This document shows, piece by piece, positions 1 through 64,000 of a DNA stretch of 64,000 nt (position 1 is its first letter; each line of letters begins with the position of its first letter). The DNA is taken from contig JAJEKB010020242.1 of the NCBI GenBank assembly GCA_022393335.1, positions 343,469 to 407,468 of the forward strand, written 5' to 3'. The translations under genes and the position numbers were made by a program. The notes under the pieces were generated by a model. The model saw only the letters and a program-made list of their open reading frames with translations. It was not told the DNA's origin and did no database searches. This DNA is from Macrotrachela quadricornifera. Its lineage: Eukaryota > Rotifera > Eurotatoria > Philodinida > Philodinidae.

Positions 1-6
1 ATAGTA

Positions 7-155
7 GTTGATGACCCAAGGGTGCCCCAATATACAGTACTTGATGATCCAAGGGTATCCCCTCTATACAACAGTTGATAACCCAAAGGTATCCCCTGTA
101 TACAACAGTTGATAACCCAAGGGTATCCCCAATATATAGTAGCTTGTAACCTAAG
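7..155. repeat. 34-bp minisatellite, about 4 copies
   Basis: Tandem units of about 34 bp, each with the core gataacccaagggtatccc followed by an AT-rich spacer (tatacaaca or tatatagta). Copies diverge by a few bases. The array starts at or before the window edge, so its full length is unknown. A second array with the same period and a similar core lies at 51618-51724. Confidence 0.8.
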
Positions 156-210
156 AACAGGCGCGTGACCTAGTAGATGATTATCTATGGCTGACCGCGT
201 TTTATAGCGA

Positions 211-419
211 CTGAAGAAGTATGTATAGTCACATTAAAGTTTGTTCATTTTTATGAATTTTTAAGAAAAACTTTGTATTTCAGGAAAAAGTTAACTTTAA
301 CTTTAATTTTTGTATAGTTAAAGTTTAAAGTGCTACTTGAAACTTTAAAAGCTAATGTCAAAATAGTGCACTTTGTTTTAAACTTTAACTTTAAAGTAAA
401 GTTAAAGTGCCACCCCTAG
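211..419. mobile_element. hAT-like MITE with near-identical 8-bp flanks
   Basis: An AT-rich block made mostly of aactttaacttt-type runs. It ends in gccacccctag, a typical hAT-style terminus (reverse complement ctaggggtggc). It is flanked by tatagcga (203-210) and aatagcga (420-427), which match at 7 of 8 positions as expected for an aged 8-bp target duplication. The left terminus is poorly conserved. No coding capacity. Confidence 0.45.
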
Positions 420-516
420 AATAGCGATTCAAGACCTATAGTCGGTTTATTTGATCTTTGACCCGGCACAGAGAGATACAGACGCACACACGCATTGAGC
501 ATTATATATATATATA

Positions 517-740
517 GGTGGATCCTATGGATCCTGGTGGATCCTATTGGATCCTGGTGGATCCTACTGGATCCTATTGGATCCTGGTGGATCCTATGGA
601 TCCTGGTGGATCCTATTGGATCCTGGTGGATCCTACTGGATCCTATGGATCCTGGTGGATCCTATTGGATCCTGGTGGATCCTATTGGATCCTGATGGAT
701 CCTGATGGATCCTGTTGGATCCTAGGATCCACCAGGATCC
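517..740. repeat. 10-bp minisatellite built on GGATCC
   Basis: About 23 GGATCC hexamers occur in some 220 bp, spaced mostly 10 bp apart with alternating spacers tatt, tggt and tact. Occasional 9-bp units shift the phase. The last units run in flipped orientation (ggatccaccaggatcc). The array is open in more than one frame, giving spurious GSYWILVDP-type peptides, so apparent ORFs here are not genes. Confidence 0.95.
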
Positions 741-1330
741 GCTTTTTCCCCCTTGTGTTTAACAATCTTTCAATAGTGTATTTTCAATCGCAGACGAGAA
801 TGTACATTACTTGGTCATGCCGATATATAACTTGCACAGAGATTTATAATAAAAACTTTCTTTTTTTTTAAAATAAAATAATATTGAAGTCAGTAGTATT
901 GGTTAAATTGATAAATGTGGTATAAAATATCATCCTATCTCACACAGAGTTGTGATGTTTATAGCTATTTTATTTCCGACTATCGACGTTTTTGTATTGA
1001 ACATTTTACTCATATTATATTTCTTTTTTTTTCTCAATTTTCTATTATTTTCACAAGTTCTTTTATTTTATAATAGGCTTTATTCGTGTAAGTTTAGCCT
1101 CTTTTCTCAACTCGCAGTATCGAGAACGTCTGTTGAGTTAGGATAGAACATTGAGTCATGTTTCTTCCCTCACCTTAACTAATCATCTTCTTATCTGTCA
1201 AGTTAATATATGGATAGAATACAATAGTATAGAAAATTAACGACATCTTTTCCTGATCAATGAAAATAATTGCCTTCAAGTAGATAAAGAATAATTCTCA
1301 AGTGGATGAGAGTAGAACAAAGAATCAAGG
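741..1330. other. No gene seen
   Basis: AT-rich sequence between the GGATCC minisatellite and the promoter of the next gene. A 64-codon open frame at 952-1146 is hydrophobic and low-complexity and has no support. Confidence 0.6.
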
Positions 1331-1333
1331 TCA

Positions 1334-1341
1334 TATAAAAG
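1334..1341 (+). promoter_or_regulatory. TATA-like box of the secreted orphan gene
   Basis: The motif tataaaag lies about 60 bp upstream of a good 5' splice donor (acg/gtaagt, intron from 1396). A matching acceptor (aatttag at 1519-1525) lies 59 bp before the start codon at 1585. This suggests a non-coding first exon and a 130-bp 5'UTR intron, 1396-1525. Confidence 0.4.
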
Positions 1342-1584
1342 CCAGTAGAGTAAGCTAGACATAGTCAGTATATCTTGAAAAAAAATTTGAAAACGGTAAG
1401 TTGTTTATTGTTTTAATATAAAATATTTTTGTTCTATTGATTTATCTATTCGATTACTTATCTTCTTTTTCCAAAAAAAACTAAAATATCTGTGCTGATT
1501 TAATCGTTATTTCTTCTTAATTTAGATATATCCTTAAAATATTTCTCTCACTATCGCATTGAATATACAGACAATATTCTGACG

Positions 1585-2361
1585 ATGTATGGTTTGATTT
1601 TTATCATTTTCTTCAATCAAATATTGTTAAGAACATTACTAGCAATCGATTGTCCAAGCAACTGTGATAAAGAAATTTATTTTGATAAAATTCAATTATT
1701 CAAGTGTACGAATCAAACAAAATCTGATGTATGCTATGTTAGGATAATGATCGACTATAAATTACAAACTATTAAGGTTGACACATTTATTGATGAAAAT
1801 ATGCGTTTACCAGCACAATTCAGCTATTTCTTTCTTAAGCAAAATTTCGAACTCAATTTGGGTACTCACGCACGCACTGCTGAGATCGACTACCATTGTG
1901 CGAACAAGAAATGCATACCTCTTCTGAAGTTTATTACCGATAAAATGACTGAATTCACCCAAGCTGGATTATTTAATTCGAAACAAATGTGGCTTGATCT
2001 GGATTCACTTTTATATAACAAAACGATTCCGATACGTGGTTCCACAAGTATTTATGATTGTGATAATAACAAATGTTCGAATAGTGTTTCAGAAACAAAG
2101 ATGTGTCATTATTTTATGGTGCTATCCACGGCATCATCGCTTGATCAAAACTGTGCATATACGAAAGATGATGCTCCTTGGATCAATTTTGGTCATTCAT
2201 TATCTGAACCATTGATGCCATTCATGGGACATGAAACATTTATTCAATTTGTTTGCAATCAAGTCAAGTGTAATAGTGAAGAGAAACGTGATGCTGTCAT
2301 TCGCGTTCTAGACCAATATGGTATATACGCTTTAGTAAAGAACCATATTGACTCTAGATGA
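1585..2361 (+). CDS. Secreted cysteine-rich orphan protein, 258 aa
   Basis: I do not recognise this family. The N-terminus (residues 1-20, MYGLIFIIFF...LLAIDC) is a clear signal peptide. The mature part has about a dozen cysteines in pairs, such as CPSNC, CANKKC, CDNNKC and CNQVKC, and N-glycosylation sequons (NQT, NKT). There is no second membrane segment, so a secreted, disulphide-bonded glycoprotein is likely. The coding part is one exon. A TATA-like box at 1334 and a 5'UTR intron at 1396-1525 support a real transcription unit. The first ATG after the predicted acceptor was chosen because it opens directly into the signal peptide. Function is unknown. Confidence 0.75.
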   Translation: MYGLIFIIFFNQILLRTLLAIDCPSNCDKEIYFDKIQLFKCTNQTKSDVCYVRIMIDYKLQTIKVDTFIDENMRLPAQFSYFFLKQNFELNLGTHARTAEIDYHCANKKCIPLLKFITDKMTEFTQAGLFNSKQMWLDLDSLLYNKTIPIRGSTSIYDCDNNKCSNSVSETKMCHYFMVLSTASSLDQNCAYTKDDAPWINFGHSLSEPLMPFMGHETFIQFVCNQVKCNSEEKRDAVIRVLDQYGIYALVKNHIDSR

Positions 2362-5112
2362 TTATCATAAATTGATTTTGATGAACATTAATAGCATAAA
2401 GTTTCTTTTTCTTTGTTTATATCTTCTATAATTGTATCTGTTCTCTTTCTATCACTATGAAAACATTGTATTTATTGTTTCACTAAATGATAATTGTCAT
2501 TTCATTCTCATATTTTTGATTGAGACGTATTCACTATATTTTCGCTAGTTGATAATTTTCATTATGTTTATTGGAAATTTTTGATATACGTCATTGTTTA
2601 ATTCAGTTCTATTCATTTCACCGACAATCTATAAGTTTTTCTTGGAGAATCATACAAATGTTCATTAATTATCATTGATCTTATTACTTGGTTTATAAGA
2701 TATTAACTGTATTAAAGGTCATAGAAGTTTCGCAGAGAAATCACGTAGTTGATAATATTGAGACGACAAAATAGAAGATCAGGATATGTGTGTTAACAAA
2801 TGAAAATGCGAACTATATATATGACGGATAATTATCTAGGTATCGAGAGAGATACACATATACAATATCAGAAGAGTTGTTACATCTATTTTTAGAGACT
2901 TTTCGAAAGGGTAAGTAGGATTTGTATTACTCATAAGCAGAGCATTTTAGAGCTTGCAACATGTTTCGTAGTCTGTCGACGGTACACTTTCGATTGTAGA
3001 AGCGATTCTCTTTGTTTTTTCTTATTTAAAAATCCTCCCCAAGGCAAAAGACAGATCTCTGACCGTGCTCATCCAGGTGACAAAGACATTTATCAAGGTT
3101 AACACATTCGACCCGATGTCGCCCTCCGATGGGCGACGCTATGGTATAACGAGAAACTGTATAGAAAAGCATTTTTCTTTGGCAAGAGGTTAAACATAAG
3201 GTGTCGTATGTTCTATCTTCAGTACTTTATTTGAGTGCTTTACTCTATAGCATAATACTTAATATTAAAATATTCAAGACAAAAAAAAATTTATCACAGT
3301 CAGAACAGAAGATTTTTACTTTCTTTACTGTCGCATTGCTCGCTGCTCTTGACTGTTGAGCCCTTCCCTTTGAATGATTTACTAATTGTTGTCTTGGACT
3401 AGGTTTCAGCTTCTCGATTGGCGTGCCAAACAAGCAAAGACTAGACAATACTTTCATGAAACTCCAGAATAGTCACTTTGCTTTCCGTGTAGTTTAACTT
3501 GTTATCAATAACTTATTTGTCAGAACTGTCACATTCAAGGCGCGTTGTAACAAAATCATCATGTAGAAAACTCACTTCATTAAGTGAGCTAGCACTCAGT
3601 CGTATTCATATACAAAACGATAGAGAAAAAAGAATAAGGGAGAAAAAGCTGGAAACTCTCTTCCTTTTTTCGCACATGCATTGTATAATATGGAAAAGAA
3701 TGAAAAATAACTTGAACGATTATTCAGTTGGTCAGAATAAAATGACTCATTATGTAGTGATATAAAGAAGAAAACGAAAAGGTCATTAAGTGTATTTATT
3801 AGAAGTTAATTGTCCATGAAAATGAACATCTTGAAAAAAGTACATCTTATTGAAATAAAGTATATAACCGATATGCGTGCTGAGCTTTTTGCACAGATTA
3901 TACTTCTATAAATTTCTATATGGTCTATGCCATTGAAGTCCGTAATGTTGCTAGTACCACAGCATCATCGTATGGTATTATGATGCATGTATATGAAGAA
4001 AAAAAACAAGAAATCTAGGATATGGAAGATTACGGAAATTTATAGAGTCTTCATATCGAAAAACTTTTTAGAGTGTAATGAAACTAAACCGAATCCTGAA
4101 AAATCGCATAAAATCTAAGAACTGTTGTTACCCCCATCAAGTTGTGGTTGCTGCTAAACTTTTAATTCCATAGGCGATCAGACAATAGGTTTTATTAGAT
4201 TCATATTATAACGTGAAATGTCCAAGATTTTCTATAGAACTACATGTAGGATTTCATAAGATCCTGCGGCATTCTATTCGACTACGGATTTTTTGAAAGA
4301 AATCAAAAAACCTCTGACATCAAAGAGTTAAATAAGAAAAGATTTCGAGCTAGTATAGCTCAGTAATATATATGGAACGACTTCTGATCCTTGGTTCATC
4401 TGTTGAAATCTAATCGTCATCGCTTAAGATAAAATTCAATTTATTTGTCAGGGTAGGCTAAAACCATCGAAAAATGTTGATGATGGCGACTCAATTCGAA
4501 TCTAAGGTGAATTCAAATATATTTTTCAAAATTTTTACACTGTTTATGAAACGCGTTTCAGACACGTTTTGAGGCAAAAAATACTTACATGGGTAGAAAG
4601 CTGTATATATCTGTGATATTTTAACACGTAAAAGTATTCGTACAAACGTTAAATATTGTAAACAAAATGTACGCCACCAAGTATTATAGAAGAAAAGAAT
4701 TTTTTTCAATTTGATTCCATGAAAAATAGCATTGATCACTTTTGTGTTTGAGATCTTCATTAGGCATTATGATAAAAAGAAATTTCTTTCTAAGTTCGAA
4801 AACTATCAGATTATTCAGGAAGTTCATGCAGCTCATTCCCAACTGCATACGTGAAATATTTAGTTTCTGTCATTTTATAGAGGATGCATTTTTATTATTA
4901 TGCACAACTTGTGGTCTCATTGATTCATTTCCGTCATGAGAAAAAAAAATGTTTTGCCAGTCATGTCTATTCATAGTTCAAATATATCGAGCCATATTAA
5001 GAGTATACAGAAAATTCGAAGCAAATGTTTTTCGTAGTAAATTTCTTACCTTACTCTCACCCTCGATTTATTTCTAAAATCTCTTGTTGAAATTTGATAA
5101 CAAAGAGAGAAA
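2362..5112. other. Intergenic, no supported gene
   Basis: No convincing coding region. Open frames at 3245-3457, 3499-3765, 4491-4760 and 4742-4939 lack domains and splice context. A GC-richer patch at 3118-3137 forms a perfect 7-bp stem (gtcgccc/gggcgac) and looks like the end of an old mobile element. A motif like a first exon plus donor (gaaagggtaagtagg, about 2905-2920) may be a dead promoter. Confidence 0.5.
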
Positions 5113-7236
5113 TTACGAACATGTATTTAAAAGAATAGAGATGCTATTGTCATCGAAGGTAGTTACCGCTACATCAGGCTTATTATCAGTATTGAAGTCA
5201 CCAATGGCGATAGATAAAGGACTAGGACCAAATGCATAAAATAATTGATCCTGAAAGGTTCCATTGCCGTTACCAAAAAATACACTGATACCATTGTCCA
5301 TGCTGTTGACTACTGCTAGATCGACTTTAAGATCATTATTTAGATCACCTGACAAAATTGATGATGGGTGAGCACCAGCTGAATACTTTACTTGTTTGTC
5401 AAAAGTCCCGTCTCCCCTACCGAGCAGTACACTTATATCACGGTTATTACAGTTGGCAACTGCTAAATCCAGTTTCGTATCATTATTAAAATCATTTTCT
5501 GTTATTGAGCATGGAAAAAAACCAGTGGCATAGTTTATTGGTTTCTGAAATGTACCATTTCCATTCCCAAGCAGCACGATAATTCCAAGTGTATAAGTGT
5601 TGGTCACTGCCAAATCAAGTTTCCTATCATTATTAAAATCACCTACTACCATAGCCGCTGGATTACCTCCAATTTCATACTTTATTTGATTTTGAAACGT
5701 TCCATTACCGTTACCAAGCAGCAAACTGATGCTTTTGGCGTCACAATTGGCTACCACTAAATCTAATTTGTTATCATTGTTGAAATCACCTGTTGTCGCA
5801 AACCGTGGTCCTTTGCCAACTGTATATTTTATTGGATTCTGAAATGTTCCATTTCCATTGCCAAGCAGCACACTGATGTCGTTGTCTTGATAATTGGGAG
5901 TTGCTAAGTCCAGTTTGTTATCATTATTGAAATCAGCCACGGTCACTGAGGTTGGTCGATGTCCAATTTCATATTTTGTTTGATTCTCAAACTGTCCATT
6001 TCCATTGCCAAACAGTATAATGAGGTTATGAATGTCGGACGTTACTAGATCTAGTTTTCTATCATTATTGAAGTCACCGATCGATACATCAAATGGATGA
6101 TCACCTGCTGCATATTTTGTTTGATTTTGGAACGTTCCATCACCGTTACCAAACAGTATACCCACTTTCGCGTCCTCATCATCGGTGATTACGAGATCTA
6201 ATTTGTTATTTTTCTCAAAGTCACCAACTGCTACAGAAATGCCACCATTAAAAATGCTACACCTTACTTGCTTCTGAAACGTTCCATCCCCGTTGCCAAG
6301 GAACACACTAGCACTGCTGTCTGCTAAGTTGCTCGTCACTAAATCCAGTTTGAAGTCCCTATTGAAATCGCCTACTGCTATACTGTTTGGTAGGCTGTCA
6401 ACTGACAACAATGTTTGGTCTTGAAATGTTCCGTCTCCATTACCAAGAAATATACTAGCACTGTTCGAATCAAAGTTGGCCACTGCTAAATCCAGCTTCG
6501 CATCATTGTTGAAATCACCTATGGCTACATATCTTGGTCCAAGACCAGTAGCATATGTGAGCTGAGCTTGAAATGTTCCATCACCATTGCCAAGTAGAAT
6601 GCTGATGTTGCGGTCACGATTATTAACTATTGCTAGATCTAGTTTGTGATCATTATTGAAATCACCTGCTTTTACAGAGAGTGGTAAAGATCCAGCTCTA
6701 TATTTTGTTTGATTCTGAAACGTTCCATCTCCATTACCAAGTAGCACGCTGATGTCGTTGCTTTCCTGATTGGCCACTGCTAGATCTAGTTTGTTATCGT
6801 TGTTGAAATCACCGATTGTCACAGATACTGAACGAAGTCCAGTCGAGTATGTTCTTATATTTTGAAATGTTCCATCTCCATTGCCAAGCAATATACCGAT
6901 AGTGTTATTGTTATTGGCAACTGCTATATCCAGTTTGTTATCATGATTGAAATCACCTGCTGCAATCGATTGTGGATAATAACCAGTCATAGTTGTCATT
7001 TGATTCTGAAATGTTCCATTTCCGTTGCCAAGCAGAACACTAATGTTGCTGTCTAGATAGTTGGTCACCACTATATCCAAATTATTGTCATTGTTGAAGT
7101 CATCTACTATGGCTGATTCTGGTGAATTACCAGTAGAATAACTATTAGGAAGACCGTATGGTGTTTGGCAGGCAGCTTCTAAAGTATGCAAGAAATATAG
7201 TTCAATCATGTTTTTATTATATTTGATAGTTGACAC
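5113..7236 (-). CDS. FG-GAP/VCBS repeat protein, 14 units
   Basis: A 707-residue open frame almost wholly made of 14 repeats of about 49 residues. Each carries a DFNNDxKLD calcium-binding loop followed, in 13 units, by a variant of LLGNGDGTF. This is the FG-GAP/VCBS repeat, which folds as a beta-propeller blade in extracellular adhesion proteins. The last unit ends SISILLNTCS, so the C-terminus looks complete. The first in-frame ATG (7236) is doubtful: a strong splice acceptor (cttgcatactttag) falls just before the codons for EAACQTPYG, near 7176. The first 20 or so residues are therefore probably intronic, and a 5' exon, perhaps with a signal peptide, is missing. I could not locate it. Repeats diverge by substitutions, not decay. 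Such genes are common in bdelloids and are often attributed to bacterial origin. Confidence 0.85.
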   Translation of the reverse strand: MSTIKYNKNMIELYFLHTLEAACQTPYGLPNSYSTGNSPESAIVDDFNNDNNLDIVVTNYLDSNISVLLGNGNGTFQNQMTTMTGYYPQSIAAGDFNHDNKLDIAVANNNNTIGILLGNGDGTFQNIRTYSTGLRSVSVTIGDFNNDNKLDLAVANQESNDISVLLGNGDGTFQNQTKYRAGSLPLSVKAGDFNNDHKLDLAIVNNRDRNISILLGNGDGTFQAQLTYATGLGPRYVAIGDFNNDAKLDLAVANFDSNSASIFLGNGDGTFQDQTLLSVDSLPNSIAVGDFNRDFKLDLVTSNLADSSASVFLGNGDGTFQKQVRCSIFNGGISVAVGDFEKNNKLDLVITDDEDAKVGILFGNGDGTFQNQTKYAAGDHPFDVSIGDFNNDRKLDLVTSDIHNLIILFGNGNGQFENQTKYEIGHRPTSVTVADFNNDNKLDLATPNYQDNDISVLLGNGNGTFQNPIKYTVGKGPRFATTGDFNNDNKLDLVVANCDAKSISLLLGNGNGTFQNQIKYEIGGNPAAMVVGDFNNDRKLDLAVTNTYTLGIIVLLGNGNGTFQKPINYATGFFPCSITENDFNNDTKLDLAVANCNNRDISVLLGRGDGTFDKQVKYSAGAHPSSILSGDLNNDLKVDLAVVNSMDNGISVFFGNGNGTFQDQLFYAFGPSPLSIAIGDFNTDNKPDVAVTTFDDNSISILLNTCS

Positions 7237-7851
7237 TCTTTACTTGTTCTTTCTCTTTCTGTAAAAAATTAAGAAAAGAAGAAGAAACGAATCGTTTTTT
7301 GTATTTTCAATGTGTGTTTGAGTAAATACGAGATTGGTTTTATTGGGAAAACACTAACTACATAAAGGTAGAGTAGAACAGATCAGAGAGAAGAGAACAT
7401 ACGAACATATATACATACATATAGCGAGAGCGATGTATACAATAGAAAGAACAAAAACCAATATGTGAAATGACATAGTTCATAAGAAAAATACTCATAC
7501 GTGATACACAGAGACATATTGGGAGAATTTTCAAATTAACTTATGTATGTGTATACCTTTATAATTCGCTCACTCTATTATCTTCTCATTTTCAAACCAA
7601 ATTCACGATAATAATCTGTATACTAAGCTATACCGAGTGAAAAGGGATCCAGCACATTGTTAAACTACAGTTTTTCTACCAAAAAAGTGCGTACTGATAC
7701 TGAAAATATAACACCAAATTCAAATACATCTATAATGACTAATGATGATCCCATTATGTTTTCATCCAGTAATCCTGAAGATTCAGATTAAATGATTTAT
7801 TAACCAATTATTTTGAAACCTTATAAAAAGTCATACTAATTCACCATTGCT
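7237..7851. other. Upstream region of the FG-GAP gene
   Basis: Should contain the missing 5' exon and promoter of the minus-strand repeat gene. No signal-peptide exon could be assigned with confidence. Confidence 0.4.
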
Positions 7852-8260
7852 TTGAATAATTTTATACATACATATAAAGATTCTTTGTTACGAATTTCAT
7901 CGTTACTTGATGAAGACAGAATGGAGGAAATCAACCAGATGATGTCAGAAAAAATAGTAAATGTGATTGATTCGAGCGATGCAATTCTAGAAAATCGTTT
8001 GTTTTCTCCAATTGTTGATGAAACTACCGTCAGACTTTTCACATTCATAAAAACTGTTGTATAGGTCAAGCATATGATGGAAGTTCAAATATGGCCGGTA
8101 TTTATCAAGGTTATCAAACATTTATTAAATAGAAATGTTTCGATACAGAAAATTATCATTGTTCTAACCATTGCCCTTACGCACTATCAAGGAGCATATA
8201 CTTTTCAACAAGAAGCGTTTATTCAGTTTATATGATATTCGCTAAGTTTATAGAAAGACA
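7852..8260 (+). pseudogene. Decayed hAT transposase (ZMYM1/DUF4371-like)
   Basis: Two fragments in different frames resemble the hAT-type transposase found in ZMYM1-like proteins. The first (7852-8061) ends with FSPIVDETT, matching the family's FSIIVDETTD catalytic block. After a frameshift near 8062, the next (from about 8064) reads GQAYDGSSNMAGIYQGYQ, matching the GQxYDGAxNMxGxxxGxQ block, followed by an HCSNHC-like segment and a stop. The order and spacing of the blocks are right, but frame changes and stops show it is dead. No inverted ends were identified. Confidence 0.65.
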
Positions 8261-10636
8261 TCAATTGAAAAGTTTTTAGAATTCTATGTATCGATTGTTA
8301 ATACAGAATTTTTTACATACATTTGTACATTACACTCAATGACAGAACAAGAGTTTACTCTATTTATAATCAAGAAACATATTCTCAATATACTAGTATT
8401 GAATGATATCCCTGATTTTGGCGGTAGAACTACTTTTGCAATTTTCAACATTGTTAAATAGGATGACTATTCGAAAGACTATAAGAGGGCCAAAACTGAT
8501 ACGAATCAGTTTTATCGTCGGAAACCTACCTGTTCCACTTTCACCAAAAATGTATGTAACGAATAAAACAAATAATAACCATAAAAGACTGGCCATATAG
8601 CTTGATTTTGTGAGTGCAAAAATAGAATAAAACAATATCGACTCGGTCTTCAGTAATATGCTCTACTTGCTTTACTATCTTTTGCTGTATCACATATTAA
8701 TACCTTATGATTTCAATTTCATTTAATCCACGCAATTTCTTTTTCTAAATTGATATGACAATAAAAGTTATTAAAAACGAGGCTTATGGAACATTTTCCA
8801 TTGTTAATTGCTTTTTTTTGACGAAAAATGACGATATTGTTTGTTGGATTAGTTAGTTTTTTTAAATCAAACTAAAGTGTTATTGTGTTTCTGCATAAAA
8901 AAAAGTGTAAGAATCTAGATGAATGGTGCATGACAGAAAATGTCTTAATGCGATAATACGATAACAGACAAGTTCTTCATTGAAATGACCTGTATATCAT
9001 ACAATGTGACAAACGAAAATTGATGCTTTAATTCACACGATTCGAAGAGAATCTTAGTGAAAAATCCATACGTAAATTTATTATGACGAATTATATTTTG
9101 AAGATAACATTCTTATGATAATCGATACAGTATTACCCTAGATGAATGAAAGCATCTTAAACTTCTAAAGACATTTTCAATCCTCACCAATGCAAACTCA
9201 TGAAAATTTTTATCAGTTATTCAATAAAAATATTCTACCCGGATCTTGTTATCTAGTCTATCTCTTCGTGTGTATCTTTCCATAAAGTAATATATTAGAT
9301 ACTTATCTTTAAACTTTGTTCTACATCTCGCTACAAAAACAAATTCTATGACCAATTCAACTTATTATTTTACACAAACGCGGATCAAGTTGTGTCTCGT
9401 TCATACTAGAATAAACGCTCAAGAAATTCAACGATGTATCAATACTCTACAACAGAATAAAGTAATATTCTCATCTTGTCACACTCATTCACTACACTGA
9501 TCCTCGATCAGAATCTAATTGGTATAGAATATGCTGTATGATGGAACGAATTGAAAGTTGTCTCACGCCTCTTTTCATTCTATCATTTACGATTTCATAT
9601 AGGCACTCATTACACTTAATCTCCAATACGAGCATATCGATGACCAAGAAGCTCTACATCTCATAAATACTTTACAACCTAAAAAGTGAAAGCTTAAAGA
9701 TAATCTGGAATAAAATGTCCAATTATATTAATTTTCTATTCTTCAGTCAGATAATTATTCGATATGTATATTTAATTTGTTTGCAAGAATCTTGTTTTGT
9801 CTGTTCATTCACATCAGCGAATCGAGAATGATATTACATATATGAATAAATATCTTTTCCAGCATAGCTTTAAAACACAATCTGTTATTAAATTTCAATT
9901 CATGTTTTATTGTATTTTTCTATTAAATGTCCTCAAAATTTGCGATAATATCGAGGTAGCTGTAAACATCCTCCTATAGATTAGTTTTTTAGCATAATAT
10001 GGCAACTACACATTTCTACCCGCATTGGCCATGTCTATTCTCTAGTCTCTAAACTATCAAGTGTAGATAGTCACATAAGGAATGTTAACGAATGATCGTT
10101 TTGTCTCTTACAATTGGCTGCACATAATAATTATGAAACTATTTTTAATCTAGTTTGTCTGATTGAGGATGTTTCCTTTGACATCGATTCGATCGTTGTT
10201 AAGAGAACAGACTGCAGAGTAAAAGACAAAGTCAACGCCATCTGTTTCGAATGAAAATTTTCAAGATAGGATTACTTTGAAAAAGAAACACACGTAAATC
10301 ACTTATGAGCTGTTTCAGAATCATCACGAACATATTCGTGACGTCTTCCAAAGAGATTAATAGAAGTAAATCAACTTCACTGTAGAAAGAAACTGTCGCA
10401 CAGCAAAAAACGCATAAAATTACCCTCCGAGGATATATACCGAGAATATATACTCTTAAAAGGTTTATGAACTAAAGGGTTTGTGACAATAAGGATATAT
10501 GAAAACATCAAGGAGTATGTAACGCCTATATAAGGATTTATTACTCAACGTTTTCATCAAAACGATTTGTTGATCTACGGTTACGCTAAAGGATTTATTA
10601 TTATTCGTCAAGGATAGATTATTCTATGCAAAGAGT
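8261..10636. other. Intergenic, no supported gene
   Basis: AT-rich sequence. An 80-codon minus-strand frame at 8393-8635 with one hydrophobic stretch has no recognisable domain. Nothing else stands out. Confidence 0.5.
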
Positions 10637-10962
10637 TGAGTGTACTGCGTCATAGGAAACTCTGACTTGTTTTCTTTCTATTATCATCTAAAAAAACTTT
10701 GACCATATTTAGGTCAAATTATCACCCTCACGCTAAACTACTAAATTCAAATTATTAATCGGTCATGGTCATCTTATATGAAATTTTTCAGTCTCTCAAA
10801 AACGATAGGACATGATTTCATATAGAAGGCCATGACCGACTAATGATTTAAATTTAGTAATTTAGCGATTAGGACGATAATTTGACCCGAATATAGTTAA
10901 AGCTTTTAGGTGATAATAGAAAGAAAATAAGTCGGAGTATTTAATGGTGCAGTACGCCCACA
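10637..10962. mobile_element. Hairpin MITE, about 147-bp arms
   Basis: Inverted repeat of 10637-10783 with 10820-10962, about 80 percent identical by eye, with a loop of about 36 bp. Both ends carry gtactgc. Arms include matching blocks such as tttctttctattatca and cggtcatgg. No coding capacity, consistent with a non-autonomous DNA element. Confidence 0.7.
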
Positions 10963-12544
10963 TGTTCAACTATACTTAATAATTCATTATTAAAGATGAA
11001 TGAGAATCACTTGTTATATCGAAAGCCAATGATTTGGAAGCCAATATAGAAGTGGTTTCGACGTAAAATTCGAATAAAAACTCTGAAATTTTTTTAAAAC
11101 TCAAATCAAGTTTTGCATGATAAGATGGGCCTTTTCAAGCGGAATCATAATATGATATTTGATATTAATTTATATGTTGATTTTGTAGAGAAAAACGCAA
11201 ATAAATCCAAATTTTCACATTGTAATGCTAACAGTACTTTCAGTATATCTTTATGACAAAATAAGCCTTTTAAAAAAATTTTTTTTCTCAAAATGCTTAT
11301 AATTGAAAGCTCTGTCACCGCGAGAAGTTTCATTAAAACTTGAGAAAACTTTGGTAAGCATGGTTGATATCCTATGGAAATACCCATATAATTATGCAGC
11401 TTAAAATATGTGAACATATATTACATGACATATGTAGATCAACGACACAAAGTCGATCGTTATAAATTGAGTTGGAGAGGAATTATGACGAGCAACAACT
11501 CATACTATTGTGAGTCATATAACTCAGGAATAAGAAATCAATATCGGTTAAAGAACTAATCATTATGTAGCCTTTACATGTATCGATCTCCATTAAAATT
11601 TTTACGAAGATTGATTGAGATGTTCAAAAATACTGCTGTTACTGCCGCTGTGAAACTATAACCTTTTCTTAGTAGAAACTCAGAAAGATTGTAACAAATT
11701 AGCCTGAAAATTCCACAAAATATCGTGCAACAGGTAAGTATTATTGCGCTTACAATTTCCAAAAGAAAAATACTCTAAAAGCGAAAAGAACATAATAGAG
11801 AGTAGTACATAGTCTTTAATTCAAAGCTCTGTTACACCAAAGTTCAATCGATTGATCTCAGATAGCATGTTTATGCTGGATAGTTTTTTTTTTATTCTAA
11901 AAACAAAAGTTTCGCATTTGTATGTTAGCATACAAAATCTTCATTATATGTATGAAATAATTTGTTTGACATTCAGAACAAAAATTAATTACATATTTAA
12001 AAATAAAAAAGTAAAAAACAACATGATGAATATTTCTACAACTTTATTGAGGCATGTTTAATGCCTCTTTAATATTTGTTTAAAAATTATTTAGACACGG
12101 TTAAAATTTTCAATTTATTATTTTTTTGTGTATGCTCTTTTATTTCTAATCATCAAAATAGTATTTCAACAGTTTTTTTCGCATAATACTCTACAAGATC
12201 GATTATCTCTTTAATTTAAATATTACAATAGAATAGTTTTATATTTGAAATATAAATTTTAAGAAAACTATCGCACAATACTAAAATATACTACATAACA
12301 ATTATACAAATGAAAAATTGTCCTCAAGTTTTCATATAAAAAGATACATTGAAGCTTAAAATTATGATGAAAGTTCATTTCATCATTATGTCTAACACAG
12401 ACACCGCCTTTTTCATAATCAACCAAAAAACCTTTGTTCTATAAAAATGAATGCTCAAATCCACAAGGGTCTAGCCACTATATTATAGTATTAAGATAAT
12501 TAGTCGTGCATACCAATAATATTCTTGTTTTTTGATATTGTCGA
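10963..12544. other. Intergenic, no supported gene
   Basis: AT-rich sequence. Open frames at 11145-11417 (minus) and 11852-12061 (plus) have no domain, start context or intron signals. Confidence 0.5.
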
Positions 12545-12550
12545 GAAATA

Positions 12551-12562
12551 TATATATAAAAG
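12551..12562 (+). promoter_or_regulatory. TATA-like box before the receptor pseudogene
   Basis: The motif tatatataaaag lies about 62 bp upstream of the receptor start codon at 12623. Spacing suits a short 5'UTR. Confidence 0.35.
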
Positions 12563-12622
12563 AAGAGAACAATGTAGTTCATCAAAAATTTAACATCTGG
12601 AAGAGTAAAAATCAGAAAGAAA

Positions 12623-13654
12623 ATGTCAGTATCCATTAGTTCATCACTTATACATGCTGGAAAACAAGTAACAATTTATTTAGGTTTATTCACTCTTAGT
12701 TCTGGTGTTATTGGAGGACTTCTTAATGTAATTGTATTTTGTAGTCTTCGAACTTTTCGACAAAGTCCATGTGCATTTTATTTAAGTATAATGTCAATTG
12801 TCAATGTAGGTCAAATGCTTACAGGTTTTCTTGCTCGTATTATGACTAGTGGTTTTGATATTGATTGGTCACAATTATCTTTATTTTATTGCAAATTTCG
12901 ATTTTATTTTTTTCAAATATGTGCATTGACATCAATGACATGCATTTGTTTGGCAACTATTGATCAATATTTACTTACTTGTTCTCATCTACGATGACAA
13001 CAATGGAGTAATATTAAATTAGCACGTCGTTTATTGGCAATATTTCTTCTCATTTGGATTCTTTATAATATTCCTTATTTACTTCATTATAATCATGTTG
13101 TGTTAGCTAATACAAACAAAGTTGTCTGTATGATTACAAATGATATCTTTCAACAATATCTCAATTATGTTACTGCTCTTACTCTTGGAAAAATATTACC
13201 TGTTTGTATTACATTCTTCTTTGGATTCTTAGCTTATCGCAATATACAACAATTAACTCATCGAGCATTACCTATTGCTCGTCGTGAATTAGATAAACAA
13301 TTAACAGTGATGGTTTTAGTACAAGTTGTCTTCGGATTTTTTAGTGTTATACCATATTGTATTGTGTCAATTCTATTATTCATATCAGAGCTTTCTAAAG
13401 ATTCAGTTGTTGCAGCTCAATTACAATTTGCATATACTTTGACATTATGCCTATTTTATATGTACTTTGCAGTGAGTGTAAATTGATTGGATTTATTTGA
13501 TAAATCTAAGTGCTTTTATCTTTAGAGTCCATTTTATATATTCTTATGTGTATCCAGTCGATTTCGTCGGCAATTGATCTATGTACTGTTTCATATTTAT
13601 TTCAATTGATGGCGACCACGAAAACTGACAGTAAATCAAATAATCCCACAGACA
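12623..13654 (+). pseudogene. Rhodopsin-class GPCR interrupted by in-frame TGA
   Basis: Seven-transmembrane receptor of the FMRFamide-receptor-like type seen in large numbers in bdelloids. TM1 carries GGLLNVIVF, TM3 ends CLATIDQYLLT in place of the DRY motif, and the TM7 end is rebuilt by splicing. Exon 1 is 12623-13471, intron 13472-13525 (GTGAGT...TTTAG, 54 bp, phase 0) and exon 2 starts 13526 with SPFYIFLCVSSRFRRQ. Codon 125 is TGA (12995-12997), with the same frame open on both sides where family members usually have Trp (CGA TGA CAA CAA TGG). A second TGA (13607-13609) is followed by WRPRKLT and further open sequence to another TGA (13652-13654). Exon 2 may truly stop at 13607. The first TGA truncates the protein after TM3. 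Either a recent pseudogene or a sequencing error. Confidence 0.75.
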
Positions 13655-15861
13655 TGATCGAAAAAATAATTGTTTCTATTCATTAAAATTACTTTCTAAG
13701 ATCCTTTTAAATGTCGTAATTATATAGTGACCAATATTATTTTTAATTATTAAAAAATATCATCATATCTTCTTATTTTCTTCTATAACCATTGTTAGTA
13801 GAATATGAAATTCTTTGAATATATGAACAGTCATCAAGGCACAGTAACTAAGCAGAAAATTAAAAATAAATTCATTGATATTATAATTTTTTTTCTGCAT
13901 TCATGTCAAAGTAATTTTCAGACTTTAACATATGTCACACTATTAAAATTATCATACTGTTCTACTTTTATATTTTATTTATGGCTGAATATGATTAGCA
14001 TTAGTTAATTTCATTCTTATTCCTATAGATAGTAATTGATATTCGTTAAAGAATTATTTATCTATGCGATAAATATCTAAATTGAGTCAACATCTATTCG
14101 ATTCTACATGCTATTACCTCTTGAAAAAACGATCATTTATGGATCTCTTTAAATTGTAAGAATATACATGTATATTGTTGTTTCTGCAAACCAAAATGAA
14201 AAAAATTTCGAATATTTGAACAATTTTACTGAAAAAGAAAAGACAATAAAGTAAATACTTCCCTTCCTTTCATTAGGTAAAACTATTTCTTGGTGCTTCA
14301 TAAATCATGGCTATTGTTGCAGAAATATGTCTGTTAATCGTTGACTTCCGTTGCCACATATAAAAAAGGGAATAGGAGGAAATATATACATTCTAATTAA
14401 TCAAACGTTTAAGAATTATTTTCAAAAATTTATTTATTTTATGTATAGAAAGTCAATTAGTAGAGTCGAGAATAGCTGAAATTCTAGTCTCTAATTTGTT
14501 GTTCCTTCATTACTATATGTTTTTATTGATTCATCCATTATATATAGAAAGAAACACCAAGACTTGTTGTATCTTTATATATATATACTTTGAATATCAA
14601 ATCCAGTTTAAAATGTGTATTAAACGAAGAAGAGCAATTCTTTTTAATTTACATGATGTCTATCATGTTCTCATATTTTTTATTCCATGCATATCTTAGC
14701 TTAGATAAATGATAATATCTCGATATTTTTTTAAAACACGCTGTGAAAAGTTTACACAATAAACCTTGTTCACTCTGAGTATAAGAAAAATTATCAGAAT
14801 AGATTAAAGAGATTCAATCATACAGATTTTGAATAGCTTTTCACGGTGCATCTGTTAAGGAAAAGATCAAGATTTTATCATTTATTAATTGAACTCAGAG
14901 TGTGCTTCTATGTATTCTTTTACTCCAATTATGATCATTTTACAGATTGTCTGACATATAGCAAAATATATATGGAAAAAATTGAATTAGAAAACTTCAG
15001 CCTAAAATATTGCCTACGGATAATGTGTTTTATTGAGATGCTGAATATCTAAAGTACGATCATACGCTACAAAGAAAGGTCAGAAAATTGAATACCTTTA
15101 AAAGTCGATATCTTAGGAACAATACATTGTTTTGCGATGAAATTTTTAGAGCTATCAAATAACCACAAGATCTATTTATAGGTAAAATTTCATGTCGACA
15201 TTCTTCAGTTTGATTTTTTTCGTATTTAAGACTAACTATAAGTTGAGAATCCAGTAAAATGGTCATAAATCAAGAAGGACAGTGTAGAGAAACGAATCCT
15301 CATAGAGTTCTTCTAGTCTTATCGAAATCTATTTATATGTAAAATTTGAGCTCAATTGGTGTGTTTAACAGTTGAAGTACTTCTCTCATCAGTCGAGATA
15401 TGTATGAAATAAAAAATACCACAATGATATGGAAACTATAAATTAACAAAATGTTCTTTTTCTTCCAATACATTTGTTACATTTTAAAATACTGCTAACT
15501 TGAATGTATGAGCTCAAAATATGTTCATTAAAATTCTACCTCAACTCATACACGCACATAAATATGTTTTAGGACAATAAAGAGAGAAAACCATCGAAGC
15601 CTCACAAAAATAAAGAATAATAAAAAAATAATTGTTATGCAAGTGAATTGAAAAGAAAAACAGAGTGAGAGAAAAGATAAATGATTACTTGTTGAATGAT
15701 GATGGTGATATGAAATCATCGCTAACAATTGGATTTGATGATCAAGATAAGTATACCAAAAGATATACCAACATCGCGATTTTCTCTCTTTATATAAAAG
15801 ATTAATAAATAAAAGCTTATAGTAATAAAAAAAAACAAAAAAAAAATGAAAGGTTATAATT
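13655..15861. other. Intergenic, no supported gene
   Basis: AT-rich. Short frames at 13805, 14496, 14846 and 15060 show no domains. The minus-strand frame 15546-15977 only overlaps the tail of the prenyltransferase gene in another frame. Confidence 0.5.
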
Positions 15862-16812
15862 TCAGTTGTTCTCGACTGTATTAACAATTGGTAGCATGAA
15901 AAAATACAAATTGTAAGTAATTTGAGCATAAAATTCATAATTTTTACGTAAGTCAAATGAGAACCAATTTCGTACAATCATTATTCCATATAAAATAGTA
16001 TTAATTACAATGTATGTAGATTTGCTCACCACACGGTCTTGATCAACAAAAATTCCTTCGATAATAACACACAATAATGTACAAAAAAGAATTTTAGCAA
16101 TCAACCGTTCTGCTCTTGGACTGCCCATTGTAACAGAAAATGTCCGTCGACCTTGCACGCGATCTCCTTCAACATCACGCATATCCTGTTGACATACGAT
16201 CATTGCTGCTAAGCATGAAATAAAGATGATATTCCATAAGGCTTTTGGGTAATTCAATATATTAGAAACATTATTCATTAAACACCATATGACAGAGAAC
16301 ATGGCGTACGCACCTGGAATCATCATGGAATTTTTTCCAATACTTGTGTCTCCAACAGAAGTAAAATTATGAACAATTGTTGTGAGAATCCATAAACAAC
16401 AGGAAAATAACTGATTAATTAAGTAAGAATAAATAAAATATACAGCAACCATAATATAATACAAATCCCAAGCTCGTTGTATGCTGACTCGATTCGATGG
16501 AATTGGTCGATGTGGCTTATCAATACGATCACCTTCTACACCCATGATATCATTGCAAATGTTGAATTGTATTACGTAAAAGTATAAATAAAGCAGACTT
16601 AAGACAAATGGTATAAATATTTCCAAGATTGATGAACGACCAGAAAGATACTGGGCAGCTCCAGCCGCAATTGGTGGCCAGATGAAATACATAGTATTGC
16701 TTCTACTAAAAGCGGAAATATCAGTGATAATCGAAGTAATCCACTGAATGCTAAATATTTCCAATAAAATAGATTTAGTCATTATGCGAAATACTCTAAA
16801 ATAGATGAGCAA
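15862..16812 (-). CDS. UbiA-family membrane prenyltransferase
   Basis: A 316-residue polytopic membrane protein with both signature motifs of the UbiA superfamily. The first is NDIMGVEGD (N87, D88, D95), the NDxxxxxxD prenyl-diphosphate/Mg2+ site, followed by RIDKPHRPIPS. The second, Asp-rich, is DMRDVEGD (D210, D213, D217). Such enzymes transfer a prenyl chain to an aromatic or other acceptor in a membrane. Eight or nine hydrophobic segments fit the fold, and the length is usual for the family. Codons are intact with no internal stop. Translation may start at M1 or at M11 (16782). The sequence is not an evident COQ2, UBIAD1 or COX10. Its motif wording (GVEGDRIDKPHRPIPS) reminds me more of fungal or bacterial members, so horizontal origin is a plausible inference. 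The substrate cannot be told. Confidence 0.85.
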   Translation of the reverse strand: MLIYFRVFRIMTKSILLEIFSIQWITSIITDISAFSRSNTMYFIWPPIAAGAAQYLSGRSSILEIFIPFVLSLLYLYFYVIQFNICNDIMGVEGDRIDKPHRPIPSNRVSIQRAWDLYYIMVAVYFIYSYLINQLFSCCLWILTTIVHNFTSVGDTSIGKNSMMIPGAYAMFSVIWCLMNNVSNILNYPKALWNIIFISCLAAMIVCQQDMRDVEGDRVQGRRTFSVTMGSPRAERLIAKILFCTLLCVIIEGIFVDQDRVVSKSTYIVINTILYGIMIVRNWFSFDLRKNYEFYAQITYNLYFFMLPIVNTVENN

Positions 16813-16997
16813 ATATAACTGTAAGATGAATGTAAATATTAGGACTAAAATCTTAACAAATTCATTACTTTAATCACTCTATCAATCACCAAAATCATAT
16901 ATGAAAACTTTAAAAACGATCTGAAAATCAATACTAAGATACTGTTGATATATTACATATTAAATAATATAATTATTACAATAAAAATTTTCATATA

Positions 16998-18655
16998 AAT
17001 AGATTTATTAAGAGTCTATTCTTACCATTATATCCGTCGAAATAAGAAAAGATTCTATTGAAAATATTAACAACAGTAATATATTCAAAAAAAAATGAGA
17101 AAGAGACGTAAGAAGAATAAGAAAAATATCCAAGTTTTCTTATTTTCTACTATACAGCAACATATACTTTACTAGTTAAGAAATAAATTATAAGATAAGA
17201 GGAAAGAATATGAATAATGAGTACAAAATAAGTTAAACCAAAATACTTATATGTAGATACAAAGAACGAATATACACTTGTTTGTTTGCTTATACCTGTG
17301 TATTCATTGTATTTATATATATCGTTTATTCACGTATCTACCGATTTACTCATCGACGCATCCAACCATTTTTCAAACTATAAATACATATAAATATAAT
17401 GTGAATAAATAAGTGATGCAATGCAAATGACGTTATTCTTTTAATCAAATTAGCTTCTATGAATAAATCTTAAGTAATATATTTTGAAGTTGAAAACAAA
17501 TAAACTATTTGCACCTTTTAATAGATAAATCGATAATTTCGACTCATTTGCATATGAACATCGATTGGTTTTCTTTCTCACAATAAACGATATCAAACGA
17601 TTCTTGTTTTGTTATAAAAAGCAAATAATTAATACGAAATAAATATATTATATACTTTTCTAACTATTTTGTTTTTGAAATTTGAAATAATTTCTTGTCA
17701 ATTTTTCTCTCTTATTTTGAATCTTTTTCGAGAATGTTTGATTGATTCGTTTCAATATCATAAATATAATTCTAAAAATACTTGACAATATAAATACGCA
17801 TGTATAAGAAAACAAGAAAGTAAAATATAATATTACACGTATATTGTTTTTTTATGTTGTCCTTCACGAATGAAGATAGATTATTCATGCATTGTATGAC
17901 TCTCTTTATAATTAAGAAAATGATCGTATTTTATGCTTGCTGTATATGTTCTATTTTGGAAACGGCAAAAAGCTTTGATTGAATTCTTACATTGGATACT
18001 GATTTATTGAAAATTTTTCAATTTTGAAGACCAAAATAAAAAGAAAACAATATTCGATAACCTATTCTCATGCAAAACACAACAGATAATAAAAATGGTT
18101 TAACATATAATAATCATATAATATATTTCATCATGTTTCAAATATATTGAAAGAGATTGAGCATCTTCTCTAGTTTCATTTTCATTTAAAAGGTGGAAAC
18201 AATATTTATGTTTTAGTATAGATTTGATCACTTGCTATTTTCATTTTTATATAATATTTATATAAGTGAGATTATGTAATCTATACTAGATTCTGTTCAT
18301 TTGAAGTTTTTTAACTTTACCTTGCATTGTCAGTCTTAACTTGATCGTATCTGAAAAAATGTTTAATCAATTTTTCAGACATTTCCTCATAGAAAATCTG
18401 ATTAAGAGTGATGTTCATATTGTAAAGTTTTGTTGGGTATATTTTTTATGCACTTAAAAATAAAAAAAGGTCATTATCCTGCAGCATCGATTGCTCAACA
18501 GATTATGTTTGAATTTCCGTAACTTTTAATGAAACGATACGTAGTAAGTTAATTCGAACAGGATCGTTGTATATAAAGAGATTATTAAACGTACACATCA
18601 TGCAAGTAACAATCACGGAGTTGGAAATAATATTTTACTAGGAGGTATCACTAAA
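16998..18655. repeat. 1.7-kb direct repeat, copy 1
   Basis: Matches 24789-26540 in the same orientation, with most blocks above about 90 percent identical by eye (for example gagaaagagacgtaagaaga and tactatacagcaacatatac). Identity is lower in the last third. Copy 1 lacks 80 bp present in copy 2, between two ATATGA words, which looks like a short-homology deletion. No open frame is shared. The right end runs into a foldback element starting at 18641. Confidence 0.85.
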
Positions 18656-18861
18656 ATTTCAAAGAAAGTAAATAATAAATTTAATATTAGATAAAAGTCT
18701 ATCAAGAATGAGGTTTATTCATACTAAATAGTAAGAGTCATTAAAGCATTTTAATATCGAATTTAAGAACTTCAAAAAAAATTTATACTCTTTTTGCAGT
18801 GAAAAAGTAAGGTGGTATTAATTGAAAAATAGAATAAAATGTTTTTCTTAGGTATTTGTAC

Positions 18862-20904
18862 CAGAGATGGACGGGGCGCGGTGCGCTGCGAAATTTCGCG
18901 GTTTCCCCGCCTCTTAATAATATTAAGTCTTTTAAGATTTTCTTAAATTTTTGCTTTTATATTTCGAAACTTTATCTTAATAGATAGACTTGAATATAAA
19001 CAATAACATGACAATAAGACATTTAAATATTTCCACCTCTATTCATTTAAATGAACTCAGCTTTTGGTTGGTAGTAGAACTCTGTTCAAATTTTTTTTCT
19101 ATTGAAATAATGTAAATATAAATCCTGCACTGTTAAATATTTTAGTTGATGTCAAGAAAGCAGCTTTGCTAGTTATCGAGAAAGGAAAATATATATGAAA
19201 TATTGTGCAGATGATTTTCAGTTTTCATTTAACAGAATAACTTTAAAAATTTCAAATAAATCTCCTGAATGATGCTATATGGATGTACAGAAAAATTTCT
19301 CAATCAGTCAATTTAAAAAGTTGCAATTAAAATATTTTGACTTTTCAGACGTGAAGTATCGAGTTTTTCTGATTGTCAACTGAATAATCAAAGGCTTTTG
19401 GATACACATTTTAGTTATTAGGCACAAGTTCTAGCATTCAGTGTGCCTAGCATAGTAAATTTTCTATATGTACATCAATATGGTATGTAGAAGATTTGCA
19501 TGAATTTTTTTAAGTCATTCTGCCACATGACAATTGAAATTCCTCTACGAAATATTTCATATGTATTTTTCTTACTTGACAGCTATTGGTGTTGCTTTCT
19601 TGACGTCAACCAAAATATTTAACAGTACGATTTACTTATATTATCCGGATAGAAAAATTTAAGTAGACTATTACTACCAATCAAAAATGAGTCCGTTTAA
19701 ATAAACAGAAGCATAGATACTTAAATTTCTCGTTGTCGTATTATTATTTCTGGATCATCCTTTATTTAAATTATGTCTTCTCATCTGAATAAATATAATA
19801 TCTGGTAGACCAGAAAAACCAGCCAAACTTTATTTTGTACTTTACTGCGTATGGTTTCAGACGTATCTTTCCAAAGTTTTTCACAAAAAATGCGCCGTGA
19901 AATTCTCTGTAGAAATACATAAGGACATTTGATATCGAATAGAAGTATGAAAATATTCCAAATACAATACTATGGTACTCCAACGTATCCAACTTTTTAT
20001 AGTTCTTCTTAAAAGTCCATGAACTATTTTTCATATGCATATACTTAAAAATCAAAAAGGTAAACATCTTTCTCTTCAACAGTTAAATGGAGATTTCTCG
20101 TAGTATAGCATGAAATCTGTTTGATCCAAATATGTATTATAAATTACCAACTAATTTCTTTAATTGTGTTCAAATTGACTATAATTTAGTTTATTTTGCT
20201 TTTTCAATCGAAAAAGCAACATACTTAACTTTTGATGTCCGAATGCTAGATTCCATTTCTTTCTCTTCAAAATAAGACAAAAGAAGATAAAAGGATTCAT
20301 TCATGATCTTTGTATGCAAATTTTCTCAAGTAATATGAGACTAGTATTCATAAAATACAATTTTCCTAATAAAATCTGAGAGAAAGAAAACCTTATCTTT
20401 CGTTATATGCTCCAATGTGAAAAATTTTTTATCACAGTCTTAAAACAGAACTTTTCTAGAACTAAAACAACGATTAATTAGCTTTTGATATCCTGAAAGC
20501 ACCAGTCAACAAAAGAAAAGAAAAATGTTCATTTTTGCTAAAAAAAAAGGTTTAAAGAGTTAAGCATGTCGAGGCTTTTCAATATTATTCGTAGAATTTT
20601 TTCATAGCGCCCTACTCAATGTCAAATGTCCTTATATATTCTTGTAGAGAATTATGTGACCGATCGTTTCGTAAAAAAAATTTAGGACAGATGCTTCAGA
20701 TCGTACGAAGAACAATAGAAAGTAAAATTTGGCTCGTTTTCATTGGACCGTGCGATAGTAATTATAAAAAGCTACTAAACATTTTATGAATAAATGATCT
20801 CTGAAAACGGACTTTACACAAGGCGGGGCGGGGCGGTGACGGTTTCACTGCTGAATTGGCGGGACGGTGGCGATGCGACTTTTTTGCCGCCCCGTCCATC
20901 TCTG
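18862..20904. mobile_element. Non-autonomous hAT element, perfect 8-bp TSD
   Basis: Ends cagagatggacggggcg (left) and cgccccgtccatctctg (right) are perfect 17-bp inverted repeats of hAT type (CAGAGATG). The element is bracketed by identical 8-bp duplications atttgtac at 18854-18861 and 20905-20912. Length is 2043 bp. The termini are strikingly GC-rich (gcggggcggggcggtgac) against an AT-rich interior. No transposase frame. A 102-codon minus-strand frame (19771-20079) has no similarity I can see. The middle is a large hairpin (separate entry). Confidence 0.9.
18990..19770. repeat. Large inverted repeat inside the hAT element
   Basis: Arms of about 320 bp (about 18990-19315 and 19440-19770), roughly 70-75 percent identical. 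Matching blocks include actgttaaatattttagttg / caaccaaaatatttaacagt and ggttggtagta / tactaccaatc. The loop is about 130 bp. Probably an older nested element or a palindromic filler. Confidence 0.65.
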
Positions 20905-21792
20905 ATTTGTACATGGTTCGGTAGAGTTCGTTGACCTTTACAAAAATGCATATATAAAAATTTTTAACCCAGAGCTGTTAGGTTAAAATCCATTGAAAAT
21001 TGTTTAAAAAATAAACCAAAAACCTGTATTTCTTACAAGATTTTATAGGAACAATTTCACTATTCTTACAATAAATTAAGCTGTTTTCTATTAGTGTTCT
21101 TATGTAGAAAGCTTGAAAATATACTCATTCGATGTAGTTCTCCATGCTGCATTGAATGGGTATACTTCGAAACAGCAAAATCAGTAAAAGTAATCGAAAA
21201 AAACTACTTTTATTGCAGTTTCGAGTGTTTTTCTTTCATATTAAAAGTATCACTTTTTAAAGGTTTTTCAAATAGTTTTTGGTATTTTTTATCACAAAAG
21301 ATGAGTTAGAAAATATTTTTATAGGTACAATTTTGCAGACCTCGGTGATCTCTACCGAACCATGTGAAATACCTAAGAGGATCATTTTACTCTATTGTTC
21401 AATTAATGTTATCTTACTTTTCCATTATGAAAAAAGTCTACAATTTTTGAAAGTTTTTTAAGTTCAATATTGAAATCTTTTCATAATTCTTACTATTTAG
21501 TATAAATAAACCCATTTTTGACGAACTTCAATTTGATATAAAATTCAATATATAATCCATTTGAATTTTTAGCGATATCTCCTTAGCAAAAGAGTATTTT
21601 TCACCCTATGCATACTCTTTTCAAGAATGCTTATAGACATCTACATATATAATTAGATAACAGAAAAGAAGGGAGGAAAAATATTAAGATGAGAAAGAAA
21701 TAGAAAACAAAACTAAAAGAATATGTATAGATGTTATATCACTGTAACAAGTATAAATAATCGGTTTATAAATTTGAGTTTTGTTTTACGAA

Positions 21793-23618
21793 TCAATCAG
21801 TTTTGATACGATGTTCAAGTTTAATCCACACAGATTCAGGCACGATCAATGTGAGTTCGATAATGCGAAAAGTGCTATCAAGCTTGTCACTCTTCAAAAT
21901 TGTAAACTTTTTCAAAAGTCGGATACAAGCCATTTTCAATTCTAGTAAAGCAAAACGCATACCAACACAATTACGTGGTCCAGCACCAAAAGGCAAGTAA
22001 GCTAATGGATGTCGTTTGATAGCATGTCGTTCAGGATGAAACTTATGTGGATCAACAGGACCCCAAAGATCATTATCATAGTGAACACTGTATACATCGG
22101 CTTGTACCACTGTACCTATAAGTTTAAATAAAACAACAATTCACTTAATTGAATTACTTTATTTAGATTTCACGCTTCCAGATGACTGAAACTTCTTACC
22201 CTTTTTAATTGTATAATTTCCAATTGTAGTGTCTTGAATGCAGGTTCTATGGATACCGAGCTGTGCTATCGGGAACATTCGATTTACTTCTTGGATAAAC
22301 ATATCTAAATATTCTAGTTTTTCGACTATTTCGTATGTCAATGGTTGAATATAATCGTCAATATTTGCATCGATTTCATCTTGTAATTTTTTCTGTACAT
22401 CAAGATGTGTTGCCATGATATATGTGCAAAAAGCAAGGGCAGTCGATGTTGTTTCTGTACCTGCAATTAAAAATAGAAATACATTGCTTGTGATTTCGTC
22501 ATATGTCATCTTATGGGCTGTAGCCGGTTGTACTGTTAATGATGCTTCGATATTTTGGTCTTGTTGCTTGTTTTCGTCCTATTAGCAAGAAAATCAAGGC
22601 TCATCATGTTTGAAATGAAACAGTTCAAAAATATCATATTTCCTCTCTTCTCACCGAAATGATCTGATCGGTTGCCGCATCGAGCATAAGATAAAGAAGA
22701 TCAACACGATCATTTGTGTTGATGTCGCGTCGAGCACGTATAACATGTTCACCAATACGTGCAATAATCCATAGCATGGGTAGTTCAGGAAAATGGACAA
22801 ATGAAAATGTTTCATTCAATTTGGTTAACAACATGTTGAACTTCATAACTATTTGAAGAATTAAGCCACATAATGTTGGTAGTATGCTCGCCACTTTGAC
22901 AAACAATAGTTTTCGATTATCGACAGATAGAAATTCGATGAACTTTGTCAAATATGGATTGTTGGGATTTTTTTGCACGTGTGCATCATATGAAAAGGCA
23001 CAACAACCTTAATGAGATATCTGCTTTTAACAATAATTCTGTATTCTTCTACTTACACACTGTATCCATAGCAAATCGAGTGTACATACTACGAATATCG
23101 ATATCCATGTTATTATCAGCATATGGAGAAAATGTATCTATTAATTCATCAATACATCTATTGATCATTGGTATCATTTGTGTGAGTTTAGCTTTACTAA
23201 AGGTTGGATTGATAATATGTCGTTGACGTCGCCACGTCCCATCGTTCGCGTTAATTAAATGTACTTGTTTCTCTTTATCAGGCATGAAAAATAATACTGG
23301 TTTACGTCTGCTAAAATTGGAAAATTGTTTAACAAATACTTGTTCGAGAAAATTAACATCAGACACGACATAGATAGGAAGTATTCCTTCGAACATGCCA
23401 TAGATTTTTCCATACTGCTTTGTCCATGCTTCTAATTGACGAAAATATTGTGGTACTCGCCAGAGTGTACCTAAATTGCCAAGCAAAAATGTAGGTGGTG
23501 GACCAGGAATGCGGTTCTTTATAAAGTAATTATGCTTGTGTCGGACAATAATAATAATCAATAGTAGAATTAATAATACAACAGTTATACCTAGCCATAC
23601 AGTAAGCTCCAGTGACAT
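21793..23618 (-). CDS. Cytochrome P450, microsomal, CYP3-clan-like
   Basis: Four exons join in phase into a full 538-residue P450: 23618-23057, 23007-22655, 22578-22200 and 22115-21793. Introns are 49, 76 and 84 bp, all GT-AG. The protein opens with a membrane anchor (residues 6-26) and the proline-rich hinge [15 protein letters not shown]. It has the I-helix AGTETTS (about 344-350), the K-helix EVNR (E402, R405), PERH, and the heme loop [10 protein letters not shown] with ligand C481. All key residues are present and the length is normal. P450s are haem monooxygenases of the endoplasmic reticulum that oxidise lipids, steroids or xenobiotics using NADPH-P450 reductase. The general look ([16 protein letters not shown]) suggests the CYP3 clan. 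The exact substrate is unknown. It lies 5 kb upstream of the UbiA gene on the same strand. Confidence 0.92.
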
Positions 23619-24070
23619 ATTTCGTATTCAATTTGAAATAATATTATTTTCAATGTACTCGACAAATCTGAAACTATTAACGTCGGTAATGTGATTAGAA
23701 AGAGAATACTCTATTATGTATTTATGTAATAAAACGTTAGGGAATAAATTCGACTGAATTCTTACAGAATATAAGTGAAAATCCTATGCAATTCGTTAAG
23801 AATGAGTAGGAATACTATTGAAAAGTGAGAAACGAAACCAGATCAGAAACCGTAGTGTTGAAGATGTATCGGATTCTACTGTCGAAATCAATCGAATCTT
23901 ATTGTCAGAGTTCTTCATAATTAGTAAATACTTATTTGTCTACATTATAAAAATACAATTATAATCGATTTTAACTAATTAGTCAATTTATTCTCGCTGA
24001 AAGGATAGAGATATGGAGCGTTATATATAAATCTATTCTCATTTATATATATATACAACCGTAAGCGAAA

Positions 24071-24771
24071 GCCTCCTCCATCCTCACCCCGCCCGTATTT
24101 TCTTTGTGCCGAACTATTGTTTCTGATTTTATATTAAATGAAACCTCGTGAAAAATTCAGTTATCAGTACTAAATAATAAGAGCTACGAAAACTTTCATA
24201 TGGTGAACTCTAAAAATTTCTAAAGCGTAGGTAGAGATTTTTTTCTAAGGAAGTAACACTGATTGCAAATAGAATTTATAATAAATTTTATACTGAATTA
24301 AAGTCCGTCAAAAATGGGATTTATTAGTACTAAATAACAAGGATTATAACAACCTTTTAATATCAAATTCGGACTATTTCTACAATTTTCCGCTATATGA
24401 GGGTAGTAGAAGTTCTCTCACAAGATAGGTCGATTGGGAGCGTAGGATTTAAGGTAGAATTGCACAAATAGTCTCATTCGATATTAAGACGTGGTGATAA
24501 ACCTTACTATTTAATAGTGACAAATTCCATTGTTCATGGGCTTTCAAATTAGTATAAAATTTATTGTGGATATTTTTAAAAATTACAACTCTGCCCTCCT
24601 GGAAAAAATATATTTACTCATCCTCTAAAAATAAAGAGTTCAACATACGAAGGTTCTCATGACTCTTATTATTAAGTACTGATAAACTCCATTTCTCACG
24701 AGCTTTTATTTGCCATAAAATCCGAAGCAATAGTTCGACACACGGAAAATACGGGCAGTGAGGGGGAGGGA
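24071..24771. mobile_element. Foldback element, about 330-bp arms
   Basis: Arms about 24071-24415 and 24440-24771 are inverted copies (gcccgtattttc at the left, gaaaatacgggc at the right). GC-rich tips are cctcctccatcctcacc and cagtgagggggaggg. Each arm contains two diverged sub-repeats with the core agtactaaataataag, the same core found in the foldback at 18641-21582. No coding capacity. It ends 17 bp before copy 2 of the 1.7-kb direct repeat. Confidence 0.8.
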
Positions 24772-24788
24772 AAGACTTGCCCACAGGT

Positions 24789-26540
24789 GTAAATAGATTT
24801 ATTAGGAGTCTATTCTGACCATCATATCCGTTGAATACGAAAGAATTTTATTGCAAATACTAACAACAGTAATGTATTCAAAAAAACATGAGAAAGAGAC
24901 GTAAGAAGAATAAGAAAAATATCCAAGTTTTCTTATTTTCTACTATACAGCAACATATACTTTACTAGTTAAGAAATAAATTATAAGATAAGAGAAAAGA
25001 ATATGAATAATGAGTACGAAATAAGTTAAAGCAAAATACTTATATGTAGATACAAAGAACGAATATACGCTTGTTTGTTTGCCTATACCTGTGTATTCAT
25101 TGTATTTATATATATCGTTTATTCACGTATCTACCGATTTACTCATCGACGTATTCATACATTTTTCAAACTATAAATACATATAAATATAATGTGAATA
25201 AATAACTGGCGCAATGCAAATGACGTTTATCTTTTGATAAAATTAGCTTCGATGAATGAATCTTAGGTAATATATTTTGAAGTTGAAAACAAATAAACTA
25301 TTTGCACCTTTTAATAGACAAATCGATAATTTCGACTCATTTACATATGATCATCTGAATTGTGTTTTATATGATCTGCAAATGTTAAAAAACTTTTTTC
25401 AAATAAAAAACACTGATACTTGTAATATGAACATCGATTGGTTTTCTTTCTCACAATAAACGATATCAAACGATTCTTGTTTTGTTATAAAAAGCAAATA
25501 ATTAATACGAAACAAATGTATTATAGACTTTTCTAACTATTATGTTTTTGAAATTTGAAATAATTTTTTCTAAATTTTTTTCTCTTTAGTTGACTCTTTT
25601 CCAAAAATTTTGATTGATTCGTTTCAATAACATAAATATAATTCTAAAAATATTTGACAATATAAATACGCATGTATAAGAAAAACAAGAAAGTAAAATG
25701 CAATATTACACGTATATTGTTTTTTTTATGTTGTCCTTAACGAATGAAGATAGATTATTCATGCATTGTATGACTCTCTTTACAATTAAGAAAATTATCG
25801 TATTTTGTGCTTGCTGTATGTGTTCTGTTTGGGATATGAGAGAACGTTTGAGTTGAGCTCTTTCTTTTGATATTTGTTAACTAAAAATTTTTCATTTTTC
25901 AAGATCAAAAGAAGAAAAAAAAATATTAGGTAATATATTCTCATCCAAAACAAAACAGATAGTAAAATTGGTTCAGTATATAATAATTATATAATATATT
26001 TCATCATGTTTCAAATATATTGAACAAGATTCATCATCTTTTCTAGTCTCATTTTTATTCGAAACATAGAAACAATATTTATGTCTTAGTATAGACTTGA
26101 TTACTTTCGATTTTTTGATTTTTATACAATGTCTACTTAAGTGAGCTTATGTAATCCATATTGGATGCTGTTCATTCAAAGTTTTTTAACTTTACCTTGC
26201 ATTGTCAAACAGTCTCTATTTGGTGGTCTCTGAAAAAAGGTTTCGACAATTTCTCAGACTTTTATTGAGAGAAAATCTAATGAAAATTGGTGTTCATATT
26301 GTAAAAATTCATTGAATATGTTTTTTATTTGCTCAAGAATAAAATAAAATCATTAATCTGCAGCATCTGTTTGCTCGATAGATTGTGTTTGAATTTCGGT
26401 AACTTTTAATGAAACTTTACGTTGTAAGTTAATTCGATCTGGGTCGTTATATATCAAGATATTATTAAACATATACATCATGCAATTAATGGATACATGG
26501 TTAGAAATAATATTTTACGAAGAGGTATCGTTAAAAATGT
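24789..26540. repeat. 1.7-kb direct repeat, copy 2
   Basis: Partner of 16998-18655. It carries the longer version, with 80 extra bp (25351-25430) ending at a second ATATGA word. It ends in a remnant gaggtatcgttaaaaa of the sequence that opens the foldback element beside copy 1. No coding region evident. Confidence 0.85.
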
Positions 26541-27818
26541 CTCATTAATATCTCGAATAAATTCAAAACTGAAAATGATTCATTAAGAAATGATTGACAA
26601 GGAAACAGTTTCGGTGCATCTATCAGTTGATAGAAAGTATCGAGATGATAAGAGTGAATATCGTTACTTTTAGATTTTCAAATGTAGAGTATTGTCAACA
26701 AATTATGGCTGGCATTTAAACATCAATGATGTAAGATAACTGATTTTGCTGATTATGACTTACTAAAAATCATATTTCAATAAATATCTGAAACTACATA
26801 TTTTGTTAATTGTTAAACTCTTTTTTTTCGATCGATTTGATTTTTAAGTGTTGATCATACTTTTATTTGTTCTTAAAGCAATCAAAATTTCTGTTCTTGA
26901 ACAGTTTTCCTGATAAATCATCTTATTTTCTTGCTAAGATCCGTGTCTAATATGACTATTATTCCTGACAGAGAAGATCTTTGATAGGATCTTGAATAAA
27001 TTCTTATAGGATCCTGTATTCTCTACTCAGAAAAATATCTGAATAGGTTCTCAAAGAAATCGTGCGGTGGATCGTGAATAAAACTTGACATGATCCTTGA
27101 GATTCAAGATTCGCCAAGGAATAAACGAGATTGAAAGTACAGTTACTATTTCATTTAACTTTATCAACAAAATTTTTTTAAAAGATAGATGATTACATCG
27201 AATATTCTTTTTCAATCAAATAATTGTTAAAACAATTGTTCAAATATATCATCTTTCACTGTAATAAAAAAAGGTAATATCTCGTTCTTTAATTATTTCA
27301 AATTTCCGAAATGTTCAAATTATTAAATCATTCTCTCTTTTTTGTTTGACTATTGATTAATAAATGTATAGTTGTTATATCCGGATCCAAATTTAACTGG
27401 CAGTGGAATGCATATATAGAATAATATCCTCATTTTGAAGAATCAACAGAACTATACATTAACACACTTTAAACATTGTATTAACTGATTTTAAGGAAAA
27501 AAATAGAAATAAAAAGAAGTTTTAGCAATAATATGGTTTTCATGTACAAATTCTTGTAGAATTCGAAAAATTGTATCTAATCATATGATATTATTAAAGA
27601 GAAAAAAGGAACAATAATACTTCTGATATTTATTCATAGAAATCAAAAATCATTGCATTCAACTATCATTTAAAAAAGAACTTGTTGATAAAGTTACATT
27701 GAATAACAAAGATATACAAAAAAAAAACTTTTCGAAGCAGACTTTTTCAACACTTGATATTTTAATTATTTTCATTTTTATTTATAAAAATATATTATTC
27801 ATATAATTCATAAAATGA
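26541..27818. other. Intergenic, no supported gene
   Basis: AT-rich. A patch at about 26975-27100 repeats gatcttgaataaattc / ggatcct words loosely. This is downstream of the minus-strand F-box gene and may hold its 3'UTR. Confidence 0.4.
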
Positions 27819-29597
27819 TTAATTTATTAAATCATGTTTTTTTCTCATCCAAATAGATATATGTATATTATCACACTTGCGTGCTAAAGAAGATGTCTCA
27901 TAATTTGTGGGAACAATCTGAAAAATCATATTTAATTTTGATGCTTCACTTTTAAATCTACCAAGATTTTCTTTAATATCATTACTATTAAAATTCCACA
28001 ATGTTACTTTCATAGTGGATAATTTTGATAAATTCCTTAGTAAGAATAACAAATCATTATGCGAAAGGGCTGAGTATTCTAAATGTTCAATATTAATAAA
28101 TGTTTCACAAAATTGTTTTACTTTAAAAGGTTCAGGCAATCTTCTATATGGACCATAATATAAAACTAATCGTTTAATCATTTTACTTAAATATTTACAT
28201 AATTCACTATCATTAAGAAATAATATTAATGCATCGATATCAATTAATAAAGATGACAATTGTGGTGTTTGTTTCAATAATTCTAAGAATAGTGATGAAT
28301 TTTCAATTCCATCATATGAATAAAATCTTAAATTTTTGAGATTAAATAGATTAACAATTCTTTTTAAATATTTAACAGTTTTTTCGGTTAGATTGTAACT
28401 ATCTAATGTTAATGATGTGACATTTGAAAAGTTATATTCACAATTTTCTTCTAATGAGTACTCATCTAATGTTAAATCTATCACATTGTCAAATGTATTA
28501 ACATTATTTATTAAATTATTTGAATATCTAATAGCATTTAGTTCTACTTTAGATTCATTTGATACATAAGGTATTGTATAAATATATGCTAAATATTCAT
28601 ATATTACATATTCAGTATACCAATGATGTTCTTTTTGCCAAAAATCATTTTGAAATTCTTTAAATTTATTAACTATAGTATTAACATCATTTCCATTAAG
28701 ATGCCAAGAAAATTTAAACTTAAAAATATCTAAATAAGGTAATGATGATTTTATTAATTGTTCCCATTTATAAGCATCAATTATATGTTCAGTCGGTGAA
28801 TCAGATAATATTAAACTTTTTAAATTTGGCATTTGTTTTAAAAGTCTTTCAATGATTGGAAATTGATTTTTATGATTATCATCGTATACATTAATAATCA
28901 GTTTTTTTAAATGAATAGCACGTTGATTATTAGAATATATTTCAATGTCTTCTAATTTCGAATAGCAAAGTCTTTTTATATTTAAATATTTTAACATAGG
29001 TATACGTTCTAACAATTGATAAATATCAACAAAATCGAATCCTAATATTGTTAAATTAATAATTGATGAAGTTTCATGAACAATGCTCATAAAATAATTT
29101 AAATATAGTAATGATAATGTTCGTATTTTCGATAACGAAAAATCAATTCCCTCGGATATAGAATTCAAACCTGAAGGAATCAGATGTAAAGAAGATAATT
29201 GAAATATAAATGGTAACATTAATTTTAATTTTTGAATATCATTATCATTAAAGTCAATTAAAGTTAATGATTGAAGATTAGAAAATTGTTCAAGTGAAAA
29301 ATATGATAGAAATATTTGTATTTGATAACATGTTGGTGTATTTGATAATTTTAATGAATAAATTTGATTTTTTATTTGAGAATTTAATAATATTTTAGTA
29401 CAAAATTTATCAAATATTGATTTATTAATATATTCAAAATTTAATTGTAATGGAATTGAGTAAATAAGTTTATTAAAACGATTATTTAATTTATCAAATG
29501 AATTATAAATATCAAATATATTTAAATATCCCAAACATTGAATTAAGATTTCATTTGGTAAAAATTCAAATTTCATTATATTTTGTATATCACTCAT
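27819..29597 (-). CDS. F-box protein with LRR-like C-terminal region
   Basis: A single-exon 592-residue protein. Residues 10-50 (FEFLPNEILIQCLGYLNIFD...) form an F-box, the motif that docks onto Skp1 in SCF ubiquitin ligases. The rest is a long series of irregular leucine/isoleucine-rich segments of the form LxxLxLxxxxL (for example LQSLTLIDF, MLKYLNIKRL, VIDLTLDEY, VTSLTLDSY), as in leucine-rich-repeat substrate-recognition regions. The frame is open further upstream to 29735, but the extra 46 residues are hydrophobic/AT-driven. MSDIQNIMKFEFLPNE at 29597 is the natural start because the F-box follows directly. Very Asn/Ile/Leu-rich, reflecting AT-biased codons. Target protein unknown. A broken relative lies at 36706. 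Confidence 0.85.
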   Translation of the reverse strand: MSDIQNIMKFEFLPNEILIQCLGYLNIFDIYNSFDKLNNRFNKLIYSIPLQLNFEYINKSIFDKFCTKILLNSQIKNQIYSLKLSNTPTCYQIQIFLSYFSLEQFSNLQSLTLIDFNDNDIQKLKLMLPFIFQLSSLHLIPSGLNSISEGIDFSLSKIRTLSLLYLNYFMSIVHETSSIINLTILGFDFVDIYQLLERIPMLKYLNIKRLCYSKLEDIEIYSNNQRAIHLKKLIINVYDDNHKNQFPIIERLLKQMPNLKSLILSDSPTEHIIDAYKWEQLIKSSLPYLDIFKFKFSWHLNGNDVNTIVNKFKEFQNDFWQKEHHWYTEYVIYEYLAYIYTIPYVSNESKVELNAIRYSNNLINNVNTFDNVIDLTLDEYSLEENCEYNFSNVTSLTLDSYNLTEKTVKYLKRIVNLFNLKNLRFYSYDGIENSSLFLELLKQTPQLSSLLIDIDALILFLNDSELCKYLSKMIKRLVLYYGPYRRLPEPFKVKQFCETFINIEHLEYSALSHNDLLFLLRNLSKLSTMKVTLWNFNSNDIKENLGRFKSEASKLNMIFQIVPTNYETSSLARKCDNIHISIWMRKKHDLIN

Positions 29598-30767
29598 ATT
29601 ATAAACGAAGAAAATTATTGAAATAATATCTATTAGTCTTTTTTTTATAAGAGATAAAGTTTTATTCTCATTGAGTTTTATATGGAGATGTGTCACATTA
29701 CTTAATCGACACAATAAAAACAGTTTGTTGTGCAATATTAACTGATAAAAATTAGAGAATGATGAAATTTTTGTTTTTATGGAAAAAACGAAATGATAAG
29801 AAAACGAAAGTGATTATTAATGTTTTTCATTTGGCTTCAATAATCATATATTAAACAATCTGTAATAGAATATATTTTAAAAAGTTCAAAGTTGTACAAA
29901 GAAAAAATATACTTAAGTGATTAAGGTGTTTTTTAAACTTTATCTTTTTTTTTCAATAAATAGATTTTAATGATGTATAAAAAATCTAAAAAGAATTTTC
30001 ATTCTTATATCTTTATTGTTGAGATATAGAATTTTAAAGATGTATAAGAAAAGATAATTTGAAACGATTAATGATTGTTTTACGTAGAACAATAATATTT
30101 TTGTACATGAAACTTTTTTCAATGTGATGCGCTGTTTGTTTAAATTGTTTTAGGTTAAGAGTTTAATTACATTTTCCTAATAAAGTTTCTATTTTTAGTG
30201 CATTCAAAATTCATCATTTTATTTCTGATATTATCTTAAACTACAAAATAATCTTTGATATAATAATGAAGATAAAACATCATCTATCCTACTATCTCTC
30301 CTGAAACAAACAGAATGTATTTAGATATTAACAGCAGAAAATTCTTATGAATCTATCATGAAATTTAAAAAGATAATACTTTAATAGATGCTCATGGCAT
30401 AATGATGATAGTCGATTGGATGGTTTTTAGTTGGGTGGATGTTCTTTTGTGCATGTTATAGTCGTGTATTGCGTCTTAGAGATTGACAATAATTATTTGG
30501 AAAATCAACTTGATTTTAAAACACATCTATTTCTTTTGTTTCTATCCATTTTATTAACATTGATAAGCTTTTTCTTCATTATTGTGTACAAATCTGATCA
30601 ATAAGTCAATCCTACTGTCGATGGTAAACAATTGTTTGTTTACTCAATTTCGAATATGATATTTGGATGGTGTGTCATACTACAGATACGATTAGTACTA
30701 TATCTGGATCATTCTCATAGTCTTTTTCGTTTTATCTTTAATTAGAATTATCATATTATTGATTCTT
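29598..30767. other. Intergenic, no supported gene
   Basis: Presumed promoter region of the F-box gene, then AT-rich sequence without supported features. Confidence 0.4.
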
Positions 30768-30945
30768 ATACTTTTGGCTTCTTATTAAAAGATCTACTTC
30801 TCATCATATTCACATTGTGAAACGAGTACATCGCTCTCATTACTATTATTTGAATAATGTTAAACTAGTTTCATTTTATATTCATACCATTATCAATGTT
30901 GTATTTTGCATTCTACTGATTATCTTTATTTGGAGTCAGAAATAA
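30768..30945 (+). pseudogene. Possible remnant of a small membrane-protein gene
   Basis: A 58-codon frame just after a TGA reads FLYFWLLIKRSTSHHIHIVK and later FYIHTIINVVFCILLIIFIW before TAA. Residue use and a clear membrane segment look like real coding sequence. Similar-looking frames lie upstream in another phase (about 30657-30735). No family recognised. It may be a fragment of a decayed gene or chance. Confidence 0.25.
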
Positions 30946-31736
30946 CTGAATCATTCTAATCAAATCAGACATTCTTAGTATAGCATCTTCCGACACTTAT
31001 CGTAACAACTTTTTAAATAAATAAAACAATTTTCATATGTAACTAAAGCACAGATCAATAATATCTTTTTGAGATTATTCAATTTTTTGTGAAACACGAT
31101 CTGAAAGAGTGTTGAAGTGTTTAGGGATAGAAATTTGGACCCGCTCCCCCTCCCCCCTCCCCACAGACCGTGATCAACAGCGAAAACAGTTATATCGTGT
31201 TTCACATTTTCATCCTGTAGGAATTGCGCTAACAGCTATTTTTAATGATGACATAGTACTTCAATGTCATTCATTTAGATCCATTGAGTTCTTCACATCA
31301 AATACAACTTCAGTTTCAGAATATCGAATAGATTTCTAAGAGTATAGTTAAATATTTACCATGTAGTTCAGATTAAATAGTAGCATCTTAATTTTCAATC
31401 TTTCCCTTCACAATTAAATTCAGTTATGCATACGACACTAGAAAAGGTTTTTTGTTCTATTCTCCAAAAAGATGTAATTTAAGTACAATTATGCTTATAT
31501 GATGTTTAGACATAATTAGGATAACATACAAAATTTCAGCCTTATATGAATTTACGTTTCGTTGTATTTTATTCTGTGTCAAATTGCAATTATACATGTT
31601 TTTCAATAAAATTTCTGAAGTTTCATAGGTACATTTTTGATTAAATTAGCTGATGAATAACAAGAAAACAAATACTTATTTTTATTTTTCTATGATTGAT
31701 TAAAAAATATTTGGAAAAGACAATTTTATTATGTAT
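30946..31736. other. Intergenic, pyrimidine tract
   Basis: No gene. A C-rich tract at about 31141-31163 (ctccccctcccccctcccc) stands out in AT-rich surroundings and may mark the edge of an old repeat. Confidence 0.4.
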
Positions 31737-32240
31737 TTAAGGATAATTGGATTCTAGAAGTACTGATGAACATCCAAAATCTTTGTGATAAGTAGCACCT
31801 AGTGTTAGATCGGCATCTAGTAGTTGTAAATTATTATTTTCTAAGAATGTAAATAATGTTGCTAAGTTCATCACGTGACCTGATGTTACAATCCAAAATT
31901 TAGATACATGGATTTCTCAGCCATTTATTCAACATTAGAGACAAAATCTGGTAATTTATTTTCTACATCACGAACTAAAGAAAATTCACATCCTTCACAA
32001 TCCATTTTTAAAATATTAATTCTTTTATGTTTAAAACATTTCTTCAAAGCAGATATAGATGCAGTAAGTGCCCATTGATTATCGTTTTCATCAAATAATG
32101 TTTTATCACCTATCATATGGAATGTTACATTAGGATACAATCATGATTTATATTCAATACTAGGATCAAATGGTAGGCAAAGTTTTTTTCGGAGGTATAT
32201 TGCATAAGGCATATGCACCTCATGCTTCTTTATTAGATTA
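31737..32240 (-). pseudogene. FkbM/METTL24-like methyltransferase, decayed
   Basis: Minus-strand frames hold the C-terminal half of a SAM-dependent methyltransferase of the Methyltransf_22/METTL24 type. First LPFDPSIEYK, then an in-frame TGA where family members usually have a codon for a bulky residue. Next YPNVTFHMIGDK and the signature INILKMDCEGCEF. After a stop and frame change near 31930 come FWIVTSGHVMNLATLF and the tail to TAA at 31737. The N-terminal half, including the SAM-binding glycine loop, is absent. At least one stop and one frameshift show it is not functional. The tail after the frameshift is only inferred to belong. Confidence 0.65.
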
Positions 32241-33790
32241 ATGTTGGCCAAAACGCTTTATCTTGCATATTCAAATAGTCTTGTTAGATAATTATTTAAT
32301 TTTTAAGAGAGTACATCTTAATAGTTCTATTATTTCAGATGTTGATAGATTATTTATGTGTAATTGTTCAGTTAAAAGAATTTTTATATGATCCTCTCTT
32401 TACTCAAAGAAATAAAATCAAAATAGAATGATTTCTTATTCACATCAAACACTTAATCACATAATATTAAGTGATGACTGATCAACTTTTTTTTTATTAA
32501 TATTAAGCGTTAAATTAAGTTAAAATGACACTCCTAATTGTGTTCATATCTTTCTTCTATACTCTTATGCAACTAATAAATATCAATTTTTGTTCATATT
32601 TCTATTGGCAGCCTATGTCATGTATATTCTGAGGCAAAAGTTTAAACGAAATATTTTTTTTTGAATTATTCATTCATATTTGTTTTTTCTTAATATTTCC
32701 TTTACATTAAAAGATAGCAGTCTGATTAACATAGAGGTTTAAGAATATGAGATCTGGTATCGTAAATGATTTTTACATCGATAGTATTTGATATTTATCT
32801 CATATTTATATAAGGTCCTCTTCTTGTCAAAAAATGCAATTAAAAAATTATCCTACAGACAGGATGCAGAACGGCTAACTAAGTATCCTGCAAAATGCAA
32901 GGTAGGACGAAAAAATCATCCTGTAATATTCTCTGGTAACGGTAGAGGATAATTGCTTCACAAAAAAACTAATGTTCTACATGTTTTATAAACGTTAAAA
33001 CGAGCACTTTTATAATAATGACCGAATTATTGGTTTTTCATCACTATCAATAAAGACAAAAAAAATGAATTTTATTGCCAGAGAAGAATTTTTAGTAACT
33101 ACATATTTTATATGAAAAAGTAAACTTATTCAATCCTCTACCAAACGATATTATATGGAATAGGATATAACTTCTCTGGAACATATTCAAACAAAAACTT
33201 GTTTTCATGTTGTAAATTGCAAATTAACCAAGATTTTTAATCAAATTCTCTTACATAGTTTTGCATTAGACATTGTCCTTTCTAACAAAAAAAAGGTTAA
33301 GTCTACGACATTGCATCACAGCATTATATCAAAAATAAAATGAATGCAGAATTTTTTCATCACTCGTTATCATCATAACGCTTGAAAAGTCACTGATACT
33401 AAATCCAGATATATCTTAAAAAATTACAGATGTGATATCCAGGTACATCTGTAAAAGGTAGCAGATAATAAGATGAAATTTCTTTACAATACCAAAGATA
33501 GTTCAGGTCATCCATTGATTTTCTCTGTGACTTATGAATATAATGGTAAAATATGGTCTCTTGTATGATTCATTTCTCATGATCCTTATTCTATAAAATT
33601 TTTCTTGATCAAAGAAAAACAAACTATTGCAATCATTATTCAATATAAAAAGCAAACTCATCTTCTTTATTGTATTAATTCAAAACAATAATAAATGTGG
33701 AAACCGCAAAAAACCAGTGAAGAAACTTGTCTGTTATTTGAGAACAATGAATTTCTTTTTAATAAATATTGGCATTTATGATAAGAAAAT
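32241..33790. other. Intergenic, no supported gene
   Basis: AT-rich sequence with no domain-bearing open frame on either strand. Confidence 0.4.
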
Positions 33791-34161
33791 CTATGGCGCG
33801 AAAGTCTTAGTGCAAAATGTTCGCTCATTTTTTTGGTCACTTAGAAGCAATTAATGAGAGTCAAAAATAGTTAGTTAGAATCAGCCTTTTTTGCTCTTTC
33901 TTGATATATGTTCAGAATTTTCTTCTAATGTAAGATTGGTCAATTATGACTATGTTTTTTGGATGGATTCAAAATGATGTCTGTACAAATTTTTATTTTG
34001 GCTAATTTTGTATTTTGATTGAAACCTATTTAATTCAAATTGTGAAACGGTTTTTAGTAGTTCAATTTTGTAGAGAAAAATTTGTCAAGACTGTTCCAAA
34101 ATACAAACTGCAGACTAAGAAATGAGCGAACATTTTGTACCATGACCTTCGCGCCGTAGGT
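33791..34161. mobile_element. Short MITE with 42-bp inverted ends
   Basis: The left end (33791-33833, ctatggcgcgaaagtc...gttcgctcatt) and right end (34121-34161, aatgagcgaac...gacyttcgcgcc in reverse sense) pair over about 42 bp with a few mismatches. Interior AT-rich, non-coding. Confidence 0.5.
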
Positions 34162-35747
34162 CAAGTTTTTAAGAAGTAATTGTCCATTATATTTTTCAAT
34201 TTGTTCTTTACCCAAAAATTTTTGGCTATGCCACTATAGAGCATAAAAACAGACTATTCAGAACAATGTTCAAATGAAATTCAAGACTGTAAATGAGACA
34301 TTCTACTCTGTATTCATACAATAAAACTTTTGATATTAACTATTTTATAAAATTTTAAATATCGGGCTTAGAGCTATCGATCAATCTTAAATAATTTGTA
34401 TAAAATAATATGGACTGAATAGGCATAGTAATTAGTGTAAGAAAATATGCGAATAATAAGGAAGAAAAAAACTGTCACGAAAGCAAATTTATTACAGTAT
34501 ATAATTTCCTATTTTTATGATATAAAAATGCGAAAACTTCGGATTTTATCCGAAAGTTATGTGTACTGCAAAAAGTGTATGAATCAGATGAGTCATTATG
34601 AAATGTTTGAACGCCAAAATTATCATGACAAATTGTCTTTATGAAAAACCATTTTTCTCATAACTTCATTTTTATTGGTCATTGTTCCATCCAAGGGCGT
34701 AAATAAGGGGGCCAGTGGGCATCACACACCCCTCCGACTTACGAAAAATTAATAGAAAATAACTTTGTCTCATGATCGATTTGGCCCTTTGAACAAAAGA
34801 AGGTCTCACTTGGATAGAAAACAGTTTAATCTATAAATTCATTACACTTAGGGAGTAAGTTATGGGATAAAAAAGTATTATAAACCGAAAACTGCGTAAA
34901 CTCAGCGATATAGGATATTTCGAGAGGGGTTATTTAGAATTTTCTCACGTGATGCACTAGGCTCTGTATTTCTTTGTTTCTTTAAGACAGATCTCATCAC
35001 AATACATCCCTTGTCACTAAATTGCAGGAAAATACAGGCGTGCTAAGCTAGCATGGGTCACACAGTATGCGCCCATATCCGGTGATCACTGACTCTACTC
35101 TCAGAATGATATAATATCTTTAAAAATCACAGAAATTTGAATTTAGATTCGTGTCCAGCTTCGAAAACATGGTAAGTAGGGTTATTTTCGAATGAATTTG
35201 TGTTTGTGTCTAACAGCATTACGATCTAGACCAACCTCATAAATTTATAAGAGATATATGATAGATACAAGCATCAGTATTTTCATAATAAATCATCGAT
35301 ATTAAGAGCTATCGATTCGGGTTTTTACCTTTCGATAGTCATTTCGATTAGCCACAAAACCAGGCATTTTGGGACCTTGTTTAGGCAACTTTCACTTTTA
35401 AAACTACGATTTCATTCAAAACTAATATCATATTCGGAATCAGCGTTACAAACTGAGACGATTCATATATATATATAAAATATTTCTGAGAAAAAATTTT
35501 TCTTTTGAAAAATCTCTGTACCTTCCCTCAGGGATGGTCTGGTAAATAATGACAATTTTTTCGATAACTCAGCCATTTCTTGTTGGATCTTTCTCATCTT
35601 CGAACTCGACCGAGATATTGATGAGACAATTCTGTGCACAAAATTTCAGCTCAATCAAATGTAATTGTGAAGAGTTATCGTGTAAACCGACGGACGGACA
35701 CACTGACCGATTCTATATGTGTACTCACTTTTTGAGTACACAAAAAT
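34162..35747. other. Non-coding, likely transposon debris
   Basis: No gene. A GC-rich run ccaagggcgtaaataagggg at 34691 looks like an element terminus, but no partner was found. A block at 34480-34530 (aaatttattacagtatataa) recurs at 52534-52560, indicating a dispersed repeat. Confidence 0.4.
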
Positions 35748-35990
35748 GGATTTTATATAAAACTAAATACAGATTCTGAATCAGAACAAAAAACTGAGTC
35801 AAACGAAGTATCACTCAAGTTAATTTAACAACTTTCGATTTTCGACACATTTACAAAAATTTCAGTTCACTGAGGGATACCTGAAAAGATTAGGGAAATT
35901 GAAAGTTGTTAAATTAACTTGAGTGATACTTCGTTTGACTCAGTTCTTTGTTCTGATTCAGAATCTGTATTTAGTTTTATATAAAAATCC
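35748..35990. mobile_element. Near-perfect hairpin element, 89-bp arms
   Basis: Left arm 35748-35836 and right arm 35901-35990 are inverted copies with about two differences over 89 bp. Loop 64 bp. Such high identity points to a recent or still-maintained palindrome. Just upstream (35690-35705) is a gacggacggacaca stretch. Confidence 0.85.
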
Positions 35991-36705
35991 TTTTTTAAAT
36001 ATGAAAACTGTGGAATATCACCTAAAACGACTATGGCACCAGTAAAAACCACTTTTCTCGACAATGGAAACAAAAGGAAATAAAAGGATGTGTAATTTTG
36101 AAGCCATTCGTATAGTGAATAGAATGAGATAAAATAATCGCCTCTATCGTTTATGTGAAAAAACTAGATAGGTCTACAAAATTGACCTATACACATCACA
36201 CTCGGCCCAATTCGAAGCGCGATTACCAGTAGAATTTTATATCTAAAATGAATTTAACAGCTTTTCTAGTTTTAGTTTTTGATGCTGAATCTGAAAAAAA
36301 CTATTTTCACAAGCTCAAAAAAGGAAAAAAGTGGAAAATTTTGCACATTTCTGGGATAAACACCTGTTTTTGATGAAAATATTGATTTTTGAGTATATCG
36401 GATTTTTGGATCGGAAGAAGGTCTTCGCTGAAAAAAAGGACCTGATATTCGTGATCAGCAGTTCGAGTTCTATCGAATAATGTATGAAAAAGCCAAAAAT
36501 AAAATTTTCACTTGAATTTTGGTTTGCGGGCACCTTACTTAAGGACTTCGAAATATCTTGTCGTCAAAAAATAGCTCTTCTTTTTCTCTACAAAATAATA
36601 TAGTTTGGTCAATTCACTGCATATAAGTTTCTCATAAATATAATTCATCTGCTGTGGAGGGGGGTCGAAACTTTGTAGACACCCTTTAAGGTAACAACCA
36701 ACGAT
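35991..36705. other. No gene seen
   Basis: AT-rich. A minus-strand frame at 36315-36533 has no support. A G-run (ggaggggggtcg, about 36655) precedes the F-box remnant. Confidence 0.4.
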
Positions 36706-37053
36706 ATGAAGTTAGAATTACTACTAAATGAAATATTACTCGATTTTTTCGGTTATTTCAATGATATTCATCTTTTTCGAGCAATTTATGGTCTTAATAC
36801 TCGATCTAATTTTCTTCCTTACAAACAATTTAGAAATTATCGTTTCAGTTTTAACTCTATACCAACGTGCGATTCGATATGATTTTTCAACAACATTTAC
36901 TATTTATTGTTGATCAAGTTATATCTCTTTCGCTTTCTGGCTCTGATAAAACACCAGAACAAATTAATCTATTTCTCTTTATACTTCATCATTCATTTAA
37001 TTTACACAAGTGCGATCACTTTCAGTGCAAAGCTCACGTTCATATGAAATACT
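36706..37053 (+). pseudogene. F-box gene fragment with frameshift
   Basis: From ATG 36706 the frame reads LLNEILLDFFGYFNDIHLFR then AIYGLNTRSNFLPYKQF, a recognisable F-box of the bdelloid LRR/F-box family. It hits TGA near 36879. A second frame, overlapping from 36867, continues the same protein: FQQHLLFIVDQVISLSLSG, then TPEQINLFLF. One frameshift at about 36867-36880 therefore separates two halves of one gene. After about 37053 no homologous sequence continues, so the LRR part is lost. A 5'-end remnant, not functional as such. Confidence 0.7.
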
Positions 37054-37362
37054 AATGAAATTCATAAATCAATGTACGTAACTTTATTTTATCACATTCT
37101 TAAACGAATGTCTATGCCCCAGACAAAACATTTTTTCTCTCATCTGTCAAACATATTTTCACATACAAATACTAATGAGCATGCTCATCTTTATTTTTCT
37201 CTCTGTTTCTCGTTTCTTTATTCTCAACAGCTAAGTCGGTTGTGTAAAAAACAACGATAGCAACAGTTTCATCGTGATTTAGAGAGATATTCAACCTTCA
37301 GTTTAATATTTTCTTCTTGTAAATTTATTTTTCGTATGAAACACAAATATTAAAAAAAATTT

Positions 37363-38429
37363 TCATGGATGGATGGTTTTATTATCTCCAGTCGTTGTTT
37401 TCTTGGCAGGTGAAATATCCATTACTTCATCCGATGATTTGTTGACAGAATCACCCGTGGATATATCCATTTTAACATCGACATCCTGATTGTTGTTGTT
37501 AACCGGAGGAGACAATTGTTGTCCTGTAGTTGAGGCTTGAACAGCACTAAATAACAATGACTCACTCAAAATTTATTTGAAAAAAATACATCCGTGTATA
37601 CTCACCTTTCTGTATCATTATTTTTCGCGTTGATTTCGGCAACAGCCTCATCTATTAACGGAAAAATATGTATGATGTGCGAAACTGAATAGAAAAGTCT
37701 CGAAGACAATCGTGAAAAAAAAATAAAACTGTAAATAATAATCTCGAAAAAAGAATTCGAGAAAAGATTCTTGATAAGGATAAGTTTTGAAGATAAAAAA
37801 ATCTCGGATAATCAGAAACGACGATTTGAATGTAAGAATTAAACATATGTTTGTCACAATAAACAAAAAATCCTTCTAAAGGTTAATAAAAACTCTTAAT
37901 TTTAATAGATCCCAGATATTGGGATTTAATTTTCGAAATATAAACTATTCGGAATCCTATATTGTCGAAATTTCTACTTCGAAACCTTAGTTTGTTGGCA
38001 TTTCGAAGCTCTATATTTTTTATTTACAGATCTTTTTCTTGATCTTCCCTTTTCGTGATTTTACCTTTTGATATTTTGTTTGAGTTTTTCTCTTTCCAGC
38101 TTGTTATTTTCCACGTTTTAAAAAGCAATTAAAAACAATATGCGTTACTAGATACTTTCCAGAAAAAGATTTTGATTTGTTGAAAGCAATCATACTCCTC
38201 ACGCAAAATAGCTTTTAGCTTACTAAATTTCTTTTCAAAACATGAGGCAAGGTCTTTAAGTTTGTGCAACTTGTCTTCGTCAGTTTCGATAAGACCATCG
38301 TCTCTTTTTTCTCTTTGTTCCAAATCGCCGATTTCATCCTTCACATCAAGAGCCTAGCAATACAATGACATTTCGTTATTCAAGATTCTCCAATACCAAT
38401 TACGTTTTTACCTTATTCACAAAATCCAT
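37363..38429 (-). CDS. Coiled-coil protein, multi-exon, unrecognised
   Basis: Minus-strand gene rebuilt from splice sites. Exon 38429-38412 (MDFVNK), intron of 58 bp, exon 38353-38156 (66 codons, ALDVKDEIGDLEQREKR... to IFFWK). A likely small exon follows at 38099-38065 (LEREKLKQNIK), then exon 37651-37606 (DEAVAEINAKNNDTE) and last exon 37546-37363 (AVQASTTG... to KTIHP). The phases at the small exon do not fit perfectly, so one internal boundary is wrong or another exon exists in the 450-bp gap. The N-terminal half is charged and helical, probably a coiled coil. The C-terminal tail is Ser/Asp/Lys-rich and disordered, with the internal repeat MDIS. No family recognised. A nuclear or scaffold role is only a guess. 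Confidence 0.55.
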
Positions 38430-38909
38430 TTTTTTTTGCCATTTCAAAAAACCAATATAAAATAATCAAAACGTGTGGTACCGTTGCTATCATTGTTTTT
38501 CATACAAATGACTTCGTTTTTTAAAAATGAAGAAGGATGAGACTGAGAGAAATAAAAAATGAACGTGCATACGCGCATTTGTACGTGAAACTATGTCTGA
38601 TAAATGAGAGAAAAAATGTTTTGTCTATGGCATAGACATTCATGTAAGAATATGAAAAAATTAAACTATATAAAAATGTTTTTTTCTTTTTCTTTGGAAA
38701 AAAACTAAAAAAATGTTCTCCTAGATTCATGCTTTATCATTATCAAAAACATGTGATAGACAACTTACTTTTCGAGCTATATCAATAGAAGAAGTATTAT
38801 GTTATACTGCCATCAATTTAAATTGTAGAATAAAAAAGATGAGAGAAAAGATGTATAATTAAAAAAGTGTACATCTAACCCAATGAGTTAAATTGGACTA
38901 AACAATGGG

Positions 38910-41900
38910 TGAATCCATGGAGACCCATCCACTTTTTTGGAAAGGTCTTTTTTTTCGATTTTTTTTTGTTCAAAAGGCTGATCTGGACTAGAAAACACTT
39001 TTGGTCAAAAGAAAATTAAATACTCTCTATCAAAAATTCCGAGTTTTCGAGCATTTTCTCGGAACACCTATGGTGTACTTTTATATATAGGAAAAACGGC
39101 ATGAAATAGGATAGAAATTTTTTGAAAACAATTTTTCCAGATTTTTTTGGTTTTCAAAAATATAAACAAAGTCTAGAAATATGTTTCTTGAGATACATCA
39201 GATCAATCCTAATGGAGGTTTTCAATGGTTAGTCATTTTCTCTGAACGTATCAATAGCTATATTTCGTCAACATAGATTGTATTCAATTAAATTGAATAA
39301 TTTTTATTTTCTTCGCCTCGTGGAATATAACAACTTTCATGATACTGTGCTCACAAAACGAAATCGTACTGACAACTTCACCCTGATAACCAGAAGTATT
39401 TGCTAGTATACCGTCTTCAAAAAGTGAGTCCATAGAATCGAAAGGGACACTACTATCGAAATGATTGATATTCCATTTCTCTTTAAGGACATCTTTAGAT
39501 ATAGAGTCTTGTTCAAAAATGTTGTGATTTTACACGAATAAGATTACGAGATGAATCATTGGATATTAGAAAATATCGACTACCCATCAGTATCTCTTTA
39601 TCTTTAAAAATCTATTCCAATGCCACGACGAAAAAATTGTGAACATCCGATAAAGCATGAAAAATCTGGATGCATACCAAAAGGAGTAAAGGCTGTGTCA
39701 TCCGAACTATCGAAATTTTTGATCAGTCAGTATGATGTGCCTTACCCCCGAATTTGCTGGTTATGTGCAAGATGTCACACATTTGAATCGAAGAAAATGA
39801 TGACTCATCAATCAGAGAAGCTCCACGACAATGAAAGTTCAAGTGATGATGAATCAATGACACAAGGTTCTCCTGTCAATGATGACAGAAATGATGATGA
39901 TTATGTCAATGTTGAATTTAATGATCTGAATGAAGAAGAGAAAGAAAATCCACATATGGACAGTGGTATCACAGCTGAGTCAAACGACGATGATGAATCA
40001 CCAAGTGTTAATGAAACAACTGATCCTGAATCAATGGATGAAGATACATGCCATGCTTTTTATGAACTTGAACATAAAAAAGAAAAAGCGATGGAACAAT
40101 TATCAAATGTATTTCAACTGTTGAACATAGATCCGACCCATGACAGGTTAGACTTGTAAACTTAATTTAAATTTTCTGAAACGAAATTTGTATTTAGATC
40201 AGCAGTATCACCCATTCGAGTCAAAGTCGATGAGGTATATAGGGAACTTAATCGATTATGTGACGTATTAGATGAAAAATCTCAAGTTTCGTATGATCCA
40301 AATCCTCATGGATTAAGGATATGTGAATCAAATGATCTTTTGGATGGATTAAAGAAGTTATATGCTGATAGTAATGACAGTGAACAAGTTCGTTTGATGA
40401 CAATTGCTCCCAAAGAATGGGTTCGACAAAAAATTGAAAAATGGTGCGTATTCTATCCTCATTTCGTCCGATATCTTCGCATTTTTCCAATCAAATGTTA
40501 CTAAAAATTTCTTTCATTTATTAGGTTTAAATCAAAGCCAAATCAGGCTCGACGATCGCTTATTCTTCGAAAAAATAATGGGATATTAGCCTATCCACAA
40601 TGTCTACGAGAAAATATTCCTTTAACTGATTCAACAATTGATGCTGTAATCAATTTCTATCGTGAAGATGGTATTAGTGAAACCTCATCCAATTCCAAAG
40701 ACACAATTAAAATTAAAGGACAACCAGTAGCAATTCGGTTTTTAGAAATGAGTGTCTTGGATGCTTATCATATCTTCAGTGAACGACATCCTGGAACTGT
40801 TGCAAGATCAACTTTTAATGCTCTTCATCCACGTGAAGTAAAAACTGTAACACCACATGAAACGTGCATGTGCATTATACATGAGAACATAGATTTATTA
40901 TTGAAGGTTTGTACCAGCTGTATATTGATTCGAATCTAACGTAGCTTTATTACAGGGATGGAACAGCTACTACCGAAAATGTGTCAATGCAGGTTCTTTG
41001 TCAACTGGTGGCAAGGTCAATATGAAAGATCTGATTACTCAAATGATTTGTGCAATCTCGAATGAAAAATGCTTTAATGGTGAATGTGATGAATGTCCAA
41101 CTGAAAGCATTGTAGATATTCTCACAGATAACAATATGATCGATTTGGATGATGAATGTTCATGGAATTTGTGGAAGAAAGTCAATAACAAGTTCGACCT
41201 TCAACAGATGTCTGGCACAAAATGACTCTTTATTAACGGAAATTGAAGAAAGATGGTCTCCATTCTTGCTTCACACACACATTAATCGCGAACAACGTGA
41301 ATATATCAAAGAGCTACGCTGTCAATCAACAGAAAAGACTTTCGTTGTTGCTCAAATAGATTTTTCAATGAATTATACATTGGTACGTCAGCGTGAAGAT
41401 CAACAAGGGTTTTTTAGTCAACATCAAGTTACCTTATTTACAATTCATCTGACCATTGGAAAAGAACAACGAAATTTAGCGATCATCAGTGATTATATGG
41501 AACACAACAGTATTCGTACACTGTGTACAAAAAATTTTCACTCGATTTATCAAGAAAAATTTTCCGTTGGCAAAGAAGATCAATTATGTGAGGTAAGTTT
41601 TACTGTTTTTGAAGTTTATGTATGACGTCAATCCTTTCCTTTTCTTTAGCGATGGTGCGTGTGCACATTTCAAAAACAATGCCAGCATTTTGAACCTAAT
41701 CCATCACAAGATCGATTTTGATTTGGATGCTTGTTGGACATTTACAGCTACAGGACATGGTAAGGGTGCTGGCGATGGAATTGGTGCGGTACTCAAGTCC
41801 ACGGCTAGACGTGCTACACTTTCCAAGAACATTCTCATGTCAAATGCAAAAGACTTCTACGAATTCACCCAGAAACAACAACTTGAAACGGCAAGAAGAT

Positions 41901-42641
41901 CTAACAAGGATATTTCTGGTGTTCATGTGTTCTTTCTTGAATCAGATGATGTAGAAGAAGCGAAGAACAGTTATCTGCAAGCTAGAAGTGAAAAAATTCG
42001 AGCAGCTGGTGAGAAAGACTTTCCCTTCTATTCCTTAATGTCTGTATTTATTTAGGTACAATACAAGGCATTCGAAGTATGCATGAATTCAAACCAATCA
42101 ACAATTCAACTGTTCAATATAGTTTGACATCTCGGTCAACAAAGATCAGGACATTTACATTCAAATAAAAATCCTCTTTATATCTGTTTTAGTCAATCCA
42201 ATTTTTTAAAATCAATCCTGATGATGATACTCAGTATTCAGATATAAAGGATAGTCCTCTTCATCTCCTCCTTATACTAGATTTCTGTAGTCTTATGTTC
42301 ATGGATAACCAGAAAATGACTGAGCATTCAAAACGTTCATTAGGATTGATCTGATGTATCTCAAGAAACATATTTCTAGACTTTGTTTATATTTTTGAAA
42401 ACCAAAAAAATCCGGAAAAATTGTTTTCAAAAATTTTTTATCCTATTTCATGCCATTTTCCCTATATATAAAAGTACACCATAGGTGTTCCGAGAAAATG
42501 CTCGAAAACTCGGAATTTTTGATAGAGAGTATTTAATTTTCTTTTGACCAAAAGTGTTTTCTAGTCCAGATCAGCCTTTTGAACAAAAAAAAATCGAAAA
42601 AAAAGACCTTTCCAAAAAGTGGATGGGTCTCCATGGATTCA
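38910..42641 (+). mobile_element. 3.7-kb DNA transposon with about 330-bp TIRs
   Basis: Inverted ends 38910-39245 and 42307-42641 match with roughly 90 percent identity by eye, starting tgaatccatggagacccatc. They enclose a plus-strand, six-exon transposase-like gene (39620-42168). No clear target duplication is visible next to the termini. The transposase signatures belong to a metazoan family I cannot place in a named superfamily. Structure is that of a recently autonomous element. Confidence 0.85.
39620..42168 (+). pseudogene. DDE-like transposase of an unnamed family, two frameshifts
   Basis: Exons 39620-40146, 40198-40443, 40525-40906, 40956-41592, 41650-42008 and 42056-42168 join in phase apart from exon 4. 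They give about 754 residues. The N-terminus has Cys/His pairs (CWLCARCH) and an acidic region (residues 70-150). The middle has APKEWVRQKIEKW, DAVINFYREDGIS and CIIHENIDLLLK, then a Cys cluster (CFNGECDECP). The core has QIDFSMNYTLVRQRE, YVSDGACAHFKN and GHGKGAGDGIGAVLKS, whose Asp residues probably form the catalytic site. I know this order of blocks from many unannotated arthropod and cnidarian proteins. The frame slips by one base near 41215 and again near 41500, both consistent with single-base insertions. The copy is therefore probably inactive, or the assembly has two errors. Confidence 0.75.
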
Positions 42642-42719
42642 TTCATTTCATTTTCGTTGCCCTACGGTATATTCAATGTCAGTCCTCATAGCAGCTATTT
42701 TTGATAAATTTAAACTATG

Positions 42720-42930
42720 TAGCAGCTCTTTTAAATATAAAATCGGTAGGAGCTGGTAAGCAGCTCACATGAGTTGGAGCTGAGTTGATCACCAACTCAC
42801 ATGAGCTGGAGCTGATCACCAGCTCACAAGAGTTGGAACCGAGTTGATCACCAACTCACAAGAGTTGGAGCTGGAGCTGATTACCAGCTCTTTATCACAG
42901 TTCATGAGCTTGAACTGTCACACCCCTAGT
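42720..42930. repeat. Palindromic GAGCTGGAGCTGA minisatellite
   Basis: Four or five units of about 30 bp of the form gagctggagctgatcaccagctcaca, each largely self-complementary. The block ends with tgtcacacccctag, a hAT-type terminus like that at 411-419. This suggests the array is the internal part of a degraded hAT MITE. Its left end was not found. Confidence 0.7.
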
Positions 42931-43335
42931 CGTGAAATTGTCCAGTTGTTAACATCAATGTAAAATACGTTAAGATAAATAAACACATAAACTTCTAGCA
43001 TCTCTTTGAATCTCCAAATAATGATCAATTTAGGTAGAGGTAGAAAATCCAATAAGTGAGATAGTCTCGACTCAGATACAGACCAAGATCTTTTCGGTAC
43101 TTACCTTCCCACTTCTGACCGAACGCCAGTAAGAGTTTTTGAACAACATATGGAAAAGTTAACAATTGTAAAATATTCCAAATATGGCCGATCTCCTCTA
43201 TTTGTATCAGCTATAACTCTGGAAGGGCTGGGCCGTCTGAGCTAAAATTTTGGGTTTTTCCCTAAGTTTGTTAGGCTTATCTACTGTAAAAATATGAGCC
43301 AAATCGGTACTCGATGTGGACTGATTATGGTTTTA
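42931..43335. other. No gene seen
   Basis: Non-coding sequence between two repeat elements. Confidence 0.4.
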
Positions 43336-43750
43336 CCGATAAACGGTGTTCACCACCTAAGGTGGCTTTCACGCATACAAACCAAGGTTGATATTGGTAT
43401 TGGAACTGAAAACTAAGGATCAAACTTGAAGATTTGAAAAAATGGCTCGTAGAATCGAGAATCTATCCAGGAACACCTTTAGTAGTTTTTCGAAAAATCG
43501 TGATTTTTGAGAAATAGCTTTTTGTCATTGGAATACTAAGATCCTCATTCTTTCATTAGAAAAAGTTTATTTCTCAGAAATGACGATTTTTCATGAAACT
43601 TTGCTAAAGATGTTCCAGGGTGGGATCTTGATTCTACGAGCCAGTTTTTGAAATCTTCAAGTTCGATCATTAGCTCCCAGTACCAATACCTATATCAATC
43701 TCGATTTGTATGCGTGGAAGCCGCCTTAAGCGGTGAATATCGGTGAAGGG
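43336..43750. mobile_element. Foldback MITE, about 195-bp arms
   Basis: Left arm about 43336-43540 and right arm about 43552-43750 are inverted copies (acgcatacaaa / tttgtatgcgt; tggctcgtagaatc / gattctacgagcca), with almost no loop. About 80 percent identity. The right tip runs into short tandem repeats of atcggtgaa (to about 43800). Confidence 0.8.
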
Positions 43751-44244
43751 CGATGAAAACCGGTGAATAGCATCGAGTGCGATAGAAACCGATGAAATGG
43801 TTACTAGTTGGCCAATTATCATCACTGTTACATCCCGAATTTTCACTACTATAATATGAGTTTATCAATGCGATCAATTTAATCTATCTATATCAGAATA
43901 AATCCATTCTAATGATTGTTTAATCACTAAAAATTATTTACCATGTGATGATCGTCATATCTCAAGTAAAATCTAAATTATAGTAGCTGCCTTTACGCTC
44001 ATCCTCACTCTTACAGTTGTGTGACAGTAAAACTGATCATATGTAAAGAGTAATGGAAATACAATATTTCACACGAACAATTAATGCATGAACGAACTTT
44101 GATTGATTTTTCTTATCAGTTCCTTTGTAAAAAAAAAGGAACTGGCTATTAATATCTCGTTGTTCGCGCCTTGACCTTTACAAAATGGAAGTGATACTTA
44201 TTTCAAATTTCTTATTTTAAATTAGATAACAATCCTTGATGCTG
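43751..44244. other. Upstream region of the ALF-like gene
   Basis: Non-coding. No regulatory element could be named apart from the TATA-like stretch listed next. Confidence 0.4.
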
Positions 44245-44257
44245 ATATATATATATC
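44244..44257 (+). promoter_or_regulatory. TATA-like stretch before the ALF-like gene
   Basis: The run gatatatatatatc lies about 56 bp upstream of ATG 44313. Spacing fits a TATA box with a short 5'UTR, but AT-rich context makes this weak. Confidence 0.3.
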
Positions 44258-44312
44258 TGTCTTTCACACGTCCATTGTATTCACAAACTCAACGATTAAC
44301 AATACACAAAAT

Positions 44313-47300
44313 ATGAAGATCGTAAAGATTTTATTTCTTCTTTTGGCTATTTTTAACGATACTTGGGGTAAAGAACTATGTTCAACTGGTAACTGTGTTG
44401 AAAACGAGGTACAAGCAGTTAAAAACATTAGTTTGTTTCATAATTCATGGCATGATCTAAATGAAAATGAAATGTTTGGTGTAGTTTGTCACACATCAAT
44501 CAAAGGAGATTTCGAAAAATCGGAATGGTATTGGAAAGCAAGATTCTGGTGTCCACCATTATCTGATATAAAGGGTACTTCAAGAAAGCAGAAGAGTCGA
44601 AATGATGCCACCGGATGGGCTATTATTGATTATATACAAAAAGGTGAGGAGCTTGGTTTTTTAACTGAAAACCACCTCGAAAATTCTTCCAGTGCTGACT
44701 CAAATATAACTTCTCTGATGAATGATGTCGCAAAGTCAAGTAAGTTACACATTAATAGAGTGAAACTACGTATTCTGCTTCGTACATTCTCACAATCTAA
44801 AGAGACTGTGCAATTTGTGAAACATAATGTTAAGTTTTAACGGTTTCTGCTTTTAAGCAATACCTTAGTGATAAGAAATAAAAACAATTTACGAGACGTT
44901 CTATGGATAAATCGAAGATTTTAGAAAATAAAAAACATGGCATAAGAGAGATTCAGAATCTGACCTCATAAGAAGTTAGATCTTGATGTTGAATAGAATA
45001 ATCCAAAATATTACAAAGTTCCACTTTTGGTCATGTAGAGTGGACCGATCTAAGACACTCCCTAGATAGATCTCAAAAAAATGGCTAAAAATTTTTTAAA
45101 ATATTTTATCATTCTTTTTAGGTTTTTTTCCTTGAATTTTTTTCGTTGTTCAAATTGAGTCGTATATCAATTAATAGATCTTGATTTGCTCCACAAAATT
45201 GTGTACATGATATTTCTCTTTAAACTTAAAATAGAATCGAAAAATTTCAAATACTACATCTTTTGACAGTGTATCGAGTGTAATCTATCTAGTATTGTGA
45301 TAAAATGTTAATGTCAGAAGATGATTATTAAAAAAAGTATTAACACCCCATTATAGCTCATTTAATTCTGCATCCAACCATACATTGCACATAAACTTTA
45401 AATGCTTCAAAATCGAAACAGTCAGACTCCATACAGGCTGAAGATGGTGTCATATTCTCATGAAAATATCAGAAATGCTCCAGAAAAGAGATATCAAGGA
45501 TCGTTAGCTTCATCATTTATACCATAATATCATGTCATTTTTATTCGTTATGTCATGTTGAGAAAAACTACTTTTGAAACCACGTATCGGTTTAACAAAA
45601 TATTTTACTATAACTGGAAAAATTCATTTTCATTTTTATCGCCCAACCTTTATTAGACAAATAAGGTGGTAGTTCAAGATTTTGTTGGTCAAAAGTTTGT
45701 CCTCATAGGAAAGAAACATCATATTCGGAATCAGTGCATCCAAATGCATAGAAAACTCTAGATATCATCGAAAAAAATTTCCGACCAGATTTCGCGCTGG
45801 AAGCCACAGAGAAAATTTGAGATAGAAAATCCCGGTGGGAAAGTAAGGCAAAATTTGGTCCAGATTTGTTTTTTCGATGGTGTCTAGTGTATTCACCGTA
45901 TTTCGATGGTCTGATTTCGAAATATAATATTTACTTCTTATAGAGATAAACTTCTGTTGAACAAAATCTCGATTTATCCTGTTGTTTGTCTGATATGGAT
46001 CCACTGATATGCAAGGAAATAGATTTTTCCATTCATCGTAAAATGTTTTTAAAACTCATACATAATTTTGTACATAACTTTTTTTCCGTTGTGCTACGAA
46101 TATAATGATATAAAATCATAAGATATATGATAAAGCTATCGACAGCTGATATTCTATTCTTGGCCTAGTGTTACTGGTGTCTTGAAAGGAGGTGTCTCCT
46201 TCACATCAACAAGTGTATAAATATGTCACGTGCAAATATTTTGTGAACTATACCACTGGATGTATATTTTCACGCTGCATCGAATGAGTATAGTTTGAAA
46301 TACTTTACGTAAAAATATCGACCGAGAAAGGCTGCCTTTATTGAAAAAAGAACCATTTTTTATATGTAAAATGTAATAAAATCGAATTCGTAACACGGTT
46401 TTTAGATAGTCTTCAGTGTCTTTCATTGAAAAAAGATGATTTTAAATATTTATAATATTCATGGTTTTTGAGAGCTCAACAAGATCTATCCAATCTTGTA
46501 AAAATATCAAAGGAAAAACGTTCCCGCTTTTCCAATTATTCACATTTTATATAGGAGACATCGAACTTACTCTAGTGCATGATTGCTAAGTATGGTGTCA
46601 ATACTCATTATTTAAGTCTGGCTGTTTCGATTTTGAAGCATTTAAAGTTTATGTGCAATGTATGGTTGGATGCAGAATTAAATGAGCTATAATGGGGTGT
46701 TAATACTTTTTTTAATAATCATCTTCTGACATTAACATTTTATCACAATACTAGATAGATTACACTCGATACACTGTCAAAAGATGTAGTATTTGAAATT
46801 TTTCGATTCTATTTTAAGTTTAAAGAGAAATATCATGTACACAATTTTGTGGAGCAAATCAAGATCTATTAATTGATATACGACTCAATTTGAACAACGA
46901 AAAAAATTCAAGGAAAAAAACCTAAAAAGAATGATAAAATATTTTAAAAAATTTTTAGCCATTTTTTTGAGATCTATCTAGGGAGTGTCTTAGATTGGTC
47001 CACTCTACATGATCAAAAGTCGAATTTTATAATATTTTGGATTATTCTATTCGACATCAAGATCAAACTTCCTATGAGGTCGGATTCTGAATCTCTCTTA
47101 TGCCATGTTTTTTTAATTTTCTAAAATCTTTCGCTTTTTCATGGAACATCTCTTAAGTCATGATTACAAATGCACTTTTTTAGGGCACGCCAGAGGTTTT
47201 GTAGACGATCTTGAAAAAACAATAGCGGTAAAGTACAATAATTGAATCAACATAACCGTGTAACGTACATGCTTATTTTATTGAATTATTGTAGAATGGA

Positions 47301-47711
47301 TCATCAGTAGAAGTGTATAATAATGGTATTTACAAAGGAGATATGGTCAATGGTGTAAGACATGGAGCTGGAGTATATACTTGGAATAATGGGGAGAAAC
47401 ATATCGGTGCATGGCGAAATGGTCACATGCATGGACCCGGTATATATAAATACACAGACGGGTCATGGTACGTGGGGAATTTTAAAAACAATGAAATCAC
47501 CGGATATGGAACTAAGTTAAATATCTTTGGCCATCAATACGAAGGAGACTTTGTTAATGGGAAAAGACATGGATTTGGTACGGAAAGTTGGAGAGATGGT
47601 AAGAAGTACATAGGACAGTACCGAGATGATGAACGACATGGATTAGGATATTGGATTTATGCTGATGGGAAGAGAAAAGCTACTCTTTATGTGTATGGAG
47701 TAGAAATTTGA
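44313..47711 (+). CDS. Secreted ALF-like domain fused to MORN repeats
   Basis: Proposed three-exon gene, 295 residues: 44313-44739, 47184-47227 and 47295-47711, all GT-AG and in phase. Residues 1-19 are a signal peptide. Residues 30-123 resemble anti-lipopolysaccharide factor (ALF/scygonadin family). They show two cysteines 20 residues apart (C59, C80), a WYWKARFWCP block at the loop end, then a G...SR...DY...LGFLTE helix region. ALFs bind LPS lipid A through the disulphide loop. Exon 2 (RHARGFVDDLEKTIA) links to five MORN repeats (GIYKGDMVNGVRHGAGVY type), which in other proteins bind phospholipid membranes or form extended beta sheets. Intron 1 (2.44 kb) holds a whole foldback transposon. 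Without splicing, exon 1 reads to TAA at 44840, giving an ALF-only protein of 175 residues. If the fusion is wrong, these are two genes, and the MORN exons lack a start codon. Confidence 0.65.
44892..47154. mobile_element. 2.26-kb foldback transposon, about 535-bp TIRs
   Basis: Left end 44892-45427 and right end 46614-47154 are inverted copies at over 90 percent identity in long stretches (gtgtatcgagtgtaatctat / atagattacactcgatacac). Tips are cgagacgttc and (reverse sense) agagatgttc, with TTA and TAA outside, compatible with a TA target. The 1.2-kb middle has no transposase. Minus-strand frames at 45765 and 46226 are unsupported. It lies wholly within the intron between the ALF-like exon and the MORN exons. 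Confidence 0.85.
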
Positions 47712-48340
47712 TTGCTATTTGATGAAATTATAAAAACAAAACATTTGATTTTTATTTCAAAGTCGCATTTGATTTTTTTTGATTGTCCTATCAACTTTTT
47801 ATCACATTAGTTTCACGATACAATGTTCAACAATAGGATAACATTGTTATCTAATTTCTACACACCGTTCTTCTTGGTTTTTTGAATTTTAACTTTCATG
47901 TCTTCATCCTATTTGACCCTTCTGCAACATATTTTTTCAATAAGAGTGAATAAATCATTGTAACAGATTAATTATTAGTTATCCATTTATCAGTATATGT
48001 CACACAGTGATTCTGTTTTGAGGAACAGTTATGAAAAGTATATATAATCAGTTGATTGACAGACTCAACCTAGTGGATGAGTTTACAAGATAATTCCAAG
48101 CTACTTTACGACAATTGTTTCCAGCCTTGTTTAAGAGGAATGTAAGTATATGTATGGGTAAATAATATTGGTGTTGTTAGAATGGTATATGAGTGTTTAG
48201 AAGGAAGAAAAGAAAATATATAAATTTTCATAATCACATTTGTGTTTGTTATGTATATCTTAATAGATATCTTTCGTCTATTCCATCACAAAACACATAA
48301 AGAGGAACAGAGTGTATTGTTTTATTTAATTCGGGGGCAA
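47712..48340. other. No gene seen
   Basis: 3' flank of the MORN exon, then AT-rich sequence. No supported coding frame. Confidence 0.4.
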
Positions 48341-48886
48341 AGTTTAGTATAGTCTTCACCTGTTATATATCAACCTCATTAGTGGATAAGTCTAAAAGAT
48401 ACTACTGCAGTTTAGTGACACTTGCCCGAATACTGATTATTACGTGCAATCTATCGATTAGTGTAAAGGTGTGAATAAACTGCAATTGAGTGGCATATAT
48501 CATCCGCTATTATTAAAATGTTTACTATTCCTTCTTCTGTTTTCCATTTGTTCATAATCTTCATTATTTTCATTTTATTATTTTTTGGTATTTCTATACG
48601 ACAAGTACTGCCTATTGATTTATATAGAGTATATACCATATACACTATATATAACAAAGATCAGCAAAAGAAAAAAATTCAATCGGTTCATATATTCAAT
48701 CAATGAAGATATATATCAATAGAAGGTGCATGTTTCGCGAAAGTATCTATTTTTCTATTTAGCTTCATTTGAAATTTTGGTTGATTGTTTTTGGTTTGGA
48801 AGTACATCAAGAGTCGATAGGGTAAGGATAAAATCAATGAAAATGTATTAGAGGTTGATTTCTACAGTGGGGGCTATACTAAACTC
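48341..48886. mobile_element. MITE with agtttagtatag ends
   Basis: Left end agtttagtatagtcttcacc and the reverse complement of the right end (agtttagtatagcccccact) match, followed in both by atcaacctc. Length about 545 bp. Interior AT-rich. The small frames within it (48451 minus, 48518 plus) are not genes. Confidence 0.6.
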
Positions 48887-51617
48887 TGTCGGCATCATCT
48901 ATACATTAATTTAGTTTTACTTTCAAAATTTTTGAGACTTCAATAGTTTTTTAAAGAGAAACATAGTCTCTATCCTACCAACTCAACGAACTTTCTACAT
49001 TACTAATTCATGAATCATTCTAATCATTGCTTGCTGTAGCTCTTTACGTGTCTGCTATGTAAATGCTCTGATACAGCAAATTGCAAACCTGTTTTTGTAT
49101 AATAAAATAATTGCTTAGCAAATACCTTCTTTGACTAACTTGGCTTCTCTTCTTTCCATTTTATTCTGGAGAATAATATGCTTGTTCATTGCCATTTATG
49201 TATAGAAGGATGCAGGCAGACAAAACAGATAAGAGTTGACATAGAGTATAAGTACAAATTTAGTAATATCAACATCGATGTAAAAGACGTACATAAAATA
49301 AACCAATAGACATATAAAGAATATTCCAGAAGTTTTATAATATTCGTAAAGCGTATCGTTCTAGCATTGAACAAAAGCAAACTCTTTGAAACTTTGATAA
49401 ATTAGTGTATCTATTTAGTACTAAATAACTACAAAGTTTGAGGTAGATACCTTTAATTAGAAATTAGTATCTTTAAGAGCACTATCATGCATTCATTTTT
49501 CAATGTTTCAATACCTTAAATAAGTTTACTTGCACGTGTTAATGTAAAAGTTTAACTAGTGATAGATACTTAAAACTGATGTTAATCATAGTAGTATGAA
49601 TGAAGCTAAGTTACTATTCAACGGTTATATCATCAAATTTTTTCACTATTTTGATCTTCTTACTTTCCTTAAAAATCAAATATCATACGAGATAAGCCTC
49701 TCTCATTTCATTATGTTATCTTTACAAGTAACGTTCGTCAAAAGTGACCCGCTTAATCCTCGACTGAATCTATTCTATCTATTTCGAGAATCATTGATAG
49801 ATAAATGGTCGACAAATGTGACGCTATAGTCATCTTAGTTTAAACGAATCTTCCACATTTTATGATTTATAAAACTAAAACAATCAATCTTAACTTCGAA
49901 AAATATCAAGTACTCACGATCTTTTCATCATAGATAACATCTTTTTGACTTTTATGATGCATTGATAGAGTACTGACACGAGTCGCCTGGGCTATAATTC
50001 AACCGAAGCTCATAACGAAAAACTAAGACAAAGCGTAACGTTTGCATTGACTCCAACTAAGTTACTTTACCCTGACATTGTACCATGAGCATGTACACAC
50101 ACAGAGTTGTCTTTCATGTGACTCCCCCTCACAGTCAAGAAAACAGGAATAAAACGTTTCGCCTCAACTTTTCATTAGGATTTCCGGTAGCATTTATTTG
50201 TTATGATCTTCTGATATAAGGAAAATGCATGATGTTCACATATGAACGAACAGGAATTTGGAATAGCAACAAGCAAATAATATCATATTAGGATTCAGAA
50301 GTCTTTTAATGAATATGTCCCTTCTGCATCAAATGTCTAATAAAGATTTATTTTGCCTCTAGAATCGAATCATTCGCCTTTTCTCAAGGTGCTTCAACTC
50401 TTACTTATAGTACTTACGATAAAGCTTTTAAGTCAATGTCTAGTCGTTTGCATATTTAACGTCACTATATCGATCGATTTAAGGTCAGCTTTGAAGTTAA
50501 TAAATGTCTCTCGTTTAAATTATTGTCAAAAAGCTACTGGGTATCTGTTAATACACTAGTTAAGAAAAAACTAAAAAAAAAGAGAATTATTTAAGTATTG
50601 TTACAAATAGTGTGCAACACATTGTAGTGTAGGGAAAAGCTTCGTCTATTTTGGAATATAATTTTACGTTTGATATCTATGGAGCCTCAACAGCAAAACT
50701 TCAAACAGTCGCTTCGTTTTTTACGTATTTTTCTATAAATATCACTCTAAGATTCGACATATAGTAATCAACAAAGAAAACTGTTTATACTAGAATCAAT
50801 ATCGATCAGATTCACAAACCTCGCATATACATGAGTCAAGCTGAAAACAACAAGCAGTTCATCAAAGAAAGTTAAGAAATAGATCGAAAACATTTTTACT
50901 GACTTTGAATTCGTATTTTCTGTACGCGATAACGATCAGTGAAGTTTTATTACAAACGATGATTTACTAATTTATCATTATTCAATACTTATAAAATATT
51001 GAAAAACTAATTCCAGTTTTCAATTCCTCATATTCAATTGTCTTTGGTGGATTTTCACTGAAGACAGTTTATATTATATACTATTAATTATTTGTCGAAC
51101 CAACTCTTTTTTCATTTATTGATCTTCGGCCATCTTGGATCAAACTCCTTAGGAAAAAAAGTAAAACTAATTGATAATTGTTTGATAACTTATTATTAAT
51201 CACAAATTTGACTTCAAATGCGAATTCTTTACCCTCTTTTACCTTCATATAGTTTTCAACTAGAATATTAGAAGTTTTTGATATTAATCTAGCTGACAAC
51301 GTTTTCAGGTTGGTTTGGTTACAGAAAGATGCAGATAAACTTTAGAATGAAGCATAACTGTGCAGCTACAAACTTATTTATATTATATGATCTCTGCTTC
51401 AATCCATGAAACAAACCGTTATTTTGCAAAACAAGCCTTTTCTTAGTAAAAAATTACTTGAAGCCTTCAAAAACTAATCGTACCATTCGATTCCCCAACC
51501 CTCGAAAATATTTTTCTGAAACGTTAAGTTTCGATTTTTTCAAAGTTACGATTTCTTGTCGGTTTCTGTAAAAACATCTTTTTTTTGCCCTTTTAATTGG
51601 CCAAAGCAAACAAACAA
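48887..51617. other. Long intergenic stretch without supported genes
   Basis: Only short open frames (49186, 49596, 50353, 51084, 51454), none with a domain or splice context. A block near 51476 (gtaccattcgattcccc) recurs near 63777, part of a dispersed repeat. Confidence 0.5.
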
Positions 51618-51724
51618 ACATATCATAGTATATGACTTGAAGACCCATGGATACCATCATAGTATAGAGCTTGAGAGCCTATGTGTATCGTCATAGTATA
51701 GGCCTTGAGGACTCATGGGTACCT
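51618..51724. repeat. 34-bp minisatellite, about 3 copies
   Basis: Units catagtatagagcttgagag... repeat every 34 bp, with a core like cttgaagacccatggatacc. Period and core match the array at 7-155. Both arrays are followed, after 100-300 bp, by ttgatctttgaccc (452 and 51814) and a run of cagacac-type sequence. Confidence 0.75.
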
Positions 51725-52782
51725 TCGTAGGAAAGGGCTAGCTTAGGCATTAAGATAAAAACTCGAATTGGCTGGCATTGCGGTCTGTTAATCTTTGATA
51801 GTTAATAATGTTTTCTTGATCTTTGACCCAGACACAAACAAACTAACCAAGCAACAGACGCCTTTTTTTTATATGATCTTCTCTTCAGTCGAGAGACCTA
51901 CATATTTAATTTCAATATTCAAGTCAAAGATGGTATTTTTAAAGCAATTTGATACAATCCTTCACTTGTGAGTATTAACTATGAATATTCTGTTATCAAT
52001 GAATAAAAACTTACTTAATTTGATCGCAATAAGACGAAAGAATTCATGTCTATCCAATGCAGTATCATTTTGAAACACCACGTGTATATGTATAGACGAA
52101 GAGAGATCAGTTGTTTGTGTGAAACAAGAAACAATTGTACTCGTTCTTTTCACAATCAACGAAGAGGTTGAAGAAATGTTGTGCAATAACATTGTTGTTG
52201 CGAACAGCACGAGTAATGTGATTCTCGTTGTTGTGGAACTACATAAAAAATTATGAAACCCTTAAAACAAAACAGCTCAAGAACAAGTTAAAAGACACTA
52301 TCATTCATATGAATGGTATAGCTATGCGAAAAAAAGGTATTGCTGATTTTGACGAATTGTAAGAGTGATTGCATATGCTCGTCGGCATGATGGTGTTTTC
52401 TGTCATCTACACACTCACAACCGTCTCTTTCATTTATTGAACACGACTTGTATAAGAGTAATCATAGATAATAGAACTTAGAACTTTCGATCATTACGAA
52501 ATAAATTGTACAAAATTATAAAAATTCTAAAGAAAGAAAATTTATTACAGTATATAATTTCCTTTCCTATTCTTACGATATAAAAATAATTAGTTTTTTT
52601 TTTTTATTTTTATTTCCGCTGAAATCTAAGGAAAAGAAATAGTGCAAAAGTGCTCTTTGATTTGAATATATTTCACATACTACATGATTATTATTCTATT
52701 TACATACAATATATGAGTATACGCATGTAGGGAATTATGTGACAGAAAAGAATTATTTCTAAAATATGTAAATATTTCCACA
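51725..52782. other. Dispersed repeat, then upstream region
   Basis: 51814-51920 (ttgatctttgaccc, then tttttttat, then cagtcgagagacc) resembles 63895-63975 (tttttttttcatacgat, cagtcgaggga) and 452-495. This is probably the conserved end of a mobile element. The rest is AT-rich. A minus-strand frame (51962-52210) is unsupported. Confidence 0.45.
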
Positions 52783-53408
52783 ATGTTCTCAAAACTTATA
52801 TTTGTTCTTCTTGGTTGGTTTGTATTTGTATCAACAACGCCTATAATAACATACAACAATGCTCAATTTAATGTAACAAATGCGCACTTTCAAATTAGTA
52901 TTATTTTTCCGATTCCAACACAAAATATGTGTATCTGTCAATGTTATATGAACCCATTGTGTATCACAGGCACATTTTGTGGTATTAATCAAACTTGTGT
53001 TCTTTTCTATGTACACCTTCAGCAGGGACAATTATCATTGATGACTACTAATAATATTAATAGTGTATTCACCTTTCCAGATAAGACCAATCCTTTTAGT
53101 AAGTAAAATACTCGAAGTACTTTATGATCTGATATCTGAAATGTCAGATGAAGTGCGCTTCATCAATAAAATTTATCTTAATATTTAATTATATTTTAGT
53201 TTCATTTCATCTTTGCACAAGTTCTACTTATGCTGCTACTTGTTCGTCGATAAATTTTTCAAATACGACCTGTATTATATCTGGCAGATGTAAAAATACA
53301 GCTGGTAATTGGATATCATCAAATATTACATTAAAGTCTGGTTTTGGTAATGGTTGTGCTTTGGCAAATTCAAATGGTGTATTAGAATGTGCTGGATTTT
53401 GTGATTAA
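52783..53408 (+). CDS. Secreted PAN-like plus cyanovirin-N-like protein
   Basis: Two exons, 52783-53098 and 53200-53408 (GTAAGT donor, 101-bp intron, phase 1), encode 174 residues. Residues 1-19 are a signal peptide. Residues 49-73 (MCICQCYMNPLC...CGINQTC) form a Cys module like the PAN/apple-type segments of bdelloid secreted proteins. Residues 119-174 (TCSSINFSNTTC, RCKNTAGNWISSNITL, NGVLECAG) resemble one repeat of cyanovirin-N homology (CVNH) domains. These are mannose-binding lectins otherwise best known from cyanobacteria, fungi and ferns. Only half of the usual two-repeat CVNH is present, so the domain may pair as a dimer or be truncated. Several N-glycosylation sequons. A lectin role in surface binding or defence is inferred. 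The CVNH call rests on a short match. Confidence 0.65.
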
Positions 53409-53420
53409 ACGAAAACTTAG

Positions 53421-54356
53421 CCTTCATACGACCATCTTAAAAACTACTATTTTTTGACCACTTGGGATCCATAAGGACCCCAAGCTAATAAATGACAAAT
53501 AATATATAAAATCCTCATTGTTTTATTATGAAACTATAGAGGTTCTAGATAAGACTTAACTACAAGTAACTTCAGTGATATCTACTCAGTCTTTTTTTTT
53601 TCACTTTGTTGTCGCATACTATTTTTCGAACGTTTGAGATGGTGTATCGTATACTCATGAGACAACCGCCTGAAGTGATCATAATCTTTTGATTTGATAC
53701 TTTGTCGATTGGTAGGACTGGCTGAGACTAGAAAACACACAGAAGATTAAGGGCCCATGTGATGACCTTCCAAAGTTATGACCGTTTTACTGGGTTTAAC
53801 CTTATGCATGCTATTTATCAAACAAAATTAAATGACGAAATTTCGATCTGAGATTCTCCTAATATATAAGTCAGAAGGTCTTTAGAATACCCTAAAATTT
53901 TCAGTGCAAACGAATGTTCTCGTTCTGAGATAAAGAAAATATAGCAAAACTCGTTTTTCTGGTTTCTCATCAGCATCTACATGTACTTTGAGCTATATTT
54001 TCATATTAGGGACAACTGAATCGGATTGACTGATGTTATTAGGGTATTTTACTGAGTTTTTCTAATGCATATCACACAAGACAAAGTTTCATCTAAAGCC
54101 ACGAATACAGCAGATTAAAATGAATTTTGCTCGGGTTCGAATGGGCCTCAAGTGGGCAACAAGAGTTCACATTTAGTTTGAGCACTTCAATCATCTAAAC
54201 AACAATTCAATTTGTCCTGCTGACGTTATCAATATATTCCATTAAATATCCCTAAGTATACCTCAAAAGGTATAGTTTGATCTCTTGTTACATACATAGA
54301 GTATCAAAATGGAACTAGTTGGGATCCCCTACAGATTCCAGGTGGTCGTATGAGGG
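53421..54356. mobile_element. piggyBac-like MITE at a TTAA-type site
   Basis: Ends ccttcatacgaccatc (left) and, in reverse sense, ccctcatacgaccacc (right) are inverted repeats. Outside lie ttag (53417-53420) and ttaa (54357-54360), a TTAA target with one change. Length 936 bp, non-coding. A gggatcc-type palindrome sits just inside both ends. It begins 12 bp after the PAN/CVNH stop codon, so it forms most of that gene's 3' region. Confidence 0.65.
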
Positions 54357-54360
54357 TTAA

Positions 54361-55138
54361 GATAATATTCACTTTAACTATACGATTTTTTAAAATTTTT
54401 CGTTGTTGTTTTATATTAGAATATGAATTCGTATGACTCAAATTAAATGAATAAATCTCCTTGGAAAGTAAAAGCTAATAACAATTCAAGATCGTATGTG
54501 TGTTTTGAATATCAGTAGAAATTTTAGATTCGTATTCTGGATATTAATCTACTAACAAAAAGGAAAGAGAAATATAATTATTATAGAAATAAAAAATAAG
54601 TCTTATTCGTCTGATATTTATTGAGTGTATGATATAAATTTTTATGAGCCGTCATTGATCTATAAGAATAACATTCGCAATCTTTCTAAAATGCACAAAA
54701 ATTCTCATATCTTAAAAATAGCAGTATATCACAATTTAGATGTTAGAAGATCGAAAATTTTAGTTATGATTCTTTTTTTTTATCAAGCTCTTTTCTTGAT
54801 TAGCCCTACGTAATTACTATTTTGATTCGTAAAATGACACATTGTAATGACTCATGGTATAATTGCCTACTATCCTTTAGTTTTGTACAAACTTGACTTG
54901 TTATTAATAGCAAAAGAACAGAATAGAAAAGTATGACGACAACATATAAAGGTATGCAGTGAGAGAAAAGAACAGAATAGAAAAAATGCACTACAGTATA
55001 TAATGTTATTGTTAGTATCATTATACATTTGTATTCTCTTCTTAACGTTTTCGAACATCACATCATTTATTTTTATGTTGTCTCTCTCACGTGTTTCATT
55101 TTCTTTTTACACATAACTTATACTAAATATTTTTTAAC
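54361..55138. other. Upstream region of the Mpv17-like gene
   Basis: AT-rich. Frames at 54625, 54806 and 54870 are unsupported. Confidence 0.4.
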
Positions 55139-55997
55139 ATGAATGCTGCTACTACTAGCTCTGCTAAAATAGCAATTCAATCTCAACAAGGTATATTTTG
55201 AAGACTATTATTTCAGTTATTTTATAGTACGATCACTATGTTGTATTTTAAATAGGTTGGCGCAGTCTGATCAAACCATATTTATTTTCAACAATCGGAA
55301 TCGCTACAAGCGTAACAATAGGTGACGTAGTATGTCAATATGTAGAAAAAAAAAAGAAGCGTACAGATGGTAGTACTACCCGAACACCATTGTCTTCTTC
55401 ATGGCCCTGGTGGGACAGTGAACGTTCTTTGATCATGTGTACATCAGCTATCCTCGTAACAACACCATGGTCTTTTACATTTGCAAGAACAGTTGAACGT
55501 GTATTTCCAGGTTAGAAAAGACTGAAAGTACCAGCAAATATATAAAAAAAACATTTGTTTCCATTTACGTATAAGAAAACAGTTTTTATTAGAAATCAAT
55601 TTAGAATTTTTCTCTTCTCTCTATCTTTTTTTTTGTATCTTCAATAGGTAAACAAGGTATTCAAATTGCAAAGAAAATTTTGACCAATTCATTACTTTCA
55701 CCTATTTATATAATTATCTTCTTTACATCGGTTACTCTTCTCAAAGGTCAATCTCTTCATGAAGCAAAAAGAAAAATTAAAACTGATTTACCTAAAACTT
55801 TTGTAACTGGAACATGTTATTGGCCATTTATTTCATTTATTAATTTTCGTTTTATACCATTGGATTATCGACCATTTTTTGCAAGTCTTGCTGGAGCTCT
55901 ATGGAATATTTATATGTCATCAGTTGCTAATAACACGGTGAAAACTTCAAATGACATTACAGTACTAAAGAAAAAGAATCGCAACTTTAACAGATGA
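55139..55997 (+). CDS. Mpv17/PMP22-family inner-membrane protein
   Basis: Three exons, 55139-55190, 55256-55510 and 55648-55997, joined in phase (introns 65 and 137 bp), encode 218 residues. The family is clear from the exon-2 block GDVVCQY and the C-terminal signature CYWPFISFINFRFIPLDYR, then ALWNIYMS. It has four hydrophobic segments. Members (Mpv17, PXMP2, Sym1) sit in the mitochondrial inner membrane or the peroxisome and form small-solute channels that help maintain nucleotide pools. The Lys-rich stretch VEKKKKR in exon 2 and WPWWDSERS are an insertion compared with typical members. ATG 55139 gives a short Ser/Thr-rich leader. A candidate poly(A) signal aataaa lies near 56054. Intact, usual length. 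Confidence 0.9.
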
Positions 55998-57982
55998 AAT
56001 AGATAGAATGACACTATCAGCATTACGAAAGGCGTGAAATATTGTAAAATCGTAATAAAAAAGATCTGTGATTCCTATATTTCAATTGCAATTCAAATTC
56101 TAACACATCTGATTATAAAAAGGTTTTTAAATAAAAAAGATGATTCTGTTAATACAACATTAAGACTGCAGTTATTTCTTTTCTACTAATATTTACATAA
56201 TCATCTTGCACATAGATAAGAGCAACATCTGTAATACTACATTGAATGGTTCATCATAATTCAACCAAAAGTTAGAACCGGCAGTGTGCACAGTTCAAAG
56301 TAGTCAACAAAACCAGCCAATTAGTAGTTTTATAGTACTTATGAATTACAAACCATTTTAACTTTTAAATGTTTTCTTGATCTTCACTTTCAAAATTTGT
56401 TTAAATAGGTTGAAAGTTTTGATAATAAATTAACTTAAGAAATTTTGAAATATTGTCACAAAGACAGAACGGGCGACATGACTTATTCGATAGTGAAAAC
56501 CTTCAAATGTAAATAAAATCTCTGTTATATTTGACAACAACATGAACTTGTATGTATGTCGAAAACTAATACGAGCTTGACAATTCTTAATGCGATTCAA
56601 TTGTCAGCGTATGGCTATCATTGATAGTAAAAAAGATTCAAAAACGTTTCTCCTAGATGGGCTACAAGTTGTTTGAAACTTATACTGATGTTTACAACGC
56701 GTTCCTCCAATCAATAAACATAGATATTCGTAACTTTTTACAGCTCATACTTGTTTTGGGTCTTTACAATGCTCTTCAATTTTTTAATTATGATGTTATC
56801 CAATAGCTACAAAATAAACTCTCATCTTCGTGTTAATCGACCGACATGCAAATAAAAAGTTTTTCATATGCCAAGTTGGATTATGTACAGCTCATTTAAG
56901 TTCATACTGAACTACTCTTTAGTATCGAAATGGTTTTATGTTTTTCTTATTCTGAGAGTCACAAGCTAAATGCAATGCATGCATGCATAAGAAGAAAACT
57001 AATAAATATAACTACCGTCGACGTGATAGTATTGGAACGGAGTGTAATATTCTTTATAGCAGATGGTGATTTTCATACAATAACAGAAATATCTAACATA
57101 AATGAATTGCACAAAAGGCTTATATATTTTTTAAGGTAATAAGTATCAAAGATGTTCATCACGCTGCCAACGACGTGATTAGTGATATGGTAGTGCTGAA
57201 AATCTTTAAAAGTACTGTCGCAGCGACTGGTTTGTTTTAAAGAGCACTAGAAAGTTGTATGAATTCATTTAGGATCCGATTGTTCACGAATGTAAGACAC
57301 AAAGACTTAGCAAATCTCATGAATCAGTTGAAACATTGCTAGTTTTGGTGCAGTATTAGCATAAAAATTTTCGAAAAGTTGTTTGAATACTATTGGTAGT
57401 GACAGGCTTTCAGATGTGATGTACCTCGACGAAACATTCGCCTATACGAATGTCATATGATATTGATCAATCTCGTTTCCAAAATCCTTACTATGAATAT
57501 AACTGAAATCAAATTCAACAAAAGTTTTTCTGAGATATCAATAAGTCAAGATTAAATTCGATTATTAAAAAAAAAAAGAAATATATTCAATATTACAAAA
57601 TCAATATCATTCGTCTATTCTTATGAGTATCTTTTCTTTTCAAATACTTTTATTTGATATAGACAAGAAAAAAATCTTGTCTCGTATTTATTCGAACAAA
57701 ATTTTCAAACAGTAGAAAATTAAATAATTATAATAATAATAATGATCAATCTACTATTTTAGAAAGAAAACTAGAATTTCTTTTTACCAAAATAATCAGC
57801 AAAGAAGGTTCTACAAAGCCTAATATACAAGAAAATTTTATTAAGATGCTGTGTTTTTTTGTGATTGACTACTCATGGAAGTATCCATTCTTATTTCATG
57901 ACTTTTACAGATAATGTCAGTTACAATGTCATACTCATTCATTGAAATGAGTACATAATAAGTTGAGAAAAATTTAGATTAT
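55998..57982. other. Intergenic, no supported gene
   Basis: AT-rich. A frame at 56930-57139 has no domain. Nothing else supported. Confidence 0.45.
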
Positions 57983-58978
57983 TTAATTATGAACAGTAGT
58001 CATGTTCTTGACATATTGAGCTGTTGTTCCTTTTTGTAATTCTATTTGTTGCGATGCAACTTGATTTGGTTTTCTAAAACATAAAGCTGTTCGTACATTT
58101 CGTCTGTATGCAGGAGATACGAATACATAGACATAAAATGTTCCTACATGCATTGTAAAACTAATAACAACATTTACATTGGTCCAAAGAGTTTCTTGTG
58201 CCATTTGTAATTGAGATTTTACTCTTGATTTTGTAATCTCAGAATAAATATTAAACATAAAATTTGGTAATGTTGTAATAAAAGCCATAGAAAATTCAGC
58301 AAGCATCATTCGATTAACTTGTCGTTCAATTTTATTCCGTCGACTATGTCTTGTTAACCAGAGATTATATGATGTAAGTAAACTAAAAATGCCAAGAATT
58401 GTCATTGACAGAATATTGGTAACAATCAAATTAAAATATGTGATAAATTGCATGTATACAGCACGATCTTTAGCCGATGCTGTACATGAATAACCTGAAT
58501 AATAAATGCCATCTGGAATACAGATTGCTAAATAACCAATACCAAATAGAATTACAATTATATAAGCTCGTTGTACAGTAATAAGACGACGATAACATAC
58601 ATTGCGTGAAGTATGTAGAAAACGATCAATACTTGCTAAACAGATACAAGTAAATGGCATATTAAGACCCCAACGTCCAAATAACCATCGAATTTTGCAA
58701 TAAACTATTGAACCAACTAATATATCAATATTCATAATATTAAGTATGCAACGTGGAACACGCGATGACCATAATAATACTAAACTACCAGTGAATGAAC
58801 TAATTAAAAAGATAGAATTTGACATACGACGAAGTGTTTTGAGACGAATAAAAACAACAATATTCAATAAATTTCCAATTGTTCCAACAATAATAAGTAC
58901 AAACATGACATAACCATCAAAAATTTTCGCGATAGTTCTAAGACGAAGAATTTCTTCATCGATCGAAGTGTTCGACAT
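57983..58978 (-). CDS. Rhodopsin-class GPCR, FMRFamide-receptor-like
   Basis: A single-exon, intact 331-residue receptor with seven membrane segments. Visible hallmarks are GTIGNLLNIVVF in TM1 (the conserved GN), a Cys before TM3 (VYCKIRW), CLASIDRFLHTS at the end of TM3 (IDR in place of DRY), basic residues after TM5 (TRHSRRNKIERQ) and FVSPAYRRNVRTAL at the TM7/helix-8 border. It acts at the plasma membrane through G proteins. The ligand is probably a neuropeptide or other small ligand but cannot be told. A TATA-like aaatataaat lies close to 59020 on the opposite sense. Related in style to the broken receptor at 12623 but not a near-identical copy. Confidence 0.9.
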   Translation of the reverse strand: MSNTSIDEEILRLRTIAKIFDGYVMFVLIIVGTIGNLLNIVVFIRLKTLRRMSNSIFLISSFTGSLVLLWSSRVPRCILNIMNIDILVGSIVYCKIRWLFGRWGLNMPFTCICLASIDRFLHTSRNVCYRRLITVQRAYIIVILFGIGYLAICIPDGIYYSGYSCTASAKDRAVYMQFITYFNLIVTNILSMTILGIFSLLTSYNLWLTRHSRRNKIERQVNRMMLAEFSMAFITTLPNFMFNIYSEITKSRVKSQLQMAQETLWTNVNVVISFTMHVGTFYVYVFVSPAYRRNVRTALCFRKPNQVASQQIELQKGTTAQYVKNMTTVHN

Positions 58979-59672
58979 TATGCTTTGTAATTGAATAATA
59001 TGACTTACAGTTGTTATTTTATAAATATGATACAGTATCCTTTTTTTTCAATTAATTTATATATATGAGATACGCACTAATCTACATCATTTCAAATGAT
59101 AATTAGTATGTCATAAAACTACTTACTCTGTTTATATCTCTGTGAATGACAAGATTTTGAAATACAAATAACTGCATAAAAATATTATTTGTAATAAGGA
59201 TATGACCTAGATATTATCGCTAATATGTCATTTGCAAGAACATTTTTATTAAAGAATAATTAATTAAATTGAAAAAAGAAAGGTAATAGAAACCTTTTTT
59301 TTCTCAAAATTAAAAAAGAAAATTGCAAAGGAATATTTTTCTATATAAATATTCTATTGAAATATATATACTCTTGAATAAATATTGTAAAAGAAATTAC
59401 ATAATAATAATATTTTGTTTTAAAATTAATATTATAAATATAAAAAGAAGTAAAATCTACGTATGTACGACATTGTTCCCTCCTATTAATGGAAAACTGA
59501 AAATAGTTAAAAGTAAATCCAGTAAGTTGTAGATCTTTATCATTATAATAATCAATATTAGATTTATTAATTATTATGAAAATATGTCTCTAATTATTCA
59601 TTTAATGTTTCTATAATATTAATATGAAATATACTTGAATTAAATCTACGTCATTGATCATCTATTGGTGAT
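58979..59672. other. Upstream region of the GPCR gene
   Basis: AT-rich, no supported gene. A frame at 59323-59532 is low-complexity. Confidence 0.4.
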
Positions 59673-59796
59673 CTAGTTATTCTTTTTAGCTCCTAATCCT
59701 TTTAATCCTAAATAAGATTTATCTTTCATATCTTTAAAATGACGTCCAAAATATAGCAGATTGTTAGAAAAATATGCTTTATTTTTTATTAAAAAT
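59673..59796 (-). pseudogene. Possible C-terminal exon remnant
   Basis: A 40-codon minus-strand frame with protein-like composition: AYFSNNLLYFGRHFKDMKD, then KSYLGLKGLGAKKNN and a stop. It is preceded by an in-frame stop with no good acceptor, so it may be a leftover last exon. Family not recognised. Confidence 0.25.
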
Positions 59797-61919
59797 AGTT
59801 AATTATAGATTTGGATTTATTTTCAATGAATATAAATTAATGCCAGAGATTCTTTTTTTCAGTCTATCGAATGATATTTTGTATTATCTCATCTAATAAA
59901 ATAAGAAGTCTACAAGATGGGCTAAGAATTGAATTTGAGCAAATGAATTGAATTTTTCTATCAGGTATAGAGACATATCTAAGGAAAATCCTTTATTAAG
60001 CATCGCTATTGGCTTCAACAAGAAAATTTTACTTTTTCACAGATAGGAAAAAACAATATTCTTAACAAAGAATCTTTTTAAACATGTCTTTATGAAAATA
60101 CAGCATGTTTGTTCAAATCGTAATGGACATACTCAATTTTTTCTTGCTTGTCTGACATTTGGTCCATGATATACAGTAATACAAAGGTCATCTTACTGAA
60201 AAAAAGGAAAGAAAAGAATTTCCTGGCAAAACCAGCCTTATTTGGAATTCATAAGAGAATCTACAGTAATTATATATAATCACCAAGATAACTGATTCTA
60301 CTATCGGCCTAGATCATAATTTTGCTAATGATAATTATTTTCCTACTGATTTCATCATATATATATAGTAGAGGATATAGAAGATAAAGCTTACATAATA
60401 ATCATGGTTAGTCTGTTTATCTTCGATTCCGATTATTTTTGAAGAGCGTTATCACTATTTTTTGTCCATAAATAGACCTTAGTATGTCCTACAAAAATGC
60501 CTATATATGCACCTTTCGAAAGGTTGTCTAATGAATTTCAATAAGCGGTACTAGTCCTCACGGCTATACGATCATCGATCTTTATTACAAATAGAGTTTT
60601 CATTTAGCAATCGAGCAGAATACAATGGAGTGCTGATGAAAATGTGAAACGAATTCAATGTAACTGGATATTTATCATTTTTTTGAAAGTCGTTTCCATA
60701 TCAGATAGAAGTTATTTTTAAATCCATCTTTCATGAACGATAAAATTATTCGAAAAAAACAAAGCAATGATTTATCTCTAAAACACTCTCGAATATCATT
60801 CATATATGTAAATCACTACCAATCAATACATATTCATGTTTTCCTTTATACTCATCGCTTTTCTCTATCAACCGATAGCCGATTTCTGTTTAATAGATTC
60901 ATTAAATTCTTCTTGTAGTGGATTCCATCTATTTACTTCATACGTGATTATTAATCCTTACTCATACAAAGAATTCTGTCAGTCTCTCATTTGAAAATTA
61001 GTTTCATTATATTAGAGGCATATAGTATCTAGATGATTAATTTCTGTCTACTAAGTATCAATACGAAAGAAGTTTACGTGAACTCTTCAAAAAGAAAAGA
61101 AGAAATCATTTTTACTGTCCAGATACCGATAGGACTTCCGGGCCACTCTTTATTTGTATTTAAAAAAACAAAATATACCATAAGATGAAGCGTGCTACAA
61201 TTTACAAAGAACTATCTATATTACATATGTACCTTTTAGTTTTTACGTAAAATTGTATACAGACAATAAATTGTTCTTTTTACACAGTCCAAATTTTAGT
61301 CGCTCCAGATTTTGTTGGTCTTGAAACTAAAATATGCAACTGTAAGAAAAGCTATCTTATGTAAATTTTTAAGCTATTCACGTTGCATTTTATGGTATAT
61401 TTTGCTTTTTTAATACAATATAATTATGTTTACGTGAGTGTATCTAAAAAAATTATGCATTCGAAGTGATTGAGTTAGTTTTATAGAATAATAAAACTCA
61501 GGACGCGTATATGCATCATCGGTAATCTACGAATTAAAAATGATATAGAGCACTAGCATGGAATACTTGAATCCTCTTCACGTCATTAATATAGTATTTT
61601 CCTAATCGATTTTGTTTGTAAATTTTCCTTGTTACCCTTACTTAGTAATATTAGGACTGCTACTCTACTTGTTCTTAGATTGCATGTTCTTCTTCATTTA
61701 TTGCGTTTCTTTCACAAATATTTTAATGAGAAAGATTTTTTAGTATCTATCATTCATAATAAATTATTCGAATATCATTAAAATTAAAAAGGAAAATTTC
61801 TAGTGTGAAATTAGGTATGTACCAATTTCAATTACAATTCTAAGCCTGAAATTAGTCTAGAGTTAACTGGATGATATTGTTTCGGCTATACAAGAGAAAA
61901 TCCTTCCTCATCTCAGATG
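59797..61919. other. Intergenic, no supported gene
   Basis: AT-rich. A frame at 60733-60918 is unsupported. Nothing else seen. Confidence 0.45.
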
Positions 61920-63045
61920 CACAGTGGGGAACTTTCGCATACCAGGCGGACATGTAACTTTTTTGCTCGAAAATGGATTTGCATAGCTTAGAAGTGGCCA
62001 TACATCACTTAGAATATCATCCTAAACAAAATAAACCATTTTTTGAAAAAACAAATTTTTCCTCAGAAAACGCCTGTGGGGGACCTCAGCCACATTTCTC
62101 GAAACAATTTTTTTATTAGAAAATATATCGTTGTGTACACCATTCGACGCGGTTTTACGTGCCAATTCCGAATATCACTTTAGTTTTGCACCAAAATGAT
62201 GCCTTGTTTTAAAAAATAGGGATTCGGGGGCAAAGCCTCTTTTTTTAGGAGACTCATACCACCGGTTAAACTCATCACCGCAAAGTTGCGCTATGACCAA
62301 CGATGAATCAGACATGGAAGAATAATTACTGAAAGTTTGAGATCGATCGCACTTAAACTCTCTGTAGCGTTTTAAAAATACGGAAAGGGTGTTTTACAAA
62401 AGTTTGTCGGGCCCAGGAACCAACTTTTTTTTTTGAGAAATACTACTTGTTATATATGATTCGATGCAGTTTCGTGAGCTGATTCCGAATATCACGTTGG
62501 TTTTGCGTCAAAGTATTGTCATTTTCTCAAAATTAGCCATTCCTAGGCAGAAACCTGGGTTTTTGTGAGGCCCCTAGCTCGGCCTGTGTTCACTAATGCA
62601 ACATTGCGCTATGGTCAATGATAAATCACCCAAAGAAGAATGCATGGTAAGAATTTGAGCTCAATCGGGCGAAAATTCTTTGTAGCGTTCACAAAATACA
62701 GTCTGACCTGTTTTTTGACGTAGTATGGGTCCAATAATAACTTTTTTTCTATCCCATTTTTGGTTCAATCGAAATAATTTTTTCATGCAATATAGCTTAT
62801 GTGTCAATCATCCGTTTCAGATAGTTTTTCTTTTTAAAATGTTTTGAGAAGTTCAGAAAAAGAATGGTTTCCGTATATTTATCGATTTATGAACAATTTT
62901 TGAGAATGAGCATTTTTAGGGGTATGACTTGATCTCTGGAAATTTAGTTTTAGGGTAAGATAGACTGATCATAGACATATTCATTCCAATATTTGAACTT
63001 TGGAAAATAGAGATATCGGTCATTTCCGCCTGATTCCCCACTGTG
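61920..63045. mobile_element. Non-autonomous DNA element, CACAGTGGGGAA ends
   Basis: Terminal inverted repeats cacagtggggaa (61920) and ttccccactgtg (63045), with a shared subterminal caggcgga block. The end sequence suits hAT (CAGTG), but no convincing 8-bp duplication was found. The interior holds a direct tandem duplication with a 318-bp period (attccgaatatcac at 62165 and 62482; ttgcgctatg at 62286 and 62604; tgtagcgtt at 62362 and 62681), about 65-70 percent identical. No coding capacity. Confidence 0.7.
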
Positions 63046-64000
63046 AGGGCGCTACTTTCGACTAGATGCTCCTCTATGCATCCATACTTCTTCATGTTTT
63101 TGTAGCTTTCTCTAAACGATCTATCTCACTTATCCTTACGGTTCTCCAATTTTCCTGTACGATGGATGTACATACTCTAGTTGCACAACGTTATTTACAT
63201 AACCCATAACTCGATTTCTGAATACTTAATTATCTAGCCTGAAACTAATGTAATTGATGAAGAGCTCGGCATCCAAAATTCATCATTAGTTGAAATTTAC
63301 GCATGAAAAAGTGTAATTGAAAGAGAACATAAGCTCGCAAACTTCTGATTCATTGTATTTTCAGCTTGATAAAATCTTAAATGTCCTTAACCTAGTATTG
63401 AAAATCTATGGTTGAGTGTATTTTTCCACTCCAACACTTTCATTCCTTGAAAACCGAACACCAATAACCCTTAATGCGATTGACTTCTCACTGAAAAATT
63501 CTAATTGGTGAAGAAAACGAGCTCGAAAACATCCGATTATATGAAACATGGAGCTAAAAAAAGTGCTTAGTTCAAAATGCGACGTCGAAAAACTTGAATT
63601 GGATCATTTTTCAGATTGCCAAAATCGGTTTTGTAATCTAACACTTATTTAACCAGCACGCTATGACCAGGCATAAACAAAGATACACACGAAATTCTAT
63701 TAGTATTTTTCATATAACCTCAATTTCAGTCGAAATCGAAAGACAAAATTTATTTGGATAAATTCCAACACTGATGGTACCATTCGATTCCTCGATGTCG
63801 AATACCTTTGATCAAACATCACGGGAAACACATGTAGAAAACGATCCCTATTAATATTTTAGACGATTTTTTTTAAACCCGGATGTTCTTTTCACCCTGC
63901 CACACACAAACTATTTTTTTTTCATACGATTCTCCCTACAGTCGAGGGAATAGGTAATACAGTACTTCATTACAAATTTGTTTGTTCCAAACGATTTTAT
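63046..64000. other. Repeat-derived sequence at the right edge
   Basis: No gene. Blocks at 63777-63800 and 63895-63975 resemble 51476-51500 and 51860-51920, so the window ends inside a dispersed repeat. Confidence 0.45.

Follow-up and report, generated by a model that had tools for sequence, protein, structure and literature searches.

The 64-kb stretch of bdelloid rotifer DNA analyzed here (contig C4065, positions 343469 to 407468 of a 450-Mb assembly; 30.2% GC), called the window below, encodes a domain of the ALF family followed by a set of MORN repeats. The best single reading of this locus, which is partly supported, is an ALF-MORN gene. We lean slightly toward one gene of three exons that encodes a secreted ALF-linker-MORN protein and carries a transposon in its first intron, although the join between the exons is unproven. 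The domains, their intactness, the element, and the reading phase are directly established. In the proposed gene, a secreted ALF domain would be followed by a short linker that carries glycosylation sequons, and then by a complete MORN domain on the last exon, the exons being joined in the mRNA. Features are given by window position.

44246 to 44255, + strand: TATA-like run with TATATA at 44246, 44248, and 44250, ~60 nt 5' of the ATG; possible promoter (presumed function)
44313 to 44739, + strand: exon 1, encoding a hydrophobic N-terminus, a CxxxxC motif (C23/C28), the ALF domain (residues 42 to 122), and a Ser/Asn-rich linker of ~20 residues
44740 to 44745, + strand: splice donor GTAAGT, which matches the consensus at eight of nine positions
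44740 to 44840, + strand: read-through tail of the exon-1 ORF if the donor is unused, with the stop codon at 44838 to 44840
44877 to 44882, + strand: AATAAA, which an ALF-only transcript could use as its poly(A) signal
44889 to 47156, no strand assigned: non-autonomous transposon-like element of 2268 nt, with a possible TA target duplication at its ends
44889 to 45428, + strand: left terminal inverted repeat of the element, 540 nt
45651 to 45995, no strand assigned: nested degenerate palindromic repeat in the element
46615 to 47156, - strand: right terminal inverted repeat of the element, 542 nt
47141 to 47183, + strand: in-frame ATG and open stretch into exon 2, within the element up to 47156; alternative start of a MORN-only product
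47184 to 47227, + strand: exon 2, 44 nt, encoding R/HARGFVDDLEKTIA, from translation and splice-site scoring
47228 to 47294, + strand: intron 2, 67 nt, GTAAAG...TTGTAG, of a size typical for bdelloids
47295 to 47711, + strand: exon 3, encoding five MORN repeats followed by a C-terminal cap, with the stop codon at 47709 to 47711

The exon-1 ORF, which begins with the ATG at 44313, gives an E-value of 8.6e-13 against PF11630, the profile of the ALF/scygonadin family (48.8 bits; curated cut-off, 25). The first-pass annotation had proposed an ALF-type fold for this exon and had staked the proposal on a profile hit, which was obtained. The cysteine pair C59-x20-C80, followed by P, and the WCP motif are also present as described, and the cysteine spacing recurs in all three hits of a database protein search (P0001-P0003; 52 to 68% identity). 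The nearest solved ALF structure is PDB 2job (E-value, 4.8e-6). In the family fold, three helices pack on a four-stranded sheet; the AlphaFold model of the ALF part, built from an alignment of four sequences, too few for a confident prediction, has a pLDDT of 38.7. The N-terminal leader is hydrophobic and, by eye, resembles a signal peptide. The window protein is like known ALFs and scygonadin (PF11630; for example, 2job) in the profile match over residues 42 to 122, in its single C-x20-C hairpin, in the WCP motif, and in the hydrophobic leader. It differs from them by an extra N-terminal CxxxxC motif and by what follows the domain, namely a linker and possibly a MORN exon. In shrimp, ALF genes are described in PMC6213531 as having three exons, with the two C-terminal helices and the 3' UTR on exon 3, whereas the whole ALF domain is on one exon in the window.

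The hairpin loop between the cysteines contains four basic and three acidic residues, for a net charge of +1, whereas the loops of the ALFs 2job and 2mdl carry +6 and +7, respectively; the ALF part of the window protein is acidic, with a calculated pI of 5.3. The loop charge is +2 to +4 in P0001-P0003 and +2 to +6 in the other ALFs of the genome (11 readable of 12 ORFs), and the window loop is the least cationic that was read. A strongly cationic loop, the mark of LPS-binding cationic ALFs, is absent at this net charge, and the claim of an LPS-binding loop was dropped. Judged by its residues, the window protein is best filed as a PF11630 member and not as a cationic LPS binder. Its negative net domain charge is shared with group D shrimp ALFs, which are anionic and whose antimicrobial activity is given as impaired or weak in passages of PMC6213531 and PMC10077183; for one group D member, antiviral activity is noted in PMC10077183. 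Unlike the proposed window protein, group D ALFs have no MORN part mentioned in those passages.

Exon 3 matches PF02493 in five stretches (99 bits; E-value, 4.4e-29), in agreement with the five MORN repeats that had been read behind the acceptor before 47295. The exon opens exactly at this acceptor, with an in-frame stop 5' of it. The statement that the MORN frame lacks an upstream ATG holds for exon 3, but it fails once exon 2 is included: from an ATG at 47141, which lies in the element, the MORN frame stays open across exon 2. The AlphaFold model of the MORN part is confident (pLDDT 96.5). Its best Foldseek match is 6t68_A (TM-score, 0.87 by query; E-value, 8e-13), and by sequence the MORN part matches 6t4r with an E-value of 6.9e-38. 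According to this model and its structural match, the exon is predicted to form the antiparallel hairpin sheet of the MORN family. The MORN part has a calculated pI of 8.95 and no cysteines. A database relative, P0124, matches at 64% over 97% of exon 3; it starts within five residues of the exon 3 start, and its C-terminal end is at the identical place. Unlike TbMORN1 (6t4r and 6t68), which has the same fold, the window MORN part may be secreted and fused to a defense-type domain.

Every component of the splice join proposed in the first-pass annotation (the donor at 44740, the mini-exon at 47184 to 47227, the acceptor before 47295, and the in-phase connection) is present in the sequence, and the three exons (427 and 44 nt, then 417 nt with the stop codon) translate with phase kept into a protein of 295 amino acids. 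Scored by simple consensus counts rather than by a trained model, the exon 1 donor is strong (8 of 9), with 8 or 9 reached by 11 GT sites in the entire window on its + strand; the exon 2 donor is poor (5 of 9). Between the exon 1 donor and the MORN acceptor, 55 open in-phase mini-exons can be drawn; three, of which two are inside the element, score in the same band as the proposed mini-exon. Among the four mini-exons whose 3' ends are no more than 110 nt from the MORN acceptor, the proposed one scores highest. When the 287 nt of host DNA were shuffled with dinucleotides preserved, an equally good path arose in 156 of 1000 shuffles (15.6%) and some path in 951 (95.1%); the observed 287 nt also hold a second path. 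Because 15.6% of shuffles do as well, the in-phase join proves little, and the splice path was dropped as proof of a fusion. The ALF and MORN domains themselves are far beyond chance; their in-phase join is not.

The best support for the join comes from conservation over the donor in the three ALF relatives. Identity to the window protein in P0001-P0003 is found in 23 of 52 alignment cells for residues 1 to 20 and 28 of 49 for residues 21 to 41. It rises to 167 of 243 cells in the ALF domain (residues 42 to 122) and then falls in the linker (13 of 33 for residues 123 to 137; 7 of 11 for residues 138 to 141). Over the donor (SSKLH), 13 of 15 cells are identical, a comparison made on protein letters, from which the donor bases of the relatives are presumed. 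After the donor (residues 147 to 175), only 8 of 31 cells are identical, and the tails differ in length. This island of conservation followed by unlike tails is the pattern expected from unspliced calls of a conserved intron. The proposal that the ALF exon is spliced to the MORN exons is partly supported: the domains, the splice sites, and the phase are confirmed, and the donor conservation favors it. It is weakened by a phase that is within chance and by the lack of a second copy or a homologous fusion.

A transposon-like element fills most of intron 1, a point overlooked by the earlier reading. Its two arms are 96.5% identical overall, and their inner columns agree at 359 of 360 positions. 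In full 60-column blocks of the arm alignment, eight of nine have 55 to 60 identical columns, and the outermost has 51 of 60. The long terminal inverted repeats that mark non-autonomous DNA transposons are present, and the longest open frame in the element is 96 codons. The bases at its ends make a TA duplication possible. No further copy of the arms or body was found in 56 other, partly overlapping loci (276 kb) or elsewhere in the window; MITEs in bdelloids receive a mention in PMC7943196. Intron 1 is 2444 nt long, or 176 nt without the element. We propose that the 2.27-kb element entered the intron after the gene had formed, enlarging it from ~176 to 2444 nt and leaving both coding parts untouched. 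Median intron lengths of 55 to 67 bp, plus a minority class of long introns, are given for bdelloids in PMC5916493. In a P450-like gene of the window (a label assigned by eye, as was the signal-peptide call), the best-scoring candidate introns are 49, 76, and 84 nt, the last tying with one of 42 nt.

The alternative that survives best, which we nonetheless consider rather unlikely, is that two neighboring genes are present: an intronless ALF gene with its end at 44840 and polyadenylation after 44877, and a separate MORN gene whose start is either the ATG at 47141 or created by trans-splicing of a spliced leader. The element would then lie between the genes or supply the start. An ALF-only transcript is plausible because the exon-1 stop at 44838 to 44840 is followed by the AATAAA at 44877, which lies 37 nt past the stop and counts against a single gene. 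The in-frame ATG at 47141 offers a start for the second gene, and a leader is trans-spliced onto more than 50% of bdelloid transcripts, as cited in PMC1925144. However, this ATG is the only one in frame with exon 2 and sits in the element, which makes an ancestral start there unlikely. Without the element, the exon-1 stop and exon 2 are 75 nt apart, with no in-frame ATG between them, and the two ATGs in host bases 47157 to 47183 are both out of frame. Because only these 75 nt would be left, a separate MORN promoter is unlikely. Trans-splicing at 47183 or 47294 would put the first in-frame ATG inside repeat 1 and truncate the domain. Furthermore, the tail past the donor, which an ALF-only protein would include, is unconserved.

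Searches of the assembly bear on the same question. The ALF ORF matches 11 places; apart from its own locus (100% identity), the closest is at 40%. For the MORN exon there are at least 152 matches, from a search in which 150 of 285 candidates were scored; among the matches listed, the closest after its own locus (100%) is at 45%. By these values, both halves are single-copy in the assembly, which favors one gene. Two points fit separate genes: the 10 other ALF places lack an adjoining MORN gene, and the genome has many MORN repeats that are not accompanied by ALF, often with several matches per gene. No MORN ORF was detected in any of the 10 stretches of 9.9 kb around the other ALF places (best E-value, 4.7), and no ALF in any of 36 MORN loci (145 kb, comprising L023-L051 and the seven longer stretches L052-L058; best E-value, 0.73), with E-values from small home-made profiles of 4 and 16 sequences. 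Among the places listed, ALF and MORN share a contig only at the window locus, on C4268 (~550 kb apart), and on C4414 (~19 kb apart). Within the ALF and MORN loci examined, close proximity of the two families was found only at the window locus.

The other ALFs of the genome (L002-L011; 28 to 40% identity to the window ALF) belong to the same family as the window ALF, but differ from it in having no MORN in their 9.9-kb stretches and, for 9 of 12 ORFs, no linker: these nine stop right after the equivalent of the last helix. In the window, the ALF ORF continues past this point into the linker, which favors a single gene. It is not alone in this respect, since the ORF of L012 likewise extends beyond the helix, into a dissimilar tail; the ORFs of L013 and L014 are interrupted by a stop, an in-frame TGA that they share at the same position. 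The ALF family is thus multigene, with 10 places besides the window. It includes the closely similar pairs L005/L006, L007/L008, and L009/L010, and an extra ALF-like ORF lies nearby in both L015 and L016. Two MORN loci on one contig, L025 and L032 (C4637), have very long open frames without interruption, of 1793 and 2931 residues, in which MORN matches are numerous.

A second alternative, less probable than two neighboring genes, is that an ancestral ALF-MORN gene has been or is being split by a recent insertion of the element, such that only ALF is now produced, with the MORN exons either unused or started from the element. Near-identical arms (359 of 360 inner columns) fit a recent insertion, although conversion between arms would look alike. 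An intron of 2444 nt is far above the bdelloid medians of PMC5916493, but a minority class of long introns is also reported there. The AATAAA is placed before the element, as the split would require. The MORN exon, however, is fully open and has a confident predicted fold. When the intact and split versions are taken together, we judge it probable that one ALF-MORN gene existed at the ancestral level; that an intact fusion is expressed is an evenly balanced proposition. The idea that the halves are chance neighbors whose function is decayed or absent draws on the frequency of in-phase paths in shuffled sequence, but it is very improbable given that both halves are intact and have relatives at 52 to 68% identity.

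The first-pass annotation knew of no described ALF-MORN architecture. This holds in that no pairing occurs in the protein hits or literature matches listed; the same fusion was also not found in relatives or paralogs, a weak absence because coverage of bdelloids in the database is uncertain. Specifically, no protein with both domains is present among the three ALF hits, the seven MORN-exon hits, and the 120 listed of 127 hits, for which the sequences of P0004, P0005, and P0006 were inspected. No linkage of the ALF relatives to P0124 was seen (longest contigs 6257, 944, and 1880 versus 2959). The viral and prokaryote contig collections scanned contain no relatives of either half, and neither an Rfam search of the window nor an NCBIfam search gave a match. 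No ALF-MORN protein is named in titles or abstract openings among the literature matches listed, and a literature search for bdelloids with MORN repeats gave no paper. The one bdelloid trace of the ALF family found in print is a table row in PMC12220480 for a PF11630 gene of Adineta vaga. The metagenomic protein P0006 has an N-terminal TIR domain (PF01582/PF13676) and MORN repeats. In this protein, MORN repeats accompany a domain that commonly serves defense elsewhere.

The first-pass annotation envisioned an effector that combines a lipid A-binding loop with a membrane-binding MORN sheet. Neither part finds support: the loop is nearly neutral, at net +1, and TbMORN1 bound no membranes or vesicles in the experiments described in PMC7725318, on which results the MORN sheet was dropped as a membrane binder. 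TbMORN1 did interact with individual phospholipids, and the same study presents MORN repeats as dimerizing protein-protein interaction modules. Because the loop is near neutral and the TbMORN1 modules dimerize without binding membranes, we favor multimerization with avidity over docking of the MORN part to membranes. The ALF hairpin would bind microbial surface polymers weakly, owing to its nearly neutral loop. The MORN sheet would dimerize or oligomerize the protein, bringing many weak sites together in the manner of an agglutinating recognition protein. We therefore put forward, tentatively, a secreted animal defense protein in which avidity replaces a strongly cationic loop by joining an ALF hairpin to a multimerizing MORN sheet. 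Such a protein would apparently be lineage-specific, its gene having been carried through the insertion of a transposon into an intron.

If the join is real, the ALF family gains a domain partner that was found in none of the searches, and MORN repeats would be present on a secreted animal defense protein. The architecture would be new for both families, and exon joining would then seem to be another way in which bdelloids make defense proteins. Otherwise, the locus consists of an ordinary ALF gene with a MORN gene next to it. In either case, the genome carries a multigene ALF family.

Other regions of the window also contain candidate genes or repeats. An ORF of the UbiA prenyltransferase family is present at 15865 to 16869 on the - strand (E-value, 5.6e-19), and an ORF of 708 residues with FG-GAP repeats lies at 5116 to 7239 on the same strand (E-value, 3.6e-106), with 147-nt tandem units. 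Five open frames in a row occupy 39608 to 42055 on the + strand and could represent an undescribed mobile element or gene; Pfam searches with three of them (39608, 41140, and 41597) gave no match. At 42749 to 42890 are imperfect tandem repeats of 32 and 59 nt that contain AGCTGG/CCAGCT-like words.
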